Source of the DNA: Rothia santali
GTDB lineage: Bacteria > Actinomycetota > Actinomycetes > Actinomycetales > Micrococcaceae
Direction of reading: 5' to 3'
Length of the DNA stretch: 64,000 nucleotides
Assembly: GCF_024199905.1 (NCBI RefSeq)
Contig: NZ_JANAFB010000015.1
Span: forward strand, 1 to 64,000
Shown: positions 1 to 64,000 of the stretch, piece by piece
How positions within the stretch are numbered: position 1 is the stretch's first letter
Layout: every line of letters begins with the position of its first letter
Made by a program: the position numbers and the translations under genes
The notes under the pieces: generated by a model
Seen by the model: only the letters and a program-made list of their open reading frames with translations
What the model was told of the DNA's origin: nothing
Databases searched by the model: none

Positions 1-1
1 C

Positions 2-250
2 GGGTCCGGCTATCAGGGCGCGGACTCCGGTGACGGGTCTGGTTACCAGGGCGCGGATACCGGCTATGGGTCCGGCGACCGGGGCGCGTCGTCGAGCTAC
101 GGGGCAGGCGGATACGGGACCGGCGGGGGCTGGGGCGGCGGGGGGGGGCCCGGCCCGCGCCGGGGGGGCGCCCCCCCCCGGCCGCGGCCGCGGGGCCCCG
201 CGCTCGGCAGGGGACGGCGGCGGCGGCGGGCCGGGGCGGGAGCGGCCTAG
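2..250 (+). CDS. 3' end of an unknown Gly/Tyr/Ser-repeat protein (partial)
   Basis: The frame starting at base 2 is open to a TAG at 248-250 and encodes the tail of a protein whose beginning lies outside the window. The first 45 residues are low complexity with a recurring GSGYQGAD unit (two clear copies) and further Tyr-Gly-Ser units, which looks like a disordered C-terminal tail. From about base 145 the DNA becomes long G and C runs and the reading turns into Arg/Pro/Gly, so the natural stop may lie earlier in another frame. The stop overlaps the stop of mmsA on the other strand. No function can be assigned. Confidence 0.35.
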   Translation, partial: GSGYQGADSGDGSGYQGADTGYGSGDRGASSSYGAGGYGTGGGWGGGGGPGPRRGGAPPRPRPRGPALGRGRRRRRAGAGAA

Positions 251-1752
251 TGGTCGCTGCTGGAGGGCATCGCGAAGGACGCCCCGGACACGTGGGTCGG
301 CTCGGGCCAGCGCTGGGTCACGACCTTGCCGCGGGTGTAGAACCGGACGCCGTCCGGGCCGTACATGTGCAGGTCGCCGAACAGCGAGTTCTTCCAGCCG
401 CCGAAGGAGTGCCAGGCGACCGGCACCGGCAGCGGCACGTTGATCCCGATCATGCCGACGTTGACCTTGCGCTGGAAGGTCCGCGCCACGGCGCCGTTGG
501 AGGTGAACACCGCGGTGCCGTTGCCGTACGGGTTGGCGTTGATGATCTCGATGGCCTCCTCGAGCGACTCGGCGCGCACGACCACCAGGACGGGACCGAA
601 GATCTCCTCCTCGTAGGCGCTCATGGTCCGCTGGACCTTGTCCAGGATCGTCGGGCCGACGAAGAAGCCGTCCTCGTGGTCCTTGACCACCAGGTCGCGG
701 CCGTCCAGGACGACGGCGGCGCCGTCCTGCTGCGCCTCGCCCACGATCCGCTCGATGCGCTCCTTCGAGGCCGGCGTGATGACCGGGCCCATGTCGGCGT
801 CGGGCTCGGTGCCGTCGGCGACCTTGATGCCGGCGGCCAGGTCCTTGACCCGGCTGACGATCTCGTCGGCGGCCTCGCCCACGGCCACGGCCACGGAGAT
901 CGCCATGCAGCGCTGGCCGGCGGAGCCGAACGCGGCGGCGTTGAGGTGCTCGGCGGCCATGGACATGTCGGCGTCGGGCATGACGACGGCGTGGTTCTTC
1001 GCCCCGCCGAGGGCCTGCACGCGCTTGCCGTGCTGGGTGCCGGTCTCGTAGACGTGCTTCGCGATCGGCGTCGAGCCGACGAAGGAGATGCCGTCCACGT
1101 CCGGGTGGGTCAGCAGCCCGTCGACCATCTCCTTGTCCCCGTGGAGGACGTTGAAGACGCCGTCGGGCAGGCCGGCCTGTTTCCACAGCTTGGCGAGCAG
1201 GCCCGAGGCGGAGGGGTCCCGCTCGGAGGGCTTGAGGATGAAGGCGTTGCCGGTGGCGATCGCGACGGGCGACATCCACAGCGGCACCATCACGGGGAAG
1301 TTGAACGGCGTGATGCCGGCGACGACGCCGAGCGGCTGGCGGAAGGAGAAGACGTCGATCCCGGTCGAGACCTGGTCGGAGTACTCCCCCTTCAGGGACT
1401 CGAAGAGGCCGCAGGCGAACTCCACGACCTCGAGGCCGCGCTTGACCTCGCCCTTGGCGTCCGAGAGGACCTTGCCGTGCTCGGCGGTGATGATCGCGGC
1501 CAGCTCGTCGGCGTGGGCGTTGACCAGCTCGCGGAACGAGAAGAGGACGGCGGAGCGCTTGGCCAGCGAGTAGTCGCCCCACTTCTCCCCCGCGGCCTTG
1601 GCGGCGGCGACGACGGCGTTCAGGTCCTCCTGGCCGCCGAGGTGGAGGCTGCCGGAGACCTGCCCGGTCGCCGGGTTGTACACGTCCTGGCGGCGCTCGC
1701 CGGTGCCGGCGGTCTCCGCCCCGTCGATGAAGTGCAGGATGTCAGTGCTCAA
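247..1752 (-). CDS. mmsA: CoA-acylating methylmalonate-semialdehyde dehydrogenase (MmsA/IolA)
   Basis: This 501-residue protein is an aldehyde dehydrogenase of the MmsA/IolA type, which oxidises malonate semialdehyde or methylmalonate semialdehyde to acetyl-CoA or propionyl-CoA with NAD and CoA. It closes the myo-inositol pathway and also serves valine breakdown. The active-site cysteine is in GSAGQRCMA (Cys282), and the N-terminal part has the family motif GVVAGITPFNFPVMVPLW. The start is a TTG at 1752, chosen because AGGAG lies six bases upstream and the protein then has family length. It follows iolD by nine bases and is the last gene of the iol operon. Confidence 0.93.
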   Translation of the reverse strand: MSTDILHFIDGAETAGTGERRQDVYNPATGQVSGSLHLGGQEDLNAVVAAAKAAGEKWGDYSLAKRSAVLFSFRELVNAHADELAAIITAEHGKVLSDAKGEVKRGLEVVEFACGLFESLKGEYSDQVSTGIDVFSFRQPLGVVAGITPFNFPVMVPLWMSPVAIATGNAFILKPSERDPSASGLLAKLWKQAGLPDGVFNVLHGDKEMVDGLLTHPDVDGISFVGSTPIAKHVYETGTQHGKRVQALGGAKNHAVVMPDADMSMAAEHLNAAAFGSAGQRCMAISVAVAVGEAADEIVSRVKDLAAGIKVADGTEPDADMGPVITPASKERIERIVGEAQQDGAAVVLDGRDLVVKDHEDGFFVGPTILDKVQRTMSAYEEEIFGPVLVVVRAESLEEAIEIINANPYGNGTAVFTSNGAVARTFQRKVNVGMIGINVPLPVPVAWHSFGGWKNSLFGDLHMYGPDGVRFYTRGKVVTQRWPEPTHVSGASFAMPSSSDH

Positions 1753-1761
1753 TGTTCTCTC

Positions 1762-3693
1762 CTAACCGAGCAGCGGGCGCTGCGTGGACTTCTTCTGTGC
1801 GTAGGTCTGGTGGGCCTCCTGCGTGGAGGCGAGCTCCGAGGTGCCGGTGACGGGGACGTCCCACCACGACTCGGAGGAGGGCGCGTCGACCAGCGGGTCC
1901 GAGTCGACGTGGATCAGCACGGGGCCGGAGCCCTCCGGCTCGGCCTTGGCGCGGGCCACGGCGGCCGCGAGGTCCTCGCCCACGGCCTCGCCGGGTTCGA
2001 CCCGGATGACCTTCACGCCGAGCGACTCGGCGTTGGTCGCGAGGTCGATCGGCAGCCGCTCCCCGGCGTCGAAGCTCTGGCGCTCCTCGTCGTGGAACCG
2101 GTACTGGGTGCCGAAGCGCTGCGAGCCCAGGGACTCGGACAGCGCGCCGATCGAGGCGTAGCCGTGGTTCTGGATGAGCACCACGATGAGCTTGATGCCC
2201 TCCGCGACCGCGGTGACCAGCTCGGTGTGCATCATCAGGTAGGAGCCGTCGCCGACCATGACGACGACGTCGCGCCCGTCCCCCTCGTGCAGGCTCGCGC
2301 GCTTGACGCCCAGCCCGCCGGCGATCTCGTACCCCATGCAGGAGAACGCGTACTCCACGTGGTAACCGTACGGGTCCTTGACGCGCCACAGCTTGTGCAG
2401 GTCGCCCGGCAGGGAGCCGGCGGCGCAGATGACGACGTCGCGGTCGTCCATCGCGGAGTTCACGACGCCGATGATCTCGTTCTGCGAGGGGATCGGCCGG
2501 TGGCGCTCCGCGAACGCGGCGTCGGCGATCCCGTCCCAGCGCTCCTTCTCCTCGCGCACGCGGCGCTCGAGGTCGGAGCCGACGCGGTAGCCGCCCACGG
2601 CCTCGTTGAGCTTCAGCAGCGCCTTGCGGGCGTCCGCGACCACGGGCACCCGGGTGCCGTGCTTGAACGCGTCGAAGGAGGCCACGTTGACGTTCACGAA
2701 GGCCACGTCCGGGTCCTGGAACGCCGTGCGCGAGGCCGTGGTGAAGTCCTCGTACCGGGTGCCGATGCCGATGACCAGGTCCGCCTCGGCGACCAGCGCG
2801 TTGGAGGCCGTGGAACCGGTGGACCCGACCGCGCCCAGGCACAGCGGGTGGTCCCAGTCCATGACGCCGACGCCGGCCTGCGTGTAGGCCACGGGGATCC
2901 CGGTGGCCTCGGCGAAGCGGCGCAGCTCCTCCACGGCGAAGGCGTAGTGCACGCCGCCGCCGGCGATGATCACCGGGCGCTTCGCGGAGCGGATCGCGTC
3001 CATCGCCGCCCGGATGTCCTCGTCCTCGGCCTCGGGGCGGCGGATGCGCCACTCCCGCTCCGCGAGGAACTCCTCCGGGACCTCGATCGTCTCGGCCTGC
3101 ACGTCCTGCGGCAGGGCGATGGTCACCGCCCCGGTCTCCACCGGGTCGGTCAGCACGCGCATGCCGTTGAGCAGGGCGGAGAACAGCTGCTCGGGGCGCC
3201 ACACCCGGTCGAAGTACCGGGAGATCGGGCGCAGCGAGTCATTGACCGTGACGTCGTAGGCGTCCGGGCGCTCGAGCTGCTGCAGCACCGGGTCGGTGGC
3301 GCGCGTGGCGAAGACGTCCGAGGGGAACAGCAGGGTCGGCAGCCGGTTGGTCGTGGCGAGCGCGGCGCCGGTGACCAGGTTGGTCGAGCCCGGGCCGATC
3401 GAGGTGGTGATGCCGTAGGTCGCCCGCCGGCGCACGTGCCGGGCGTAGCCCACCGACTGGTGCACCTGGGCCTGCTCGTTGCGGCCCTGGAAGTAGGGCA
3501 TCAGCGCCGGGTCCTGCTCCTGGTACTGGCGCAGGGCCTGGCCGACGCCGGCCACGTTGCCGTGGCCGAAGATGCCGAACATCGCGGGGATGGTCCGCTC
3601 CCGGTACTCCTGGGTCCCGACGCGGTCCACGGTGTACTGGCTGCTCAGGAACTTCACGAGCGCCTGGCTGACCGACAGGGTCTGGGTGGTCAT
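1762..3693 (-). CDS. iolD: 3D-(3,5/4)-trihydroxycyclohexane-1,2-dione acylhydrolase IolD
   Basis: IolD is a thiamine-diphosphate enzyme that opens the ring of the diketo-inositol intermediate to 5-deoxyglucuronate. The 643-residue product has the three-domain layout of the acetolactate synthase superfamily: N-terminal pyrimidine-binding domain (RERTIPAMFGIFGHGNVAGVG near residue 30), central domain, and C-terminal pyrophosphate-binding domain with VGDGSYLMMHTE. An upstream in-frame extension to 3843 is rejected because it overlaps the aldolase gene and is not family-like; the ATG at 3693 begins MTTQTLSVSQALVKF. It sits ten bases after the aldolase and nine before mmsA, so the three are surely cotranscribed. 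Confidence 0.95.
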   Translation of the reverse strand: MTTQTLSVSQALVKFLSSQYTVDRVGTQEYRERTIPAMFGIFGHGNVAGVGQALRQYQEQDPALMPYFQGRNEQAQVHQSVGYARHVRRRATYGITTSIGPGSTNLVTGAALATTNRLPTLLFPSDVFATRATDPVLQQLERPDAYDVTVNDSLRPISRYFDRVWRPEQLFSALLNGMRVLTDPVETGAVTIALPQDVQAETIEVPEEFLAEREWRIRRPEAEDEDIRAAMDAIRSAKRPVIIAGGGVHYAFAVEELRRFAEATGIPVAYTQAGVGVMDWDHPLCLGAVGSTGSTASNALVAEADLVIGIGTRYEDFTTASRTAFQDPDVAFVNVNVASFDAFKHGTRVPVVADARKALLKLNEAVGGYRVGSDLERRVREEKERWDGIADAAFAERHRPIPSQNEIIGVVNSAMDDRDVVICAAGSLPGDLHKLWRVKDPYGYHVEYAFSCMGYEIAGGLGVKRASLHEGDGRDVVVMVGDGSYLMMHTELVTAVAEGIKLIVVLIQNHGYASIGALSESLGSQRFGTQYRFHDEERQSFDAGERLPIDLATNAESLGVKVIRVEPGEAVGEDLAAAVARAKAEPEGSGPVLIHVDSDPLVDAPSSESWWDVPVTGTSELASTQEAHQTYAQKKSTQRPLLG

Positions 3694-3703
3694 GGTGTCC
3701 TCT

Positions 3704-4588
3704 CTACTTCCGCAGCAGCGACGCGGCGGTGGAAACGGCGGCGGCGACGTCGCCGTCCTCGGGGTACAGCAGGGTCCGGCCCACGGTGAGGCCCTGGACG
3801 CCGGGCAGGGCCAGCGCGGCCTCCCAGGTCGCGAAGATCTCATCCGGCGCGCCGGAGGGGTCCCCGCCGAGCAGCACGGTGGGCATGGTCGTGGCGGCGA
3901 CGACGCGCTCCATCTCCTCGACCACCGGCAGCTTCATCCAGGTCCGGGCGCTGGTCTCGCCCAGGCCGGCGGCGATCGCGGCGGACTTCACGACGGCGTC
4001 GGGGCTCAGGTCGTTGACGATCCTGCCGTCCCGGGTCTCGGAGATGAACGGCTCGACCATCGCGTAGAGCCCCTCGGCGGCCAGCTCGCTCACGGCGCGG
4101 GCGGTGGCCTCCAGGGTGCTCACGGTGGCCGGGTCGCCGTAGTGGATGCGGGTCAGCATCTTGCCGCCGTCGGCGCCGATGCGCTTGAGCGCCGCGGCGG
4201 TGTGGCCGGTGAAGCGGTCGTCGATCTCGTTGACCAGGCCGGTCAGGCCGCCGCGGTTCATCGAGCCGAAGACGAGCTTGCCGTCCAGGGCGCCGAGCAG
4301 CAGCAGGTCGTCGAGGATGTCCGGGGAGGCCAGCACGCCGTCGACCGCCGGGTTGCTCAGGGCGGTCCGGAGGCGGTCCAGGAGGTCCCCGCGGTGGGCC
4401 ATCGCGTCCGCCCGCCCGCGGACCGAGAGGGCCCCGCGGGCCGGGTGGTCCGCGGCGACGATGAAGTTCTGGCGGCCGTAGACGACGCCGGGGTGGCGGG
4501 GCCGCGAGTCGGCGGCGCGCTGGACGGCGTCGGGGTCCTCGAGGCGGATCCGGGTCAGGTCCTCGTAGCGGTGGACGTCGGTGCTCAT
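3704..4588 (-). CDS. Cgl0159-type (beta/alpha)8 aldolase of the inositol operon
   Basis: The 294-residue protein resembles the class I aldolase-like (beta/alpha)8 proteins found in actinobacterial iol clusters (Cgl0159 type). It has a central lysine in TWMKLP and a phosphate-loop-like C-terminal VLLGGDPSG. By position it probably cleaves 2-deoxy-5-keto-gluconate 6-phosphate, the IolJ step, giving dihydroxyacetone phosphate and malonate semialdehyde; that assignment is inference from neighbours. Its ATG overlaps the iolC stop in an ATGA, so the two are translationally coupled. Confidence 0.8.
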   Translation of the reverse strand: MSTDVHRYEDLTRIRLEDPDAVQRAADSRPRHPGVVYGRQNFIVAADHPARGALSVRGRADAMAHRGDLLDRLRTALSNPAVDGVLASPDILDDLLLLGALDGKLVFGSMNRGGLTGLVNEIDDRFTGHTAAALKRIGADGGKMLTRIHYGDPATVSTLEATARAVSELAAEGLYAMVEPFISETRDGRIVNDLSPDAVVKSAAIAAGLGETSARTWMKLPVVEEMERVVAATTMPTVLLGGDPSGAPDEIFATWEAALALPGVQGLTVGRTLLYPEDGDVAAAVSTAASLLRK

Positions 4589-5559
4589 GCCTGGAACCCC
4601 CGGCCTCGCTCGTCGAGGAGCTGGAGCACCTCGTCACTGGTGGGCATGTCCTCCGAGCAGGCGATGCGGGAGGCCACGATGGCGCCGGCGGCGTTGGCGA
4701 AGTCCAGCACGTGCTGCAGCTCCCAGCCGGCGAGGAGGCCGTGGCAGAAGGCGCCGCCGAAGGAGTCGCCGGCGCCCAGGCCGTTCTGCGTCTCGACCGG
4801 GACCGGCTCGGAGACCACGCGCGTCCCGGCGGTCTTGGCCAGCACGCCGGCCGAGCCCATCTTGACGACGGCGATGCTGACGCCGGCCTCGAGCAGGCGG
4901 TCGGCCTGCTCGTCGGGGCTGCCGTCGCCCACGGCCACGGCGCACTCCTCGCGGTTGCCGATCGCGATGCTCGCATGGCGCAGGTTCTCGCGGACCTGCG
5001 CGGTCGCGTCCTCGATGGAGTCCCAGAACATGGGGCGGTAGTCGAGGTCCAGGATGGTGTGCCGGCCCTCCCCCAGCTCCTCGCGGGGGCGGGCCTCGTG
5101 GGCGCTCAGCTGGGCGGAGCGGGCGGGCTCCTGGCACAGGCCGGTCACGGTGGACCAGAAGATGGTCGCCTCGCGGACGGCGTCGACGTCGACCTCCTCG
5201 GCCCGGATCTGGAGGTCCGGGGCCGTGGGGAAGCGGCCGTAGAAGTACAGGGGGAAGTCCTCGGGCGGCTGGATCGCGCAGAAGGTCGCGGGGGTCTGGA
5301 GGCCCTCGACCGGGCTGACGTGGGCGTCGTCGACGCCGTAGCGGGTCAGCTCGCGGTGCAGGTACTCGCCGAAGGGGTCGTCGCCGGTGCGGGTGATCAC
5401 CGCGGTGCGGCGGCCGTGCTTGGCGGCGGCGACGGCGACGTTGGAGGGCGAGCCGCCCAGGTACTTGCCGAACGAGGTCACGTCCGCCAGGCCCACGCCG
5501 ATGTCGTTGGGGTAGATGTCGACGCTGATGCGCCCCATCGTCAACAGGTCGTAGCTCAT
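4585..5559 (-). CDS. iolC: 5-dehydro-2-deoxygluconokinase IolC
   Basis: IolC phosphorylates 2-deoxy-5-keto-gluconate. The 324-residue product is a PfkB/ribokinase-fold kinase: it begins YDLLTMGRISVDIYPNDIG, has the N-terminal GGSPSNVAVAAAKHG motif and the C-terminal NGLGAGDSFGGAF motif that carries the catalytic Asp. The start is the ATG at 5559, preceded by GGAAGGA; a longer in-frame extension to 5667 is Arg-rich and runs over the promoter. It is the first gene of the operon, whose order is iolC, aldolase, iolD, mmsA. The isomerase, dehydratase and inositol dehydrogenase genes (iolB, iolE, iolG) must lie elsewhere. Confidence 0.93.
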   Translation of the reverse strand: MSYDLLTMGRISVDIYPNDIGVGLADVTSFGKYLGGSPSNVAVAAAKHGRRTAVITRTGDDPFGEYLHRELTRYGVDDAHVSPVEGLQTPATFCAIQPPEDFPLYFYGRFPTAPDLQIRAEEVDVDAVREATIFWSTVTGLCQEPARSAQLSAHEARPREELGEGRHTILDLDYRPMFWDSIEDATAQVRENLRHASIAIGNREECAVAVGDGSPDEQADRLLEAGVSIAVVKMGSAGVLAKTAGTRVVSEPVPVETQNGLGAGDSFGGAFCHGLLAGWELQHVLDFANAAGAIVASRIACSEDMPTSDEVLQLLDERGRGFQA

Positions 5560-5882
5560 GGGCTGGTGGATCCTTCCGATCGTCCGTCGCGTGGGCCTCG
5601 ACGCCGGCCCGCGCGGGGAGCGCGGAGGGCGGCGTCGTCGCCGTGCCGGGAGTGACCCGGCCAACACTCATCAGTCTGCCCCGTGCAGTTTGTCCTGTCA
5701 ATCTTTGTCCGCACAAAACGGGTCCGGCGCGTCGCGTCGCGTCCGCCCGGAGCGCCCCCGCTGCCGCCGACGCGGAGATCACACCGCCCGACCCGCCGCG
5801 GCGCCCTCCCGGCGGCTAGGGTGGTCCAGGACGCCGGCGGCCGAGGGGCAGCGGGCGGGAGCCGCGTCGAGGGAGGATCGTC
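5560..5882. other. Divergent intergenic region between iolC and mgtE
   Basis: These 323 bases hold no convincing gene. They contain the inferred iol promoter and operator (5673-5717) and, near the right end, a TAGGGT at 5817-5822 that could be the -10 box for mgtE, followed by GGGAGGA as its ribosome binding site. No M-box magnesium riboswitch structure was seen; the 5' leader of mgtE would be too short for one. Confidence 0.6.
5673..5717 (-). promoter_or_regulatory. Putative iol operon promoter with inverted-repeat operator
   Basis: On the minus strand TTGACA (5696-5701) stands 17 bases before CAGACT (5673-5678), a plausible -35/-10 pair. Directly upstream is an inverted repeat, TTTGT-CCGC-ACAAA (5704-5717), and TTTGTCC occurs twice as a direct repeat (5689-5695 and 5704-5710), flanking the -35 box. 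This is the placement expected of a repressor site for the inositol operon. No iol regulator gene is in the window, so the protein that binds is unknown. Confidence 0.5.
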
Positions 5883-7250
5883 ATGGAGCAGCTGGACCTG
5901 AACGCCACGGCGGGCATCTGGACGGAGCTCATCGCCGAGGGGCGCCTCGACGCCGTCGCCGAGCAGGCCGCGAGCCTCTCCCGCCCCGACCTGGTCCGCA
6001 CCCTGGAGCGGCTGCCCGTCACCGACCGCGCGGTGGCCTTCCGGTTGCTGGCCAAGGACGAGGCCCACGCGGTCTTTGAGCGGTTCGACGACGGGCTGCG
6101 CGCCGAGCTGTTCTCGAGCCTCCGGGACGACGACGTCGTGCGCCTCTTCGACGCCCTGGACCCCGACGACCGCGTCCACCTCATGGACGAGCTCCCGGCC
6201 GGCGTGACCCACCGCCTGCTCCAGCGGCTCTCCGAGGAGGAGCGGGAGCTGACCGCCCCGATCCTCGGCTACGAGCGCGGCGTCATCGGCCGCCGCATGA
6301 GCACCGAGTACGTGCGCCTGCACCCGGGGCACTCGGTCGGCGACGCGCTGACCCTGGCCCGCCGGCGCGGCGACGACGCGGAGACCATCTACGTCCTGCC
6401 TGTGGTCGACGACTCGCTGGTCCTGGTCGGCGTGGTGGGCCTGCGCGCGCTCTTCCTGGCCGGCTCCGACGCGCTGGTGGCCGACCTGATGACCGCGCCG
6501 ATCTCGGTCAGCGCCCACGACGAGGAGGAGGCGGCCGCCCGCCGCTGCGTCGACGCCCAGGTCCTGGCGGTCCCGGTGGTCGACCGCGAGGACCGCCTGG
6601 TCGGCATCCTGACCTTCGACGACGCCGTGCGCATCATCCAGAGCGCCGAGGACGAGGACGCCTCCCGCGCGGGCGCCTCCGAGCCGCTCGGCCGCCCCTA
6701 CCTGAGCACCCCGATCACCCGGCTGGTCCGCTCCCGCGCGGTCTGGCTGTTCTTCCTGGCCATCTCCGCGGCCCTGACGGTGGGCGTGCTCGACTACTTC
6801 GAGGACGACCTCGCGCAGGTGGTCGCGCTGGCCTCCTTCATCCCGCTGCTCATCGGGACGGGCGGGAACACCGGCTCCCAGGCCGCGGTGACCATCACCC
6901 GCGCGCTGGCCGTGGGCGACGTCAGGTCCCGGGACATCGGCCGGGTCCTGCTGCGCGAGGTCCGGGTGGGGGCCGTGCTGGGACTGACCCTCGGCGGCAT
7001 CGCGTTCCTCGTGATCCTGGGGGTCTCGCTGTTCTCGGCGAGCTACACCGCGCCCATCGGGCTGACGGTGGGGATCTCCATGCTCGCCATCTGCGTCCTG
7101 GCGGCCTCGGCCGGCGGCGCGATCCCGTGCATCGCGAAGTCGCTGCGGATCGACCCGGCGGTCATGTCGACCCCCTTCATCGCGACCTTCGTGGACGCGA
7201 CCGGGCTGATCGTGTACTTCCTCGTGGCCAAGGCGATCCTGGGGATCTGA
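5883..7250 (+). CDS. mgtE: Magnesium transporter MgtE
   Basis: The 455-residue protein has the full MgtE architecture: an N-terminal superhelical MgtE_N domain of repeated helices (about residues 20-125), a tandem CBS pair (about 130-260) and a five-helix membrane domain (about 280-455). The pore signature PLLIGTGGNTGSQ is intact. MgtE is a dimeric Mg channel in the plasma membrane that closes when the cytosolic domains bind Mg. It starts at an ATG with GGGAGGA upstream. It is transcribed alone, divergent from iolC and convergent with the TetR gene. Confidence 0.95.
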   Translation: MEQLDLNATAGIWTELIAEGRLDAVAEQAASLSRPDLVRTLERLPVTDRAVAFRLLAKDEAHAVFERFDDGLRAELFSSLRDDDVVRLFDALDPDDRVHLMDELPAGVTHRLLQRLSEEERELTAPILGYERGVIGRRMSTEYVRLHPGHSVGDALTLARRRGDDAETIYVLPVVDDSLVLVGVVGLRALFLAGSDALVADLMTAPISVSAHDEEEAAARRCVDAQVLAVPVVDREDRLVGILTFDDAVRIIQSAEDEDASRAGASEPLGRPYLSTPITRLVRSRAVWLFFLAISAALTVGVLDYFEDDLAQVVALASFIPLLIGTGGNTGSQAAVTITRALAVGDVRSRDIGRVLLREVRVGAVLGLTLGGIAFLVILGVSLFSASYTAPIGLTVGISMLAICVLAASAGGAIPCIAKSLRIDPAVMSTPFIATFVDATGLIVYFLVAKAILGI

Positions 7251-7271
7251 GGGGGCCGCGGGCCGGCGCCG

Positions 7272-7865
7272 CTAGCCCCCGGAGGTCAGCTCGCGGTAGA
7301 CGGTCTCGGCCGTGCGGCGGGCGAAGTCCTCGTCCAGCTCGTTGGTGGTGGGCAGCAGGAGGCGCGCGAACAGCGGGCCGATCAGCAGGTCGCAGATGTA
7401 CTCGGTGTCCTCGGGCTCCCGGGCGAGCTCGCCCCGCTCCACGGCGGCCGTGATCGCGCCCCGGATCACCTCGCGCCGCGGGGCCACGAACCCCAGGCGG
7501 TAGTGCTCCCGGATCTCCAGGTCGCCCTGGGTCACCGCCAGGATGCCGAGCACGCTCCGGGCGAACGTGGGGTCCGTGAACATCCGGAAGCCCTTGACCT
7601 GGATGGCGATCAGGTCGCCCAGCAGGCTCCCGGTGGGCTCGGCCTTGCGGCCCCCGAAGCGGGCCATCAGGATCTCCAGCGCCAGATGGTCGATGCTCTG
7701 GTAGCGGCGGTGAAAGGCCGCGCGGGTGGTCCCCACCTGCCGCACGAGCCGATCCACCTTCAGTTCGGAGTACCCGCGGGTCGCGAGGGTCTCCTCGGCC
7801 GCCTCCCGCAGGGCGCGGCCGATGGCCGGGTCCGCGGGGCGACCCACTCTGCCTGTCGAAGTCAT
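7272..7865 (-). CDS. TetR family transcriptional regulator
   Basis: The 197-residue protein has an N-terminal TetR helix-turn-helix (about residues 14-60, with the typical TTRAAFHRRY recognition helix) and a C-terminal ligand domain that matches no specific effector class I can name. It is 142 bases downstream of an aldo/keto reductase gene on the same strand and convergent with mgtE. A 13-bp perfect palindrome lies three bases before its start, which suggests autoregulation. Confidence 0.88.
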   Translation of the reverse strand: MTSTGRVGRPADPAIGRALREAAEETLATRGYSELKVDRLVRQVGTTRAAFHRRYQSIDHLALEILMARFGGRKAEPTGSLLGDLIAIQVKGFRMFTDPTFARSVLGILAVTQGDLEIREHYRLGFVAPRREVIRGAITAAVERGELAREPEDTEYICDLLIGPLFARLLLPTTNELDEDFARRTAETVYRELTSGG

Positions 7866-7868
7866 AGG

Positions 7869-7881
7869 GCTAATTCTTAGC
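7869..7881. promoter_or_regulatory. Palindrome in front of the TetR gene
   Basis: GCTAA-TTC-TTAGC is a perfect inverted repeat that ends three bases upstream of the TetR start codon. Its size and position fit an autorepressor half-site pair. It is A/T-rich against a very GC-rich background, so chance is less likely. Confidence 0.45.
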
Positions 7882-8007
7882 AGAACCGCTGGTGAGCGGG
7901 CGATGAGTTTCCAGCGAGTGAGCTGTGTACGGCGCGGTACGGCCCGCGCGGGTCCGCCGCCGGCGGCGCGATGCGGCGCCGCCGGGGCCGCGAGCGGCCG
8001 ACCCCGC

Positions 8008-9018
8008 TCAGTACAGCGCGATGCGCGCCGGGGCGGGGAAGATCTCGTCCAGCGCGGCCAGGTCCTCCGCGTCCGGGACCCAGGAGGCGGCCGCGGCGTT
8101 GGCGCGGACCTGCTCGGGCGACGTCGCGCCCGCGATCACGCTGGCCACCTGCGGCCGGCTCGCGAGCCACGAGAAGGCGACCTCGACCGGGCTCAGCCCG
8201 CGCTCCTCCGCGAATCCGACGAAGCGCTCGATCTGCTCCCAGTCCGTGGACTCCAGCAGCTCGCGCTTGGAGTGCGAGAGCCGGGACCCCTCGGGCGCCC
8301 GCCCCTTCCGGTACTTGCCGGTCAGCAGGCCGTTGGCCAGCGGGAAGTACGGCAGGACCCCGACGCCGAAGCGCTCGGCGGCCGGCAGCACCTCCAGCTC
8401 CGCGCGGCGGTCCAGGAGGTTGTAGTGGTTCTCCGCCGCGACGTAGCGCGCGCCGCCGGAGGACCGGGCGAGGTGCTCGGCGTCGGCGATCTGCCAGCCG
8501 GCGTGGTTGGAGTGGCCGAGGTAGCGGACCTTGCCCGCCCGGACGGCGTCGTCCAGGGCGGCCAGGGTCTCCTCGGGCGGGGTCACGCCGTCGGGGGTGT
8601 GGTAGAAGTACAGGTCGATGTGGTCCCGGCCCAGGCGCTCCAGGGAGGCCTCCAGGGCGCGGGCGACGTAGCGGCGGGAGCCGCGGGCCCCGTGGTCGGC
8701 CCCGTTGGCGCCCTTCATGTCCATGCCGAACTTGGAGACGACGACGGCGTCCTCGGCCGCGCTGCCCAGCCGGCCCAGGGCGCGGCCGAACATCCGCTCC
8801 GAGGTGCCGGGCTCCCTGCCGTAGACGTCGGCGACGTCGAAGAGGGTGATGCCGGCCTCGAGGGCCGCGCGGATCACGGCGTCGGTGCCCTCCTGGCCCT
8901 CGGTGGGGGTCCCGGCCCGGCCGAGGTTGTTGCACCCCAGCCCGACGCTGGAGACGATCAGCCCGGAGTCGCCGAGCGGGCGGTAGGCGGGGGACGCGGC
9001 GTTCTGACGTGAGCTCAT
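8008..9018 (-). CDS. Aldo/keto reductase
   Basis: This 336-residue protein is an NADPH-dependent aldo/keto reductase of the broad AKR12/YghZ-like group. The catalytic tetrad is visible: Asp and Tyr in FDVADVYGR, Lys in VVSKFG and His in YFYHTPD. The C-terminal VIAGATSPEQV contacts the cofactor. An in-frame GTG at 9027 is possible, but the ATG at 9018 has GGGTGGG four bases upstream and is preferred. The substrate is unknown. A TetR gene follows on the same strand. Confidence 0.88.
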   Translation of the reverse strand: MSSRQNAASPAYRPLGDSGLIVSSVGLGCNNLGRAGTPTEGQEGTDAVIRAALEAGITLFDVADVYGREPGTSERMFGRALGRLGSAAEDAVVVSKFGMDMKGANGADHGARGSRRYVARALEASLERLGRDHIDLYFYHTPDGVTPPEETLAALDDAVRAGKVRYLGHSNHAGWQIADAEHLARSSGGARYVAAENHYNLLDRRAELEVLPAAERFGVGVLPYFPLANGLLTGKYRKGRAPEGSRLSHSKRELLESTDWEQIERFVGFAEERGLSPVEVAFSWLASRPQVASVIAGATSPEQVRANAAAASWVPDAEDLAALDEIFPAPARIALY

Positions 9019-9045
9019 GCTTCCCACCCTAGCCCCGGACGCGGC

Positions 9046-9092
9046 TCCGCCCCGGTGGGCGCCGCAGGGAGGGCGGCGCCCACCGGGGCGGA
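9046..9092. terminator. Strong 20-bp hairpin between the racemase operon and the aldo/keto reductase
   Basis: Bases 9046-9065 and 9073-9092 are perfect inverted copies of 20 bp around a 7-base loop. There is no T-tract, which is common for actinobacterial terminators. It lies downstream of the racemase gene (minus strand) and upstream of the reductase gene, so it insulates the two units. Confidence 0.75.
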
Positions 9093-9149
9093 CCGTGACC
9101 GTGGACCGGTCTGCGCCGGACGGATCCGGCGCTCGCTCGAGAGCAGTGC

Positions 9150-9176
9150 GTCCCCGGCCCGGAAGAAGCCGGGGAC
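9150..9176 (-). terminator. Hairpin just after the racemase-like gene
   Basis: GTCCCCGGC (9150-9158) and GCCGGGGAC (9168-9176) form a nine-base-pair stem with a nine-base loop, 34 bases beyond the racemase stop. It may be the first of two tandem terminators, with the longer hairpin at 9046-9092 as backup. Confidence 0.5.
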
Positions 9177-9209
9177 CTCGAGCCGGGCGCGCCGCGAGGG
9201 CGCGCCGGT

Positions 9210-9935
9210 CTAGGAGGTGCCGGCCACCGGCCGCACCAGGCCCTTGGGCCGCGGGGGCGCGTAGGTCCGGACCTTGGAGGTCTTCAGGCCCATGCTGACC
9301 AGCGACTGCGCGATGTTCACCGCGGCCGCGACGCCGTCCACCACCGGGACGCCGGTGGCCTCGCGGACCGCCTCGTCCAGCCCGGCCATGCCGCCGCAGC
9401 CGAGGCAGATGACCTCGGCGCGGTCCTCCTCGACGGCGCGGACCGACTCGCGGACCAGCGCCTCGACGGTGCGCTCCCGGTCCTGCTCGAGCTCGAGCAC
9501 CGACAGCCCGGAGGCCCGGACCGAGGCGCAGCGGGCGGAGAGCCCGGCCAGCAGCAGCCGGTCCTCGATCAGCGGCAGCGTCCGGTCCAGGGTGGTCACC
9601 ACGGAGTACTTGTGGCCCAGGTACATCGCGGTCGAGGCCGCGGCCTCGGTGATGTCCACGACCGGGACCTCCAGGAGCTCCTGCAGGCCCTCCCGGCCGT
9701 GCTCGCCGTAGCCGGCCTGGATGACGGCGTCGTACTCGCCCTCGTAGTCCCGGACGGCCTCCTGGACGGCGACGGCGGCGAGGTAGGACTCGTAGTTGCC
9801 CTCGACCGACTCCGCGCCGAAGGCGGGGGTGATCGGGACGATCTCGGTCCCCTCCGCGGCGGCCGCGCGGGCCGCCTGGGCGATGGCCTCGGTCATCGAG
9901 GCGGTGGTGTTGACGTTGGCGACGAGGATGCGCAC
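9210..9935 (-). CDS. Asp/Glu/hydantoin racemase family protein lacking the first catalytic Cys
   Basis: The 241-residue product aligns with hydantoin/allantoin racemases: it begins RILVANVNTTASMTEAI, has ITEAAASTA, the TSK motif and PVVDGVAAAV. Those enzymes use two cysteines as acid and base. Here the second is kept (Cys180 in ICLGCGGMAG) but the first position is Gly75 (QAGYGEHG where racemases have ACFGDPG). A Gly/Cys pair at these positions is the arrangement of arylmalonate decarboxylase. Its place 31 bases after an NCS1 permease in a ureide region suggests allantoin or a related ureide as substrate. The start is taken as GTG 9935, with GAAAGG upstream; a longer frame to 9989 overlaps the permease. 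Confidence 0.75.
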   Translation of the reverse strand: MRILVANVNTTASMTEAIAQAARAAAAEGTEIVPITPAFGAESVEGNYESYLAAVAVQEAVRDYEGEYDAVIQAGYGEHGREGLQELLEVPVVDITEAAASTAMYLGHKYSVVTTLDRTLPLIEDRLLLAGLSARCASVRASGLSVLELEQDRERTVEALVRESVRAVEEDRAEVICLGCGGMAGLDEAVREATGVPVVDGVAAAVNIAQSLVSMGLKTSKVRTYAPPRPKGLVRPVAGTS

Positions 9936-9966
9936 GGTGGTTCTTGCCTTTCGGTCGGGAACGGGA

Positions 9967-11550
9967 TCAGTGGTGCGGGACGACGGCAATGGACTCGCCG
10001 TCCACGGCGCGGAACTCGCGGGAGCGGTCGGCGATCGCCAGGTAGATCACGGCGGACAGGATCGCCCCGATGAACCAGGAGAACCCGGAGACCACCGCGA
10101 AGGCGGGCACGAGCGCCAGGACCAGCGCCACGACCGCGGCCGGAATGAAGGCGCCGATGGCCTTCATGTTGAAGCCCCGCTTGTAGGCGTACTCGGCGTT
10201 GGGGTCCTCCGAGTAGAGGGCCAGCACGTCAACCTTGCCCTTGCGGACGAGCCAGTAGTCCGCCATGATCACGCCGAACAGGGGGCCGAGCAGCGCGCCC
10301 AGGCCGCCGAGGAAGTACACGATCACCACGGGCGAGTTGTACAGGTTCCAGGGCAGGATCACCAGGCCGATGATGGCCGAGATGACCGCGGCGCGGCGGA
10401 AGTTCAGCACCTTCGGGAACAGTCCGGTCAGGGTGTAGATCGGGGCCACGAAGTTGGCCATGAGGTTCACCGCGATGGTCAGGATGATCAGCGCGAGGCA
10501 GGCCAGGACCAGCAGGAACGTGTTCGGGATGGCGACGACGACGTCGGTCGGCGACTCGATGACGGTGCCGTTGAGGGTGTAGGACCCGCCGGACAGGACC
10601 ACGACGATGCCCGCGAAGAACAGCATGTTGATCGGGATGCCGAAGAAGTTGCCGCGGACCACCGACTTCTCGGAGGGGGCGCCGCGGGTGAAGTCGCAGA
10701 AGTTCAGCACGAAGGTGCCGTAGATGACGACCCACAGGGCCGCGGACTGGAAGATCTCGACCCACATGGCACCGCCGGTCAGCGAGTCCTCGGTGGCCCA
10801 GTGGATGCTGCCGCCGGTCTGGACGAAGATCCAGATGGCCAGGGCCAGCATGGTGATCAGGATGATCGGGCCGGCGAAGGCCTCGTAGCGGCGGATCATC
10901 TCCATGCCGAAGCTGACGATCACGATCTGGACGACCCAGAGGACCAGGAAGGAGATCCAGCCGAGGGTCGAGAGGCCGAGGATCGAGTTCTCGTCCAGCG
11001 GGGCCAGGCCCGGGGCGAGGGCGATCAGGAGCACGCGCAGCACCATCGAGGCCAGGTAGGTCTGGATGCCGAACCAGACGACCGCGACGCCGCCGCGGAC
11101 GATCGCCGGGACCTTGGAGCCGTGGACGCCGAAGGCGATGCGGCTCAGGACCGGGAAGGGCACGCCGACCCGCTCGCCCATGAACCCGGAGAGGTTCAGC
11201 AGCAGGAACAGGAAGACGGCGCCGAGCAGGAAGGCCAGCATGATCTGCCAGCCGCCCAGGCCGAGGGCGAAGAGCCCGATGGCGAAGGCGTAGTTGCCGA
11301 GCGAGTGCACGTCGTTGGCCCACAGGGTGAAGATGCTGTAGGCGTTCCAGGTCCGGCCCTTGCGGGTGGTGGGGGCCAGGTCGCCGTTGTAGAGGTTGGG
11401 GCTCACGCCCGTGGGGATGGGGACGGTGGTGCCGGGGACGTGGGTGATGGCGTCGACGGCGGGGTCGCCGGTGCCCCACGGCTCGGCGTCGTTCAGGCGC
11501 ACGTGGTGGTGCTCGTGGTGCGACGCGTCGCTCTTGGGCTTCTGGGTCAT
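9967..11550 (-). CDS. NCS1 family permease, probably for allantoin or hydantoin
   Basis: The 527-residue membrane protein has about twelve hydrophobic segments and the NCS1 nucleobase:cation-symport-1 pattern, with NDVHSLGNYAFAIGL in helix 1 and GGVAVVWFGIQTY in helix 3. The His-rich N-terminus (HHEHHHVRLNDAE) is cytoplasmic. Close relatives transport allantoin, hydantoins or cytosine; the neighbouring ureide genes favour allantoin. It is the first gene of a two-gene unit with the racemase homologue. Two overlapping TTCC/GGAA-type sequences lie 95-140 bases upstream. Confidence 0.85.
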   Translation of the reverse strand: MTQKPKSDASHHEHHHVRLNDAEPWGTGDPAVDAITHVPGTTVPIPTGVSPNLYNGDLAPTTRKGRTWNAYSIFTLWANDVHSLGNYAFAIGLFALGLGGWQIMLAFLLGAVFLFLLLNLSGFMGERVGVPFPVLSRIAFGVHGSKVPAIVRGGVAVVWFGIQTYLASMVLRVLLIALAPGLAPLDENSILGLSTLGWISFLVLWVVQIVIVSFGMEMIRRYEAFAGPIILITMLALAIWIFVQTGGSIHWATEDSLTGGAMWVEIFQSAALWVVIYGTFVLNFCDFTRGAPSEKSVVRGNFFGIPINMLFFAGIVVVLSGGSYTLNGTVIESPTDVVVAIPNTFLLVLACLALIILTIAVNLMANFVAPIYTLTGLFPKVLNFRRAAVISAIIGLVILPWNLYNSPVVIVYFLGGLGALLGPLFGVIMADYWLVRKGKVDVLALYSEDPNAEYAYKRGFNMKAIGAFIPAAVVALVLALVPAFAVVSGFSWFIGAILSAVIYLAIADRSREFRAVDGESIAVVPHH

Positions 11551-11644
11551 GGTGGGACCTTCCTCTGACGCGGAGGCGGGCAGCGCCGTCCGGGTAGGGA
11601 TCTGGAAGGCATCGGATCGCGGGGGCCGGAGAACCGGGGGCCGT

Positions 11645-11680
11645 TTTCACGATGCGGAAGAAAACTTTTCCTATGAGAAA
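11645..11680. promoter_or_regulatory. Degenerate TTCC/GGAA repeats upstream of the NCS1 permease
   Basis: TTTC-N7-GGAA (11645-11659) is followed by GGAA-N8-TTCC (11656-11671), and a TTTTCC with a TATGAGAAAA arm overlaps it. The arrangement resembles the repeated TTCC/GGAA sites before uraD and hyi but is less exact. It is an A/T-rich island in front of the permease and may be a weaker site for the same IclR regulator. Confidence 0.35.
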
Positions 11681-11758
11681 ATGTTACGTGTGGCTCAGGA
11701 CACGGTCAAGCGGGGATTCTCCCGGGACGGGTGCCGCTGCGCGCGGGGTGGGCACGGA

Positions 11759-11797
11759 ACGGCCGCCGGGGGAACATCATAGTCCCCCGGCGGCCGT
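11759..11797 (-). terminator. Terminator after allantoinase
   Basis: A perfect 15-bp stem (11759-11773 with 11783-11797) with a nine-base loop lies 26 bases past the allantoinase stop. It ends the hyi-glxR-gcl-glxK-allB unit and separates it from the NCS1 permease unit on the same strand. Confidence 0.8.
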
Positions 11798-11823
11798 CGC
11801 GCCCGGTCAGGGCGGGTCGAGGA

Positions 11824-13569
11824 TCAGGCCTCGCCGCGCCGGATCAGGCGCCCGGCGGGCTTCTCGAAGTCCACCTCGGCGCCGCGCAGGAACGTGCGGC
11901 GCACGCGCCCGGAGAGCGCCTTGTTCTGATAGGGCGTGATGGGGTTCTTGTGGTGCAGCTTGCCGGCGTCGACCACGAAGCCCTCGTCGGGGGCGAAGAT
12001 CGCCAGGTCGGCGTCGTACCCCAGGGCGAGCTTGCCCTTGGAGCGCAGGCCCGCGCGCTGGGCCGGCTTGGTCGACATCCACTTCACGACCTGCTCGAGC
12101 TCGACGCCGCGGCGTCGCGCCTCGGTCCAGATCAGGGCCAGGCCCAGCTGGAGCGAGGAGACCCCGCCCCAGGCCACGCCGAAGTCGCCGTTGTCCAGGT
12201 CCTTGAGGTCCAGGGTCGAGGGCGAGTGGTCGGAGACGATGAAGTCGATCGTCCCGTCGATCAGGCCCTCCCACAGCAGCTCGCGGTTGCCGACCTCGCG
12301 CACCGGCGGGCAGCACTTGAAGGCGGTGGCCCCGTTGGGGATCTCCTCCGAGAGCAGCGTGAGGTAGTGCGGGCAGGTCTCGACCGTGAGGTCCAGCCCG
12401 TCCTCCTTGGCCGAGGCGATCATCGGCAGCGCGTCCGAGGAGGACAGGTGCAGGATGTGCGCTTTGGCCCCGGTCCAGCGGGCCCGCTCGATGACCTCGG
12501 CGATCGCGAGGTTCTCGGCGCCGCGGGGGCGCGAGCGGAGGAAGGTGTCGTAGACGTCGCCCTCGGGCTGCGGCGCCCGGTCGATGGCCCGGGAGTCCTC
12601 GGCGTGGACGATCATCAGCGAGTCGAAGGTCTTGAGCTCGGCGAGGTCCTCCTCGAGCTCGTCGGCCTCGAGGTGCGGGAACTCGTCGACGCCGGAGTGC
12701 AGCAGGAAGCACTTGAAGCCGAAGACGCCGTCGTCGTGCAGCGAGCGCAGGTGCTTCTTGTTGCCGGGGATCGCCCCGCCCCAGAAGCCGACGTCGATGA
12801 ACGACTGGTCCTGCGCGAACAGGCGCTTGTACTCCAGGGCCGGGACGTTGACGGTCGCGGGGATGGAGTTCAGCGGCATGTCCAGCACGGTGGTGACGCC
12901 GCCGGCGGCCGCCGCGCGGGTCGCGGTCGCGAAGCCCTCCCAGTCGGTGCGGCCGGGCTCGTTGATGTGCACGTGGGTGTCCACGAGGCCGGGGAGCAGG
13001 GTCTCGTCCTCGGCGAGGTCGATGCTGCGCTCCCCCACCAGGCCCGAGCCGAGCGGCTCGATCGCGACGATCTTGCCGTCGCGGACGCCGACCTCGCGGG
13101 CGGCCAGGCCCGCCGTGGTCATGATGCGCTCGCCGCGCACCACCAGGTCGAACTTGCGGTCGTCGCCGGCGAAGGTGCCCTCGTCGGTCGCCCCGGCGTG
13201 GGGGCGGTCCTCGGCGCGCTGGGCCGGCAGGCCGTGCTCCCTGCGGTACTCCTCGATGAGGCCGCGGATGCGCTCGGGGTCGTTGACCCGGTCGCTCACG
13301 GAGAGTTTGCGGGACTGCTCCTCGTGGGAGGCCTCGTCCAGGGAGGCGGGCTTGGTCGCCGAGCGCGACGAGTCGTCCTGCGCCACGGCGTCGGGCGAGG
13401 CGGGAGCGGGGGCGCCGTCGCGCTGGGTCTCCGCGCGGGCGGCGGCCTCGAGCTGCTGGGCCTCGGCGCTCTCGGCGGCGTGCTCCGCCGCGGCGTCGCC
13501 CTTCTTCGGCTGGGCCCCGCCGGACGCGGAGTCCCCGCTGCCCTTGCGGGACGAATTCTTCTGTGACAT
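11824..13569 (-). CDS. allB: Allantoinase with a long disordered N-terminal extension
   Basis: AllB hydrolyses the hydantoin ring of allantoin to allantoate with a binuclear metal centre. The amidohydrolase core is complete: DTHVHINEPG (His199 and His201 bind metal), the carboxylated lysine in FKCFLLHSG, HAEDS, HILHLSSSDA and VSDHSPS. The protein is 581 residues against about 450 for the family. The excess is N-terminal: residues 1-90 are Ala/Glu/Ser/Asp-rich low complexity, then a charged helix-like DPERIRGLIEEYRREHGLP. The start ATG 13569 has GAGGAAG before it, and no better internal start was seen. Last gene of the operon. Confidence 0.92.
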   Translation of the reverse strand: MSQKNSSRKGSGDSASGGAQPKKGDAAAEHAAESAEAQQLEAAARAETQRDGAPAPASPDAVAQDDSSRSATKPASLDEASHEEQSRKLSVSDRVNDPERIRGLIEEYRREHGLPAQRAEDRPHAGATDEGTFAGDDRKFDLVVRGERIMTTAGLAAREVGVRDGKIVAIEPLGSGLVGERSIDLAEDETLLPGLVDTHVHINEPGRTDWEGFATATRAAAAGGVTTVLDMPLNSIPATVNVPALEYKRLFAQDQSFIDVGFWGGAIPGNKKHLRSLHDDGVFGFKCFLLHSGVDEFPHLEADELEEDLAELKTFDSLMIVHAEDSRAIDRAPQPEGDVYDTFLRSRPRGAENLAIAEVIERARWTGAKAHILHLSSSDALPMIASAKEDGLDLTVETCPHYLTLLSEEIPNGATAFKCCPPVREVGNRELLWEGLIDGTIDFIVSDHSPSTLDLKDLDNGDFGVAWGGVSSLQLGLALIWTEARRRGVELEQVVKWMSTKPAQRAGLRSKGKLALGYDADLAIFAPDEGFVVDAGKLHHKNPITPYQNKALSGRVRRTFLRGAEVDFEKPAGRLIRRGEA

Positions 13570-13606
13570 GGCTTCCTCTTCCATCGATCAGTGCCGGCGC
13601 CCGCGC

Positions 13607-14782
13607 TCAGCGGGCGTCGGCGGGGTTCAGCAGCTCGGGCAGCTGCTCGCCGATCCGGGCGCCGACCCGTTCCAGCAGCTCACCGGCCTCGGACATGCTC
13701 CGGGCCGGGTCCGGCTCCAGCTCGGCTAGAGCATACAGTCCGGCGAAGCCCGCCTCGCGGACCCGCTCCGCGTCGAGCAGGCTGCGCCCGCAGACCGCGA
13801 GCACCGGGATCCCGGCGCGGCGCGCGCAGGCGAGCACCCCCATGGGGGTCTTCCCGTGCAGGGACTGCTCGTCCAGGCTGCCCTCGCCGGTGACGACGAG
13901 GTCCGCCCCGGCGATCCGGTCGGCCAGGCCGACCAGCTCCAGGACGACGTCGATCCCCGCCTCGCGGTGGGCGCCCAGCCCGGCCAGCGCGGCGAAGCCG
14001 ACGCCGCCGGCGGCCCCGGCGCCCGGGCGGCCCTCGAGGCGCTCCTCGGCGAGGCCCAGGGCCTCCCCGAGGAGCCGGGCGTACCGGGCCAGCCCCGCGT
14101 CCAGACGGATCACGTCCTCCGCGTCGGCGCCCTTCTGCGGTCCGAAGACCGCGGGGGCGCCGTGCTCGCCCAGCAGCGGGTTGTCCACGTCGCTGGCGAG
14201 CACGAACTCGGTCCGGGCCACTCGGGGGTCGAGCCCGGAGGCGTCGACCCGTTCGAGGCCCTCGAGGGCGCCGCCGCCCACGGGCAGCGGTTTCCCCGCG
14301 ACGTCGTGCAGCACGACGCCGAGGGCGTTCAGCAGCCCGGCGCCGCCGTCGGTGCTCGCGCTGCCGCCGACGCCGAGCACGACGCGGGTGGCCCCGGCGT
14401 CGAGCGCGGCGGCGATCAGCTCGCCGGTGCCGTAGCTGGTGGCGCCCAGGGCGTCCTTCCGCCCGTCGGGCAGGAGGTCCAGCCCGGAGGCGGTGGCCAT
14501 CTCGACGAAGGCCTCCTCGCCCCGGAGGGCGAAGGCGGCGGTCACGGGCTCCATGGTGGGCCCGTGGACCTCCGCGGTGCGGCGCTCGAAGCCCGCGGCG
14601 AACGCCGCCTCCAGCGTCCCCTCCCCGCCGTCCGCGACCGGGATCGTCTCCACCTCAGCGTCCGGGGCGACCGCGCGGATCCCGGCGGTCAGGCTCCTGC
14701 CCACCTCGTGGGCGGTCAGGGATCCCTTGAACTTGTCGGAGGCCACGACGATGCGCGTGGTCCCGCTGGTGCTGTGCGGCAT
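13607..14782 (-). CDS. glxK: Glycerate kinase (GarK/GlxK family)
   Basis: The 391-residue protein is a class I glycerate kinase, opening with RIVVASDKFKGSLTAHEVG and carrying the family's GVGGSASTDGGAG and TGEGSLDEQSLHGKTP motifs. It phosphorylates glycerate made by the reductase GlxR, so glyoxylate carbon enters glycolysis. The start is the ATG at 14782 with AAAGAG six bases upstream; a GTG two codons earlier is the alternative. It lies 67 bases after gcl and 37 before allB on the same strand. Confidence 0.93.
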   Translation of the reverse strand: MPHSTSGTTRIVVASDKFKGSLTAHEVGRSLTAGIRAVAPDAEVETIPVADGGEGTLEAAFAAGFERRTAEVHGPTMEPVTAAFALRGEEAFVEMATASGLDLLPDGRKDALGATSYGTGELIAAALDAGATRVVLGVGGSASTDGGAGLLNALGVVLHDVAGKPLPVGGGALEGLERVDASGLDPRVARTEFVLASDVDNPLLGEHGAPAVFGPQKGADAEDVIRLDAGLARYARLLGEALGLAEERLEGRPGAGAAGGVGFAALAGLGAHREAGIDVVLELVGLADRIAGADLVVTGEGSLDEQSLHGKTPMGVLACARRAGIPVLAVCGRSLLDAERVREAGFAGLYALAELEPDPARSMSEAGELLERVGARIGEQLPELLNPADAR

Positions 14783-14849
14783 GATCACTCTTTCGGTCCG
14801 GTGGACGGTCGGCGAGGGGCACTGGTCCGGCGGCGGCCGGAGCGGGCTG

Positions 14850-16625
<1,776 letters not shown>

Positions 16626-16635
16626 GGTCTTTCCT

Positions 16636-17529
16636 TTACGCCTGGTCCTCGGCCTCGCGGCCGGAGAGCTTGAGGACCTGCTTGAACAGGCCGGAGTGGT
16701 CGAGCGAGCCGTCGCCCTGGTTGACGGTGGAGGCCACGAGCTGGGCGACGAGCGCGCCGAGCGGGATGGCCACGTTGGCCTCGCGGGCGGCGGAGGTCAC
16801 GATGCCCATGTCCTTGTGGTGCAGGGCGAGGCGGAAGCCGGGGTCGAAGTTGCGGTCGAGCATCTTCTGGCCCTTCTGATCCAGGACCTTGGAGCCGGCG
16901 AGCCCGCCGCCGAGGACCTTCAGGGCGGCGTCGGTGTCGACGCCGTAGGCCTCGAGGAAGGCCACGGCCTCGCCGAGGACCTGGATGTTGGAGGCCACGA
17001 TGAGCTGGTTGGCGGCCTTGACGGTCTGCCCGGAGCCCGAGGGGCCCACGTGCACGATGGTCTTGCCGACGCCGTTCAGGACCTCCTCGGCCGCGGCGAA
17101 GTCCTCCGCCGAGCCGCCGACCATGATGGACAGGACACCGTCGATCGCGCCCTGCTCGCCGCCGGAGACCGGGGCGTCCAGCGGGCGGATGCCGGCCTCG
17201 CGGGCGGCCTCGGCCAGGCGGGCCGCGACGTCGGGGCGGATGGTGCTCGCGTCGATCCACAGAGCGCCCTGGGGAGCGTTGGCGAACACGCCGTCCTCGC
17301 CGGAGACGACGCCCTCGACGTCCGGGGAGTCCGGAACCATGGTGATGACGACCTCGGCCCCGGAGACGGCCTCCGCGACGCTGCCGGCGCCCTGCCCGCC
17401 GGCCTCGACGAAGGCGTCCACCTTGTCCTGGCTGCGGTTGTAGCCGGTGACCTCGTGACCGGCGGAGACGAGGTTCTTGGCCATGGGGAGGCCCATGATG
17501 CCCAATCCGATGACTGCGATCTTGCTCAT
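16636..17529 (-). CDS. glxR: 2-hydroxy-3-oxopropionate (tartronate semialdehyde) reductase
   Basis: The 297-residue protein is a beta-hydroxyacid dehydrogenase: N-terminal Rossmann motif [17 protein letters not shown], substrate motif [11 protein letters not shown], and the catalytic lysine in [10 protein letters not shown]. It reduces tartronate semialdehyde to D-glycerate between Gcl and the kinase. The start ATG 17529 has AAGGA upstream. A GC-rich 176-base spacer separates it from hyi, but no promoter was seen in it. Confidence 0.95.
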
Positions 17530-17559
17530 TGCTCTGACTTCCTTCGTGGATCCGTGGGG

Positions 17560-17705
17560 GATGTGCTGGGGGTCCGGGGCCGACGGCGTGCCGCCGGTCC
17601 CGGATCGGGGGTCCGGCTCGCGGACCGGGGTCCGCCCGGGCGGACCGGGGTGGGGCCCGACTCGGCGGACCGGGGTGGGGTCCGCCCGGGCGGGCCGGGT
17701 CCGGC
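17560..17705. repeat. GC-rich imperfect repeats between hyi and glxR
   Basis: The spacer carries three copies of CGGACCGGGGT and an 18-bp perfect palindrome (GGTCCGCC-CG-GGCGGACC in effect, 17629-17646). It could form hairpins that tune expression between hyi and glxR or protect the transcript, but it has no coding potential. Confidence 0.5.
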
Positions 17706-18533
17706 CTAGCGGACGGAGACCGCCGCGCGCTGGTCGGCGGGCAGCCAGGCGAAGGGGTCCTCGCCGGTGGCCTTGTACTCGAGGCCGATGACGCCCGAGT
17801 AGCCGCCGCTCTGGGCCTCGGAGATCCAGCGGGCCAGCGGCAGGTCGCCGGTGCCCGGCTCGCCGCGCCCGGGGGCGTCGGCGATCTGGATGTGGCCGAA
17901 CTTCGCCGCGTGCTGGGAGATGACGGCGTCGACGTCGTCGCCGTTGACGGCCAGGTGGTAGAAGTCCGCCAGCAGCTTGACGTTCTCGATGCCCTCGGCC
18001 TGCAGCTTCTCGATCACCGCGAGCGCCTGGGCGGCGGTCTTGATCGGGTAGGCCTCGGTGCCGCTGACCGGCTCGAGGAGGACGACGCCGTCCACCCGCG
18101 CGGCGGCCTTCGCGGCGGCGGCCAGGTTCTCCAGGGCGACCTCGTCCTGCTGCTCGGCGGGGACGTCGTCGGTGCGGTTGCCGTAGAGCGCGTTGAAGGC
18201 CTTGCAGCCCAGGCGCTCGCCGATGCCGACGGTCACGTCGATGTTGTCCAGGAACTCCTGGCGGCGGCTGACCCAGGAGACCAGGCCGCGGTCGCCGCCG
18301 GGCATGTCGCCGGCGAAGAAGTTGAGGCCCGTGAGGGAGATGCCGGCCGAGGTGACGGAGCGCTCGAAGTCGGCGACGTCGGAGTCCGAGGGGACGGCCT
18401 CCTGGAAGGGCCACCAGTACTCCGCCGCCTCGAATCCGGCGTCGCGCACCGCCTGCGCGCGCTCGAGGATCGGGCGATCGGTCAGGAGGATGGAGGCGTT
18501 GACCGTGTACGGGGCTGCGGGAAAGGCGTTCAT
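17706..18533 (-). CDS. hyi: Hydroxypyruvate isomerase (TIM-barrel, Hyi family)
   Basis: The 275-residue protein has the AP-endonuclease-2/xylose-isomerase-like TIM barrel of Hyi, which interconverts hydroxypyruvate and tartronate semialdehyde. Family motifs include EYWWPF, LEPVSGTEAYPI, LLADFYHLAVNGDD and HIQIADAPGRGEPGTG with the metal-binding Glu/Asp/His residues. The ATG at 18533 has GGAAG eight bases upstream, and is preferred over a GTG at 18542. It is the first gene of the hyi-glxR-gcl-glxK-allB operon and diverges from the IclR gene. Confidence 0.92.
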   Translation of the reverse strand: MNAFPAAPYTVNASILLTDRPILERAQAVRDAGFEAAEYWWPFQEAVPSDSDVADFERSVTSAGISLTGLNFFAGDMPGGDRGLVSWVSRRQEFLDNIDVTVGIGERLGCKAFNALYGNRTDDVPAEQQDEVALENLAAAAKAAARVDGVVLLEPVSGTEAYPIKTAAQALAVIEKLQAEGIENVKLLADFYHLAVNGDDVDAVISQHAAKFGHIQIADAPGRGEPGTGDLPLARWISEAQSGGYSGVIGLEYKATGEDPFAWLPADQRAAVSVR

Positions 18534-18610
18534 AGTGCTCACTTCCGGGATGGGCGCTGGATGGACGGTGGTGGCCCGAGAGCGAAACTTCCGCTTCGGC
18601 CATTGAGATT

Positions 18611-18648
18611 TTCCGCTTTATGGAATATCAATGTTGCTATACGGAATA
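18611..18648. promoter_or_regulatory. Putative IclR operator in the hyi/iclR divergent promoter
   Basis: TTCC-GCTTTAT-GGAA (18611-18625) is an inverted repeat, and its GGAATA is repeated 21 bases on (18643-18648), two helical turns. The same TTCC-N7-GGAA pattern stands before uraD and, with one change, before the malic enzyme gene. The region is the promoter region for both the glyoxylate operon and the regulator itself. Confidence 0.5.
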
Positions 18649-18800
18649 CTGTACGACGAGGTTGTGATGGGGATCAAGTTCCCGCGCCGGTGGATTCCAC
18701 CGCCCGCGGGTTCTCGCCCACCGGCCGCGGGTCGGTATCGTTGAAGGCGTCCGGAGCTACCTGCCGGTACGAGGCGGCTCGGACACGGAAAGGACCATTG

Positions 18801-19568
18801 ATGACTGTGGAGACCAAGACCAAGGGCGGATCCGGGGTGCAGTCGGTCGAGCGCGTCTTCGAGCTGCTCGAGACGATCTCGAACGCGGGCGGCGAGATCT
18901 CGCTGAGCGACCTCGCCTCCGCCTCCGGCCTGCCGATGCCGACGATCCACCGGCTGCTGCGCACCATGGTGGCCCTCGGGTACGTCCGGCAGCTGCCCTC
19001 CCGCCGCTACGCGCTGGGCGCGCGCCTGATCCAGCTCGGGGAGACCGCCGGGCGCCAGCTCGGCTCCGCCGCGCGCGGCGAGCTCATCGCCCTGGTGGAC
19101 GACCTGGGCGAGACCGCCAACATGGCGGTGCTCGACGGCGACATGATCGTCTACGTCGCCCAGCGCCCCTCGCCGCACCCGATGCGCATGTTCACCGAGG
19201 TGGGCCGCCGCGCCCACACGCACGACACCGGCGTCGGCAAGGCCATCCTGGCCCAGCTGCCCGACCAGGAGGTCCTGCGGATCGTGACCAGCGCGGGCAT
19301 GCCGGTGCACACCGAGCGCAGCCACGCGACCACCGACTCCCTCCTGGCCGACCTCGCGGAGATCCGCCGCCGGGGCTACTCGATCGACGACGGCGAGCAG
19401 GACCTCGGCGTCCGCTGCTTCGCGGTCGCCGTCCCCGACTCCCCCACGCCCATGGCGATCTCGGTCTCCGGACCGATCACCCGGGTCAGCGAGGACTTCG
19501 CGAACCGCGCGGTGCCCGCCCTGCAGGCCTCCGCGCGGCGCATCTCCCGGGAGCTGCAGCCGCAGTGA
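18801..19568 (+). CDS. IclR family regulator, probable ureide/glyoxylate repressor
   Basis: The 255-residue protein has the two IclR domains: a winged helix (residues 12-75, with SLSDLASASGLPMPTIHRLLRTM) and a C-terminal effector domain (80-250, with HTHDTGVGKAILAQLP and DLGVRCFAVAVPD). IclR relatives such as AllR and GclR bind glyoxylate or allantoin. Its place divergent from hyi, in the middle of the ureide genes, suggests it controls them. The ATG at 18801 has GGAAAGGA upstream; no gene-like extension exists further 5'. Confidence 0.9.
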   Translation: MTVETKTKGGSGVQSVERVFELLETISNAGGEISLSDLASASGLPMPTIHRLLRTMVALGYVRQLPSRRYALGARLIQLGETAGRQLGSAARGELIALVDDLGETANMAVLDGDMIVYVAQRPSPHPMRMFTEVGRRAHTHDTGVGKAILAQLPDQEVLRIVTSAGMPVHTERSHATTDSLLADLAEIRRRGYSIDDGEQDLGVRCFAVAVPDSPTPMAISVSGPITRVSEDFANRAVPALQASARRISRELQPQ

Positions 19569-19640
19569 GGCCGGCGGGCCGCACCGGCCTGCCGGAGCCG
19601 CCCCAGCCTGCCGGAGCCGCCCCGGCCCGCCGGACGCACC

Positions 19641-19679
19641 CGAGAAGCGCCGGACCCCACTGGGGTCCGGCGCTTCTCG
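19641..19679. terminator. 19-bp hairpin after the IclR gene
   Basis: Bases 19641-19659 and 19661-19679 are perfect inverted copies around a single central base; in practice a 17-bp stem with a small loop. It lies 72 bases after the IclR stop and serves the plus strand, and possibly also read-through from the other side. Confidence 0.8.
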
Positions 19680-19761
19680 CATCGGAGCTGGGACGGGCCC
19701 GGGGGACTCTCGAGTCGGGCCGACCGACGCTTCCACTCCTCGCGCCGACCCGCGAGCGGAG

Positions 19762-19801
19762 ACGCCCCGCCGCGGGTCGGTGAGGACCCGCGGCGGGGCG
19801 T
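19762..19801. terminator. 17-bp hairpin after the NCS2 permease
   Basis: A perfect 17-bp stem (19762-19778 with 19785-19801) and six-base loop lies 41 bases beyond the permease stop on the minus strand. Together with the hairpin at 19641-19679 it insulates the convergent iclR and permease units. Confidence 0.8.
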
Positions 19802-19842
19802 GCCGCGGAGGGGGGAGACATCCCTCTCAGCCCGCACGGGGC

Positions 19843-21387
19843 CTAGTGCTCCTCCCCCGGCGGCGGCACCCGCCTGATCTGCCCCGTCTCGAGCGCCTCC
19901 CGGACGGCCTCCGGGCTGGCGACGGGGACCTCGTGCCCCTCCTTGTCCATGAGCTTGCCGCCCTCGATGTAGTCGCCCTCCCGCAGCGCGGTGAGCTCCA
20001 TGGTGCTGACCATCCGGGCGGGTCCCGCGGAGAACACCGACGACCCCTCCGTGTTGCCCCGCTTCAGGACGTTGAACACGATGTTCAGGAGGATCGCCAT
20101 GATCGCCGCCGAGCTGATGCCCGAGTGGAAGATCGTGTAGAACCACTCCGGGAACTGGTTCCAGATCGTGGGGGTCACGATCGGGAGCAGCCCGAAGCCC
20201 AGCGAGACGGCCACGACCACGAGGTTGAGGTTGTTCCGGTACTCGACCTTGGCCAGCGTCCGGATGCCGCTCGCGGCGACCGTGCCGAACAGGACAATCC
20301 CGGCGCCGCCCAGGACGGGGTACGGGATGGCCGCGACGACCCGGCCGATGATCGGGAACAGCCCGAGCACCAGCAGGATCACGCCGCCGGCCGTCACGAC
20401 GAACCGGCTCCGGACCCCGGTGATGGCCACCAGCCCCACGTTCTGCGCGAAGGCGCTCTGCGTGAAGCCGTTGAACACCGGCGCGATCGTGGAGGCCAGC
20501 ATGTCGGCCCGGAGACCGTTGGCCACCCGGCGCGCGTTCACCTTGGTGCGGGCGATCTCGCCCACGGCCAGGATGTCCGCGGTCGTCTCGGTCATGATCA
20601 CCAGCACGACGATCACCATCGAGATGGTGCCCGCGAGCGGGAAGGTGGGCAGACCGAAGGCGAAGGGCTCGGGGAAGGCCACCACCGCGCCGTCGCCGAC
20701 CTTCGAGAAGTCGGCCATGCCGATCACGGCCGCGATGACCGTGCCGATCACCAGGCCCAGCAGGATCGACAGCCGCGAGATCGCGGCGTTGCCGACCTTG
20801 GACAGGACCAGGATGATCAGCAGGGTCAGCCCGGCCAGGCCGACGTTGGCGACGCTGCCGTACTCCGGGGAGTCGGCGTTGTTGCCCATGATCCAGTTGC
20901 CCGCCACGGGCAGCAGCGACAGCCCGATGGCGGTGATGACCACCCCGTTCACCACGGGTGGGAAGAAGCGGACGACCATGGCGAAGAAGGGCGTGATGAC
21001 CAGGCCGATCACCGAGGCGATCAGCACGGCCCCGAAGGCGGCCGGCAGGCCGCCCCCGCCCGTGACGATGGCCACCAGCGTGGCCACGGACGCGAACGAC
21101 GTCCCCTGGACCAGCGGGAGCTGGGAGCCGAAGAACGGCACCCCCACGGTCTGCAGGATGGTCGCGAGGCCCCCGACGAAGAGGCAGCATGCGATGAGCA
21201 GTGCCACCTGGTCGGGGGACACACCGGCGGCGTTGCCGACGATGATGGGCGGGGCGATGATCCCGCCGTACATGGTCAGGACGTGTTGCAGTCCGTAACC
21301 GAATGACTTTCCGATGGGTAGGCGCTCGTCCTCGGGGCGAGCGGGTGCCGCGGACACGTTCTTGTTCCTGACGCGGGCAGAGTGCAT
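19843..21387 (-). CDS. NCS2 family permease, probably for urate or xanthine
   Basis: The 514-residue membrane protein belongs to the nucleobase:cation symporter-2 family. It has the N-terminal GYGLQHVLTMYGG, the SFASVATLVAIVTG segment and the NCS2 signature QNVGLVAITGVRSR, with a conserved Glu in MTETTADILAVG. It follows uricase by 71 bases in the same direction, so urate or xanthine is the likely substrate. About fourteen hydrophobic segments are seen. The C-terminal 60 residues are hydrophilic and charged. Confidence 0.9.
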   Translation of the reverse strand: MHSARVRNKNVSAAPARPEDERLPIGKSFGYGLQHVLTMYGGIIAPPIIVGNAAGVSPDQVALLIACCLFVGGLATILQTVGVPFFGSQLPLVQGTSFASVATLVAIVTGGGGLPAAFGAVLIASVIGLVITPFFAMVVRFFPPVVNGVVITAIGLSLLPVAGNWIMGNNADSPEYGSVANVGLAGLTLLIILVLSKVGNAAISRLSILLGLVIGTVIAAVIGMADFSKVGDGAVVAFPEPFAFGLPTFPLAGTISMVIVVLVIMTETTADILAVGEIARTKVNARRVANGLRADMLASTIAPVFNGFTQSAFAQNVGLVAITGVRSRFVVTAGGVILLVLGLFPIIGRVVAAIPYPVLGGAGIVLFGTVAASGIRTLAKVEYRNNLNLVVVAVSLGFGLLPIVTPTIWNQFPEWFYTIFHSGISSAAIMAILLNIVFNVLKRGNTEGSSVFSAGPARMVSTMELTALREGDYIEGGKLMDKEGHEVPVASPEAVREALETGQIRRVPPPGEEH

Positions 21388-21458
21388 GGGAATCTCCTGA
21401 AGGCAGACGCCGACGGGCGGGCGAGCGGGTCAGACCCGCCCGCCGGCCAACGAATGGG

Positions 21459-22403
21459 TCAGCAGAAGCCGGGGATGAGTTCCCAGACCGCGGAGGCGTC
21501 GTCGGAGTCCTCGCGGCGGACGGTCGCCTCGATGAATCCGTACGGCCTGTCGTCCGCGTGGAACACCACGTTGGGGTTGTCCAGCCCGCAGAAGGAGAGG
21601 TCGATGACGAAGTGGTGGTTGTTGGGCAGCGAGAGCTTGATCTCGGCGATCTCGGGGTGGGCCTCGAGGACCGCCTTGCCCATGTCGAACATGGTCTGCT
21701 GCAGCGCCGAGGAGTACTTCTCCCCGAACTTGGCCAGCAGGATCGAGGTGACGTCGTCGTACACGGCGTTGTAGTCCACCTCGGCGCCGTCGGCGAAGCG
21801 CCAGCGGGCCTTGACGTCGGTGGACATGATCCGGTCGTTCGTCTCGGCCAGCGTGGTGTACCGGTCCTTCGGGTAGCCCTCGAAGCCGGACTGCGTGGTC
21901 TTCAGGACCGTGAGGTCCTGGACGCCGGAGACCACGGTGCGGCGGTCCCCGTCGGCGACGACGACGGCGGTGCGCACCTCCCGGTTGTCGCGCACGAACG
22001 AGTGGTCGTGGTCCTCGATGCGCTGCCAGCCGTACTGTTCGGCCTCCCAGCGCCCGCCGGAGACCCAGTCGAACTCGCCGGTGAAGTGGTCGGCCAGCCG
22101 GAGCAGGAACTCCTCCGGGGAGCCGACGCGCTCGCGGGCGAACGCGTAGATGGTGTTCTTCTGGGTGTCGGTGGCGACGACGTGCTCGTTGTTGCCCTCC
22201 GTGTGCGCGGAGAGGAAGTCCCCGTGCAGCTGGGAGGAGACGTTGAGATCCTCGATCGAGTGGCGCTCCGTGTCCCTGCTGACGCGGACGACGCGGACCT
22301 CGGCCTTCCCGTACTGGTTCTGGCCCAGGACGATCTTGCTGCCGGAGGGTGCCTCGGACGACGTGACGGGCCGTGACGAGGCGGGGGTGGTTTCGGTGAC
22401 CAT
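21459..22403 (-). CDS. pucL: Factor-independent urate hydroxylase (uricase)
   Basis: The 314-residue protein is a cofactor-free uricase that oxidises urate to 5-hydroxyisourate and peroxide. Both tunnel-fold repeats are present, with VVATDTQKNTIYAFA (catalytic Thr/Lys region), TVLKTTQSGFEGY and the C-terminal LPNNHHFVID. Residues 1-22 are a Ser/Pro/Thr-rich tail. It starts five bases after uraH and is followed by the NCS2 permease; the order uraD-uraH-uricase-permease forms one transcription unit. Confidence 0.96.
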   Translation of the reverse strand: MVTETTPASSRPVTSSEAPSGSKIVLGQNQYGKAEVRVVRVSRDTERHSIEDLNVSSQLHGDFLSAHTEGNNEHVVATDTQKNTIYAFARERVGSPEEFLLRLADHFTGEFDWVSGGRWEAEQYGWQRIEDHDHSFVRDNREVRTAVVVADGDRRTVVSGVQDLTVLKTTQSGFEGYPKDRYTTLAETNDRIMSTDVKARWRFADGAEVDYNAVYDDVTSILLAKFGEKYSSALQQTMFDMGKAVLEAHPEIAEIKLSLPNNHHFVIDLSFCGLDNPNVVFHADDRPYGFIEATVRREDSDDASAVWELIPGFC

Positions 22404-22408
22404 GGGGG

Positions 22409-22747
22409 TTAACTCCCTCGGTATGTGGAATATGCGAACGGACTGATGAGCAGCGGGATGTGATAGTGCTGCTCAGGATTCCGCAGGGAAAAGGCAAGAG
22501 AGACGAAGGGGAAGAACGTCTCGACGCCCTCCCGCTCGAAGTACTCACCCGTGGCGAATTCGATACGGTAGTCACCCGCATCGGACTTTTCGGGGCCAAG
22601 GTCAGAGACCCGGCCGTCCGCATCCGTCATTCCGCTGCCGATTTCCGTCCAGCCCTCGGCCCCGAAGGCCTCGAGCCGGACGCTCACACCCTCCGCGGGC
22701 TTCCCCGCGGCGGTGTCGAGAATGTGGGTGGTGATGTGGCTGGTCAT
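22409..22747 (-). CDS. uraH: 5-hydroxyisourate hydrolase
   Basis: This 112-residue transthyretin-related protein hydrolyses 5-hydroxyisourate to OHCU. The three signatures are intact: THILDTAAGKPA at the N-terminus, the Arg in TDADGR, and the terminal YRGS with the His in HYHIPLL. It begins with an ATG that overlaps the uraD stop as ATGA (22744-22747), and it is followed within five bases by uricase. Confidence 0.96.
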   Translation of the reverse strand: MTSHITTHILDTAAGKPAEGVSVRLEAFGAEGWTEIGSGMTDADGRVSDLGPEKSDAGDYRIEFATGEYFEREGVETFFPFVSLAFSLRNPEQHYHIPLLISPFAYSTYRGS

Positions 22748-23238
22748 CGCGCGACGATCCCTTCCAGGCGCAGGACGGCGATCTGTCGCAGCTGCTCCGC
22801 GACGATCGGCGTCTCCTCTTCTTCGGTGTTCTCCAGGCGGCGGGTCAGCTCGGCGAGGATCTCCTCGGCGTCGCGGCCCGCGGCGCGGATCAGGAAGACC
22901 CGGCCGAAGCGCTCCTCGTAGGCGAGGTTGCCGGCGCGCAGGCGCTCGGTGACCTCGGCGTCGATCCCGACGCCGGCCTGCTCGGAGCGGGACAGGGAGG
23001 CCTCGGCGCTCCCGCCCTCGGCGCGCTGGCCGATCCGGGGGTGGTGGGCGAGCGCGCCCTCCACCTCCTCGCCGGTGAACGGGCTCGCGGCCTGGCCGGC
23101 CGCGTCGAGGAGCCCGTCGACCGAGTCGTAGGGGCGCCCCTCGAGGACCTCCGCGACCCACCGGTCGACGTCGACGCAGGGGCGCACGACGGCGTCGGCC
23201 TCCCGGGCGTCGAGTGCGTTGAACTCCTCGAGCTGCAT
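22744..23238 (-). CDS. uraD: OHCU decarboxylase
   Basis: UraD decarboxylates 2-oxo-4-hydroxy-4-carboxy-5-ureidoimidazoline to S-allantoin. The 164-residue helical protein has the catalytic AHHPRIG motif and the C-terminal NLAYEERFGRVFLIRAAGR motif. The start ATG 23238 follows GGAGGG. It is the first gene of the urate operon, and its stop overlaps the uraH start, so synthesis of the two unstable-intermediate enzymes is coupled. Confidence 0.95.
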   Translation of the reverse strand: MQLEEFNALDAREADAVVRPCVDVDRWVAEVLEGRPYDSVDGLLDAAGQAASPFTGEEVEGALAHHPRIGQRAEGGSAEASLSRSEQAGVGIDAEVTERLRAGNLAYEERFGRVFLIRAAGRDAEEILAELTRRLENTEEEETPIVAEQLRQIAVLRLEGIVAR

Positions 23239-23611
23239 GAACCCTCCTGGACGGTCGCACCGGGGCCTCGGGCGCCGGCGCGGATCGGTCGAATGACTGA
23301 GCCATCATTTCCAAAATGTGGAACTTTAGTTCCACAATCAGGAGTGTAGCCCGCATCACAGGCTAGTTGTCAATATCGTATCGACCGGCTATTTCATCCA
23401 GGTCACACCGCTGTTTCGAGAATTTCACCCGGGTGACGATTTAGCGGGTCCGCGCGGCCGGGGAAAGTCCGTGACGCGAGCGTCCCGCCCGGAGCGAGGC
23501 GGCTCGCGGCGCGGGTCGACTCTCGGCGCGGGTCGATTCGACGCGCGGTTCGGTTCGAGGCGCGGGGCGGTTCAACGCGCGGGGCGGGTCACTCGCAGCG
23601 CGGCGCCAAGC
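23239..23611. other. Non-coding region between uraD and an SDR gene
   Basis: The 373 bases hold the uraD promoter with a 20-bp palindrome (23309-23336), an A/T-rich stretch to about 23450, and then, from 23500 to 23590, imperfect repeats of GCGCGGGTCG/GCGCGGGGCGG next to the end of the SDR gene. No coding sequence was seen. Confidence 0.6.
23309..23336. promoter_or_regulatory. Palindromic operator upstream of uraD
   Basis: TGTGGAACT-TT-AGTTCCACA (23317-23336) is a perfect palindrome. Overlapping it is TTCC-AAAATGT-GGAA (23309-23323), the motif also found before hyi and the malic enzyme gene. It lies 71-98 bases before the uraD start, where an operator or activator site would be. The IclR protein encoded at 18801 is the obvious candidate ligand-responsive binder. 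Confidence 0.6.
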
Positions 23612-24355
23612 TCAGCCGCGCCCCAGGAAGGGCATTCCGGTCGCGGTGAGGACCATCGAGTCCACGGTGCAGCTCGGGGGGAGCGAGGCCATGAACAGGA
23701 TGGCGCGCGCGGCCTCCTCCACCGGAAAGGTCGGCTCCACGCGCATGCTGCCGTCCGCCTGCCGGGCCCCGGTGGCGGTGCCGAGCTCCTCCATGATCTC
23801 CGTAGCGGTGTTGCCGATGTCGATCTGCCCCACGCTGATCCCCGCCTCGCGCCCGTCGAGGGACAGGCTCTTGGTCAGGCCGGTCATGGCATGCTTGGTC
23901 GCGGTGTAGGCGGCACTGTAGGGGCGCGGGCTGTGCGCCGAGATCGACCCGTTGTTGATGATGCGCCCGCCGCGGGGCTCCTGCGCCCGCATCCGGGCGA
24001 AGGCGGCGCGGGAGCACAGCATGGCGCCGGTGAGGTTGACGTCGACGACCGCTCGCCACGCCGCGGGATCCAGCTCGTCGGGCGGGACCGTGGGGCCGAA
24101 GGCACCGGCGTTGTTGACCAGCAGGTCGACCCTCCCCCAGCGGCGCACGACGGCGTCGAACAGCGCCTCGACCTGGTCGGCGTCGGCGACGTCGGTGGGG
24201 AGCGTCAGCGCGGCGTCGTGCCCCGCCGCCGCCTCCTCGAGGGGCTCCGGGCGGCGGCCGGCCAGCGCGACCCGCCACCCCGCCTCGAGCAGCGCGCGCG
24301 CCACCGCACGCCCGATCCCGCTGCCTGCCCCCGTCACCACGGCCACTCGCTCCAT
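23612..24355 (-). CDS. Short-chain dehydrogenase/reductase
   Basis: The 247-residue protein is a classical SDR: cofactor motif TGAGSGIG (residues 8-15), NNAG, catalytic Ser in NNGSISAHS and the YTATK Tyr/Lys pair. Arg residues after the second strand (AGRRPEPL) suggest NADP. The start ATG 24355 is preceded by GGAGGAGGG; an upstream extension to 24472 is rejected. It is divergent from the malic enzyme gene. Its substrate is unknown; by position it could act on a side product of purine or glyoxylate metabolism. Confidence 0.88.
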
Positions 24356-24423
24356 GAGCCCTCCTCCGCGGGCCGGCGACCGTCGCGCCGCGCCCCTTGA
24401 ATTTTCATTGGTCAGAATATAAT

Positions 24424-24438
24424 ATCCGTATTGTGGAA
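24424..24438. promoter_or_regulatory. TTCC-N7-GGAA-like site before the malic enzyme gene
   Basis: ATCC-GTATTGT-GGAA matches the motif at uraD and hyi with one base changed in the first arm, and keeps the TGTGGAA half-site seen at uraD. It lies in the 147-base divergent region between the SDR and malic enzyme genes, 65 bases before the latter's start. Confidence 0.45.
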
Positions 24439-24502
24439 ACGAGGCATGAGTCACACGGCTCGCCTCCCTCATTATTCAACGCGTTGCTCCAGGAGGTACG
24501 CC

Positions 24503-25930
24503 ATGACCACGACCGATCAGCAGACCGGTGAGACCGCTCCCGCCGTCGCGACCAGCCCGGGATACGCCATCACCCTGCGCATCGAGTGCCCGTCCACCGG
24601 CGGGGCCACCCGTGCCCTGACCACCGCCGTCGGCGAGGCCGGCGCCGATCTCACCGCGCTCGACGTCGTCGAGTCGACCCACGACAGCATGGTCGTGGAC
24701 CTCAGCTGCAACACCGCCGACGAGGCCCACGCGAAGCGCGTGGCCGAGAGCATCGAGGGCGTCGAGGGCGCTCACGTGCACAAGCGCAGCGACCGCACCT
24801 TCCTCATGCACCTGGGCGGCAAGCTCTCCGTCGAGCCCAAGGTGCCGCTGCGCAACCGCGACGATCTCTCGCGCGCCTACACCCCCGGCGTCGCGCGCGT
24901 CTGCATGGCGATCGCCGAGAACCCCGAGGACGCCCGCCGCCTGACCGTCAAGCGCAACACCGTGGCCGTGGTGACCGACGGCTCGGCCGTGCTGGGCCTG
25001 GGCAACATCGGCCCCGCCGCCGCGCTGCCCGTCATGGAGGGCAAGGCCGCCCTGTTCAAGCAGTTCGCCGGCGTCGACGCCTGGCCCGTCTGCCTGGACA
25101 CCCAGGACACCGAGGAGATCATCAGCATCGTCAAGGCGCTGGCGCCGGTCTACGGCGGCGTGAACCTCGAGGACATCGCCGCGCCGCGCTGCTTCGAGAT
25201 CGAGCAGCGCCTGCGGGACGAGCTGGACATCCCCGTCTTCCACGACGACCAGCACGGCACCGCGATCGTGGCCCTGGCCGCGCTGCTCAACGCCCTCAAG
25301 GTCGTGGGCAAGAAGATCGAGGACGTGCGGATCGTGCTCTCGGGCGTCGGCGCCGCCGGCCACGCGATCATCAACCTGCTCCAGGCCCAGGGCGCGCGGG
25401 ACATCGTCGCCTGCGCCCGCAACGGCGCACTGCACCGCGGCGAGCACTACGACGACGCCCACCGCGAGTGGATCGCCCAGAACACCAACCCCTCGGGCTT
25501 CTCCGGCTCGCTCAAGGAGGCCGTGCGCGGGTCCGACGTCTTCATCGGCGTCAGCGCCCCCAACCTGCTGGACGAGGACGACGTCGCGGCGATGAACGAC
25601 GGCGCGATCGTTTTCGCGATGGCCAACCCCAACCCGGAGATCCTGCCCTCGGTGGCCGCCAAGCACGCCGCCGTCGTCGCGACCGGGCGCAGCGACTTCC
25701 CGAACCAGATCAACAACGTCCTGGCCTTCCCGGGCCTGTTCCGCGGCCTGCTGGACGCCGGCGCCAAGGACATCACCGACGCGATGCTGGTCGCCGCCGC
25801 CCGCGCCATCGCGGAGAGCGTCAGCGAGGACGAGCTGAACCCCAGCTACATCGTCCCGAGCGTGTTCAACCCCGAGGTCGCGCACCGCGTGGCGGAGGCC
25901 GTGGAGGCCACCGCGCAGCGCCACGCTTAG
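24503..25930 (+). CDS. NAD(P)-dependent malic enzyme with N-terminal ACT domain
   Basis: The 475-residue protein joins an ACT ligand-binding domain (about residues 15-95, beginning [15 protein letters not shown]) to a bacterial-type malic enzyme (residues 100-475) with [12 protein letters not shown], the metal-binding [10 protein letters not shown] and the Rossmann motif [11 protein letters not shown]. It decarboxylates malate to pyruvate. It starts 31 bases before malate synthase, so malate made from glyoxylate and acetyl-CoA can be turned to pyruvate. ATG 24503 has AGGAGG; the longer frame from 24431 is rejected. The ACT domain implies allosteric control by an unidentified ligand. Confidence 0.93.
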
Positions 25931-25961
25931 ACCACCCGTACCCACTACCGAGGAGACTCGC

Positions 25962-27572
25962 ATGACGATCGAGATCACCGACCGAAACCCCGTCGAGCGC
26001 GCCGGGGAGATCCTCACCGACGACGCCCTCGCCTTCGTCGAGAACCTGCACCGGCGCTTCGCCCCGCGGCGCGCCGAGCTGCTCGAGAAGCGCGCGGAGC
26101 AGCGCCGGCGGGTGGCCGACTCGGGCACCCTCGACTTCGACCCCGAGACCCGCGAGGTCCGCGAGGGCGACTGGAAGGTCGCGCCCGTGCCCCCGGCCCT
26201 GCAGGACCGCCGCGTCGAGATGACCGGCCCCGCCACCCCGGCCAAGATGGCCATCAACGCGCTGAACTCCGGCGCCAAGGTCTGGCTCGCCGACCTCGAG
26301 GACGCTAGCTGCCCGACCTGGGGCAACGTGATCGACTCGGTGCTGAACCTGCGCGACGCCGCGCGCGGCACCCTGTCCTTCACCTCCCCCGAGGGCAAGA
26401 GCTACGCGCTGCGCACCGACGCGCCGCTCGCGACCGTCGTCGCCCGCCCCCGCGGCTGGCACATGGACGAGGAGCACCTGCTGATCGACGGGACGCCCGC
26501 GGTGGGCGCCCTGGTCGACTTCGGCCTGCACTTCTTCCACGTCGCGCAGCAGCTGATCGACAACGGCGAGGGCCCGTACTACTACCTCCCGAAGATGGAG
26601 AGCTACCTCGAGCCCCGCCTGTGGGCCGAGGTGTTCGCCGCGGCCGAGGAGTCGCTGGGGATCGAGCGCGGCACCATCCGCGCCACGATGCTCATCGAGA
26701 CCATCCCCGCGGCCTTCCAGATGGAGGAGTTCCTCTACGAGCTGCGCGAGTACGCGGCCGGCCTCAACGCCGGGCGCTGGGACTACCTGTTCAGCATCAT
26801 CAAGTACTTCCGCGACTCGGGCGACCGCTTCGTCCTGGCCGACCGCTCCGCGGTGACCATGACGGCGCCGCTCATGCGGGCCTACACCGAGCTGCTGGTC
26901 AAGACCTGCCACCGCCGCGGCGCGCACGCGATGGGCGGCATGGCGGCGCTCATCCCGTCCCGCAAGGACGAGGAGGTCAACAAGGCGGCCTTCGAGAAGG
27001 TGCGCAACGACAAGACCCGCGAGGCCAACGACGGCTTCGACGGCTCCTGGGTGGCCCACCCGGACCTCGTGCCCGTGTGCAAGGAGGTCTTCGACGGCGT
27101 CCTGGGCGAGAAGCCGAACCAGGTGGACCGCCTGCGCGAGGAGGTCGAGGTGACCGCCGAGCAGCTGATCGACGTCCCCTCCGCCGGCGACCAGCGCACC
27201 GAGGCCGAGCTCCACGCCAACCTGTACGTGGCCATCGCCTACACTGCCGTCTGGCTCTCGGGCAACGGCGCCGTCGCGATCCACAACCTGATGGAGGACG
27301 CGGCGACCGCGGAGATCTCGCGCTCGCAGATCTGGCAGCAGATCCAGAACGGCGTCGTGTACACGGACACCGGCAACACCGCGACCCGCGAGCTGGTGAC
27401 CGAGGCCCTCGAGACGCAGAAGCAGAAGCTGCGCGGGGAGGTCGGCGACGACCTCTACGAGCGGTTCTACGAGCCGGCCGCCGGCATCGTGGCCGACCTC
27501 GCGCTCTCGGACGACTACGCCGACTTCCTGACGACCCCGGCCTACGAGTGGGTGGTCGCGAATGGCCGCTGA
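25962..27572 (+). CDS. aceB: Malate synthase A
   Basis: AceB condenses glyoxylate with acetyl-CoA to malate. The 536-residue protein has the AceB layout: N-terminal clasp, TIM barrel with VWLADLEDASCPTWGN, YYYLPKMESYLEPRLW, the catalytic Arg/Glu segment ATMLIETIPAAFQMEE and AGRWDYLFSIIKYF, then DGFDGSWVAHPDL and the C-terminal helical plug with the general-base Asp region. It has a GAGGAG binding site and its end overlaps the start of the next gene by 11 bases. No isocitrate lyase is nearby, so the glyoxylate likely comes from ureides. Confidence 0.96.
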   Translation: MTIEITDRNPVERAGEILTDDALAFVENLHRRFAPRRAELLEKRAEQRRRVADSGTLDFDPETREVREGDWKVAPVPPALQDRRVEMTGPATPAKMAINALNSGAKVWLADLEDASCPTWGNVIDSVLNLRDAARGTLSFTSPEGKSYALRTDAPLATVVARPRGWHMDEEHLLIDGTPAVGALVDFGLHFFHVAQQLIDNGEGPYYYLPKMESYLEPRLWAEVFAAAEESLGIERGTIRATMLIETIPAAFQMEEFLYELREYAAGLNAGRWDYLFSIIKYFRDSGDRFVLADRSAVTMTAPLMRAYTELLVKTCHRRGAHAMGGMAALIPSRKDEEVNKAAFEKVRNDKTREANDGFDGSWVAHPDLVPVCKEVFDGVLGEKPNQVDRLREEVEVTAEQLIDVPSAGDQRTEAELHANLYVAIAYTAVWLSGNGAVAIHNLMEDAATAEISRSQIWQQIQNGVVYTDTGNTATRELVTEALETQKQKLRGEVGDDLYERFYEPAAGIVADLALSDDYADFLTTPAYEWVVANGR

Positions 27573-29196
27573 GACCGGGACGACCGACGCGCCCGTCGCC
27601 CTCGACGGAGCGCTCTACGAGGAGCTGGACTCCCGCCTCGCCGTGACCGACGAGGCCCTGGCGGGCAGCTATCCGGGCGAGGCGGGGAACCGCCAGCCGG
27701 TGCACACCGTCTACGTGCGGGCCGACCGCTACGAGGACGGCCTCGCCGCCGACTGGGGCCGCCAGGCCCTGGAGCTGGCCGAGCGGCACGGCGGGATGCG
27801 GGAGGTGTGCCGCGTCGTCGGGATCGAGGACGCGCTCGCCGAGCGGATCGCCCCGCTGGTCGAGGCGAAGCTGCGCGCGGAGCCCATCGAGGACCTGCGC
27901 ATCGACTTCGAGGACGGCCTGGGCGCCCAGCCCGACGACGTCGAGGACCGCCTGGCCGTGGAGTCCGCGCGCCGCCTGGCCCGCGAGATCGCCGAGGGCA
28001 CCGCGACGCCATTCGCGGGCCTGCGGTTCAAGTGCCTCGAGGAGGACACCCGACGCCGCGGCCTGCGCTCCCTGGACCTGTTCCTGGGCACGCTGATCGC
28101 CGAGGGCGGGCTCACCGAGGGCCTGATCATCACGCTGCCCAAGGTCAGCACGGTGGAGCAGGTCGAGGCGATGGTCACCGTGTGCGAGCGCCTCGAGCGC
28201 GCGCACGGCCTGGAGCCGGGCCGCCTGCGGTTCGAGGTGCAGGTCGAGACGCCCCAGCTGATCCTGGGCGCCGAGGGCACCGTGCCCGTCGCGTCGATGC
28301 TGCACCGCGCCGACCGCCGGATCACGGCCCTGCACTACGGGACCTACGACTACAGCGCCTCGCTGCAGATCGCGGCCCAGTACCAGTCCATGGAGCACCC
28401 GGGCGCCGACTTCGCCAAGGCGGTGATGCAGGTGGCGGTGGCCGGCACGGGGGTGACCCTCTCGGACGGCTCGACCAACATCCTGCCCCTGGGCCCGGAC
28501 GAGGACGTGCACGCGGCCTGGCGGCTGCACGCGCGGCTGATCGGCCGGAGCCTGGAGCGCGGCTACTACCAGGGCTGGGACCTGCACTGGGCCCAGCTGC
28601 CGACCCGCTACATCGCGACCTACGCGTTCTACCGCAGCGGGTTCGACGCCGCGGCCCTGCGCCTGCGCAACTACGTGTACGGCACCGAGGGCGCGATCCT
28701 GGACGAGCCGGCGACGGCGCGGGCCCTCGCCCGGTTCATCCAGCGCGGCTACGCGTGCGGCGCGCTCTCCGAGGCGGAGGTCGCCGAGTCCTGCGGGCTG
28801 GACCCCGCGACGGTCGCGGCGATCGCCCGGCCCCACTCGGAGACCCGGCCCCTCGGCGACGACGCCGGCTCGCTCCCCACCGGGGACCGGCCGGGCACGC
28901 CCGGCGCCGGGGCTGACCCTCGGCGACGGCCGGCGGACCCGCCGGCCGTCGCCCACCACTACCTCGCCGCCCCGTCGATCCGGTACGGGGCGGCTCGTCA
29001 ATTCACCAAGGACGTTGAACCATGGCTTACTACAACAGCAAGGGCGGCCTGCCCCCGCAGACCCAGATCACCACCGACCGGGCGATGTTCACCGAGTCCT
29101 ACGCGGTCATCCCCAAGGGCGTCTTCAGCGACATCGTCACGAGCCTCCTGCCGGGCTGGGAGTCGACCCGCCTGTGGGTCATCGCCCGCCCGCTGA
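27562..29196 (+). CDS. DUF6986-type HpcH/HpaI-CitE-like lyase homologue, reading frame runs on past its likely end
   Basis: Residues 1-430 have the (beta/alpha)8 layout of the CitE/HpcH superfamily: EDLRIDFEDGLG (metal Asp/Glu), RFKCLEE, LPKVSTVEQVE and RFEVQVETPQLI. Proteins of this kind follow malate synthase in many actinobacteria, but their reaction is not established. The frame stays open to 29196, crossing a terminator-like hairpin (28922-28953) and 175 bases of the next gene. A TGA in another frame at 28914-28916, just before that hairpin, looks like the natural stop, so a one-base indel near 28850-28910 is likely. It overlaps aceB by 11 bases. Confidence 0.75.
   Translation: MAAETGTTDAPVALDGALYEELDSRLAVTDEALAGSYPGEAGNRQPVHTVYVRADRYEDGLAADWGRQALELAERHGGMREVCRVVGIEDALAERIAPLVEAKLRAEPIEDLRIDFEDGLGAQPDDVEDRLAVESARRLAREIAEGTATPFAGLRFKCLEEDTRRRGLRSLDLFLGTLIAEGGLTEGLIITLPKVSTVEQVEAMVTVCERLERAHGLEPGRLRFEVQVETPQLILGAEGTVPVASMLHRADRRITALHYGTYDYSASLQIAAQYQSMEHPGADFAKAVMQVAVAGTGVTLSDGSTNILPLGPDEDVHAAWRLHARLIGRSLERGYYQGWDLHWAQLPTRYIATYAFYRSGFDAAALRLRNYVYGTEGAILDEPATARALARFIQRGYACGALSEAEVAESCGLDPATVAAIARPHSETRPLGDDAGSLPTGDRPGTPGAGADPRRRPADPPAVAHHYLAAPSIRYGAARQFTKDVEPWLTTTARAACPRRPRSPPTGRCSPSPTRSSPRASSATSSRASCRAGSRPACGSSPAR
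28922..28953 (+). terminator. Hairpin between the lyase homologue and allE
   Basis: Fifteen-base inverted copies (28922-28936 and 28939-28953) are separated by two bases, in practice a 13-bp stem with a short loop. It would end the malic enzyme-aceB-lyase transcript. It lies within the run-on reading frame of the lyase gene, which argues that the run-on is not natural. Confidence 0.65.
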
Positions 29197-29843
29197 GCGG
29201 CTTCGCGGAGACCTTCTCGCAGTACGTCGTCGAGGTCGGCCCGGGCGGCGGCAGCGACGACCCCGAGACCGAGGCCGGCACCGAGGCGGTCCTCTTCGTG
29301 ACCAGCGGCTCGGTCACGGTGACGATCGACGACGAGGAGCACGTGCTGACCGAGGGCGGCTACGCCTTCATCCCGCCGTCCTCGACCTGGAAGCTGCGCA
29401 ACGAGACCGGCGAGCTCGCGAACTTCCACTGGATCCGCAAGGCCTACCAGCCCGCGCCCGGGATCGACGAGCCCGAGCCCGTCATCGCCAACGAGAACGA
29501 CATCGCGCCCACGCCGATGCCCGACTGCGACGGCGCGTGGTCCACGACCCGCTTCGTCGATCCGACGGACCTGCGCCACGACATGCACGTCACGGTCGTG
29601 ACCTTCGAGCCCGGCGGCGTCATCCCCTTCGCCGAGACCCATGTGATGGAGCACGGCCTCTACGTCCTGGAGGGCAAGGCCGTGTACCGGCTCAACCAGG
29701 ACTGGGTCGAGGTCGAGGCCGGCGACTTCATGTGGCTGCGCGCCTTCTGCCCCCAGGCCTGCTACGCGGGCGGTCCCGGCAAGTTCCGCTACCTGCTCTA
29801 CAAGGACGTCAACCGCCACATGCCGCTGACGCTGAGCCGGTAG
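29022..29843 (+). CDS. allE: (S)-ureidoglycine aminohydrolase (bicupin, AllE/YlbA)
   Basis: The 273-residue protein is a double-cupin enzyme that releases ammonia from (S)-ureidoglycine, giving (S)-ureidoglycolate. It aligns with AllE from end to end; the C-terminal cupin carries the Mn ligands in ETHVMEHGLYVLEGKAVYRLNQDW order (Glu, His, His, Gln). The ATG at 29022 has AAGGACG upstream. The enzymes that act immediately before and after it, allantoate amidohydrolase and a ureidoglycolate-cleaving enzyme, are not in this window. Confidence 0.93.
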   Translation: MAYYNSKGGLPPQTQITTDRAMFTESYAVIPKGVFSDIVTSLLPGWESTRLWVIARPLSGFAETFSQYVVEVGPGGGSDDPETEAGTEAVLFVTSGSVTVTIDDEEHVLTEGGYAFIPPSSTWKLRNETGELANFHWIRKAYQPAPGIDEPEPVIANENDIAPTPMPDCDGAWSTTRFVDPTDLRHDMHVTVVTFEPGGVIPFAETHVMEHGLYVLEGKAVYRLNQDWVEVEAGDFMWLRAFCPQACYAGGPGKFRYLLYKDVNRHMPLTLSR

Positions 29844-30016
29844 CGCCGAACCGGAGCGCGCCGAACCGGGCGCGAGCTGAAGCGGATGTGAGCCAAGGCG
29901 GTCTTGAGCCAAGGCGGTTTCGAGTGGAAACGCTTCTTGAATTGAGGCGCTTTCGAACCGAGGCGGTACCGGTCTAAGGCCGCAGCGAGCGGAGGGGCCG
30001 ATGATGTGCCCACCAG

Positions 30017-30049
30017 AAGGCCCCCGGATGGAGTCCATCCGGGGGCCTT
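30017..30049 (+). terminator. Hairpin downstream of allE
   Basis: AAGGCCCCCGGATGGA (30017-30032) pairs with its complement at 30034-30049, a stem of about 14 bp with a small loop, ending in CTTA. It is 174 bases past the allE stop and is the first strong terminator for that transcript. Confidence 0.75.
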
Positions 30050-30062
30050 ATCGTGTGCGTCG

Positions 30063-30118
30063 CTTGCGGCTTGCGGCTTGCGGCTTGCGGCTTGCGGCTT
30101 GCGGCTTGCGGCTTGCGG
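30063..30118. repeat. Tandem repeat, 8 copies of CTTGCGG
   Basis: Eight exact, uninterrupted copies of a seven-base unit lie directly after the allE terminator, in non-coding DNA. Exact identity suggests recent expansion by slippage, and the number is likely to vary between strains. Confidence 0.95.
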
Positions 30119-30125
30119 CGACCAT

Positions 30126-30333
30126 ACCCTGTCAGCGGCTAGGGATTTTCGGAGCTATAGTTCCGAGGATCTCGAGGATCGCCCCGACCCCGCGGTTACT
30201 CCGCTCGGTGCCAAACCGGATGGAATATTCCGATTGGTGCATCTTCAGCCGAAGTATCGGGAGATGCGTCCCTATGGACGCTGGGATCCCCGGAAGCAAA
30301 GCTCCGAAAATCGCTAGTTCACGGCACCCTGTC
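30126..30333. mobile_element. Possible MITE-like element or remnant with inverted ends
   Basis: CTAGGGATTTTCGGAGCT (30139-30156) and AGCTCCGAAAATCGCTAG (30300-30317) are inverted copies with 17 of 18 bases matching, bounding 179 bases that are richer in A/T than the flanks. An 8-base direct repeat, ACCCTGTC, lies outside them at 30126-30133 and 30326-30333, exactly 200 bases apart. The direct repeats do not abut the inverted ones, so the boundaries are uncertain. It has no coding capacity. Confidence 0.4.
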
Positions 30334-30501
30334 GTGGAAATTTCACGTCATTCCGCCCATCGGAAACGGGCGGTCCTAACTCCGGCCCGTTGGCCCTCCG
30401 TGCCTTCGGCGGAACCGACCACTCCACCGGTTCTGGCACGCTTCCCCTCCGCCCCGCACGCCCCGTGGGCCCGTGACCGTCTGGTCGCCACATCGACACC
30501 A

Positions 30502-30531
30502 CCCCGTCCGCCATCAGTGCGGCGGACGGGG
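30502..30531 (-). terminator. Terminator after bcp
   Basis: CCCCGTCCGCC (30502-30512) pairs perfectly with 30521-30531 over an eight-base loop, 40 bases beyond the bcp stop. Confidence 0.75.
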
Positions 30532-30570
30532 CGGGACCGACCCCGCGCGGGCGGCGGGGCGTCGTCGGGC

Positions 30571-31044
30571 TCAGGCGTCGACGCCGAGGTCCCGACGCAG
30601 CTGGGCGACGTGGCCGTCCGCGCTCACGTAGTAGCCGGCCTGGGCGATGCGGCCGTCCTCGTCGATCACGAAGGTGGAGCGGAGCACGCCGGTGCGGGTC
30701 TCGCCGCCCACGGTCTTCTCGCCCCAGGCCCCGAAGCGCTGGGCCACGGCCGAGCCCTCGTCCGAGAGCAGCCCGTAGGTGAGCCGGTACTCCTGCGCGA
30801 ACTCGGCGAGCCGCTCCACGGAGTCGCCCGAGATGCCCAGCACCGTGTACCCCGCGGCGGTCAGGGAGGCGAGGTTGTCGCGGAAGTCGCAGGCCTCGGT
30901 GGTGCAGCCGGGGGTGAAGGCGGCGGGGTAGAAGTAGAGGACGGTCCTGCCGCCGGCGAGGTCCGCCAGCGACGTCGTGCCGCCCTCGGCGTTGGGGAGG
31001 GAGAAGTCGGGGGCGACGTCGCCCGGGGTCAGCTGGTCGGTCAT
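30571..31044 (-). CDS. bcp: Thioredoxin-dependent peroxiredoxin (Bcp/PrxQ)
   Basis: The 157-residue thioredoxin-fold protein reduces hydroperoxides. The peroxidatic Cys47 and the resolving Cys52 are in FTPGCTTEACDFRD, the spacing of the PrxQ group. It is preceded by GAGGAG and transcribed alone, divergent from the purine permease. Uricase activity nearby makes peroxide, though a functional link is only inference. Confidence 0.95.
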   Translation of the reverse strand: MTDQLTPGDVAPDFSLPNAEGGTTSLADLAGGRTVLYFYPAAFTPGCTTEACDFRDNLASLTAAGYTVLGISGDSVERLAEFAQEYRLTYGLLSDEGSAVAQRFGAWGEKTVGGETRTGVLRSTFVIDEDGRIAQAGYYVSADGHVAQLRRDLGVDA

Positions 31045-31231
31045 GGTGCTCCTCGTCCGTAGGCGTCGTCCGCGGGATGCGCGGACCCGCCCATTGTGTC
31101 AGCCGCGTCACAGCACGGGATAGGGATTCTCACGAGGTGGAGCCTGCGGCGGCCGACGCCGTGCCGGGCGAGCCCGCGGTGCTCCTGGTCACCTTCCCGC
31201 CAGACCCGCGGGGCGAGCCCGCGATCCGTAC

Positions 31232-31237
31232 TAGAAT
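31232..31237 (+). promoter_or_regulatory. -10 box of the purine permease gene
   Basis: TAGAAT stands 60 bases before the permease start and matches the TANNNT pattern seen before several genes in the window. No clear -35 box was found. No purine riboswitch fold was seen in the leader. Confidence 0.4.
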
Positions 31238-31297
31238 CGTCTGCGCCGCGGCCGACCACGGCACTTCACCCCCTTTGAGTATCTACGGATTCAACGA

Positions 31298-32779
31298 ATG
31301 ACTTCTGAGAACACCGCGGCTCCGAGCCGTGCCCCCCGTCCCCGCGGCGACCGCCCCGCCGGCGGGCTCGACCGCTTCTTCAAGATCTCCGAGCGCGGCT
31401 CGACCCTCGGCACCGAGATGCGCGGCGGCCTGGCCACGTTCTTCGCGATGAGCTACATCGTGGTGCTGAACCCGCTGATCCTCGGCCTGGGGGCCGACGG
31501 CGCCGGGAACGCGCTCGGCATCGACCGGGTAGCGGCCGCCACGGCCCTCGTCTCGGGGCTGATGTCCATCCTCATGGGCATCCTCTCCAACCACCCGTTC
31601 GCGATGGCCGCCGGCCTGGGCGTCAACGCCTTCCTCGCCGCGACCATCGCGACCACTCCCGGGCTCACCTGGCCCGAGCTCATGGGGCTCGTCGTGTGGG
31701 CCGGGATCGTGATGTTCCTGCTGGTCCTCACCGGGTTCCGGACGGCCGTGTTCAACGCGGTGCCCGCCTCGCTGAAGACCGCGATCGTCGTCGGCATCGG
31801 TCTGTTCATCTCCTTCATCGGCTTCGTCAACGCTGGCTTCATCCGCCGCATGCCGGACGACGCCGGCACCACCGTCCCCGTCTCCTTCGGCGTCGGCGGC
31901 GAGCTGTTCGGCTGGCCCATCCTGGTGTTCCTCGTGGGGCTCTTCCTGACCATCGCGCTGATGATCCGCAACGTGCGCGGGGCGATCCTGATCGGCGTCA
32001 TCGTCTCCACGATCCTCTCGATCGCCATCGAGACCGTGGCGCCCTCGGGCCCCTCGACCGCGAACCCGGCCGGCTGGTCGCTCGTGGTGCCCGGCGTCCC
32101 CGAGTCGTGGTTCGGCCTCCCGGACCTCTCGCTGATCGGCCAGTTCAGCTGGTTCGGCGCCTTCCAGTCGCTCGGCGGGATGGCCGCCTCGCTCATGGTC
32201 TTCGCGATCCTGCTCTCGGTGTTCTTCGACGCGATGGGCACCTCGGTCGGGCTGGCCACCGAGGCCGGGAACATCACGAAGGACGGGAAGATCCCGGCGA
32301 TCAACCGGGTGCTCGCGGTGGACGCGCTGGGCTCGGTCGCGGGCGGCGGGGCGTCGTCGTCCTCCTCCCAGATCTTCGTGGAGTCGGCGACCGGCATCGG
32401 CGAGGGCGCGCGCACCGGCCTGGCGCCGGTGGTCACCGGGGCGCTGTTCCTGGTCGCGACGTTCATCTCGCCGCTGGTCAACATCGTGCCGTTCGAGGCC
32501 GTGGCTCCCGCGCTGGTGATCGTCGGCTTCCTCATGGTCCGCCAGGCCGTGAACGTCGAGTGGAACGACTGGGGGCTCGGCATCCCGGCCTTCCTGACCA
32601 TCGCGATGATGCCGTTCACGTACTCGATCGCGCACGGCATCGGCGCCGGCTTCGTCTCCTACGCCTTCATCCGCCTCGCGCAGGGGCGCGGCCGGGAGGT
32701 CCACCCGCTGATGTACGTCGTCTCGGCGGCGTTCCTGCTGTACTTCGGCATGGGTGTCATCGACGGCTGGATGCACTAG
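31298..32779 (+). CDS. AzgA-type adenine/guanine/hypoxanthine permease
   Basis: The 493-residue membrane protein matches the AzgA/PbuG branch of purine transporters: the N-terminal LDRFFKISERGSTLGTEMRGGLATFFAMSYI, NHPFAMAAGLGVNAFLAAT, the helix with DAMGTSVGLATEAG and SSSSSQIFVESATGIGEGARTG. About twelve membrane segments are present. It imports purine bases by proton symport. The next gene begins one base after its stop. Confidence 0.93.
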   Translation: MTSENTAAPSRAPRPRGDRPAGGLDRFFKISERGSTLGTEMRGGLATFFAMSYIVVLNPLILGLGADGAGNALGIDRVAAATALVSGLMSILMGILSNHPFAMAAGLGVNAFLAATIATTPGLTWPELMGLVVWAGIVMFLLVLTGFRTAVFNAVPASLKTAIVVGIGLFISFIGFVNAGFIRRMPDDAGTTVPVSFGVGGELFGWPILVFLVGLFLTIALMIRNVRGAILIGVIVSTILSIAIETVAPSGPSTANPAGWSLVVPGVPESWFGLPDLSLIGQFSWFGAFQSLGGMAASLMVFAILLSVFFDAMGTSVGLATEAGNITKDGKIPAINRVLAVDALGSVAGGGASSSSSQIFVESATGIGEGARTGLAPVVTGALFLVATFISPLVNIVPFEAVAPALVIVGFLMVRQAVNVEWNDWGLGIPAFLTIAMMPFTYSIAHGIGAGFVSYAFIRLAQGRGREVHPLMYVVSAAFLLYFGMGVIDGWMH

Positions 32780-32780
32780 C

Positions 32781-33203
32781 GTGGCCCCGGCTCCCGATGA
32801 CTCGGCCCGCTGCCCCTGCGGCACGGGCGAGGTCTACGGCGCCTGCTGCGGTCCCCTGCATGCCGGGGACCGCGAGGCCCCGACCGCGGAGGCCCTGATG
32901 CGCTCGCGCTTCTCGGCCTTCGCCGCCGACGACGCCGCCTACCTGCTGCGCACCTGGCACGCCTCGACCCGCCCGGCCGAGCTGGAGCTCGACGCCTCGA
33001 TCCTGTGGCAGCGCCTCGAGATCCTGGACGTACAGGGCGGCCCCTTCGACGACGCCGCCCGCGTGCGCTTCGCGGCCCACTACCGCTCACGCCCCGGCAC
33101 GCCGGCCGAGGAGCGGGTCCGGGGCGTGCAGCGGGAGGACAGCGGGTTCCTGCGCGAGGGCGGCCGGTGGTTCTACGTGGACGGCGTCGCCGACCGGGAC
33201 TGA
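32781..33203 (+). CDS. YchJ-like SEC-C motif protein
   Basis: The 140-residue protein has the YchJ layout: an N-terminal zinc-binding SEC-C motif (CPCGTGEVYGACCGPLH) followed by an NTF2-like fold (ALMRSRFSAFA through YRSRPG). YchJ proteins have no established role. The start is taken as the GTG at 32781, one base after the permease stop, which indicates coupling; an ATG at 32754 inside the permease is the alternative. Confidence 0.85.
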   Translation: MAPAPDDSARCPCGTGEVYGACCGPLHAGDREAPTAEALMRSRFSAFAADDAAYLLRTWHASTRPAELELDASILWQRLEILDVQGGPFDDAARVRFAAHYRSRPGTPAEERVRGVQREDSGFLREGGRWFYVDGVADRD

Positions 33204-33276
33204 CGATCCTTGGGGACTGTGACAGACACCATGAGAAGTGAGTCTCCAGGAAAATACCAGGAATCGCACAGCTGGT

Positions 33277-33282
33277 TATAGT
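33277..33282 (+). promoter_or_regulatory. -10 box giving a leaderless lipoprotein mRNA
   Basis: TATAGT ends seven bases before the GTG at 33290, so transcription would begin at or next to the start codon. No Shine-Dalgarno sequence lies between (only TTTTTGA), which supports leaderless initiation. Confidence 0.5.
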
Positions 33283-33289
33283 TTTTTGA

Positions 33290-33913
33290 GTGAAAAAATC
33301 TCCGTTCTGCGCTCTTGTCCTCCTCGCGAGCCCTCTGTTCTTGACTTCCTGCGGTGATTCCGCAGATGAGTTCAGAGAGCCCCTCGCGGTTTCGCCAGCC
33401 TCAGAATCGCCCTCCCCGGAACCCGATCCGATGCGCGGCAAGCCCGAACCCATGAGCTTGGGTCAAGAGGCCGTAGTGACGGATCAAAACGACGACATGA
33501 TCTACCGCTTCAAGGTGAATTCGATCCGGCTGAACGACAGCTGCCCGAACAATCCGCTGGACCAGTACGGTTCCCTCGATCCAGTCAATGGGCACCTCAT
33601 CAGACTGACCATCGAAGAACAGGTGGGGGACCTCTTCCAGTCCCAGGACGAACTGGTTGCCGAAATGGCGGACCTGGGGCAGGGAGTCAATCACTTCAAT
33701 TGGAGGTTCGTCACGGAAGCAGGGACGACCACCAACGAGATCTCGACTCCGATCACGTACAACTGCCTGGGGCCCGGAGAGGAACTCCCCGGCGATCTGG
33801 GCCCCAACGAGCAGGCGATCGGCGAGGTGATCCTCGATCTCCCAGGACAGACGGGCACCTTGATCTACCAGGACCCCCTGACCCGCCAGAGCTTCGAATG
33901 GCAGGTCAAGTAG
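33290..33913 (+). CDS. Lipoprotein of unknown function, lower GC than its surroundings
   Basis: The 207-residue product has a lipoprotein signal peptide: KK, a hydrophobic core and the lipobox LTSC (Cys21). A Pro/Ser/Glu-rich linker (residues 30-55) follows, then a beta-rich domain of about 145 residues with two cysteines (DSCPNN and YNCLGP) that could form a disulfide. The domain order resembles telokin-like DUF4352 extracytoplasmic proteins, but the match is only by shape. Codons are less G/C-biased than in all neighbours, which suggests acquisition from another source. The start is a GTG without a ribosome binding site, preceded closely by a TATAGT box. Confidence 0.75.
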   Translation: MKKSPFCALVLLASPLFLTSCGDSADEFREPLAVSPASESPSPEPDPMRGKPEPMSLGQEAVVTDQNDDMIYRFKVNSIRLNDSCPNNPLDQYGSLDPVNGHLIRLTIEEQVGDLFQSQDELVAEMADLGQGVNHFNWRFVTEAGTTTNEISTPITYNCLGPGEELPGDLGPNEQAIGEVILDLPGQTGTLIYQDPLTRQSFEWQVK

Positions 33914-33923
33914 GAGCCTTTGC

Positions 33924-34199
33924 TCACCGCTGATCCGCCGCCGTGACCGCCCTGCGGGATCGCCACGACATGATCGCCAGGGCCGAGGCCGCGGAGAGGA
34001 TCGACGCCGCGGAGGCGAAGCTGCCGACGGACAGGAACGAGAACGACGAGCCGATGGACCCGGCGGAGCCCAGAGAGCCGATGGATCCGACGCTGAGCGT
34101 CGAGTTCACGGACCACAGGCTCAGCGTGCTGTTCCTCGAGCCGATCGACAGGCGCGAGCCGCCGCGGCTCAGGGCGGGGTGCTTCAGAAGACTGCTCAT
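33924..34199 (-). CDS. Small Ser/Gly-repeat protein of unknown function
   Basis: The 91-residue protein consists of an N-terminal LLKHPALSRGGS, then repeats of a five- to six-residue unit (LSIGS, LSVGS, IGS, LGS, AGS, IGS) across residues 15-65, a hydrophobic stretch (SILSAASALAIMSW) and an Arg-rich end. Third codon positions are almost all G or C on this strand, unlike the antisense frame, so this strand is the coding one. It starts nine bases after the stop of the spermidine-synthase-fold gene, with only a weak GGGT as binding site. A regular beta-helix or membrane-associated structure is possible; no function is known to me. Confidence 0.7.
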   Translation of the reverse strand: MSSLLKHPALSRGGSRLSIGSRNSTLSLWSVNSTLSVGSIGSLGSAGSIGSSFSFLSVGSFASAASILSAASALAIMSWRSRRAVTAADQR

Positions 34200-34208
34200 G
34201 ACCCGAAT

Positions 34209-35093
34209 CTAGTCCCTGCGCGGCTCGCTGCCCAGGGCCAGGCGGCGTGCCCACTCCTCGTCCTTGTACTGAGCGGGCACCGCGCCGCCCAGCAGCACCC
34301 GGCCGAGCGCGGCGGCGGCGTCGTCCCCGGCGCGCGGCAGCGGGGAGTCCGAGGCCAGCAGGACGATGTTGCCGTAGCGGCGCCCCTTGAGCATGGGCGG
34401 GTCGGCGATGCAGGCGACGTGCGCGAAGACCTCCCGCAGCCCGGCGATCTCGGCCCGGGCCAGCGTCAGGCCCCGCCCGTCCCCGCAGTTGGCCACGTAC
34501 AGCCCGCCCGGGGCCAGCGCGCGGCGGACCTGCGCGAAGAACTCGACCGTGGTCAGCGGGCCCGGGGTCACGGCGTCGGCGAAGACGTCCCGGATCACGA
34601 CGTCGCGGCTGCCGTCCACGAACCCCTCGGTCACGGCGCGCGCCTCCCCCACCCGGATCTTCACGCGCGGGGCGCGGGGGATGTCGAACTGCTCGCGGAC
34701 CAGCGCGGCCAGCCGCCCGTCCAGCTCGACGACGGTGTTGCGGCTCTCCGGGTACACGTCGGCGAGGTAGCGCGCCATGGAGCACGCGCCGCCGCCGAGG
34801 TGGGTGATCCGCAGCCGGGCCGGGTCCAGGTGCGCGCCCACGAAGGACTCGACACCGGCCGCGAACCAGCGCATGTACTCGAAGGCCAGCTCGCGCGGGC
34901 GGCCGAGCACCACGTGGCTCGACTGCACGCCGTTGACCATGACGAGCCACGCGCCGTCCTGCCCGTCCTCGTCGATCAGCTCCGCGGTGCCGGTGTCGAT
35001 GAGGTACGTCCCCGCGGCCGGGCCGGCGGGGACCGGGTTCGCGGCCGCCGACGCCGCCTCGCCGCCGCGCCCACCCTTCGTCTTCTTGCCCAT
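34209..35093 (-). CDS. Spermidine-synthase-fold / methyltransferase-like protein
   Basis: The 294-residue protein has a Rossmann-like SAM-binding core: THLGGGACSMARYLAD (motif I), VVELDG (motif II), RDVVIRDVFADAV (motif IV) and GGLYVANCGDG. It resembles the polyamine-synthase-like proteins common in actinobacteria, which lack a confirmed activity. The N-terminal 30 residues are Lys/Gly/Ala-rich. The start ATG 35093 begins MGKKTKGG; a longer frame overlaps non-coding DNA. It is probably cotranscribed with the small repeat protein downstream. Confidence 0.82.
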   Translation of the reverse strand: MGKKTKGGRGGEAASAAANPVPAGPAAGTYLIDTGTAELIDEDGQDGAWLVMVNGVQSSHVVLGRPRELAFEYMRWFAAGVESFVGAHLDPARLRITHLGGGACSMARYLADVYPESRNTVVELDGRLAALVREQFDIPRAPRVKIRVGEARAVTEGFVDGSRDVVIRDVFADAVTPGPLTTVEFFAQVRRALAPGGLYVANCGDGRGLTLARAEIAGLREVFAHVACIADPPMLKGRRYGNIVLLASDSPLPRAGDDAAAALGRVLLGGAVPAQYKDEEWARRLALGSEPRRD

Positions 35094-35350
35094 GGGCTCC
35101 AGCGTAGCCGCCCGGCGGGGGCCGCCCGGGCGCCCTGTGGACAACCCGGCGGGCCGACGGGCCCGGCGTCCCTCCTCCGCGACGCGGCGTCCACAGATCC
35201 GGCCGACCCCTTGCGGCGGCCCGCTCGGTGGTCGACAGTGAGGGGACAGGACGCCACGGGGCCGTGGTCCCGGCGTCGTCCCGCCCCGCTCCGGCGCAGC
35301 CCGGCCGCGGGGCACCGTCCGCCGCCCGCCCACTCCCCGAGGAGCGACCC

Positions 35351-37066
35351 ATGACCACGCCCTTCTCCCCCGACCAGGCCCCGCACGCGGCGGCCCTCCG
35401 CGGCCTCGCGCTGAGCGCCGGCGGCGGCATCGGGTACAGCACCGACCCCGTCTTCGCCTGGAACCGCCGGCCGGCCGAGGGCCGCCGGGTCTGGCTCGTC
35501 AGCGGCGGCGGCTCGGGGCACGAGCCCATGCACGCCGGCTTCCTGGGCGAGGGCGGCATCGACGTCGCCGTGCCCGGGGAGGTCTTCACCTCGCCCCACA
35601 ACGGGCAGGTCGTCGCCGCCGTCGAGCACGTGGCGGAGCCGGGTGCCGAGGTGCTGCTGATCGTCAAGAACTACACGGGGGACGTCATCAACTTCGCGAT
35701 CGCCCGCGAGCGCCTGGAGGCGAAGGGCTACCGCGTGGGCACCCTGGTGGTCGACGACGACCTCGGCAGCGAGGGCGCGGAGGTCGGCCGGCGCGGAACG
35801 GGTGCGACCGTGGTGCTGGAGAAGGTCCTCGGCGCCGCCGCCGACGCCGGCCAGGGCCTCGAGGAGCTGCTGGAGCTGGGCCGCCGGGTCGGGGCGAGGA
35901 CCCGCTCGCTCGCCGTCGCCCGGGCCGCGCACACCCGGCCCGGCGGGGGCGAGGGCTTCGCGGTGGAGTCGGGGAGCCTGGAGTACGGCGTCGGGATCCA
36001 CGGGGAGACGGCCGCGGAGACCATCGCGGACCCCGGCGTCGGCAGTCTGGTCGATCGCATGGTGGGCGAGCTGCTGGGCGCCCTGGGCCACGACGACGCC
36101 GCGGACGGGACCGGCTACGTGGTCATGGTCAACGGGCTCGGCGGGGTGAGCAATCTGGAGCTCTCCCACGTCGCGGCGGAGGCGGCCGAGGCCCTGCGGG
36201 CGCGCGGCGCCGGGCTCGCGAGCCTGGCCGCCGGGACGTTCATCTCGGCGCTGGACATGCGCGGCTTCTCCCTGACGCTGACGGCCGCCGACGACGCCGC
36301 GTGGCTCGGCTACTGGACCGCCCCGCACGCGACGCCGGGGCTACCGCACCCGCGGGCGGCGGAGGAGCCGGTGGGAGCGGACGTGGCCGGCTCCGACGCG
36401 GCCGTCTCCGACGCGGCCGGTTCCGACGCTTCGGCCGGGCCCTCCGGGGCGCCGGGCCGCGACGCCGGGACGGGGGCGCGCGGTGGCGCCTCCTCGCCGT
36501 GGCTGGACGCCCTGGCCGAGCGCTTCGAGGGGCACCGCGCGGCCCTGGACGCCCTGGACCAGCGCTCCGGGGACGGCGACATGGGCACCAACATCGCCCA
36601 CGGTGTGCGCCGGGCCTCCGAGCGCGGCGCGGAGGGACCGGACCGGGAGCTGGAGGCCCTCGCCGGCGCGTTCCTGGACGAGGTGGGCGGATCGAGCGGC
36701 CCGCTGTTCGGCCTGGTCCTCTCCGAGTTCGCCCGGGCGGAGCGGCGGGGCGAGGGCTTGCGCCGCGGCCTGGAGGCGGTCCAGCGGGCCGGAGGGGCGC
36801 GGCCGGGCGACCGGACGATGCTGGACGCCCTGGCCCCGGCCGCCGAGCACGAGGACCTCGACGCGGCCGCGGTGCGCGCCGCCGTCGAGGGCGCCGAGGC
36901 CACGAAGGACCTGCGGGGACGCCGCGGCCGGGCGAGCTACCTGGGCGACCGGGTGCTCGGCTCCCCCGACCCGGGTGCTGTGGCGATGGCGCTGATGCTG
37001 CAGGCGGTAGCCGAGCACGACGGCGTCGACCTCGCGGGCGTGGATGCCGCGATGCTGCTGGGGTGA
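35351..37066 (+). CDS. Dihydroxyacetone kinase, DhaK-DhaL fusion
   Basis: The 571-residue protein fuses DhaK (residues 1-315; GGGSGHEPMHAGFLG, and the substrate-binding His in GVGIHGE) to DhaL (375-571; the ATP/Mg-binding DQRSGDGDMGTNI and GGSSGPLFG) by an Ala/Ser/Asp-rich linker with repeated SDAAVSDAAGSDA. A single-chain kinase of this kind uses ATP rather than phosphotransferase phosphate. The ATG at 35351 has GAGGAGC before it. It makes dihydroxyacetone phosphate and converges on the thiamine-binding gene with a six-base gap. Confidence 0.92.
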   Translation: MTTPFSPDQAPHAAALRGLALSAGGGIGYSTDPVFAWNRRPAEGRRVWLVSGGGSGHEPMHAGFLGEGGIDVAVPGEVFTSPHNGQVVAAVEHVAEPGAEVLLIVKNYTGDVINFAIARERLEAKGYRVGTLVVDDDLGSEGAEVGRRGTGATVVLEKVLGAAADAGQGLEELLELGRRVGARTRSLAVARAAHTRPGGGEGFAVESGSLEYGVGIHGETAAETIADPGVGSLVDRMVGELLGALGHDDAADGTGYVVMVNGLGGVSNLELSHVAAEAAEALRARGAGLASLAAGTFISALDMRGFSLTLTAADDAAWLGYWTAPHATPGLPHPRAAEEPVGADVAGSDAAVSDAAGSDASAGPSGAPGRDAGTGARGGASSPWLDALAERFEGHRAALDALDQRSGDGDMGTNIAHGVRRASERGAEGPDRELEALAGAFLDEVGGSSGPLFGLVLSEFARAERRGEGLRRGLEAVQRAGGARPGDRTMLDALAPAAEHEDLDAAAVRAAVEGAEATKDLRGRRGRASYLGDRVLGSPDPGAVAMALMLQAVAEHDGVDLAGVDAAMLLG

Positions 37067-37072
37067 ACGGCG

Positions 37073-37381
37073 TCAGCCCTCGCCGTCGAGCGCCTTCTCC
37101 AGCCGCTCCAGCTTGCCGGTCAGCTCTCCCGAGTAGCCGGGGCGGATGTCGGCCTTGAGGACCAGGGAGACGCGGGTGCCGTACTCGCCCACGGCCTCGG
37201 TGGCGCGCTTGATGACGTCCATGCACTCGTCCCACTCGCCCTCGAGGGTGGTGAACATGGAGTCGGTGCGGTGGGGGATCCCGGACTCGCGGACGATCCT
37301 GATGGCGGCGGCGACGGCCTCGTGGACGGAGGCGCCGGCGCCCTCGCCCCCGGACGGTGCGACGGAGAATGCGAATAACAT
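37073..37381 (-). CDS. MTH1187-family thiamine-binding protein
   Basis: The 102-residue protein matches the UPF0045/MTH1187 (YqgV) fold: FAFSVAPSG, ESGIPHRTDSMFTTLEGEWDE and RVSLVLKADIRPGY. Relatives bind thiamine or hydroxymethylpyrimidine as soluble cytoplasmic proteins. It starts at an ATG preceded by GGGGGC and is convergent with the dihydroxyacetone kinase gene. Confidence 0.88.
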   Translation of the reverse strand: MLFAFSVAPSGGEGAGASVHEAVAAAIRIVRESGIPHRTDSMFTTLEGEWDECMDVIKRATEAVGEYGTRVSLVLKADIRPGYSGELTGKLERLEKALDGEG

Positions 37382-37439
37382 GCCCCCAGCCTAGTACCGG
37401 GGAGAGCGATCTCTCAGCCGGGTGCCGCCCTCGCGCACC

Positions 37440-37445
37440 TAGAAT
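37440..37445 (+). promoter_or_regulatory. -10 box of pta-ackA
   Basis: TAGAAT followed by GGGG stands 139 bases before the pta start, divergent from the thiamine-binding gene. It would give a 5' leader of about 130 bases in which I see no clear regulatory structure. Confidence 0.45.
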
Positions 37446-37583
37446 GGGGACCGGATTCCCCGTGCCGCTCGAGGTCCGGTCCGGCCCCCACGCCCCGCTG
37501 TCCCGCGCGAGGCCCGGCCCCGCCCCTCGCGCCGCACGGTGCCCGAGCACGCGCCGCCCCCTCGACCGCAAGGACGATCCCCC

Positions 37584-39692
37584 ATGACCACCGGCATCTT
37601 TCTCGAAGCGCTGACCCCCCGGTCCGGCAAGACCCTGGTCTCCCTGGGGCTCGCCGACTCCCTGATCCGCCGCGCCGACCAGGTCGGCTACTTCCGCCCC
37701 GTGCACCTCGGCGAGACCCCGGAGGAGGATCCCGGCATCCGGCTCATGCGCGAGGCCTTCAACCTGGACGCCTCGGCCGCGCGCGGCGGCGTCCCCCTGG
37801 CCCGCTGCCGCGAGATCCTCGCCTCGGGCGACCAGGACGAGCTGGTCAGCGCCTCCCTGGCCATCTACTCCGAGATGAGCCAGCAGTTCGACGTCATCAT
37901 CGTCGACGGCACGGACATGCTGGCCGCGAGCGCCGCCAGCGCCGAGTTCGACCTCAACGCGCGGCTCGCCAACAACATGGGCTGCTCGGTCGTGGCCGTG
38001 ATCAACGGTTCCGACGCCGAGTCGGTCGAGGACATCGTGACCTCGGTCGAGGTGGCCCGCTCGGAGATGCACACCGCCAAGTCGGACCTGCTGGCCGTCG
38101 TCGTAAACCGGGTGGACCCGGCGATCGCGGACGACGTCGCCGGCAGCATCCCCGTGGGCCGCCGCGGCGGCCGGGCCTACGTGATCCCCGAGGACACCGC
38201 GATCTCCCACCCGACCGTGGACGACGTCGTCCACGAGCTCCGCCTGGACAGCGACTTCCCGATGTCCCTGGACCGCGACATCCAGGCCGTGAAGGTCGCC
38301 GCGATGACCGTGGGCAACTTCCTCGAGCAGATGGCCGACGGCGACTTCGTCATCACCCCGGCCGACCGCTCCGACGTCGTCATGGCCACCCTGGCCTCGG
38401 CGCTCTCCCCGAGCTTCCCGGTCCCCTCCGGCCTGCTGCTCTCCGGGGACCTGCAGACCAACCCGACCACCTGGGACCTGATCCACGCCGCGCCCTTCCC
38501 GGTCCTGCGCTCCCCCGTGGACACCTACTCGGCGGCGCAGGCCGTGGGCGCGGTGCAGGGCGAGCTGCGCGCCGGCGCCCCGCGCAAGATCGCCGCCGCG
38601 CTGGGCCAGTGGTCCCGCCGCGTGGACGACAAGGAGCTGCTGGGCCGCCTCGAGCTGCCCCGCCCCGCGACCATGACGCCTCTGCGCTTCCTCCACCAGC
38701 TCATCGAGAAGGCCCGCTCGGACCGGCGCGGGATCGTGCTGCCCGAGGGCGAGGACGTGCGGGTCCTGCGCGCCGCGGAGATCATCCAGCGCCGGGACTT
38801 CTGCGACGTGACCCTGCTGGGCCGCGAGGCCGCGGTGCGCGAGCTCGCGCAGTCCGAGGGCATCGACCTGACCTTCTCGACCGGGGAGCAGGCCCCCGCG
38901 CCCGGCAGCGTCCGCCTCATCGACCCGGCCGATTCCCCGCTGCGCGAGACCTACGCCCAGGAGTACGCCCGCCTGCGCTCCCACAAGGGCGTGAGCCTCG
39001 AGGATGCCCGCGAGCGCATGCTCGAGGGGGCATACTTCGGCACCATGATGGTCCAGCTGGGCGACGTCGACGGCATGGTCTCCGGCGCGGCGCACACCAC
39101 GGCCAACACCATCCGCCCGGCCCTGGAGTTCGTCAAGACCAAGCCGGACGTCAAGATCGTCTCCTCGGTGTTCTTCATGCTGCTCGAGGACCGCGCGCTG
39201 GTCTACGGCGACTGCGCGGTCAACCCCAACCCCGACGCCGAGCAGCTCGCGGACATCGCCCGGGCCAGCGCGCAGACGGCGCAGGAGTTCGGGGTGGACC
39301 CGAAAGTCGCGATGCTCTCCTACTCCACGGGCGGCTCCGGCTCGGGCGCGGACGTGGACAAGGTCCGCGAGGCCACCCGCCTGGTCCGCGACGCCGACCC
39401 CGCCTTCGAGGTCGAGGGCCCCATCCAGTACGACGCCGCCACCAACGCCTCGATCGCGGCCTCCAAGCTGCCGGAGTCGCAGGTGGCCGGGCGCGCGACC
39501 GTGTTCGTCTTCCCGGACCTGAACACCGGCAACAACACCTACAAGGCGGTGCAGCAGTCCTCCGGCGCGGTGGCCGTGGGGCCGGTCCTGCAGGGCCTGC
39601 GCAAGCCGGTCAACGACCTCTCCCGCGGTTGCACCGTGGACGACATCGTCAACACCGTCGCGATCACGGCCATCCAGGCCCAGACCGCCTGA
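37584..39692 (+). CDS. pta: Phosphate acetyltransferase (long form with DRTGG domain)
   Basis: The 702-residue enzyme interconverts acetyl-CoA and acetyl phosphate. The N-terminal third is the BioD-like P-loop-derived domain (GIFLEALTPRSGKTLVSLGL), the middle is a DRTGG domain (about 215-330) and the C-terminal 330 residues are the transferase domain (GIVLPEGEDVRVLRAA, MLSYSTGGSGSGADVDKV, FPDLNTGNNTYKAVQ). The start ATG 37584 has AAGGAC upstream. It is followed by ackA after 34 bases. Confidence 0.96.
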   Translation: MTTGIFLEALTPRSGKTLVSLGLADSLIRRADQVGYFRPVHLGETPEEDPGIRLMREAFNLDASAARGGVPLARCREILASGDQDELVSASLAIYSEMSQQFDVIIVDGTDMLAASAASAEFDLNARLANNMGCSVVAVINGSDAESVEDIVTSVEVARSEMHTAKSDLLAVVVNRVDPAIADDVAGSIPVGRRGGRAYVIPEDTAISHPTVDDVVHELRLDSDFPMSLDRDIQAVKVAAMTVGNFLEQMADGDFVITPADRSDVVMATLASALSPSFPVPSGLLLSGDLQTNPTTWDLIHAAPFPVLRSPVDTYSAAQAVGAVQGELRAGAPRKIAAALGQWSRRVDDKELLGRLELPRPATMTPLRFLHQLIEKARSDRRGIVLPEGEDVRVLRAAEIIQRRDFCDVTLLGREAAVRELAQSEGIDLTFSTGEQAPAPGSVRLIDPADSPLRETYAQEYARLRSHKGVSLEDARERMLEGAYFGTMMVQLGDVDGMVSGAAHTTANTIRPALEFVKTKPDVKIVSSVFFMLLEDRALVYGDCAVNPNPDAEQLADIARASAQTAQEFGVDPKVAMLSYSTGGSGSGADVDKVREATRLVRDADPAFEVEGPIQYDAATNASIAASKLPESQVAGRATVFVFPDLNTGNNTYKAVQQSSGAVAVGPVLQGLRKPVNDLSRGCTVDDIVNTVAITAIQAQTA

Positions 39693-39726
39693 CCCGCCCC
39701 ACGCCTCCCCCCAGGAAAGGACCCCC

Positions 39727-40920
<1,194 letters not shown>

Positions 40921-41130
40921 GGCCTCCGGGGCGGGAGGGCCGGGACCCGCGAGTCGGGCGGGCCGATGCCCGTAGCCCGGGTTCGCGAGCCGGGCGGGCC
41001 TCCCCGCCGCTGCCGGCCGCCCCGCCGCCACCGGGTGACGCGCCGCGACGAGACGGTCAGATGCCGGGCCCGCGGCGTCGTGCGGGGATAACGTGGGGAG
41101 CAACGTGTCGGAACCAGCCGGAGGAACCCC

Positions 41131-42771
41131 ATGTCGAACTACCCCACCGGGCAGGGCCCCGAGTCGAGCTTCCAGCGCGACTCGCACCGCTACGGCGGGC
41201 CGGGGACCTCGCCCGCCGAGGAGGCGCTGCCCCGGGATCCCCTCCCGGACGACCTGAGCAACGGTTGGGTCCCGGAGGACTCGCGGCAGCGGGCCCGCAG
41301 CCCCTTCCCGCCCCCGGCCCTGTTCTCGACGCAGTCACTGCTCGCGGAGTCGCTGCGCAAGCTGCTCCGGCACCCCGGCGAGATCCCCTGGCTGATCGTG
41401 GGCTTCTGCGTCACGCTGGCCGGGTACACCTACTCGCTGTGGATCCTGTTCTTCCAGGTCCTCGTGGCCGACACGCTGCGGGACAGCAGCGACCCCTACC
41501 TCCAGGAGCAGGCCGAGCGCCTGACCTCCAGCACGATCGAGCAGATCCTGGCGATCATCTTCCTGCTGCCCCTCATCATCTTCTTCAGCCGCGGCATCAT
41601 GTACGCCCAGCTGCGGATCTCGGGGGTCCGGATCTCCCCCACGCAGTTCCCCGAGGCGTACCAGATGCTCGTCGAGGCGGCGACGGCGGCCGGGCTGCGG
41701 CGCGTCCCCGACGCCTACGTGGTGCTCGGCAATGGCCTGATCAACGCGTTCGCGGCCGGGCACGGCCACCGCCGGTTCGTGGCGGTGTACTCCGACCTCT
41801 TCGAGATCGGCGGCAGGGCCCGCGACCCGGAGGCGCTGCGCTTCATCATCGGCCACGAGGTCGGGCACATCGCGGCCGGGCACACCTCCTACTTCCGGCT
41901 CCTCGGCCTGTCCTTCTTCGCGCAGGTCCCGGTGCTGTACTCGGTGCTCTCCCGCGCCCAGGAGTACACGGCCGACAACTTCGGCTACCGCTACCGCCCC
42001 GGCGGCGCGCGCGGCAGCATCCGGGTGCTCGCGGCCGGCAAGTACCTCAACGCGGAGGTCAACTTCGACGAGTTCGCGGACCGCGCCGTCTACGAGCGCG
42101 GCCCGTTCGTGTGGATGGCCAACCTGGGCGGCACCCACCCGGCCCTGACCTGGCGGGCGCACGCGCTGCGAGACCGCTCCGCGCCGGGCCGCCTGATCTG
42201 GCGGCCGCGCTTTAACCCGCCGGCGACGCCGCTGTCCATGGTCCCCGCCGCGGAGGCCGCCGAGCTGTGGGCCGACCCGCAGCAGGGTGAGCGGTTCATC
42301 GCGGCGTACCCGGAGAGCGTCGGGAACCAGCACTGGGGCGTCAACGAGACCGTCGCCAAGGTCCCGGCCGAGCAGCGCGACCGCCGCATCCCGGACCTGC
42401 TCGACACCCGCTGGGCCGCCCGGGCCGCCGCTTCCCGGGCGGGCCCGGGGATCCCGGCGCGGGCGGGCCGGCGTCCGGCGGGCCGGCGGGTCCGGAAACC
42501 GGCCGGCCCACGTTCGGCGAACCGGCGGGACCGGAGGCCGGCGGGCCCACGTTCGGCGGACCCGCGGGACCGGAGAGCGGCGGGCCCACGTTCGGCGAAC
42601 CGGCGGGACCCGAGGCCGGTGGGCCCACCCCCGGCCGTCCCGAGTCCGGCGGACCGACCTCCGAGGGCTCGACCGAGGATGATCCCGGTGACACCGGTTC
42701 CGGCACCCGGCGCCCCTGGGACCCGCCGCAGGGCTGAGGCTCACGACGCCCGGGCCCCTAGAATGGGCTGA
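41131..42771 (+). CDS. M48 family membrane metalloprotease with apparently frameshifted tail
   Basis: The protein has a soluble N-terminal segment, two membrane helices (about residues 88-110 and 133-152) and an M48 peptidase domain with the zinc motif HEVGH (His242, Glu243, His246) and the third ligand in RAQEYTADNFG. HtpX-like relatives degrade membrane proteins. From about 42415 the literal frame becomes Arg-rich with rare codons (AGG, AGA, CCA), whereas the frame shifted by two bases gives a natural repeat of GGPTFGEPAGPEA units ending at a TGA at 42735-42737. A one-base indel near 42410-42430 is likely. Confidence 0.85.
   Translation: MSNYPTGQGPESSFQRDSHRYGGPGTSPAEEALPRDPLPDDLSNGWVPEDSRQRARSPFPPPALFSTQSLLAESLRKLLRHPGEIPWLIVGFCVTLAGYTYSLWILFFQVLVADTLRDSSDPYLQEQAERLTSSTIEQILAIIFLLPLIIFFSRGIMYAQLRISGVRISPTQFPEAYQMLVEAATAAGLRRVPDAYVVLGNGLINAFAAGHGHRRFVAVYSDLFEIGGRARDPEALRFIIGHEVGHIAAGHTSYFRLLGLSFFAQVPVLYSVLSRAQEYTADNFGYRYRPGGARGSIRVLAAGKYLNAEVNFDEFADRAVYERGPFVWMANLGGTHPALTWRAHALRDRSAPGRLIWRPRFNPPATPLSMVPAAEAAELWADPQQGERFIAAYPESVGNQHWGVNETVAKVPAEQRDRRIPDLLDTRWAARAAASRAGPGIPARAGRRPAGRRVRKPAGPRSANRRDRRPAGPRSADPRDRRAAGPRSANRRDPRPVGPPPAVPSPADRPPRARPRMIPVTPVPAPGAPGTRRRAEAHDARAPRMG
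42759..42764 (+). promoter_or_regulatory. -10 box of the TetR gene
   Basis: TAGAAT lies 64 bases before the TetR start. It falls inside the literal end of the M48 frame but after the inferred true stop at 42737. Confidence 0.4.
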
Positions 42772-42827
42772 GGCACCCGACGACGCCGCGGGCGCCGCGC
42801 CGCCCGCCCGACGTCGAGGGATGACCC

Positions 42828-43484
42828 ATGAGCTCACAGACCACCTCCCGGCCGCGGGGCCGCCCCAGCGCGCCGGTCCTCTCGCGCGAGCGGATCACCC
42901 GGGCCGCCATCAGGATCGTGGGCACGCGGGACTACCGGCACCTCACGATGGCCGCGCTCGCGCGCGAGCTCGGGGTCTCCACCTCGGCGCTGTACAACCA
43001 CGTCTCCTCCAAGCGGGACCTGCTGGTCATGATCCAGGAGAGCCTCAACGGCGAGATCGACTGCTCGAGCTTCGAGACGAAGCCGTGGCACGAGGCGCTG
43101 TGGGACTGGGCCGTCTCCTACCGCCTGTGCTTCATCCGGCACACGGCCCTGATCCCCGTCATGGCCGTGCTCCCGGTCGCCGACTCGCCCCGGACCCTCG
43201 AGATGTACGAGCGGGTCACCCGCGGCCTCGACGAGGCGGGCATCCCGGAGGACCAGACGGTCGACGTGATCGTCGGCATCGAGGCCTTGGTCTTCGGCGC
43301 CGCCTACGACGCCTCGGCGCCCCAGAACATCTTCGACCCGGGCGGCCGGGCCGACCTCGCCCCCGTCTTCACCCGGGCCGCCGCCCGGCGTCCGGCGGAC
43401 GCCCGCACCGCGGCCGACCGCGCCTTCGAGCTGGCCCTCGGCGCCCAGATCGCGGGGCTGCGCGCGCGCTTCGGGACCGCATGA
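42828..43484 (+). CDS. TetR family regulator
   Basis: The 218-residue protein has a TetR helix-turn-helix at residues 20-66 (LTMAALARELGVSTSALYNHVSSKRDLL) and a C-terminal domain of the TetR_C type. It lies ahead of the amidase and agmatine deiminase operon, which runs on the other strand, and a palindrome typical of TetR operators is in that operon's promoter. The pairing is inferred. Confidence 0.88.
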   Translation: MSSQTTSRPRGRPSAPVLSRERITRAAIRIVGTRDYRHLTMAALARELGVSTSALYNHVSSKRDLLVMIQESLNGEIDCSSFETKPWHEALWDWAVSYRLCFIRHTALIPVMAVLPVADSPRTLEMYERVTRGLDEAGIPEDQTVDVIVGIEALVFGAAYDASAPQNIFDPGGRADLAPVFTRAAARRPADARTAADRAFELALGAQIAGLRARFGTA

Positions 43485-43527
43485 CGGCGCCCGGTCCGCA
43501 TCTCCTGACGCCCTCGCTCCGCACCGC

Positions 43528-43854
43528 GTGAGGACTTCCGACCCGCACCCCGTGACGCTCTCGGTCCGCGTCACCGCCCACTGGGCCAACGGCTGGCTAC
43601 TGCGCGCCTTCGCCCGGCCGTTCCTGGTCGTCGACGGCGTGGAGCGGCCGGTGCGCTGGGCGGAGCCGGCCGAGGTGGAGGCCGCGGGCGACGTCGTGCG
43701 CCTCGGGGCCGGCGTCCGCTACCGCCGCGCGGACCCCCTGGGCGGCTGCGAGCCGGAGACCCTGGAGCTGGGCGGCGCCGAGCCCCCGCGGGAGGTCGAG
43801 CTGCGCAACGGATTCCTGAACCACACGCCGTTCCGGGTGGTCCGCCGGCGCTGA
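43528..43854 (+). CDS. Small protein of unknown function
   Basis: The 108-residue frame has actinobacterial codon use and a compact beta-rich composition (VDGVERPVRWAEPAEVEAAGDVVRLGAG). I do not recognise a family. Possible starts are GTG 43528 or GTG 43552, the latter giving VTLSVRVTAHWANGW. It follows the TetR gene by 43 bases in the same direction. Confidence 0.5.
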   Translation: MRTSDPHPVTLSVRVTAHWANGWLLRAFARPFLVVDGVERPVRWAEPAEVEAAGDVVRLGAGVRYRRADPLGGCEPETLELGGAEPPREVELRNGFLNHTPFRVVRRR

Positions 43855-43925
43855 CGCTCTCGGTCCTCCTCGGGCAGGTAGCAGTCGCCGGTCGTCACCG
43901 AGGTTACCCCAGGCGCCGCACGGCG

Positions 43926-45644
43926 CTACCCCAGCGGCGGCGTCCGCCCCGGCGTCGTCCGGCGCGCGCCGGTCGCCTCGAAGGCGGCCGCGACGCGCAG
44001 GAGGCGCTCGTCGTCGTAGGCGCGGCCCGCGAAGGTCAGGCCCACCGGCATCCCGATGTCCGGCAGGGTGCCCATCGGCACCGTCACCGTGGGGACGCCC
44101 AGGTGCCGCCACACGAGGTTGCCGTTCGCCACCCAGACGCCGTTGCGCCAGGCCAGGTCCGCTGCGGCCGGGTTGACGTCCGCGTCCGCGGGGCCGACGT
44201 CGGCCACCGCCGGGAACGCGAGGACGTCGAGGCCCAGCTCGTCCAGCCACTCCTCGAGGTCCGCGCGGCGGGTTTGCTCGAGACCCCGCAAACCCTCCTC
44301 CAGGCCGGGGAGCCCGGTCAGCGCGCGGCCGTCGAGGCGGCGGGCCAGGGCCGGGTACTCGGCGACGTCGTCGTCGAAGCCGTCGTAGCGGTCCGGCAGC
44401 GTGCCCTCCTCGTGCGGGAAGATCCGGGCGCCGTCGACGCCGGCCAGCCGGTCCAGGGCCGGGTCGCCGTTGGCGCGCAGGAAGTCGTCCCAGGCCCAGG
44501 CCGAGAGGTCGGTGATCTCGGTGCGCAGGTACTCCGGGGAGACGAGGCCGCGCGTGGCGACCGTGGGCGCGCCCGGCCGGTCGCCCTCGTAGCGGGAGAC
44601 CACCGGGAGGTCCGTCTCCTCGAGAGCGGCCCCGGCCGCCGTCAGGTCGGCGACGGCCGCGCGCCACAGCCCGAGCAGGCTCGGGCGGGGGACGATGCGC
44701 CGGCCGGTCGGGCCGCCGATGCCGGGGCTCTCGGCGGTGCCCGCGGCCTCGTCGGTCCCGAGGAACATCCGCGGGGCGCCGATCCGCAGCCCCGCGAGGA
44801 CCTCCTCGGCCGCCGCGCGGTCCGGGGAGCCCAGGGCGCGGTAGGAGGCGGGCCGGACCTCCGAGGCGCGCGGGATCTCAACCCACGGCTGGGCGCGCCA
44901 GAAGTCGCCGCGGGGCTCGGCGTCGTCGGCCACCACGACGTCGAGCACCTCGAGCAGGTCCCCCATGGTCCGGGTGTGCGGCACGACGACGTCCATGGTC
45001 GGCACGAGCGGCCAGTTCCCCCGGATCGAGATCACCCCGCGCGAGGGCGTGTAGGCGCACAGCGCGTTGTTCGACGCCGGCGCCCGCCCCGAGGACCACG
45101 TCTCCTCCCCCAGCCCGAAGGCCCCGAAGCTCGCGGCGGTAGCGGTCCCCGAGCCGTTGGAGGAGCCCGAGCCGAACGCCGAGGTGAGGTACGCGGCGTT
45201 GTAGGGGCTCTCCGCGCGGCCGTAGACCCCGCGCTGCATCCCGCCGTTGGCCATGGGCGGCATGTTGGTCAGGCCCAGCAGCACGGCCCCGGCCGCGCGC
45301 AGGCGCCCCACGGCGAAGGAGTCCCACTGGGCCGTGAGCCCGGCGAAGGCGGGCGATCCGGCGGCCACCGTGAGCCCGCGCGCCTGGAAGCTGTCCTTGG
45401 CGGTGTAGGGGATCCCCTCGAGCGGGCCGCGGGACTCGCCCCGGGCGCGGCGGCGGTCCGACTCCCGGGCCTCGGCGAGGGCCTCCGGGCTCATCACGAC
45501 CATCGCGTTGAGCCGGATGCCGCCGGTGTCGTAGGCCTCGATGCGGTCCAGGTAGGCGCGCGTCAGCTCCTCGCTGGTGGTCCGGCCCTCCTCCAGCGCC
45601 GCGCGCAGCTGCGGGATGGTCGCCTCGACGACGTCGTAGGCCAT
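43926..45644 (-). CDS. Amidase signature family enzyme
   Basis: The 572-residue enzyme belongs to the amidase signature family. Its Lys-Ser-Ser triad appears as Lys83 (YTAKDS), Ser162 (FGSGSSNGSG) and a nucleophile in EETWSSGRAPASNN (about Ser186), a variant of the usual GGSIRxPA. The start is one base after the agmatine deiminase stop, so the two are read together. In the usual pathway N-carbamoylputrescine is cleaved by a nitrilase-type enzyme (AguB); this amidase may take that role, or act on another amide of the same pathway. Confidence 0.87.
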   Translation of the reverse strand: MAYDVVEATIPQLRAALEEGRTTSEELTRAYLDRIEAYDTGGIRLNAMVVMSPEALAEARESDRRRARGESRGPLEGIPYTAKDSFQARGLTVAAGSPAFAGLTAQWDSFAVGRLRAAGAVLLGLTNMPPMANGGMQRGVYGRAESPYNAAYLTSAFGSGSSNGSGTATAASFGAFGLGEETWSSGRAPASNNALCAYTPSRGVISIRGNWPLVPTMDVVVPHTRTMGDLLEVLDVVVADDAEPRGDFWRAQPWVEIPRASEVRPASYRALGSPDRAAAEEVLAGLRIGAPRMFLGTDEAAGTAESPGIGGPTGRRIVPRPSLLGLWRAAVADLTAAGAALEETDLPVVSRYEGDRPGAPTVATRGLVSPEYLRTEITDLSAWAWDDFLRANGDPALDRLAGVDGARIFPHEEGTLPDRYDGFDDDVAEYPALARRLDGRALTGLPGLEEGLRGLEQTRRADLEEWLDELGLDVLAFPAVADVGPADADVNPAAADLAWRNGVWVANGNLVWRHLGVPTVTVPMGTLPDIGMPVGLTFAGRAYDDERLLRVAAAFEATGARRTTPGRTPPLG

Positions 45645-45645
45645 G

Positions 45646-46719
45646 TCAGGCTCCCGTCCGCTCGGTGCCGGCCTCGCGGGGCGCCGGCTGCTGCTGGGTG
45701 ATGCAGTGGATGCCGCCGCCGAAGCGGAAGACGTCCCGGGCGTCCACGACCTCGACCTCCCGCCCCGGGTAGGCCTCCGCCAGGATGCGCGCGGCCTGCG
45801 CGTCCCGCTCCCCGCCGAAGCCGCAGAGCACGACGACGCCGTTGGCCACGTAGTGGTTGATGTAGGACCAGTCGACGAACTCGCCGTCCTCGACGATGGT
45901 CTCCGGGGCCGGGACGTCCACGATCCGCAGCGGCTCCCCCGCGGCGTCGCGCTGGCCCTCCAGGAAGGCGCGCAGCTCGCGGGTGACCGCGTAGTCGGGG
46001 TGGGCGGGGTCGTCCTGGCGGTGCAGGAGGATCGCGCCCGACGCCGTCGGGGCCGCCACGATGTCCACGTGCCCGCGGGTGCCGAACTCGCCGTAGTCCC
46101 GGGCCAGCCCGCGCGGCAGCCACACCGCGTGCCGGGTGCCGAGGCGGGCGTGGACCTCGCGCTCGACGTCCTCCGCCTCCAGGCCCGGGTTGCGGCCGTC
46201 GTCGAGCTGCACGGTGCGGGTCAGCAGCACGGTGCCCGCGCCGTCGACGTGGAAGCCGCCGCCCTCGTTGACCAGCTCGCTGGCGATCCGAGGCACCCCG
46301 GCCGCCTCGGCCATGGCCGCGCCGACGTGCTGGTCGTGCTCCCAGGCCGCCCAGTCCTGGGCGCCCCAGCCGTTGAAGACCCAGTCGACGCCGCGGACCG
46401 CGCCGGCGGCGTCGTGGACGAAGGTCAGGCCGGAGTCGCGGGCCCAGGCGTCGTCGAGCGGCACCGTCACCAGCTCGACGCCGTCCGCGGGCAGCGCCGC
46501 GCGCGCGGCGGCCTCGTCCCCGGGCGAGACGAGCATCCGGACCGGCTCGTAGCGGGCCACGACCGCGGCCACCCGGGCCCAGGCGGCGCGGGCGGCGGCG
46601 AGGCCCTCGGAGCCTTCCGGGCCGAAGGTCTGGTTGGCCGGGGGGAAGGCCATCCAGGTGCGCTCGTGCGGGGCCCACTCGGGCGGCATCGCGGTCCCGG
46701 GGGACGCTGACTCGGTCAT
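45646..46719 (-). CDS. aguA: Agmatine deiminase
   Basis: The 357-residue guanidino-modifying enzyme has all AguA signatures: PPEWAPHERTWMAFP, DDAWARDSGLTFV (catalytic Asp/His region), NEGGGFHVDG and the catalytic Cys in GGGIHCITQQQPA. It converts agmatine to N-carbamoylputrescine and ammonia. The ATG at 46719 has AAGGA; an upstream frame to 46737 is rejected. It is the first gene of a two-gene operon with the amidase. Confidence 0.94.
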   Translation of the reverse strand: MTESASPGTAMPPEWAPHERTWMAFPPANQTFGPEGSEGLAAARAAWARVAAVVARYEPVRMLVSPGDEAAARAALPADGVELVTVPLDDAWARDSGLTFVHDAAGAVRGVDWVFNGWGAQDWAAWEHDQHVGAAMAEAAGVPRIASELVNEGGGFHVDGAGTVLLTRTVQLDDGRNPGLEAEDVEREVHARLGTRHAVWLPRGLARDYGEFGTRGHVDIVAAPTASGAILLHRQDDPAHPDYAVTRELRAFLEGQRDAAGEPLRIVDVPAPETIVEDGEFVDWSYINHYVANGVVVLCGFGGERDAQAARILAEAYPGREVEVVDARDVFRFGGGIHCITQQQPAPREAGTERTGA

Positions 46720-46736
46720 GGCTGTGTCCTTCCTCA

Positions 46737-46760
46737 CCTAAATGAACACTATTCATTAGG
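46737..46760. promoter_or_regulatory. Palindromic TetR-type operator at the aguA promoter
   Basis: AATGAA-CACTA-TTCATT (46741-46757) is a perfect inverted repeat that extends, with one slipped base, to CCTA/TAGG on each side. It lies 22 bases before the aguA start, where it would overlap the promoter. Size and symmetry fit a TetR dimer. Confidence 0.6.
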
Positions 46761-46851
46761 CGGGACGGGAGCGGTCCTGTCAAGAGGCACGGGCCGGCCC
46801 GATCCCGCCGTCGCCGCCCCCACCGCCCTTCCGCGCCGCCCCCGGCCGTGC

Positions 46852-46857
46852 TAGAGT
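46852..46857 (+). promoter_or_regulatory. -10 box of the ABC-F leader transcript
   Basis: TAGAGT lies 41 bases before the leader ORF, and would start a leader of about 130 bases ahead of the ABC-F gene. Confidence 0.4.
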
Positions 46858-46892
46858 CGCCGTCGTTCGTGTCCCCTCACAAAGGCGATCCC

Positions 46893-46916
46893 GTGAAGAG
46901 TGCCCCTCTGCGCTGA
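46893..46916 (+). CDS. Seven-codon leader peptide of the ABC-F gene
   Basis: GTG-AAG-AGT-GCC-CCT-CTG-CGC-TGA encodes M-K-S-A-P-L-R and is preceded by AAAGG seven bases upstream, a good ribosome binding site. Codons 3-6 contain the sequence that can pair with the ribosome binding site of the ABC-F gene, so translation of this ORF should control that gene. Confidence 0.7.
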   Translation: MKSAPLR

Positions 46917-46994
46917 CCCGCTGAGCACCCGCACCCACCCGCCGCGCCAGGCCGGTGCCGCTCAGCATCCCATCGAGCTGAGAGGGGCACCACC
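46900..46994 (+). promoter_or_regulatory. Translational attenuator in the ABC-F leader
   Basis: Segment A, GTGCCCCTCT (46900-46909, inside the leader ORF), is perfectly complementary to segment D, AGAGGGGCAC (46981-46990), which is the ribosome binding site of the ABC-F gene seven bases before its ATG. Between them B (46920-46929) can pair with C (46954-46966, three-base bulge), making a nested closed structure. C can instead pair with 46977-46982 as CTCAGC/GCTGAG. A ribosome stalled on the leader ORF would cover A and free D. Confidence 0.7.
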
Positions 46995-48917
46995 ATGCCC
47001 GCGTCCACGAACACCCTTTCCTTCTCCTCCCTGAGCCTCACCTGGCCGGACGGCACCCCGTGCCTCCGGGAGCTCGACGCCGTCTACGGCGCCGGGCTGC
47101 ACGGCGTCGTCGGCGCCAACGGCTCCGGGAAGACCACGCTCGCCCGGCTGCTGCTCGGCGAGCTCGCGCCCACCTCCGGCACGGCCGCCGCGCCCGCCGG
47201 AACCCGCGTCCTGCGGCAGGACCTGGGGCTGCGCACCGCCTCCACGGTCGGCGAGCTGCTGGGGATCGCCCCGATCCTCGATGCGATCGAGGCGGTCGCC
47301 CGCGGGGAGGTGGACCAGCGGCACTTCGACGCCGTCGGCGAGGACTGGGACGTCGCCGAGCGGGCGGTCGCGGTCCTGCGGCGCGAGGGCCTGACCGGGC
47401 TGGTCCCGGACGGCGGGCCCGGGGGCCCGGGCGACCCGGAGGCCGCGCTCCGTCGCGGCGTGGGCACCCTCTCGGGCGGCCAGGCCGTGCGCGTCGCCCT
47501 GGCGGGGCTGCGCCTGACGAGGCCGGACGCGCTCATCCTGGACGAGCCGACCAACAACCTCGACGCCGCCGCCCGCGCCCGCTTGGCGGCGCTGCTCGAC
47601 GAGCTGCGCCGCCGCATCCCGATCCTCGCGATCAGCCACGACCGCGCCCTGCTGGAGACCTGCGACTCGATCAGCGAGCTGGCCCCCGCCGGCCCGCGGG
47701 ACGAGGCCTCCGGCCTGCGCCGCTTCGAGGGCGGCTACTCCGCGTGGGAAGCCGCGATCGAGGCGGAGCAGCAGACGGCACGACGCCGCGTGCGCGAGGC
47801 CCAGGCCGACGCCGACCGCGAGAAGCGGGACCGCATGGCCCAGCAGGTCAAGCAGAGCCGCGACGAGCGGCGCGGACGGAAGTTCGAGCAGACCAAGCGC
47901 AAGCCTCCCATCGCGATGGGCAACGACAAACGGTCGGCCGAGCGCAGCTCGGCGCGGGCCCGCGCCCTCATGGCCGAGCGCGAGCGCGCCGCCGAGGACG
48001 CCCTGAGCACCGCCGAGGAGGGCCTGCGGGAGACCGCGGAGGTCTACCTGGACCTGCCCGAGACCTCCGTCGGGGCGCGCACCCGCGTCCTGGAATTACA
48101 ACTCTCCGCGGAAGGGCGCGCGGACGACGACGCCGCCCGGGCCGCCGGCCTCGGCACGGAGGTCGAGCACCCGATCGTCACGGGCCCCGAGCACCTGCGC
48201 CTGGCCGGCTCCAACGGATCGGGCAAGACGACGCTGCTGCGGCGCGTCGTCGCCGCCGGGGACGCAGCCGGGTCCGGGGGCACCTCCACGGCCGGGGGCG
48301 CAAACGCATTCCGGGTAGGGGAAGCACCCGGGCCGGGAGAGGCATCCCGGCCCGGAACCACCGAGGCGCCGCACCTCCCCGGCCCGAGCTACCGGGTCGA
48401 GTCCCGGATCGGGCGCGTCGGCTACCTGCCGCAGCGGATCGAGCTGCCCGGGGATCTCACGGTGCTGGAGGCCGTGGCCGCGGCGAACCCCGTGGCCGCC
48501 GAGCAGGAGCTGCGGGACCGCCTCGCGCGCCTGCTCTTCCGCCGGGACCGGGTCTTCGCCGCCGTGGGCTCGCTGTCCGGGGGCGAGCGGTTCCGGGTCG
48601 CGCTGGCGAGGATCCTGCTGGGCGACCCGGCGCCCCAGCTGCTGATCCTGGACGAGCCGACCAACAATCTGGACCGGGCGACCGTCGACTGGCTCGTGGG
48701 GGCCCTGGCCGGGTACCGGGGCGCGCTCCTGGTGGTCAGCCACGACGAGGACTTCCTCGAGCGCGTCGGCGTGGACCGCACGGTGGACCTGGACCGCGTC
48801 CGGGAGGCGGCGGAGCCGGCCGCCGCGGAACGCCGGGAGGGAGCGGATCCGGCCGAGGGCGCGGCTCCGGCCGTGGGAACGGACCCGGCCGAGGAGCCGC
48901 GTCGCCCCCGGCCCTGA
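46995..48917 (+). CDS. ABC-F family ATPase, probable ribosome-protection/antibiotic-resistance type
   Basis: The 640-residue protein has two nucleotide-binding domains and no membrane segments, as in ABC-F factors that act on the ribosome. Domain 1: Walker A GANGSGKT (40-47), LSGGQ (159-163), DEPTNN (183-188). Domain 2: GSNGSGKT (405-412), LSGGE (527-531), DEPTNN (553-558). The linker (about 250-345) is long and highly charged, as in the P-site tRNA interaction motif. A Gly/Pro/Thr-rich insert (about 417-460) interrupts domain 2 after Walker A, which is odd. The leader attenuator is characteristic of antibiotic-induced genes. The drug class cannot be told. Confidence 0.88.
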   Translation: MPASTNTLSFSSLSLTWPDGTPCLRELDAVYGAGLHGVVGANGSGKTTLARLLLGELAPTSGTAAAPAGTRVLRQDLGLRTASTVGELLGIAPILDAIEAVARGEVDQRHFDAVGEDWDVAERAVAVLRREGLTGLVPDGGPGGPGDPEAALRRGVGTLSGGQAVRVALAGLRLTRPDALILDEPTNNLDAAARARLAALLDELRRRIPILAISHDRALLETCDSISELAPAGPRDEASGLRRFEGGYSAWEAAIEAEQQTARRRVREAQADADREKRDRMAQQVKQSRDERRGRKFEQTKRKPPIAMGNDKRSAERSSARARALMAERERAAEDALSTAEEGLRETAEVYLDLPETSVGARTRVLELQLSAEGRADDDAARAAGLGTEVEHPIVTGPEHLRLAGSNGSGKTTLLRRVVAAGDAAGSGGTSTAGGANAFRVGEAPGPGEASRPGTTEAPHLPGPSYRVESRIGRVGYLPQRIELPGDLTVLEAVAAANPVAAEQELRDRLARLLFRRDRVFAAVGSLSGGERFRVALARILLGDPAPQLLILDEPTNNLDRATVDWLVGALAGYRGALLVVSHDEDFLERVGVDRTVDLDRVREAAEPAAAERREGADPAEGAAPAVGTDPAEEPRRPRP

Positions 48918-48952
48918 CGCGAACCGCCCCGGCGGCTGCCCGGTGCCCGGCC

Positions 48953-49666
48953 CTACAGCAGCGGCCAGGGCACCCGGTACCCGCCCGTCTCGTCGAAGGG
49001 CAGGATCGGGTGCTCCAGGAGCTCCTCCGCGCGCCGCTGCAGGGCGACCTGCTCGGCCGGGAACAGCAGCTCCTCGAGCTCGCCGGGCAGCTCGTCCACG
49101 AGCCGCGCGAGGTCCCGCAGCAGCGGATCCGGCACGTCCCTCCCCGCGAAGTCCCAGATCACGGTCCGCAGCTTGAAGGGCGCGGAGAAGCACAGGCCCT
49201 GGTCGATGCCCCAGACGTGGCCGTCCGCGCCGCGCAGCACGTGGCCGCCCTTGCGGTCGGCGTTGTTGGCGACGACGTCGTACACCGCCATCCGCAGCAG
49301 GTCCCCGTGGGCCTCCGGGCGGGAGTCGTGGAGGGTGAAGTAGTGCTGGTGGGGGTCGTGGTCGACGAAGCGCTGCACGGACCCCGGCCCGAACGGCCCG
49401 TCCTCCCGCAGCACCGTGGCGGGCACGACCCCCCACCCGAGGGCGTCGGAGAGCACGTACGCCGCCCGCTCGCGGCGGTAGATCCGCGGCGGGAAGTCGC
49501 GCAGCGGCCGCTCGCCCTCCTCGGGCTTGTAGACCGCGAGGGCCTGGCACGCGCCGTCGTCGACCCGGACCAGCATCGCGGAGTTGCTGCTGGCCTGGAT
49601 CAGGCCCATCAGCTCGATCTCGCCGGTCCCCAGCAGCTCCTCGGCGGCGGACTCGGCCCCGGTCAC
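48953..49666 (-). CDS. SCO1664-family protein
   Basis: The 237-residue protein matches the SCO1664 family, which has a PI3/4-kinase-like fold: ALAVYKPEEGERPLRDFP (nucleotide-binding Lys), YDVVANNADRKGGHVLRG (catalytic Asn/Asp) and HVWGIDQGLCF (metal Asp). Its activity is unknown. It starts at a GTG whose bases overlap the stop of the histidine phosphatase gene (GTGA), so the pair is coupled; the same pair occurs together in many actinobacteria. Confidence 0.88.
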   Translation of the reverse strand: MTGAESAAEELLGTGEIELMGLIQASSNSAMLVRVDDGACQALAVYKPEEGERPLRDFPPRIYRRERAAYVLSDALGWGVVPATVLREDGPFGPGSVQRFVDHDPHQHYFTLHDSRPEAHGDLLRMAVYDVVANNADRKGGHVLRGADGHVWGIDQGLCFSAPFKLRTVIWDFAGRDVPDPLLRDLARLVDELPGELEELLFPAEQVALQRRAEELLEHPILPFDETGGYRVPWPLL

Positions 49667-50310
49667 GACGGGACCAGGGGCGCCAGCGCCCCGTCGGTCG
49701 AGTTGACCCGCAGCACCGACGGCGCCTGCCCCGGGTGGTAGGCGATCACCGAGACCGAGCACGGGTCCACCACGATCCGCTGGAACAGGTCCAGGTGCGT
49801 GCCCAGCGCGTGGGCCAGGACGGCCTTGAGCGGGTCGGCGTGGGAGAAGCACACGACGACGCCGCCCGGGTGGGCCTCCCGCAGCCGGTCCACGGCGTCG
49901 ACCGTGCGCGCCTGCATGTGCGAGAAGCTCTCCCCGTCCGGGAACCTGAACGACGACGGCGCCCGCTGCACCGTGGACCACTCCGGCAGCTTCGCCAGCT
50001 CGGCCAGCTCCCGGCCGGTCCAGTCGCCGAAGTCGCACTCGACGAGGCCGGGCTCGATCCCCGCGGTCAGACCGGTGGCCCGCTCGGTGGGCGCGGCGGT
50101 CTCCCGGGTGCGCTCCAGGGGCGAGGCGTAGACCGCGCTGACCGGCACCCCCGCCAGGCGCCCGGCGACCGACTCGGCCTGCTCGAGCCCCCGGTCGGAC
50201 AGGTGCAGGCCGGGCGCGCGGCCGGGCAGGACCTTGCCCGTGGTGGGGGTCTGCCCGTGGCGCACGAGCATCATGATGGTCGGGCGCTGGCGGCCCTCCT
50301 CGGTACTCAC
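49663..50310 (-). CDS. Histidine phosphatase family protein (MSMEG_4193 type)
   Basis: The 215-residue protein has the phosphoglycerate mutase-like catalytic motif LVRHGQTPTT (His18), the second Arg in SPLERTRETA, the Glu in ECDFGDW and a C-terminal His in VCFSHADPLKA. Relatives are called MSMEG_4193-family phosphomutases without a confirmed substrate. The GTG at 50310 begins MSTEEGRQRPTIMML. It runs divergently from the AAA+ gene. Confidence 0.88.
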   Translation of the reverse strand: MSTEEGRQRPTIMMLVRHGQTPTTGKVLPGRAPGLHLSDRGLEQAESVAGRLAGVPVSAVYASPLERTRETAAPTERATGLTAGIEPGLVECDFGDWTGRELAELAKLPEWSTVQRAPSSFRFPDGESFSHMQARTVDAVDRLREAHPGGVVVCFSHADPLKAVLAHALGTHLDLFQRIVVDPCSVSVIAYHPGQAPSVLRVNSTDGALAPLVPS

Positions 50311-50394
50311 CCGTCCCACGCTACTCGCGCGGCCCGGCCCGCGCACCGGGTCCGCGCGACGTCGTCCATATTCTTCACCGACGGCGGAGGCCTC

Positions 50395-50423
50395 TTTCCA
50401 GCGGGTGAGGACAGGTCTAGCGT
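50395..50423 (+). promoter_or_regulatory. Promoter giving a leaderless AAA+ mRNA
   Basis: TTTCCA (50395-50400) and TAGCGT (50418-50423) are spaced by 17 bases, and the -10 box ends seven bases before the GTG at 50431. Transcription would then start at the initiation codon. The only possible binding site, GGCGG, is too close to the GTG. Confidence 0.5.
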
Positions 50424-50430
50424 TGGCGGT

Positions 50431-51933
50431 GTGACTGAGCGCCCTAACATCCACACCCTCGGCGAACTGCGAGCGGCGGGCTACGCGCACCGCCCCCTGC
50501 GCCACGAGATCCGCGAGAACCTGCTCGCCGCCCTGTCCGAGGGCCGCGACCCGTGGACCGGCCTGCACGGCCTGAGCGACACGGTCCTGCCCCAGGTCGA
50601 GCGCGCCCTGCTCGCCGGCCACGACATCGTCCTGCTGGGCGAGCGCGGCCAGGGCAAGACCCGGCTGCTGCGCACGCTGGCGGGGCTGCTGGACGAGTGG
50701 TCCCCCGAGGTGGAGGGCTCGGACCTGCACGAGCATCCCGAGGACCCCCTGACCGAGGCCACGCGCGCCCGCATCGCCCTGGAGGGCGAGGACCTCCCGA
50801 TCGTGTGGCGGCACCGGGACGAGCGCTACGTCGAGAAGCTCGCGACCCCGGATACCTCGGTGGCGGACCTGATCGGCGACGTCGACCCCATCCGCGTCGC
50901 GGAGGGCCGCCGGCTCGGCGACCCCGAGACCATCCACTTCGGCCTGATCCCCCGCGCGCACCGCGGCATCGTGGCGATCAACGAGCTGCCGGACCTCGCC
51001 GAGCGCATCCAGGTCTCGATGCTCAACGTCATGGAGGAGCGCGACGTGCAGATCCGCGGCTACGTGCTGCGCCTGCCCCTGGACGTGCTGGTCGTGGCGT
51101 CGGCCAACCCCGAGGACTACACCAACCGCGGGCGGATCATCACCCCGCTCAAGGACCGCTTCGGCGCAGAGATCCGCACCCACTACCCGGTCGAGCTCGA
51201 GGACGAGATCGCGGTGACCCGGCAGGAGGCCGAGCTGGTCGCCGAGGTTCCGGACACCCTCCTCGAGATCCTGGCCCGGTACACCCGCCTGCTGCGGGAG
51301 TCGCCCGCGGTGGACCAGCGCTCGGGCGTCTCGGCCCGCTTCTCGATCGCCGGCGCGGAGACCACCGCCGCGGCCGCCCTGCGCCGGGCCGCGGTGCACG
51401 GCGAGGAGCAGGCGGTCGCGCGCCTGGTGGACATCGAGGCCGCCGTGGACGTCCTGGCGGGCAAGATCGAGTTCGAGTCCGGCGAGGAGGGCCGCGAGAT
51501 CGCGACCCTGGAGCACCTGCTCCGCCGCGCCACGATGGACACCGTGCAGGCCCGCCTGCGCGGCATCGACCTCGGCCCGCTCATCGAGGCCCTGGACGGC
51601 ACCGTGACCGTCAGCACCGGCGGCGACGTCCCGGCCCGCGAGTTCCTGGACGGCCTGCCCGCGCTGGCGGAGGACGACGACGCCCCCCCGGCTGGCGGCA
51701 GCCCGGACGAGCGTCCCGGCGGCTCGGCGGAGGACGACGCCGCGGACGCGCCGACCCAGCCGGACTCCCCCGGGTCGCGCGGCCCCGCCGACCTCTACGA
51801 CCGGCTCGCGGAGCGCCTGAACGCCACCAACCCCGGCCAGCGCGCCAACGCGATCGAGCTGGCCCTGGAGGCCCTCTTCCTCTCCCGGAAGATCTCCAAG
51901 GACGCCGACGCCGAGGGCACCGTGTACGGCTGA
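50431..51933 (+). CDS. MoxR/Mg-chelatase-I-like AAA+ ATPase
   Basis: The 500-residue ATPase has Walker A GERGQGKT (about residue 69-76), Walker B IVAINELPD, sensor-1 ASANPEDY and an arginine-finger region DRFGAEIRTHYP, the order of MoxR and chelatase I subunits. The C-terminal region (410-450) is an acidic disordered linker, then a helical tail. Such ATPases act with VWA proteins to assemble or remodel substrates; the partner is the next gene. It starts at GTG 50431 without a usable ribosome binding site. Confidence 0.9.
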   Translation: MTERPNIHTLGELRAAGYAHRPLRHEIRENLLAALSEGRDPWTGLHGLSDTVLPQVERALLAGHDIVLLGERGQGKTRLLRTLAGLLDEWSPEVEGSDLHEHPEDPLTEATRARIALEGEDLPIVWRHRDERYVEKLATPDTSVADLIGDVDPIRVAEGRRLGDPETIHFGLIPRAHRGIVAINELPDLAERIQVSMLNVMEERDVQIRGYVLRLPLDVLVVASANPEDYTNRGRIITPLKDRFGAEIRTHYPVELEDEIAVTRQEAELVAEVPDTLLEILARYTRLLRESPAVDQRSGVSARFSIAGAETTAAAALRRAAVHGEEQAVARLVDIEAAVDVLAGKIEFESGEEGREIATLEHLLRRATMDTVQARLRGIDLGPLIEALDGTVTVSTGGDVPAREFLDGLPALAEDDDAPPAGGSPDERPGGSAEDDAADAPTQPDSPGSRGPADLYDRLAERLNATNPGQRANAIELALEALFLSRKISKDADAEGTVYG

Positions 51934-51937
51934 GGCC

Positions 51938-51957
51938 GGGCCCCGGCGCCGGGGCCC
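51938..51957. terminator. Perfect 20-base palindrome between the AAA+ and VWA genes
   Basis: GGGCCCCGGCGCCGGGGCCC lies five bases after the AAA+ stop. A second stem (52041-52063) follows before the VWA gene. These may be attenuating hairpins that lower VWA expression relative to the ATPase. Confidence 0.45.
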
Positions 51958-52088
51958 AAACGCCGGTCCTCAAGACCCGGCGGCCGGGTGCCGGGCCGCC
52001 CAACCCGGGCCGGGCCCTCGGGCGGCCGGACCCGGGCCACGCCCGCCGCGCCCCGCGGCGGGCACTCAGAGCAGAAGGAGGGGCCGCG

Positions 52089-54059
52089 ATGGCCGCTCAC
52101 CGCCACTACAGCCGATACGGCCGCTACTCGGGCGGCCCCGACCCCCTCGCGCCCCCGGTCGACCTGACCGAGGCGCTCGACGCCGTCGGCCGCGACGTCA
52201 TGGAGGGCTACTCGCCCCGGGAGGCCCTGCGCGAGTTCCTGCGCCGCGGCGGCCGGAACCAGCGCGGCCTCGACGAGCTGGCCGGCCGGGTCAACCAGCG
52301 CCGCCGGGAGCTGCTGAAGCATCACCGGCTGGGCGCGACCCTCGAGGAGGTCAAGGGCCTGCTGGACCAGGCCCTGCGGCTCGAGCGCGAGGAGTTCCTC
52401 CGCGACGCCCGCATGGACCCGATGGACCGCCAGTTCCGCGAGATGCGCCTGGACGACCTGCCGTCCTCGACCGCGGCCGCGGTGAGCGAGCTCGCCGACT
52501 ACGACTGGGCCTCCCAGGGCGCCCGCGAGGCCTACGAGCAGATCAAGGACCTGCTGGGCCGGGAGATGCTGGACCAGCGCTTCGCCGGCATGAAGGAGGC
52601 CCTCGAGAACGCCACGGACGAGGACCGCGAGCGCATCGGCGAGATGCTCGGCGACCTCAACGACCTCCTGGCCAAGCACGCCCGCGGCGAGGACACGGAC
52701 GAGGACTTCCGGGAGTTCATGGACCAGCACGGCGAGTTCTTCCCGGAGAACCCGGAGTCGGTCGAGGAGCTGATCGACGCGATGGCCCAGCGCGCGGCCG
52801 CCGCCCAGCGGATGATGAACTCGATGACGCCCGAGCAGCGGCAGGAGCTCATGCAGCTGTCCTCCCAGGCCTTCGGCTCCCCCGAGCTGATGGCCCAGCT
52901 GGGGCAGCTCGACGCCAACCTCCAGGCCCTGCGCCCCGGCGAGGACTGGTCCGGCTCGGAGCGCTTCGGCGGCCAGGAGGGCGTGGGCCTGGGCGACGGG
53001 ACCGGCCTGCTGCAGGACATCGCCGACCTCGACGCCCTGGCCGACCAGCTCGGCCAGAACTACCAGGGCGCCGGGCTGGACGACATCGACCTCGAGGCGC
53101 TGGCCCGGCAGGTGGGCGACGACGCCGCCGTCGACGCCCGCACGCTGGCGGAGCTGGAGAAGGCCCTGCGCGAGTCGGGGCTGCTGGAGCGCGCCTCGGA
53201 CGGCTCGCTGCGGCTCTCCCCCAAGGCCATCCGCCGCCTGGGCAAGACGCTCCTGCAGGACCTCGCCCGGCAGCTCAACGGGCGGGCCGGCGCGCGGGAG
53301 ACGCGCCTGGCCGGGGCCGCCGGGGAGCCCACCGGCTCCAGCCGGGCGTGGCAGTTCGGCGACGTCGAGCCCTGGGACGTCACGCGCACCATCACCAATG
53401 CGGTCCAGCGGACCGTCGCGGAGGGCGGGTCCGCGGGGCACGGGGTGCGGCTCACGGTCGACGACGTCGAGGTCCAGGAGACCGAGGCCCGCACCCAGGC
53501 CGCGGTGGCGCTGCTGGTGGACACCTCGTTCTCGATGGCCGCGCAGGGCCGCTGGCTGCCCATGAAGCGCACGGCCCTGGCCCTGCACCACCTGGTCTCG
53601 ACCCGGTTCCGCGGCGACGCCCTGGAGCTGATCACGTTCGGCCGGTGGGCGCACAGCATGGCCGCGGAGGAGCTCACGGCCCTGCCCCCGGTCCACGAGC
53701 AGGGCACCAACCTGCACCACGGGCTGCTGCTGGCGAGCCGGTTCTTCCGCAAGCACCCCTCGATGGAGCCGGTGCTCCTGGTGGTCACCGACGGCGAGCC
53801 CACCGCGCACCTGATGCCCGACGGCGAGGCCTACTTCGACTGGCCCCCCGCCCAGCACACGCTGGAGCTCACGGTCGCGGAGCTGGAGAAGGCCGCGCGG
53901 TTCGGCGCCCACGCCACGTTCTTCCGGCTGGGCGATGACCCCGGGCTGGAGCGGTTCCTCGCCGCGATGGCGCGGCGGGTGGACGGGCGCGTGGTCGCAC
54001 CGGAGCCGGACGACCTCGGGTCCGCGGTGCTGGACGAGTACCTGTCCGCGCGGCCCTGA
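52089..54059 (+). CDS. VWA domain protein, partner of the AAA+ ATPase
   Basis: The 656-residue protein has a long helical N-terminal part (residues 20-330, many acidic and Gln-rich helices), a linker and a C-terminal von Willebrand A domain (about 470-656) with an intact MIDAS (DTSFSMAAQG, Thr in HEQGTNLHHGL and VTDGEPT). This is the chelatase D-type arrangement. The start ATG 52089 has AAGGAGGGG. It converges on the ROK gene with a seven-base gap. The substrate of the pair is unknown. Confidence 0.9.
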   Translation: MAAHRHYSRYGRYSGGPDPLAPPVDLTEALDAVGRDVMEGYSPREALREFLRRGGRNQRGLDELAGRVNQRRRELLKHHRLGATLEEVKGLLDQALRLEREEFLRDARMDPMDRQFREMRLDDLPSSTAAAVSELADYDWASQGAREAYEQIKDLLGREMLDQRFAGMKEALENATDEDRERIGEMLGDLNDLLAKHARGEDTDEDFREFMDQHGEFFPENPESVEELIDAMAQRAAAAQRMMNSMTPEQRQELMQLSSQAFGSPELMAQLGQLDANLQALRPGEDWSGSERFGGQEGVGLGDGTGLLQDIADLDALADQLGQNYQGAGLDDIDLEALARQVGDDAAVDARTLAELEKALRESGLLERASDGSLRLSPKAIRRLGKTLLQDLARQLNGRAGARETRLAGAAGEPTGSSRAWQFGDVEPWDVTRTITNAVQRTVAEGGSAGHGVRLTVDDVEVQETEARTQAAVALLVDTSFSMAAQGRWLPMKRTALALHHLVSTRFRGDALELITFGRWAHSMAAEELTALPPVHEQGTNLHHGLLLASRFFRKHPSMEPVLLVVTDGEPTAHLMPDGEAYFDWPPAQHTLELTVAELEKAARFGAHATFFRLGDDPGLERFLAAMARRVDGRVVAPEPDDLGSAVLDEYLSARP

Positions 54060-54066
54060 CGGCCGC

Positions 54067-55272
54067 CTAGGGCCGCTCGTCCAGCGCGCCGGCGCGCACC
54101 ATCTCGACCGCGCCGTGGACCGCGCCGACCCGCACGGCGTCGGCCCCCAGCTCGGAGACCTGCACCTCGAGCCACGGCGCGTAGAGGTACCCCGCGATCC
54201 GCTCGCGAGCCGCGCGCACCAGCTCGCCGGCCGCGGGCGCGATGCCGCCCGAGACCACGATGCGGTCCAGGTCCAGCGGCCCGGCCAGCGCGACGCAGAC
54301 CCGCGCCAGGATGTCCGCGAGGCGCTCGACGACGCCGGCGGCCACCGCGTCGCCCGCCGCGGCGGCGTCGAAGACGTGCTTGGCGCGGATCTCCCCCGGA
54401 GCGCGGTCCGCCAGGACGGTCCGCTCCCCGCGCTCGACCGCCTCCCGCGCGAGCCGGCGCGCCCAGGCCGCGAGGCCCTCCGCGGAGCCCACGCCCTCCA
54501 CGAGCTCGAGCATCCCCATCTCGCCCGCGCCGCCCCGGGGCTGGCGGAGCAGCTCCCCGTTGAGCACCAGGCCGGCGCCGAAGCGCTCCCCAGAGAGCAG
54601 CGCCGCGAGCGAGCTCTCCCGGGCGGCCGGGTCGCGGTGCAGCTCGGCGAGGGCGGCCAGGTTGGCGTCGTTCTCGATCGCCGTCGGCCAGCCGCGCTCG
54701 AGGCCGAGGGTGCTCAGCTCCGGGTTCATCAGCGTCCAGAACTCGTTGAGGCCCTCGGGCGAGCGACCCTCGGCGTCGACCGGGGCCGGGACCCCGATCA
54801 CCATCGCCCCGACGCCCTCGGCCGGCACCCCCGCCTCGGCCAGGGCGGCGTCGACGGCCGCGAGGATCTCGCCGCGGCGCTCCTCGCCGCCCACCTCCTC
54901 GTGGCCGAACTCCCGCTCGGCGCGCGCGAGCTCCTCGCCCCGCAGGTCGGCGACGGCGGCGCTCACGCGGTGCGGCCCGGAGTCGACGCCGACCACGAAG
55001 AGCGCGCCCGGCCGGAAGGCGTAGCGCAGGGCGGGGCGTCCCTTGGAGTAGGAGCCCACCTCCCGGGCGTTCTGCAGCGCCTCGAGCCACCCCTGCTCGG
55101 CGAGGTCCTTGCACAGGGCGAGCACCGTGGAGCGCGTCAGGCCGGTGGCCTCCATCAGCTCGGTGGCCGTCGCGGGCCGCCCCCGCCACATGTAGTCGAG
55201 CACCTTCCGGGCGTTCATGCGGCGGAGGTACTGGGAGGAGCTGCTCTCGCTCCGGGCGTGCGCGGTGACCAT
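54067..55272 (-). CDS. ROK family transcriptional regulator without the zinc motif
   Basis: The 401-residue protein has an N-terminal winged helix (residues 18-65, TATELMEATGLTRSTVLALCKDLAE) and a ROK sugar-binding fold with GVDSGPHRVSAAVADL and AIENDANLAALAELH. The Cys-rich zinc motif that ends most ROK signatures (CxCGxxGC) is missing: the segment reads GGAGEMGMLELVEGVGSAEG. It is divergent from the sugar importer genes and probably represses them, with an alpha-glucoside as likely effector (inference from the neighbouring glucosidase). Confidence 0.9.
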   Translation of the reverse strand: MVTAHARSESSSSQYLRRMNARKVLDYMWRGRPATATELMEATGLTRSTVLALCKDLAEQGWLEALQNAREVGSYSKGRPALRYAFRPGALFVVGVDSGPHRVSAAVADLRGEELARAEREFGHEEVGGEERRGEILAAVDAALAEAGVPAEGVGAMVIGVPAPVDAEGRSPEGLNEFWTLMNPELSTLGLERGWPTAIENDANLAALAELHRDPAARESSLAALLSGERFGAGLVLNGELLRQPRGGAGEMGMLELVEGVGSAEGLAAWARRLAREAVERGERTVLADRAPGEIRAKHVFDAAAAGDAVAAGVVERLADILARVCVALAGPLDLDRIVVSGGIAPAAGELVRAARERIAGYLYAPWLEVQVSELGADAVRVGAVHGAVEMVRAGALDERP

Positions 55273-55307
55273 GGGGCTCCTTGTGACGTCGTCTCCGACT
55301 CATTATT

Positions 55308-55345
55308 GCGCAGACTACATTTAGTGCTTATATTTAGTTCCGACA
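55308..55345. promoter_or_regulatory. Divergent promoter/operator between the ROK gene and the sugar importer
   Basis: ATTTAGT occurs twice at a 13-base interval in an A/T-rich patch with ACTA-CATT-TAGT as an inverted repeat. These ACTAAA/TTTAGT boxes resemble operators of XylR/NagC-type regulators. TATATT and TAGTTAT nearby could serve as -10 boxes. Confidence 0.5.
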
Positions 55346-55379
55346 GATAGTTATGTGTCCCACGTCATACGGAGGTCCC

Positions 55380-56672
55380 ATGCGACGAGAGGCGAGCGAC
55401 GACGCTCACCGGCTCACCCGCCGCGCCCTGCTGGGCGGCGGCGCCCTGGGGGCGCTGGCCGCCGGGCTGAGCGGCTGCGGGGCGGGCGGCGGCGCCGGCG
55501 GCGCGCAGGAGATCACGCTCTACCAGAACAAGCGCGAGGCCATCGACTTCTTCCGCGGCCTCGTCTCGGAGTTCAACGAGGCCCACAGCGGCCGCATCCG
55601 CGTCATCCACGACACGACGCCGGGCAGCCTCTCCGCGCAGTTCGCCCGGAGCACCCCGCCCGCCCTGGGCGCCTACAACTACAACTTCGAGATGTCCCGC
55701 TTCCAGGAGCGCGGCGAGCTCTCCGACCTCTCCGACCTCGCCGAGAAGGCCGACATCCGCCCGGCCGTGCAGGACCTGGTGGACCAGTACCCCACCTACC
55801 CCGGGCGCACCAGCGTGATCCCGTACTCGATCATGGGCTCGGGCGTGCTGTACAACCAGGAGGTCTTCGAGCGGCACGGGCTGGAGGTGCCCACCACCTA
55901 CTCCGAGTTCCTCGAGCTGTGCGGGACCCTGCGGGACGCGGGCGTCACCCCGATCTACCAGACCTCCGGGGACGCCTGGACGCTCGCGCAGGGCGTCACC
56001 GACTACGCGATCGGCGGGATGCTCGACGTCGCCGGCTTCTTCGAGCGCCTCCGCGGCCAGGGCGACGCCGCGGGCCCCGACGCCGAGGTCTCCTTCTCCC
56101 ATGCCTTCCGCGAGCCCTTCGAGCGGGCCCTGGAGATCCACTCCTTCGCCAACTCCAACGCCGCGAGCCGCAAGTACGGGGACGGCAACGTGGCCTTCGC
56201 CCAGGGCGACGCCGCGATGTACTTCCAGGGCCCCTGGGCGCTGACGGAGATCGACACGATCAACCCGGACGCCCGCATCGGCGTCTTCCCGCTGCCCATG
56301 ACCGAGGACCCGGCGGACCGCAAGATCCGCGTCAACCTGGACCTCGCCCTCTGGATCCCGGAGAGCATCCCCCACCCCGACGCCGCCCGGGAGCTGCTGG
56401 ACTTCCTCATCACCCCGGAGCTCGCGGACGAGTACAACCAGGCCAACCTCGGCTTCGGGGTGCGCAACGACTCCCCGCCCATCGCTGACCCGCGGATGAA
56501 CGACCTCCAGGGGTACGTGGACCGCGCCGCGTTCTACCAGGGCGCCTCGGTCTCGATCCCCCGCACCATCCTCTACGAGAACTACGTCCAGGGCGTCATG
56601 ACCGGCGACAGCGTCGAGGGCATGCTGCGCACCCTCGACGAGGACTGGGCGCGCCTCGCCCGGCGCCAGTAG
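55380..56672 (+). CDS. Sugar ABC transporter substrate-binding lipoprotein
   Basis: The 430-residue protein has a twin-arginine-like signal (TRRALLGGGALG) ending in a lipobox LSGC, then a family-1 extracellular solute-binding domain: YQNKREAIDFFRGLVSEFN, the hinge SIMGSGVLYNQEVF and AAMYFQGPWALTEID. It presents sugar to the permease pair downstream. ATG 55380 has GGAGG; a frame from 55353 is rejected. Ligand is probably an alpha-glucoside oligosaccharide because a glucosidase is in the same operon. Confidence 0.92.
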   Translation: MRREASDDAHRLTRRALLGGGALGALAAGLSGCGAGGGAGGAQEITLYQNKREAIDFFRGLVSEFNEAHSGRIRVIHDTTPGSLSAQFARSTPPALGAYNYNFEMSRFQERGELSDLSDLAEKADIRPAVQDLVDQYPTYPGRTSVIPYSIMGSGVLYNQEVFERHGLEVPTTYSEFLELCGTLRDAGVTPIYQTSGDAWTLAQGVTDYAIGGMLDVAGFFERLRGQGDAAGPDAEVSFSHAFREPFERALEIHSFANSNAASRKYGDGNVAFAQGDAAMYFQGPWALTEIDTINPDARIGVFPLPMTEDPADRKIRVNLDLALWIPESIPHPDAARELLDFLITPELADEYNQANLGFGVRNDSPPIADPRMNDLQGYVDRAAFYQGASVSIPRTILYENYVQGVMTGDSVEGMLRTLDEDWARLARRQ

Positions 56673-56734
56673 GACCCACCACCGCCCCCGCGGGGATCGC
56701 CGAGGATCCCCGCCGACAGGCAAGGACCACTTCC

Positions 56735-57667
56735 ATGTCAACAGCAACCGAACAGATCGCCACCACGCGGGCCGACGGCTCGCGGGTGAACCCCGGCCGC
56801 GGCCGGGGACGGCGGAAGGTCGAGGGCGTCTTCTACCTCTTCCTGCTGCCGGTCCTCGCGCTCTTCACGCTGAGCATCACGCTCCCGGCCGTCATGGGGA
56901 TCTTCTTCAGCTTCACCGACTCGGTGGGGTTCGGGGAGTTCAACGTCATCGGCTTCACCAACTACGCCGTGATCTTCAGCGACCCGGCGATCCTGCGGGC
57001 CTACGGCTTCACGATCGGCGTCGCGCTGTGCTCGGTCGTCCTGGTCAACGTGGTCGCGCTGGCCCTGGCCCTGGGCCTGACGAGCAAGATCAAGGGCAAG
57101 ACCGCCCTGCGGACCATCTTCGTGCTGCCCATGGTGGTCTCCGGGATCATCATCGCCTTCGTCTTCCGCTTCATCTTCGCCAACAGCCTCCCCGCGGCGG
57201 CGACGGCGCTGGGGATCGGCCCGCTCGAGGAGTCGCTGGTCTCCAACCCGAGCCTCGCCTGGGTCACGATCGTGCTGGTCACGGCGTTCCAGGCGGCACC
57301 CCCGGCCATGCTGATCTACATCGCCGGGCTGATGACCATCCCCCGGGACGTCTACGAGGCCTCCGCGATCGACGGCGCCCGCCCCTGGCAGCAGTTCCGC
57401 CACATCACCCTCCCGCTGGTCTCGGGCTACGTGCTGATCAACATGATCATCGGCTTCAAGGACTTCCTCAGCACCTACGAGATCGTCGTGGGGCTCACCG
57501 ACGGCGGCCCGGGCACCTCCACGGTCTCCGTGGCGATGGCGATCTTCCGCGGCTTCGAGCGCGGCGACTACGCCTACCAGATGGCCAACTCGACCATCTT
57601 CTTCCTGATCACCCTCGCGATCGCACTCATCCAGCTGCGCGTCACGCGCGGAAGGGCACGGTTCTGA
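56735..57667 (+). CDS. Sugar ABC transporter permease (MalF type)
   Basis: The 310-residue permease has six membrane helices and the binding-protein-dependent EAA motif YEASAIDGARPWQQFRHITLPL. It begins 62 bases after the binding protein gene, with AAGGACC as its binding site. Its stop overlaps the start of the second permease as TGATG. It would form a heterodimer with the next product. Confidence 0.93.
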   Translation: MSTATEQIATTRADGSRVNPGRGRGRRKVEGVFYLFLLPVLALFTLSITLPAVMGIFFSFTDSVGFGEFNVIGFTNYAVIFSDPAILRAYGFTIGVALCSVVLVNVVALALALGLTSKIKGKTALRTIFVLPMVVSGIIIAFVFRFIFANSLPAAATALGIGPLEESLVSNPSLAWVTIVLVTAFQAAPPAMLIYIAGLMTIPRDVYEASAIDGARPWQQFRHITLPLVSGYVLINMIIGFKDFLSTYEIVVGLTDGGPGTSTVSVAMAIFRGFERGDYAYQMANSTIFFLITLAIALIQLRVTRGRARF

Positions 57668-58590
57668 TGACGATGCAGACCACTCTCGACACTCCCGGCG
57701 GCGACGACCCCGCCTCCTCCCGGGAACCCCTCGCCTCCTCGGAGCAGGTCCGCCCGACGCGGCGCCGCAGCTCCCCGGCCCGGACGTGGATCGTCACGAT
57801 CCTGCTGGTCCTCGGCGCCTGCGTCGTGCTCCTGCCGTTCGTGGTGGCCGTGTCCATGGCCTTCAAGACCGAGGCGCAGGCGGTCCAGGGCCAGGCGTTC
57901 GCGCTGCCCTCCCCCTGGAGCATCGAGGGCTTCCAGCAGGCCTGGACGCTGACCAGCTTCCCCCGCTCCTTCGCGATCTCGCTGGTCGTCACCGCCAGCG
58001 CGACCGTGGGCACCGTGCTGCTCAGCGCCATGGCCTCCTACGCCATCTCGCGGAACTGGAACCGCCGGCTCTTCCGCTGGTCCTTCTTCTACCTGCTGGC
58101 CGCGATGTTCCTGCCGTTCCCGGTGCTCGCGCTCTCGCAGGTGAAGCTGACCGGCATGGTCGGGCTCGCCAACCCGGGCGGCGTCGTGCTGCTGCACATC
58201 ATGTTCCAGATGTCCTTCAGCGTCCTGCTGTTCACCGCGTTCCTCCGCTCGCTGCCGGAGGAGCTGGAGGAGAGCGCCAGGATCGACGGCGCCTCGACCT
58301 GGCGGACCTTCTGGACCGTGGTCTTCCCGCTGATGATGCCCATGGCGGCTACGGTGGGCATCTTCGCGATGCTCAAGGGCTGGAACGACTTCATGATGCC
58401 GTCCATGATCATCGCTGACCCGGCGCTGCAGACCCTGCCGGTCATCCAGCAGGTCTTCCAGGACCAGTTCAGCAACAACTACCACGTCTCCTTCGCCTCC
58501 TACCTGCTGGCGATCGTGCCCGCGATCTTCGCCTACGTCCTGTCCCAGCGCTGGGTCATGTCCGGCCTGACGCAGGGCGCGATCAAGTAG
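57667..58590 (+). CDS. Sugar ABC transporter permease (MalG type)
   Basis: The 307-residue protein has six membrane helices after a cytoplasmic 40-residue Ser/Arg-rich start and the EAA motif EESARIDGASTWRTFWTVVFPL. It starts within the previous stop (TGATG), a sign of coupling. No ATPase subunit gene is in the operon, so a shared MsiK-like ATPase encoded elsewhere is likely, as is usual for actinobacterial sugar importers. Confidence 0.93.
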   Translation: MTMQTTLDTPGGDDPASSREPLASSEQVRPTRRRSSPARTWIVTILLVLGACVVLLPFVVAVSMAFKTEAQAVQGQAFALPSPWSIEGFQQAWTLTSFPRSFAISLVVTASATVGTVLLSAMASYAISRNWNRRLFRWSFFYLLAAMFLPFPVLALSQVKLTGMVGLANPGGVVLLHIMFQMSFSVLLFTAFLRSLPEELEESARIDGASTWRTFWTVVFPLMMPMAATVGIFAMLKGWNDFMMPSMIIADPALQTLPVIQQVFQDQFSNNYHVSFASYLLAIVPAIFAYVLSQRWVMSGLTQGAIK

Positions 58591-58648
58591 GCCGCGCCCC
58601 CCGAGCACCCCGAGATTTCCCCGTGACACCCCGAACCGAGAGGACAGC

Positions 58649-60370
58649 ATGACCGCCGAAGCAACCCTGAGCACCGCCCCGCAGGCCGCGGCCACCCGCT
58701 CCGACGCCGAGTGGTGGCGTCAGGCCGCCGTCTACCAGATCTACCCCCGCTCCTTCGCCGACGCCGACGGCAACGGCATCGGCGACCTGAAGGGCGTGAC
58801 CTCCCGGGTCCCGTACCTGCGGGAGCTGGGGATCGACGCCGTCTGGCTGAGCCCCTTCTACCCCTCGGCGCTGGCCGACGGCGGGTACGACGTCGACGAC
58901 TACCGCGACGTCGACCCCAAGATCGGCACGCTCGCCGACTTCGACGAGATGACCGCCGCCCTGCACGCCGCGGGCATCAAGCTGATCGTGGACATCGTCC
59001 CCAACCACACCTCGGACCGCCACGAGTGGTTCCGGGAGGCGCTGGCCGCGCCGAAGGGCTCGGCCGCCCGGGACCGCTACATCTTCCGCGACGGCCTGGG
59101 CCCCGACGGCGCGCAGCCGCCCTCGGACTGGACCTCCGGCTTCGGCGGCCCCGCCTGGGAGCCGGTGGGCGACGGCCAGTGGTACCACCACTTCTTCGCC
59201 CGCGAGCAGCCGGACCTGAACTGGCACAACCCGGAGGTCCGGGAGGACTTCCTGAGGACCCTGCGCTTCTGGTCGGACCGGGGCGTGGACGGCTTCCGGG
59301 TCGACGTCGCCCACGGCCTGAGCAAGGACCTGCCCGAGAACCTGCCCACCCAGGCCGAGCTGGACGCGCTCCCGGTGGACGGCAACCACCCCGTGTGGGA
59401 CCGCGACGACGTCCACGAGATCTACGCCGAGTGGCGCCGGGTCTTCGACGAGTACGACCCGCCGCGGATCGCCGTCGCCGAGGCCTGGGTGGCCACCGAC
59501 CGCCGCCCCGCCTACGCGAGCCCGGAGGGCCTGGGCCAGGCCTTCAACTTCGACCTGCTGGGCGCCCCCTTCGAGGCCGGCCCGTTCCGGGAGATCGTGA
59601 CCTCCAACCTGGAGCTCGCCGAGCGCTCCGGCTCCTCGACCACGTGGGTGCTCTCCAACCACGACGTCGTGCGCCACGCGACCCGCTACGGCCTCCCGCC
59701 GGAGCCCGCCCGCCGCGCGGAGGACGGCAGCCTGCCCGCCGAGTCCGACGCGACGCAGAAGACCGGCACCACCTGGCTGCTGAACGGCGGCCGCGAGCCC
59801 GAGCTCCAGGCCGAGCGGGGCCTGCGCCGAGCCCGGGCGGCGACGCTGTTCGAGCTGGCCCTGCCCGGCAGCGCCTACCTGTACCAGGGCGAGGAGCTGG
59901 GCCTGCACGAGGTCGCGGACATCGCCGACGAGGACCGCCAGGATCCGACCTACTTCCGCAGCCCCGGCGTGAGCGTGGGCCGGGACGGCTGCCGCGTGCC
60001 CCTGCCGTGGAGCGCCGAGGGCGAGTCCCTCGGCTTCGGCGGGGCCGCGCATATTCCGCAGCCGGAATGGTTCGCGGAGAGCTCGGTCGAGCGCGAGGAG
60101 AGCGACCCGGCCTCCACCCTGAGCCTCTACCGGACGGCGCTCGCCCTGCGCAGCGAGCTGCAGACCGAGGAGCGGCTGGAGTGGGTCGAGACCGGGGCCG
60201 CGCAGGTGCTCGCCTTCCGTCGCCCCAACGGCTGGGCCTGCGTCACCAACTTCGGCCGGGAGCCCTACGCGCTGCCGGAGTCGCTGCGCGGCGAGGTCCT
60301 GGTGGCCAGCGCGGCGCGGGAGGCCGACGACGTCGTGCCGGGCGAGGCGACCCTGTGGCTGCGCGCGTGA
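58649..60370 (+). CDS. GH13 alpha-glucosidase
   Basis: The 573-residue enzyme is an oligo-1,6-/alpha-glucosidase type GH13 protein. Conserved regions: DIVPNHTS, GFRVDVAHG (nucleophile Asp219), VAEAWV (acid/base Glu278) and LSNHDVVRH (Asp339), on a (beta/alpha)8 barrel, with a C-terminal beta domain. No signal peptide is present, so it cleaves imported sugars in the cytoplasm. The start ATG 58649 has GAGAGGA. It is the last gene of the importer operon. Confidence 0.95.
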   Translation: MTAEATLSTAPQAAATRSDAEWWRQAAVYQIYPRSFADADGNGIGDLKGVTSRVPYLRELGIDAVWLSPFYPSALADGGYDVDDYRDVDPKIGTLADFDEMTAALHAAGIKLIVDIVPNHTSDRHEWFREALAAPKGSAARDRYIFRDGLGPDGAQPPSDWTSGFGGPAWEPVGDGQWYHHFFAREQPDLNWHNPEVREDFLRTLRFWSDRGVDGFRVDVAHGLSKDLPENLPTQAELDALPVDGNHPVWDRDDVHEIYAEWRRVFDEYDPPRIAVAEAWVATDRRPAYASPEGLGQAFNFDLLGAPFEAGPFREIVTSNLELAERSGSSTTWVLSNHDVVRHATRYGLPPEPARRAEDGSLPAESDATQKTGTTWLLNGGREPELQAERGLRRARAATLFELALPGSAYLYQGEELGLHEVADIADEDRQDPTYFRSPGVSVGRDGCRVPLPWSAEGESLGFGGAAHIPQPEWFAESSVEREESDPASTLSLYRTALALRSELQTEERLEWVETGAAQVLAFRRPNGWACVTNFGREPYALPESLRGEVLVASAAREADDVVPGEATLWLRA

Positions 60371-60404
60371 GGCGGGACCGCGGCTGACTCCGCGGATCGC
60401 CGCG

Positions 60405-60448
60405 GCCGGCGGCGGTGCGGCGGATTGAGTCGCCGCACCGCTGCCGGC
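60405..60448 (+). terminator. Terminator after the alpha-glucosidase
   Basis: An 18-bp stem with one mismatch (60405-60422 with 60431-60448) and an eight-base loop lies 35 bases past the stop codon. Confidence 0.75.
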
Positions 60449-60473
60449 GGCGGCCGATGAGCTGCACGGATAC

Positions 60474-60527
60474 CGGGCCGGCGCATAGTGTTGTCCTCAC
60501 CAGCGACGGACGCCATGCGCCGGCCCG
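60474..60527. repeat. 13-base inverted repeat around the FAD oxidoreductase promoter
   Basis: Inverted arms (60474-60486 and 60515-60527) match perfectly and are separated by 28 bases that include a TAGTGT -10-like box at 60486-60491. A second hairpin (GGGGCC-TTC-GCCCC area, 60539-60555) follows. This could be an operator or a structured leader of the oxidoreductase gene. Confidence 0.5.
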
Positions 60528-60576
60528 TCGCGTGTGCGCGGGGCCTTCGCCCCGCCCGTCCGAGAGGAGGAGGCCC

Positions 60577-62034
60577 GTGGCCTCGTACGCCAACGGCAGG
60601 ATCTCCCACTGGATGGACCGCCTCGGGCCGCCGGGCGGCGTCGCGTTCTCCAACAACGTCGCGTTCTCGCCCGGCGCGCCGCTCCCCCGCCCCGACGAGG
60701 TCCAGGACCTCGTCGTCGTCGGCGGCGGGCTGACCGGACTCTGGACCGCCTACTACGCGGCGCTCGAGCACCCCGAGTGGTCGATCTGCGTCCTCGAGGC
60801 GAGGCGGATCGGCTACGGCGCCTCGGGGCGCAACGGCGGCTGGCTCTCGACCCTGATCCCCGGCAACCGCGCCGTCTACGCCCGGGCCGAGGAGGCCCGG
60901 GGCCGCGATGGCCGGGAGTCCGTCCGAGCCTTCCAGCGGGAGATGTTCCACGGCATCGACGAGACGCTCGCCGTCCTGGAGCGCGAGGGGATCGACGCCG
61001 CCCAGCACCGCGGCGGCCAGCTCCAGGTCGCCACGACCCGCGCGGGGATGGAGCGCATCCGCGCCTCCCACCGCGCCGACCTCGAGCACGGCTACGAGGA
61101 GTCGGACCAGCGCCTGCTCGACGCCGCGGAGGTGCGCGAGCGGATCGACGTCGTGCCCGCGGTGGGCGGCCGGCTCACCACCCGCACGGCCCGGGTGGAC
61201 CCGGCCCGACTGACCCGGGGCCTCGCGGAGGCCGCGGCCCGGCGCGGGGTGCGGCTGTGCGAGGGGGCCGAGGTCGCGCGCGTGGACCCCGGCGTCGTGA
61301 CGACCCGCCGCGGACCCGTCCGCGCCCGGACCGTCATCGTCTGCGCCGAGGCCTACGCGGGCTCGATCGCCGGGCCCGTGCCCGGGCTCGGGCCGCGCGA
61401 GGTCATCCCGGTGAATTCCGCCATGATCGCCACCGAGCCCCTCCCCGAGCGGGCGTGGGACCGCATCGGCTGGGAGGGGCTGGAGTGCCTCAACGACGCC
61501 GCCCACGCCTTCGTCTACGCCCAGCGCACGGCCGACGGGCGGATCGCGATCGGCGGGCGCGGCTCCCCCTACGCGTTCGGCTCGGGGACGCCGGGGGACG
61601 GCGTCGTCGACCCCCGGACCGTGCGGATGCTGCGGGAGCGGCTGGAACTGTTCTTCCCCGGTGTCGAGATGCCGGTGGCCCACGCCTGGCGAGGCGTCAT
61701 CGGCGTGACCCGCGACTGGTGCGCGGGCGTCCACTACGACGAGCGCACGCGGATCGGCTCCGTGCGGGGTTACGCCGGTCACGGAGTCACCGCGACCAAC
61801 GTGGCCGCCCGGACCCTGCTCGACCGGGTCGCCGGCCGCGCCACGGCGCTGACCCGCCTGCCGTGGAACGACCACTCCTCGGGGCGCTGGGAGCCGGAGC
61901 CCGTGCGCTGGGCGGGGGTCCACGGGATGTATCGTCTATTCGGCGCCGCCGATTCCTGGGAGGAGGCGAGGCGCTCCGAGAAGACATCCATCATCGCCCG
62001 CATCGGGTCACGACTCGCAGGACTCACCGAATGA
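60577..62034 (+). CDS. FAD-dependent oxidoreductase (DAO/PuuB-like)
   Basis: The 485-residue protein has an N-terminal FAD-binding Rossmann motif (VVVGGGLTGLWTAYYAA) and the GYGASGRNGGWLS segment typical of amine and amino-acid oxidases such as gamma-glutamylputrescine oxidase. The C-terminal GYAGHGVTATNVAARTL is the second FAD contact. It may oxidise an amino acid or amine; the coupled peptide transporter supports an amino-compound substrate. It starts at GTG 60577 after GAGGAGGAGG, and its stop overlaps the transporter start as ATGA. Confidence 0.87.
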   Translation: MASYANGRISHWMDRLGPPGGVAFSNNVAFSPGAPLPRPDEVQDLVVVGGGLTGLWTAYYAALEHPEWSICVLEARRIGYGASGRNGGWLSTLIPGNRAVYARAEEARGRDGRESVRAFQREMFHGIDETLAVLEREGIDAAQHRGGQLQVATTRAGMERIRASHRADLEHGYEESDQRLLDAAEVRERIDVVPAVGGRLTTRTARVDPARLTRGLAEAAARRGVRLCEGAEVARVDPGVVTTRRGPVRARTVIVCAEAYAGSIAGPVPGLGPREVIPVNSAMIATEPLPERAWDRIGWEGLECLNDAAHAFVYAQRTADGRIAIGGRGSPYAFGSGTPGDGVVDPRTVRMLRERLELFFPGVEMPVAHAWRGVIGVTRDWCAGVHYDERTRIGSVRGYAGHGVTATNVAARTLLDRVAGRATALTRLPWNDHSSGRWEPEPVRWAGVHGMYRLFGAADSWEEARRSEKTSIIARIGSRLAGLTE

Positions 62035-62230
62035 ACACACCACCCCATCGCACCGATCCCCCCGGGCCCCCGGGCCGTCGCACGCCCGGCGAGCGCACCG
62101 CTCGCACGCCCGGCGACGGCACCGCGCCCCGCCCTGCCCGGCGCGCCCCCCCCCCGCGACGGCCCCGGCCGCCCCCACCGATCCCCCCGCGGAAGACCGC
62201 CCGGGGGGATCGCCGCGTCTCCCCCGCGGC
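62031..62230 (+). pseudogene. N-terminal part of the POT transporter gene, out of frame with the rest
   Basis: The ATG at 62031 overlaps the previous stop as ATGA and begins a Pro/Thr/Arg tail (MNTPPHRTDPPGPPGRR). It is not in frame with the transporter body. Past the C10 run, the body's own frame reads ATAPAAPTDPPAEDRPGGSP and then PRLPRGVWSM, which is a natural POT N-terminus. One added C in the run would join the two. Confidence 0.55.
62146..62155. repeat. Homopolymer of ten C in the POT coding region
   Basis: Ten consecutive C bases lie at the point where the POT reading frame breaks. Such runs slip during replication and are also prone to sequencing error, so this site decides whether the transporter is made. 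Confidence 0.9.
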
Positions 62231-63643
62231 GTGTGGAGCATGGCCTTCACCGAGCTCTGGGAGCGCTACTCCTTCTACGGGCTGCAGGGGATCCTCTCCT
62301 TCTACCTGCTGTACTCGCTGGCGCAGGGCGGGCTCGAGGTCGAGCCGGCCGCCGCGGCCGGGATCGTCGGCGCCTACGGCGGCTCGGTGTACCTGTCCCA
62401 GGTGATCGGGGCGTGGCTCGGCGACCGCCTGCTCACCCCGCGCACCATGGTGCTCAGCGGGGCCGTGATCATCACCGCCGGCCACCTCGTACTGGCCTTC
62501 GGCCCCGGGTTCGGCGGACTGGCCGTGGGCCTGGTGCTGATCGTCCTGGGCACCGGGGCGCTGAAGACCAACATCACCTCGATCGTCGGCTTCGTCCTGG
62601 AGGGCGGCTCGCAGCGCCAGCGCGACGTCGGCTTCTCCTACTTCTACATGGCCATCAACATCGGTGCCGTGGTCGGCCCGCTGACCACCGGGTTCGCGCA
62701 GAACGAGTACGGCTTCCACCTCGGCTTCGGGCTCGCCGCGATCGGCATGGCCGCGGCCCTGGTCCAGTTCATCGCCTCGATGCGGAAGCTGCCCGCCCGC
62801 GCGCTCGTGGTCAACAACCCGCTGCCGCGCCGGCGGCTGCCGCTGGTCGCGCTCGTCGCGCTCCTGGGCGTCGGCGCGATCGCCGCGGCATCGGCCACCG
62901 GCCTGCTGCGCGCGGCCAACCTCTCGACCGTGGTGACCGTCCTGGCACTCATCGCCGCCGCGGCATACTTCCTGACCATGACGACGTCGCGCGCGGTCAC
63001 CCCGGACGAGCGGCGCCGGGTGCTCGGCTTCCTGCCGATCTTCCTCGCCTCGGGCATCTACTTCGGCTTCCTCTTCCAGAAGTTCACGGCCATCTCGATC
63101 CTGGTGGTCGAGCGGATCGACCTGCAGATCGGAGACTGGACGTTCCCGGTCGCCTGGATCACGACCATGAGCCCGCTGGCCGGCGTGCTCATCACCCCGG
63201 TGATCGCCAAGCTGTGGAACCTCATGGGGGACCGCCAGCCGCGCCCGGCCACCAAGGTGGCGATCGGCCTGATCCAGATCGGCTGCGCCTACGTCTTCCT
63301 GCTGATCGTCTCCCAGTCGACCGGCGACGCCTTCATCCCGCTGGCCCTGATCCTGCTGTTCATGGCCGCGGCGGGATCCTCCGAGGTCATGGTCGGGCCG
63401 ATCGGCCTCGCCCTGGCCACGCGGATCGGGCCCGGTGCCTTCCGCGCGCAGATGGTGGGACTGAACTTCCTGACCCTGGCCCTGGGCTCCTCGCTCTCGG
63501 GCCTGCTCGGGCAGCTGTTCACGAAGATCGACGGCGCGGCATACTTCTCGCTCGTGGGCTTCGGCGCGCTGGTCCTCGGCGGGGCGCTGTACCTGGCGCG
63601 CAGGCCGCTGACCGGGCTGATGGGGGCCGGGCTGGGGCGGTAG
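62231..63643 (+). CDS. POT/PTR family peptide transporter
   Basis: The 470-residue body has about fourteen hydrophobic segments and the POT signatures FTELWERYSFYGLQGILSFYL in helix 1 and the FSYFYMAINIGAVVGPL motif in helix 5. It imports di- and tripeptides by proton symport. The GTG at 62231 is the first start in the uninterrupted frame, but the conserved PRG before it and the ATGA overlap at 62031 indicate that the native gene starts upstream, with a frameshift at the C10 run. Confidence 0.88.
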   Translation: MWSMAFTELWERYSFYGLQGILSFYLLYSLAQGGLEVEPAAAAGIVGAYGGSVYLSQVIGAWLGDRLLTPRTMVLSGAVIITAGHLVLAFGPGFGGLAVGLVLIVLGTGALKTNITSIVGFVLEGGSQRQRDVGFSYFYMAINIGAVVGPLTTGFAQNEYGFHLGFGLAAIGMAAALVQFIASMRKLPARALVVNNPLPRRRLPLVALVALLGVGAIAAASATGLLRAANLSTVVTVLALIAAAAYFLTMTTSRAVTPDERRRVLGFLPIFLASGIYFGFLFQKFTAISILVVERIDLQIGDWTFPVAWITTMSPLAGVLITPVIAKLWNLMGDRQPRPATKVAIGLIQIGCAYVFLLIVSQSTGDAFIPLALILLFMAAAGSSEVMVGPIGLALATRIGPGAFRAQMVGLNFLTLALGSSLSGLLGQLFTKIDGAAYFSLVGFGALVLGGALYLARRPLTGLMGAGLGR

Positions 63644-63678
63644 GACGAGACGCCCGGCCGGGACCGGGCCGCGCCCGC

Positions 63679-64000
63679 TCAGAGCCCGATCCGGTACTCC
63701 AGGACCATGCGCCCGGGGCGGGAGGGGTCGGCGTCGGCGGCCAGCTGCGAGCCCTCGACCTCGTGCCGGGCGCCGAGCCGCATCCCGAGGCGCTCGGCCA
63801 CCCGGATCGAGGCGGCGTTGCCGTCGTCGATCAGGGCCACGGCCGAGGCGTGTCCCGCTGACCGGAGCCGCTCCAGGACCCGCCGGCCGGCCGACGTCGC
63901 GATCCCCCGGCCCCTGAACGCGCGGCCGAGCCGCCAGCCGACTTCCATCTCGCCCTCGGGGCCCCAGGGCAGGCGCCAGCGCTGGGCGCCGACGAAGCCG
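63679..64000 (-). CDS. GNAT acetyltransferase (5' end outside the window)
   Basis: The visible part ends a GNAT fold: GRAFRGRGIATSAGRRVLERL (acetyl-CoA-binding motif A), then VALIDDGNAASIRVAERLGM (motif B) and a short C-terminal strand. The frame continues to the window edge (FVGAQRWRLPWGPEGEMEVGW), so the protein starts beyond 64000. Relatives of this shape are RimJ/RimL-like. It converges on the POT gene. Confidence 0.85.
   Translation of the reverse strand, partial: GFVGAQRWRLPWGPEGEMEVGWRLGRAFRGRGIATSAGRRVLERLRSAGHASAVALIDDGNAASIRVAERLGMRLGARHEVEGSQLAADADPSRPGRMVLEYRIGL

Follow-up and report, generated by a model that had tools for sequence, protein, structure and literature searches.

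The ermC attenuator controls a methyltransferase gene, is induced by erythromycin together with a specific nascent peptide, and has an off-state in which its four RNA segments pair as 1:2 and 3:4. As we propose below for an ABC-F gene of Rothia, a ribosome that stalls on the ermC leader refolds the RNA and frees the ribosome binding site (RBS) of the gene (PMC10219788). The attenuation of ABC-F genes by short upstream open reading frames (uORFs) is already well known, for lmrC, are5sc, tiaA, cplR and vmlR. The ARE5 ABC-F gene lmrC of Streptomyces lincolnensis is induced via the ribosome by lincosamides, streptogramin A or pleuromutilins; its control, different from what we propose, is transcriptional with a mapped premature terminator, and loss of the uORF2 start makes expression constitutive (PMC8546547). 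In Streptomyces coelicolor, are5sc and tiaA are, like the gene analyzed here, ABC-F genes with a short uORF, and homologues with uORFs of their types fall in one clade with the present gene; the leaders read MLV and MVGDDDISG and come with predicted terminator/anti-terminator forms, are5scL1 starts with TTG, and tiaA is seemingly regulated at translation (PMC12421871). Ribosomes on uORFs of these two types (MLV and xGDDDISG) were reported to stall with lincosamide, streptogramin A and pleuromutilin, but not with erythromycin (PMC12421871). Stalling on the uORF also frees a hidden RBS in the ABC-F genes cplR (uORF MR[I/M], PMC10201436) and vmlR (uORF MIN, PMC9226507); these systems differ in that they belong to Bacillota, have three-codon uORFs, combine translation with transcription attenuation and contain intrinsic terminators (PMC10201436, PMC9226507). 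For vmlR, the variants MDN and MDK were as effective as MIN, and MRK was less so (PMC9226507).

The leaders described below have the form M(K/D)..., and they differ from those of tiaA and are5sc in that the codons of the leader itself pair with the RBS of the gene; in the window, moreover, 46650-47100 holds no terminator-like site that the scan could find. Neither this type of leader, nor its occurrence in Rothia, nor the leader:RBS lock was found in the papers that the literature searches returned, though the supplementary uORF lists of PMC12421871 may hold some cases; the peptides MKSAPLR, MDFSAAL and MDSAPL appear in no main text of the papers searched. With the present locus, antibiotic sensing through the uORFs of ARE5-like ABC-F genes would reach into Rothia, and perhaps into further Micrococcaceae. 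The genus Rothia includes species from the human mouth and airways.

The ABC-F gene and its relatives

The window (the whole stretch of 64,000 nucleotides from Rothia santali that was analyzed) contains on its plus strand, at 46995-48917, the gene proposed to be regulated. It encodes an ABC-F ATPase of 640 residues with two ABC domains (two PF00005 stretches), and the best NCBIfam model was NF000355 (ribosomal protection-like ABC-F) with 256 bits, below the cut-off of 380 bits; of the relatives, the MLV-type locus L055 stayed below the cut-off as well (338.9) and the xGDDDISG-type loci L079 (393.6) and L114 (382.7) passed it. The same gene was also found in the chromosome of Rothia amarae KJZ-9.

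We collected at least 80 homologue loci from genome contigs and examined the upstream DNA of 66, among which an MLV uORF was listed for at least 11 and an xGDDDISG-like uORF, defined by a loose pattern, for at least 14. Both uORF types are known from S. coelicolor, where they precede are5sc and tiaA (PMC12421871). A 75-protein tree places the Rothia genes and the MLV/xGDDDISG carriers in one clade of 66 rows (support 100/98), which also includes one Pseudoxanthomonas row, and we therefore call the gene ARE5-like; the ARE5 anchors in this tree are the uORF carriers that stand for are5sc and tiaA, not characterized ARE5 sequences themselves. Judged by its sequence the gene is an ARE5-like ABC-F and a predicted antibiotic-protection gene. 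The protein has a Gly/Pro/Ala-rich insert at about residues 420-460 (48250-48390) that is absent from several homologues, and its C-terminal tail is longer.

The leader and its predicted fold

A first-pass annotation of the window had proposed that the ABC-F gene is preceded by a seven-codon ORF with its own ribosome binding site, that this ORF holds the exact complement of the RBS of the gene, and that two further segments are able to pair as a stem, either nested or competing. All three elements were recovered, and all lie on the plus strand. The leader ORF (46893-46916; GTG AAG AGT GCC CCT CTG CGC TGA) encodes MKSAPLR, starts with GTG and is preceded, seven bases upstream of that codon, by the Shine-Dalgarno-like AAAGG (46881-46885), the two G of which are invariant in an alignment of 16 leaders. 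Segment A, GTGCCCCTCT (46900-46909), lies inside leader codons 3-6 and is the exact 10-base complement of segment D, AGAGGGGCAC (46981-46990), which makes up the RBS region of the ABC-F gene and overlaps the GAGG located nine bases before the ATG at 46995. Segment B (46920-46935; GCTGAGC, then GCACC) is the 5' arm of an inner hairpin in the minimum free energy (MFE) structure, and segment C (46954-46966; GGTGC, then GCTCAGC) is the partner of either B or D' in MFE folds with and without the leader masked; D' (GCTGAG, 46977-46982) has the sequence of part of B and runs into D from the 5' side. Folding of 46858-47010 gives an MFE of -58.9 kcal/mol (z -2.45), a stability that 5 of 200 shuffles reached. 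In this fold the inner hairpin joins GCTGAGC (46920-46926) to GCTCAGC (46960-46966), extended by GCACC/GGTGC, and the competing stem, an alternative to B:C, would join CTCAGC (46961-46966) to GCTGAG (46977-46982). The predicted off-state of the window is of the form 1:4 plus 2:3, unlike the 1:2 plus 3:4 of ermC.

Exact 10-mer complements at the spacing of A and D are common in the GC-rich window (72.6% GC; on the plus strand there are 26 start positions, which fall into 21 runs), so that the window alone is insufficient to settle the A:D pairing, although A/D is the sole complement on either strand with one arm in a short ORF and the other at the start of a long one (at least 150 codons). That the pairing is more than chance follows from the comparison with homologues given below, and not from the window by itself.

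A terminator scan of 46650-47100 returned no intrinsic-terminator-like stem with a U run, and control of translation is therefore favored. The strict sigma-70 scan of the same region returned no promoter-like site; by eye, a putative extended -10 element, TGCTAGAGT (46849-46857), could serve the leader transcript, and it has identical bases in locus L010 and similar counterparts at like distance in some other Rothia loci. The single Rfam match in 46600-47200 (E up to 1) was a microRNA family on the other strand, whose 22.8 bits fall short of the gathering score (100). An inverted repeat, CCTAAATGAACA...TATTCATTAGG (46735-46765), is situated between the ABC-F leader and the agmatine-deiminase-like gene that diverges from it on the minus strand; the repeat has a near-identical stretch in L010 and is a candidate operator for the minus-strand genes.

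Leaders within Rothia

We searched 35 Rothia genomes, that of the window included, and recovered an ABC-F homologue in 29 (E <= 1e-40), 22 of which carry a short GTG/TTG leader 77-103 bases upstream of the ABC-F start. The encoded peptides are MKSAPLR (2 genomes), MDSAPLLAIR (2), MDSAPLAPIG, MKSAFVSA, MKSAFVSAIS, MDLLPLSR, MDSAAFIR, MDFSAAL with its AVL/ATL forms (10 together), MDSQTLSA, MDTVAL and MDSAPSA. GTG or TTG is the start codon in 41 of the 43 loci compared. When 16 of the 22 Rothia leaders were aligned, 10 columns were invariant; they include both G of the Shine-Dalgarno sequence, the last two bases (TG) of the start codon and the middle base of codon 2. A conserved arrest peptide was not found among the Rothia leaders, the peptides of which vary widely while the pairing persists.

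The remaining seven genomes with the gene lack a leader of the M(K/D) type (L030, L031, L032, L034, L036, L121 and L122, the last of which has no start that we could find). The first five of these form a paralogue group with a different leader that branches inside the clade of leader carriers, and leader types have therefore changed within Rothia; L121 and L122 were left unassigned. In the 260 bases upstream of the gene, the paralogue group has a short ORF as its leader (MTHRA, MNSSRA) and a stem that terminates in a run of T (GCTCGGGTTTTTT in L030), an arrangement that looks like a transcriptional attenuator.

Conservation of the leader:RBS pairing

We determined how well each leader pairs with its own RBS and with those of other loci in a swap test that used one score per leader type and covered 17 of the 22 Rothia loci (the near-copies L021-L025 were omitted) and 26 others; the same 17 Rothia leaders were used for single folds, ribosome masking and duplex scores. 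For the nine Rothia leader types the cognate pairing averaged -17.6 kcal/mol versus -12.1 kcal/mol for swapped pairs, a difference that was reached in 2 of 20,000 permutations, and the own RBS was the best partner for six of the nine. With all 18 leader types (Rothia and others) the values were -15.2 versus -10.4 kcal/mol and none of 20,000 permutations reached the difference. In Rothia, control pairings with the stretch before the leader and with the first codons of the gene had no effect (15,378 and 4,404 of 20,000 permutations), nor had they any over all 18 types (13,567 and 7,797). When it was the spacer (B to C) that was swapped against the RBS, the permutation counts out of 20,000 were 0 over the 18 classes, 19 within Rothia and 1,026 outside it.

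The test was repeated with leaders picked by a script (best Shine-Dalgarno sequence, 5-12 codons), which agreed with the choice by eye in 17 of the 22 Rothia loci and took another ORF in L012, L015, L016, L021 and L026. Over all 22 Rothia loci the own pairing was still better (23 of 20,000). Outside Rothia the script found a candidate in 39 of the 49 loci of the family (15 clusters), and there the cognate pairing was not significantly better than the swapped one (-9.86 versus -9.23 kcal/mol; 2,782 of 20,000); for nine non-Rothia classes whose leaders had been picked by eye the count was 44 of 20,000 permutations, a result to which we give less weight than to the script-picked one.

The compensatory changes can be followed in the leaders of L009 (MKSAPLR) and L012 (MKSAFVSA): of the first ten pairs, five are unchanged, three are changed on both sides and still paired, one is changed on one side to U-G and one is broken. 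Pro-Leu (residues 5 and 6) is replaced by Phe-Val between these two leaders, and therefore it is the RNA, rather than the peptide, that is kept. At the level of sequence these comparisons establish that the leader:RBS pairing is maintained by compensatory change in Rothia, and its conservation across the wider family, where the script-picked test gave no significance, is likely. The first-pass annotation had reasoned that failure of homologues to keep the A/D pairing or the leader ORF would speak against it, and had suggested a search for compensatory changes: such changes were found, and both leader and pairing are kept in Rothia. RNAalifold on a MAFFT alignment of 16 leaders returned no common structure, because the arms sit in different alignment columns, and single-sequence folds and swap tests were therefore used.

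Predicted off-states and the position of the ribosome

In the single folds of the 17 Rothia leaders the RBS pairs with A in 10, two of which (L026 and L029) show this pairing only in part; in the other seven it pairs with C, and there A:B forms a separate hairpin. Both off-states (A:D, and A:B with C:D) largely hide the RBS, and since L011 and L013 have the same leader and opposite off-states, the two states must be near in energy. Rothia leaders have, in these folds, alternative structures that hide the RBS and are kept by selection.

When a ribosome was placed with its P site at leader codon 1, the RBS became freer, as measured by its mean unpaired fraction, in 13 of the 17 leaders (in L018 only by 0.01) and no freer in L013, L014, L028 and L029. 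For the RNA of the window this fraction went from 0.00 to 0.30, so that folding with the leader occupied, as had been advised at first pass, does free the RBS, but the opening is partial. We compared the real spacers of 16 leader classes with shuffled ones (60 shuffles per class and 5,000 resampled sets; equilibrium folds). The rise with an early ribosome was 0.239, versus 0.136 with shuffled spacers (reached by 16 of 5,000 resampled sets), and the RBS was freer with an early than with a late ribosome by 0.089, versus -0.017 with shuffled spacers (1 of 5,000). Among the nine Rothia classes, the gain with an early ribosome exceeds that of shuffled spacers only weakly (281 of 5,000), and the early-over-late difference was reached in 11 of 5,000. 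In the class of the window the free fraction of the RBS was 0.01 without a ribosome, 0.35 with an early and 0.37 with a late one, and shuffled spacers performed as well as the real one (0.04, 0.37 and 0.39). The modeled window RNA would thus display the lock and its release without late closing, and with a predicted opening that is partial.

A probable translational attenuator and its alternatives

We consider it probable, at roughly three chances in four, that the leader is a cis-acting translational attenuator, in which a lock between leader and RBS is opened by a ribosome that a drug has stalled at the first codons. With no ribosome on the leader, A (codons 3-6) would pair with D around the inner hairpin B:C and the gene would be silent; some relatives would use the other off-state, A:B with C:D, which is predicted to be more stable. 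After normal passage of a ribosome the locking structures would re-form. A drug that holds the ribosome on the first codons would cause its body, whose edge is some 16 bases away from the P site, to cover A, upon which D would no longer be masked, B:C could form, the RBS would be free and the ribosome-protecting ABC-F could be made. Translation of the leader, stalling, the class of drug and the direction of the switch are parts of this scheme that we infer. The drift of the peptides, their short length and the kinship with ARE5 suggest drugs that prevent the first peptide bonds from being made, and by analogy with the described systems the inducers are probably lincosamides, streptogramin A or pleuromutilins.

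The erm-type logic that had been put forward for this locus holds as far as translational attenuation is concerned, given the leader, the kept A/D pairing and the lack of terminator-like sites in the scanned region; arrest of the erm or msr type, in which a macrolide or ketolide together with a specific nascent peptide would stall the ribosome inside the leader and so free the RBS, is improbable, because the peptide is no conserved arrest peptide. Such arrest would use the same four-segment logic, and a leader of seven residues might reach the upper tunnel, but the peptides vary (MKSAPLR, MKSAFVSA, MDSAPLLAIR, MDLLPLSR, MDFSAAL, MDTVAL) and the Arg/Lys-X-Arg/Lys motif is absent from MKSAPLR. 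There is equally little reason to expect transcription attenuation, by which alternative stems would end or continue transcription and pairing of the RBS would be a by-product. Actinobacterial terminators may lack a U run, which leaves some room for this explanation, and the reports on lmrC (PMC8546547) and are5sc (PMC12421871) describe control at transcription; yet the region 46650-47100 yielded no terminator-like site, the arm preserved by compensatory change is the RBS itself, and for the related tiaA a transcriptional reporter is reported to be constitutive and a translational one regulated (PMC12421871).

A coupling that needs no drug, where translation of the leader alone opens the RBS and the gene follows the rate of initiation or starvation, is unlikely but deserves some weight: any ribosome over A breaks A:D, nearly all leaders begin with GTG or TTG (41 of 43), and in the class of the window the RBS is equally free with a late and an early ribosome (0.37 and 0.35). 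The average RBS is freer early than late, however, both in the 16 classes (1 of 5,000) and in the nine Rothia classes (11 of 5,000). Chance pairing in GC-rich DNA, or a spurious ORF that happens to contain generic anti-RBS codons, would fit the 21 runs of 10-mer complements in the window and the non-significant script-picked test outside Rothia. It is nevertheless extremely improbable, since in Rothia own pairs exceed swapped ones even with script-picked leaders (23 of 20,000), compensatory changes occur, and the columns of the leader Shine-Dalgarno sequence and start codon are invariant.

For the attenuator with an early, drug-dependent stop, which we prefer, a more elaborate version can be put forward tentatively, and we think it somewhat less probable than not: the leader would read the position of the stall in three states, with the RBS locked by the leader (A:D), D' letting C reclose after ribosomes have passed, and an early stall alone opening the structure, in a leader class of the whole family (Micrococcaceae) with a free peptide and a fixed pairing. 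If true, this might extend to the leader on a Corynebacterium jeikeium plasmid gene too. Peptides that drift while the pairing is kept offer a direct way to ask whether the peptide matters in sensors with an early stall, and the Rothia leaders are natural variants for mapping at which codon a stop switches the gene on.

Leaders beyond Rothia

Within the family Micrococcaceae a homologue was present in 83 of 295 genomes and 12 of 32 genera (E <= 1e-45). Outside Rothia, 62 genomes of the family had a match, and the DNA upstream of the gene was read for 49 loci from 47 of them; in 24 of these loci a leader of the M(K/D)-like class could be assigned by eye, such as MKIWFAFA, MLVVLAFA, MKTVRTLR, MDPARSLR and MDSFLA; the remaining loci have other short ORFs or none that could be assigned. 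L124 and L128, of the sister group of the Rothia genes, carry MKLAGSL further upstream, with pairing energies of -13.7 and -13.6 kcal/mol. The shortest leaders chosen by eye pair weakly: MKI (L038) with -5.9 and MKIRS (L039) with -8.1 kcal/mol.

The latter locus is the ABC-F gene of the C. jeikeium plasmid pA505, which branches among the Rothia genes. At this locus (L039:2162-2227) the gene has the candidate leader MKIRS and a recombinase gene next to it, and this neighbor together with the position within the Rothia branch is a sign of transfer.

Other candidate leaders were noted before further homologues. Three-codon candidates of other actinobacteria are MRI (L050), MIF (L076 and L090) and MNI (L097), and MRI is also the published leader of cplR in C. 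difficile (PMC10201436). The Brevibacterium loci L091 and L098 have GTG AAG TAA within about 65 bases upstream of the gene, a possible two-codon leader. Another leader class (MLIYDR..., MWIYNE... and similar peptides) was seen by eye in L064, L134, L135, L142, L165 and L166, and several loci of this class have a CGCTGA / TCAGCG / GCTGA-type design of repeats upstream of the ABC-F gene.
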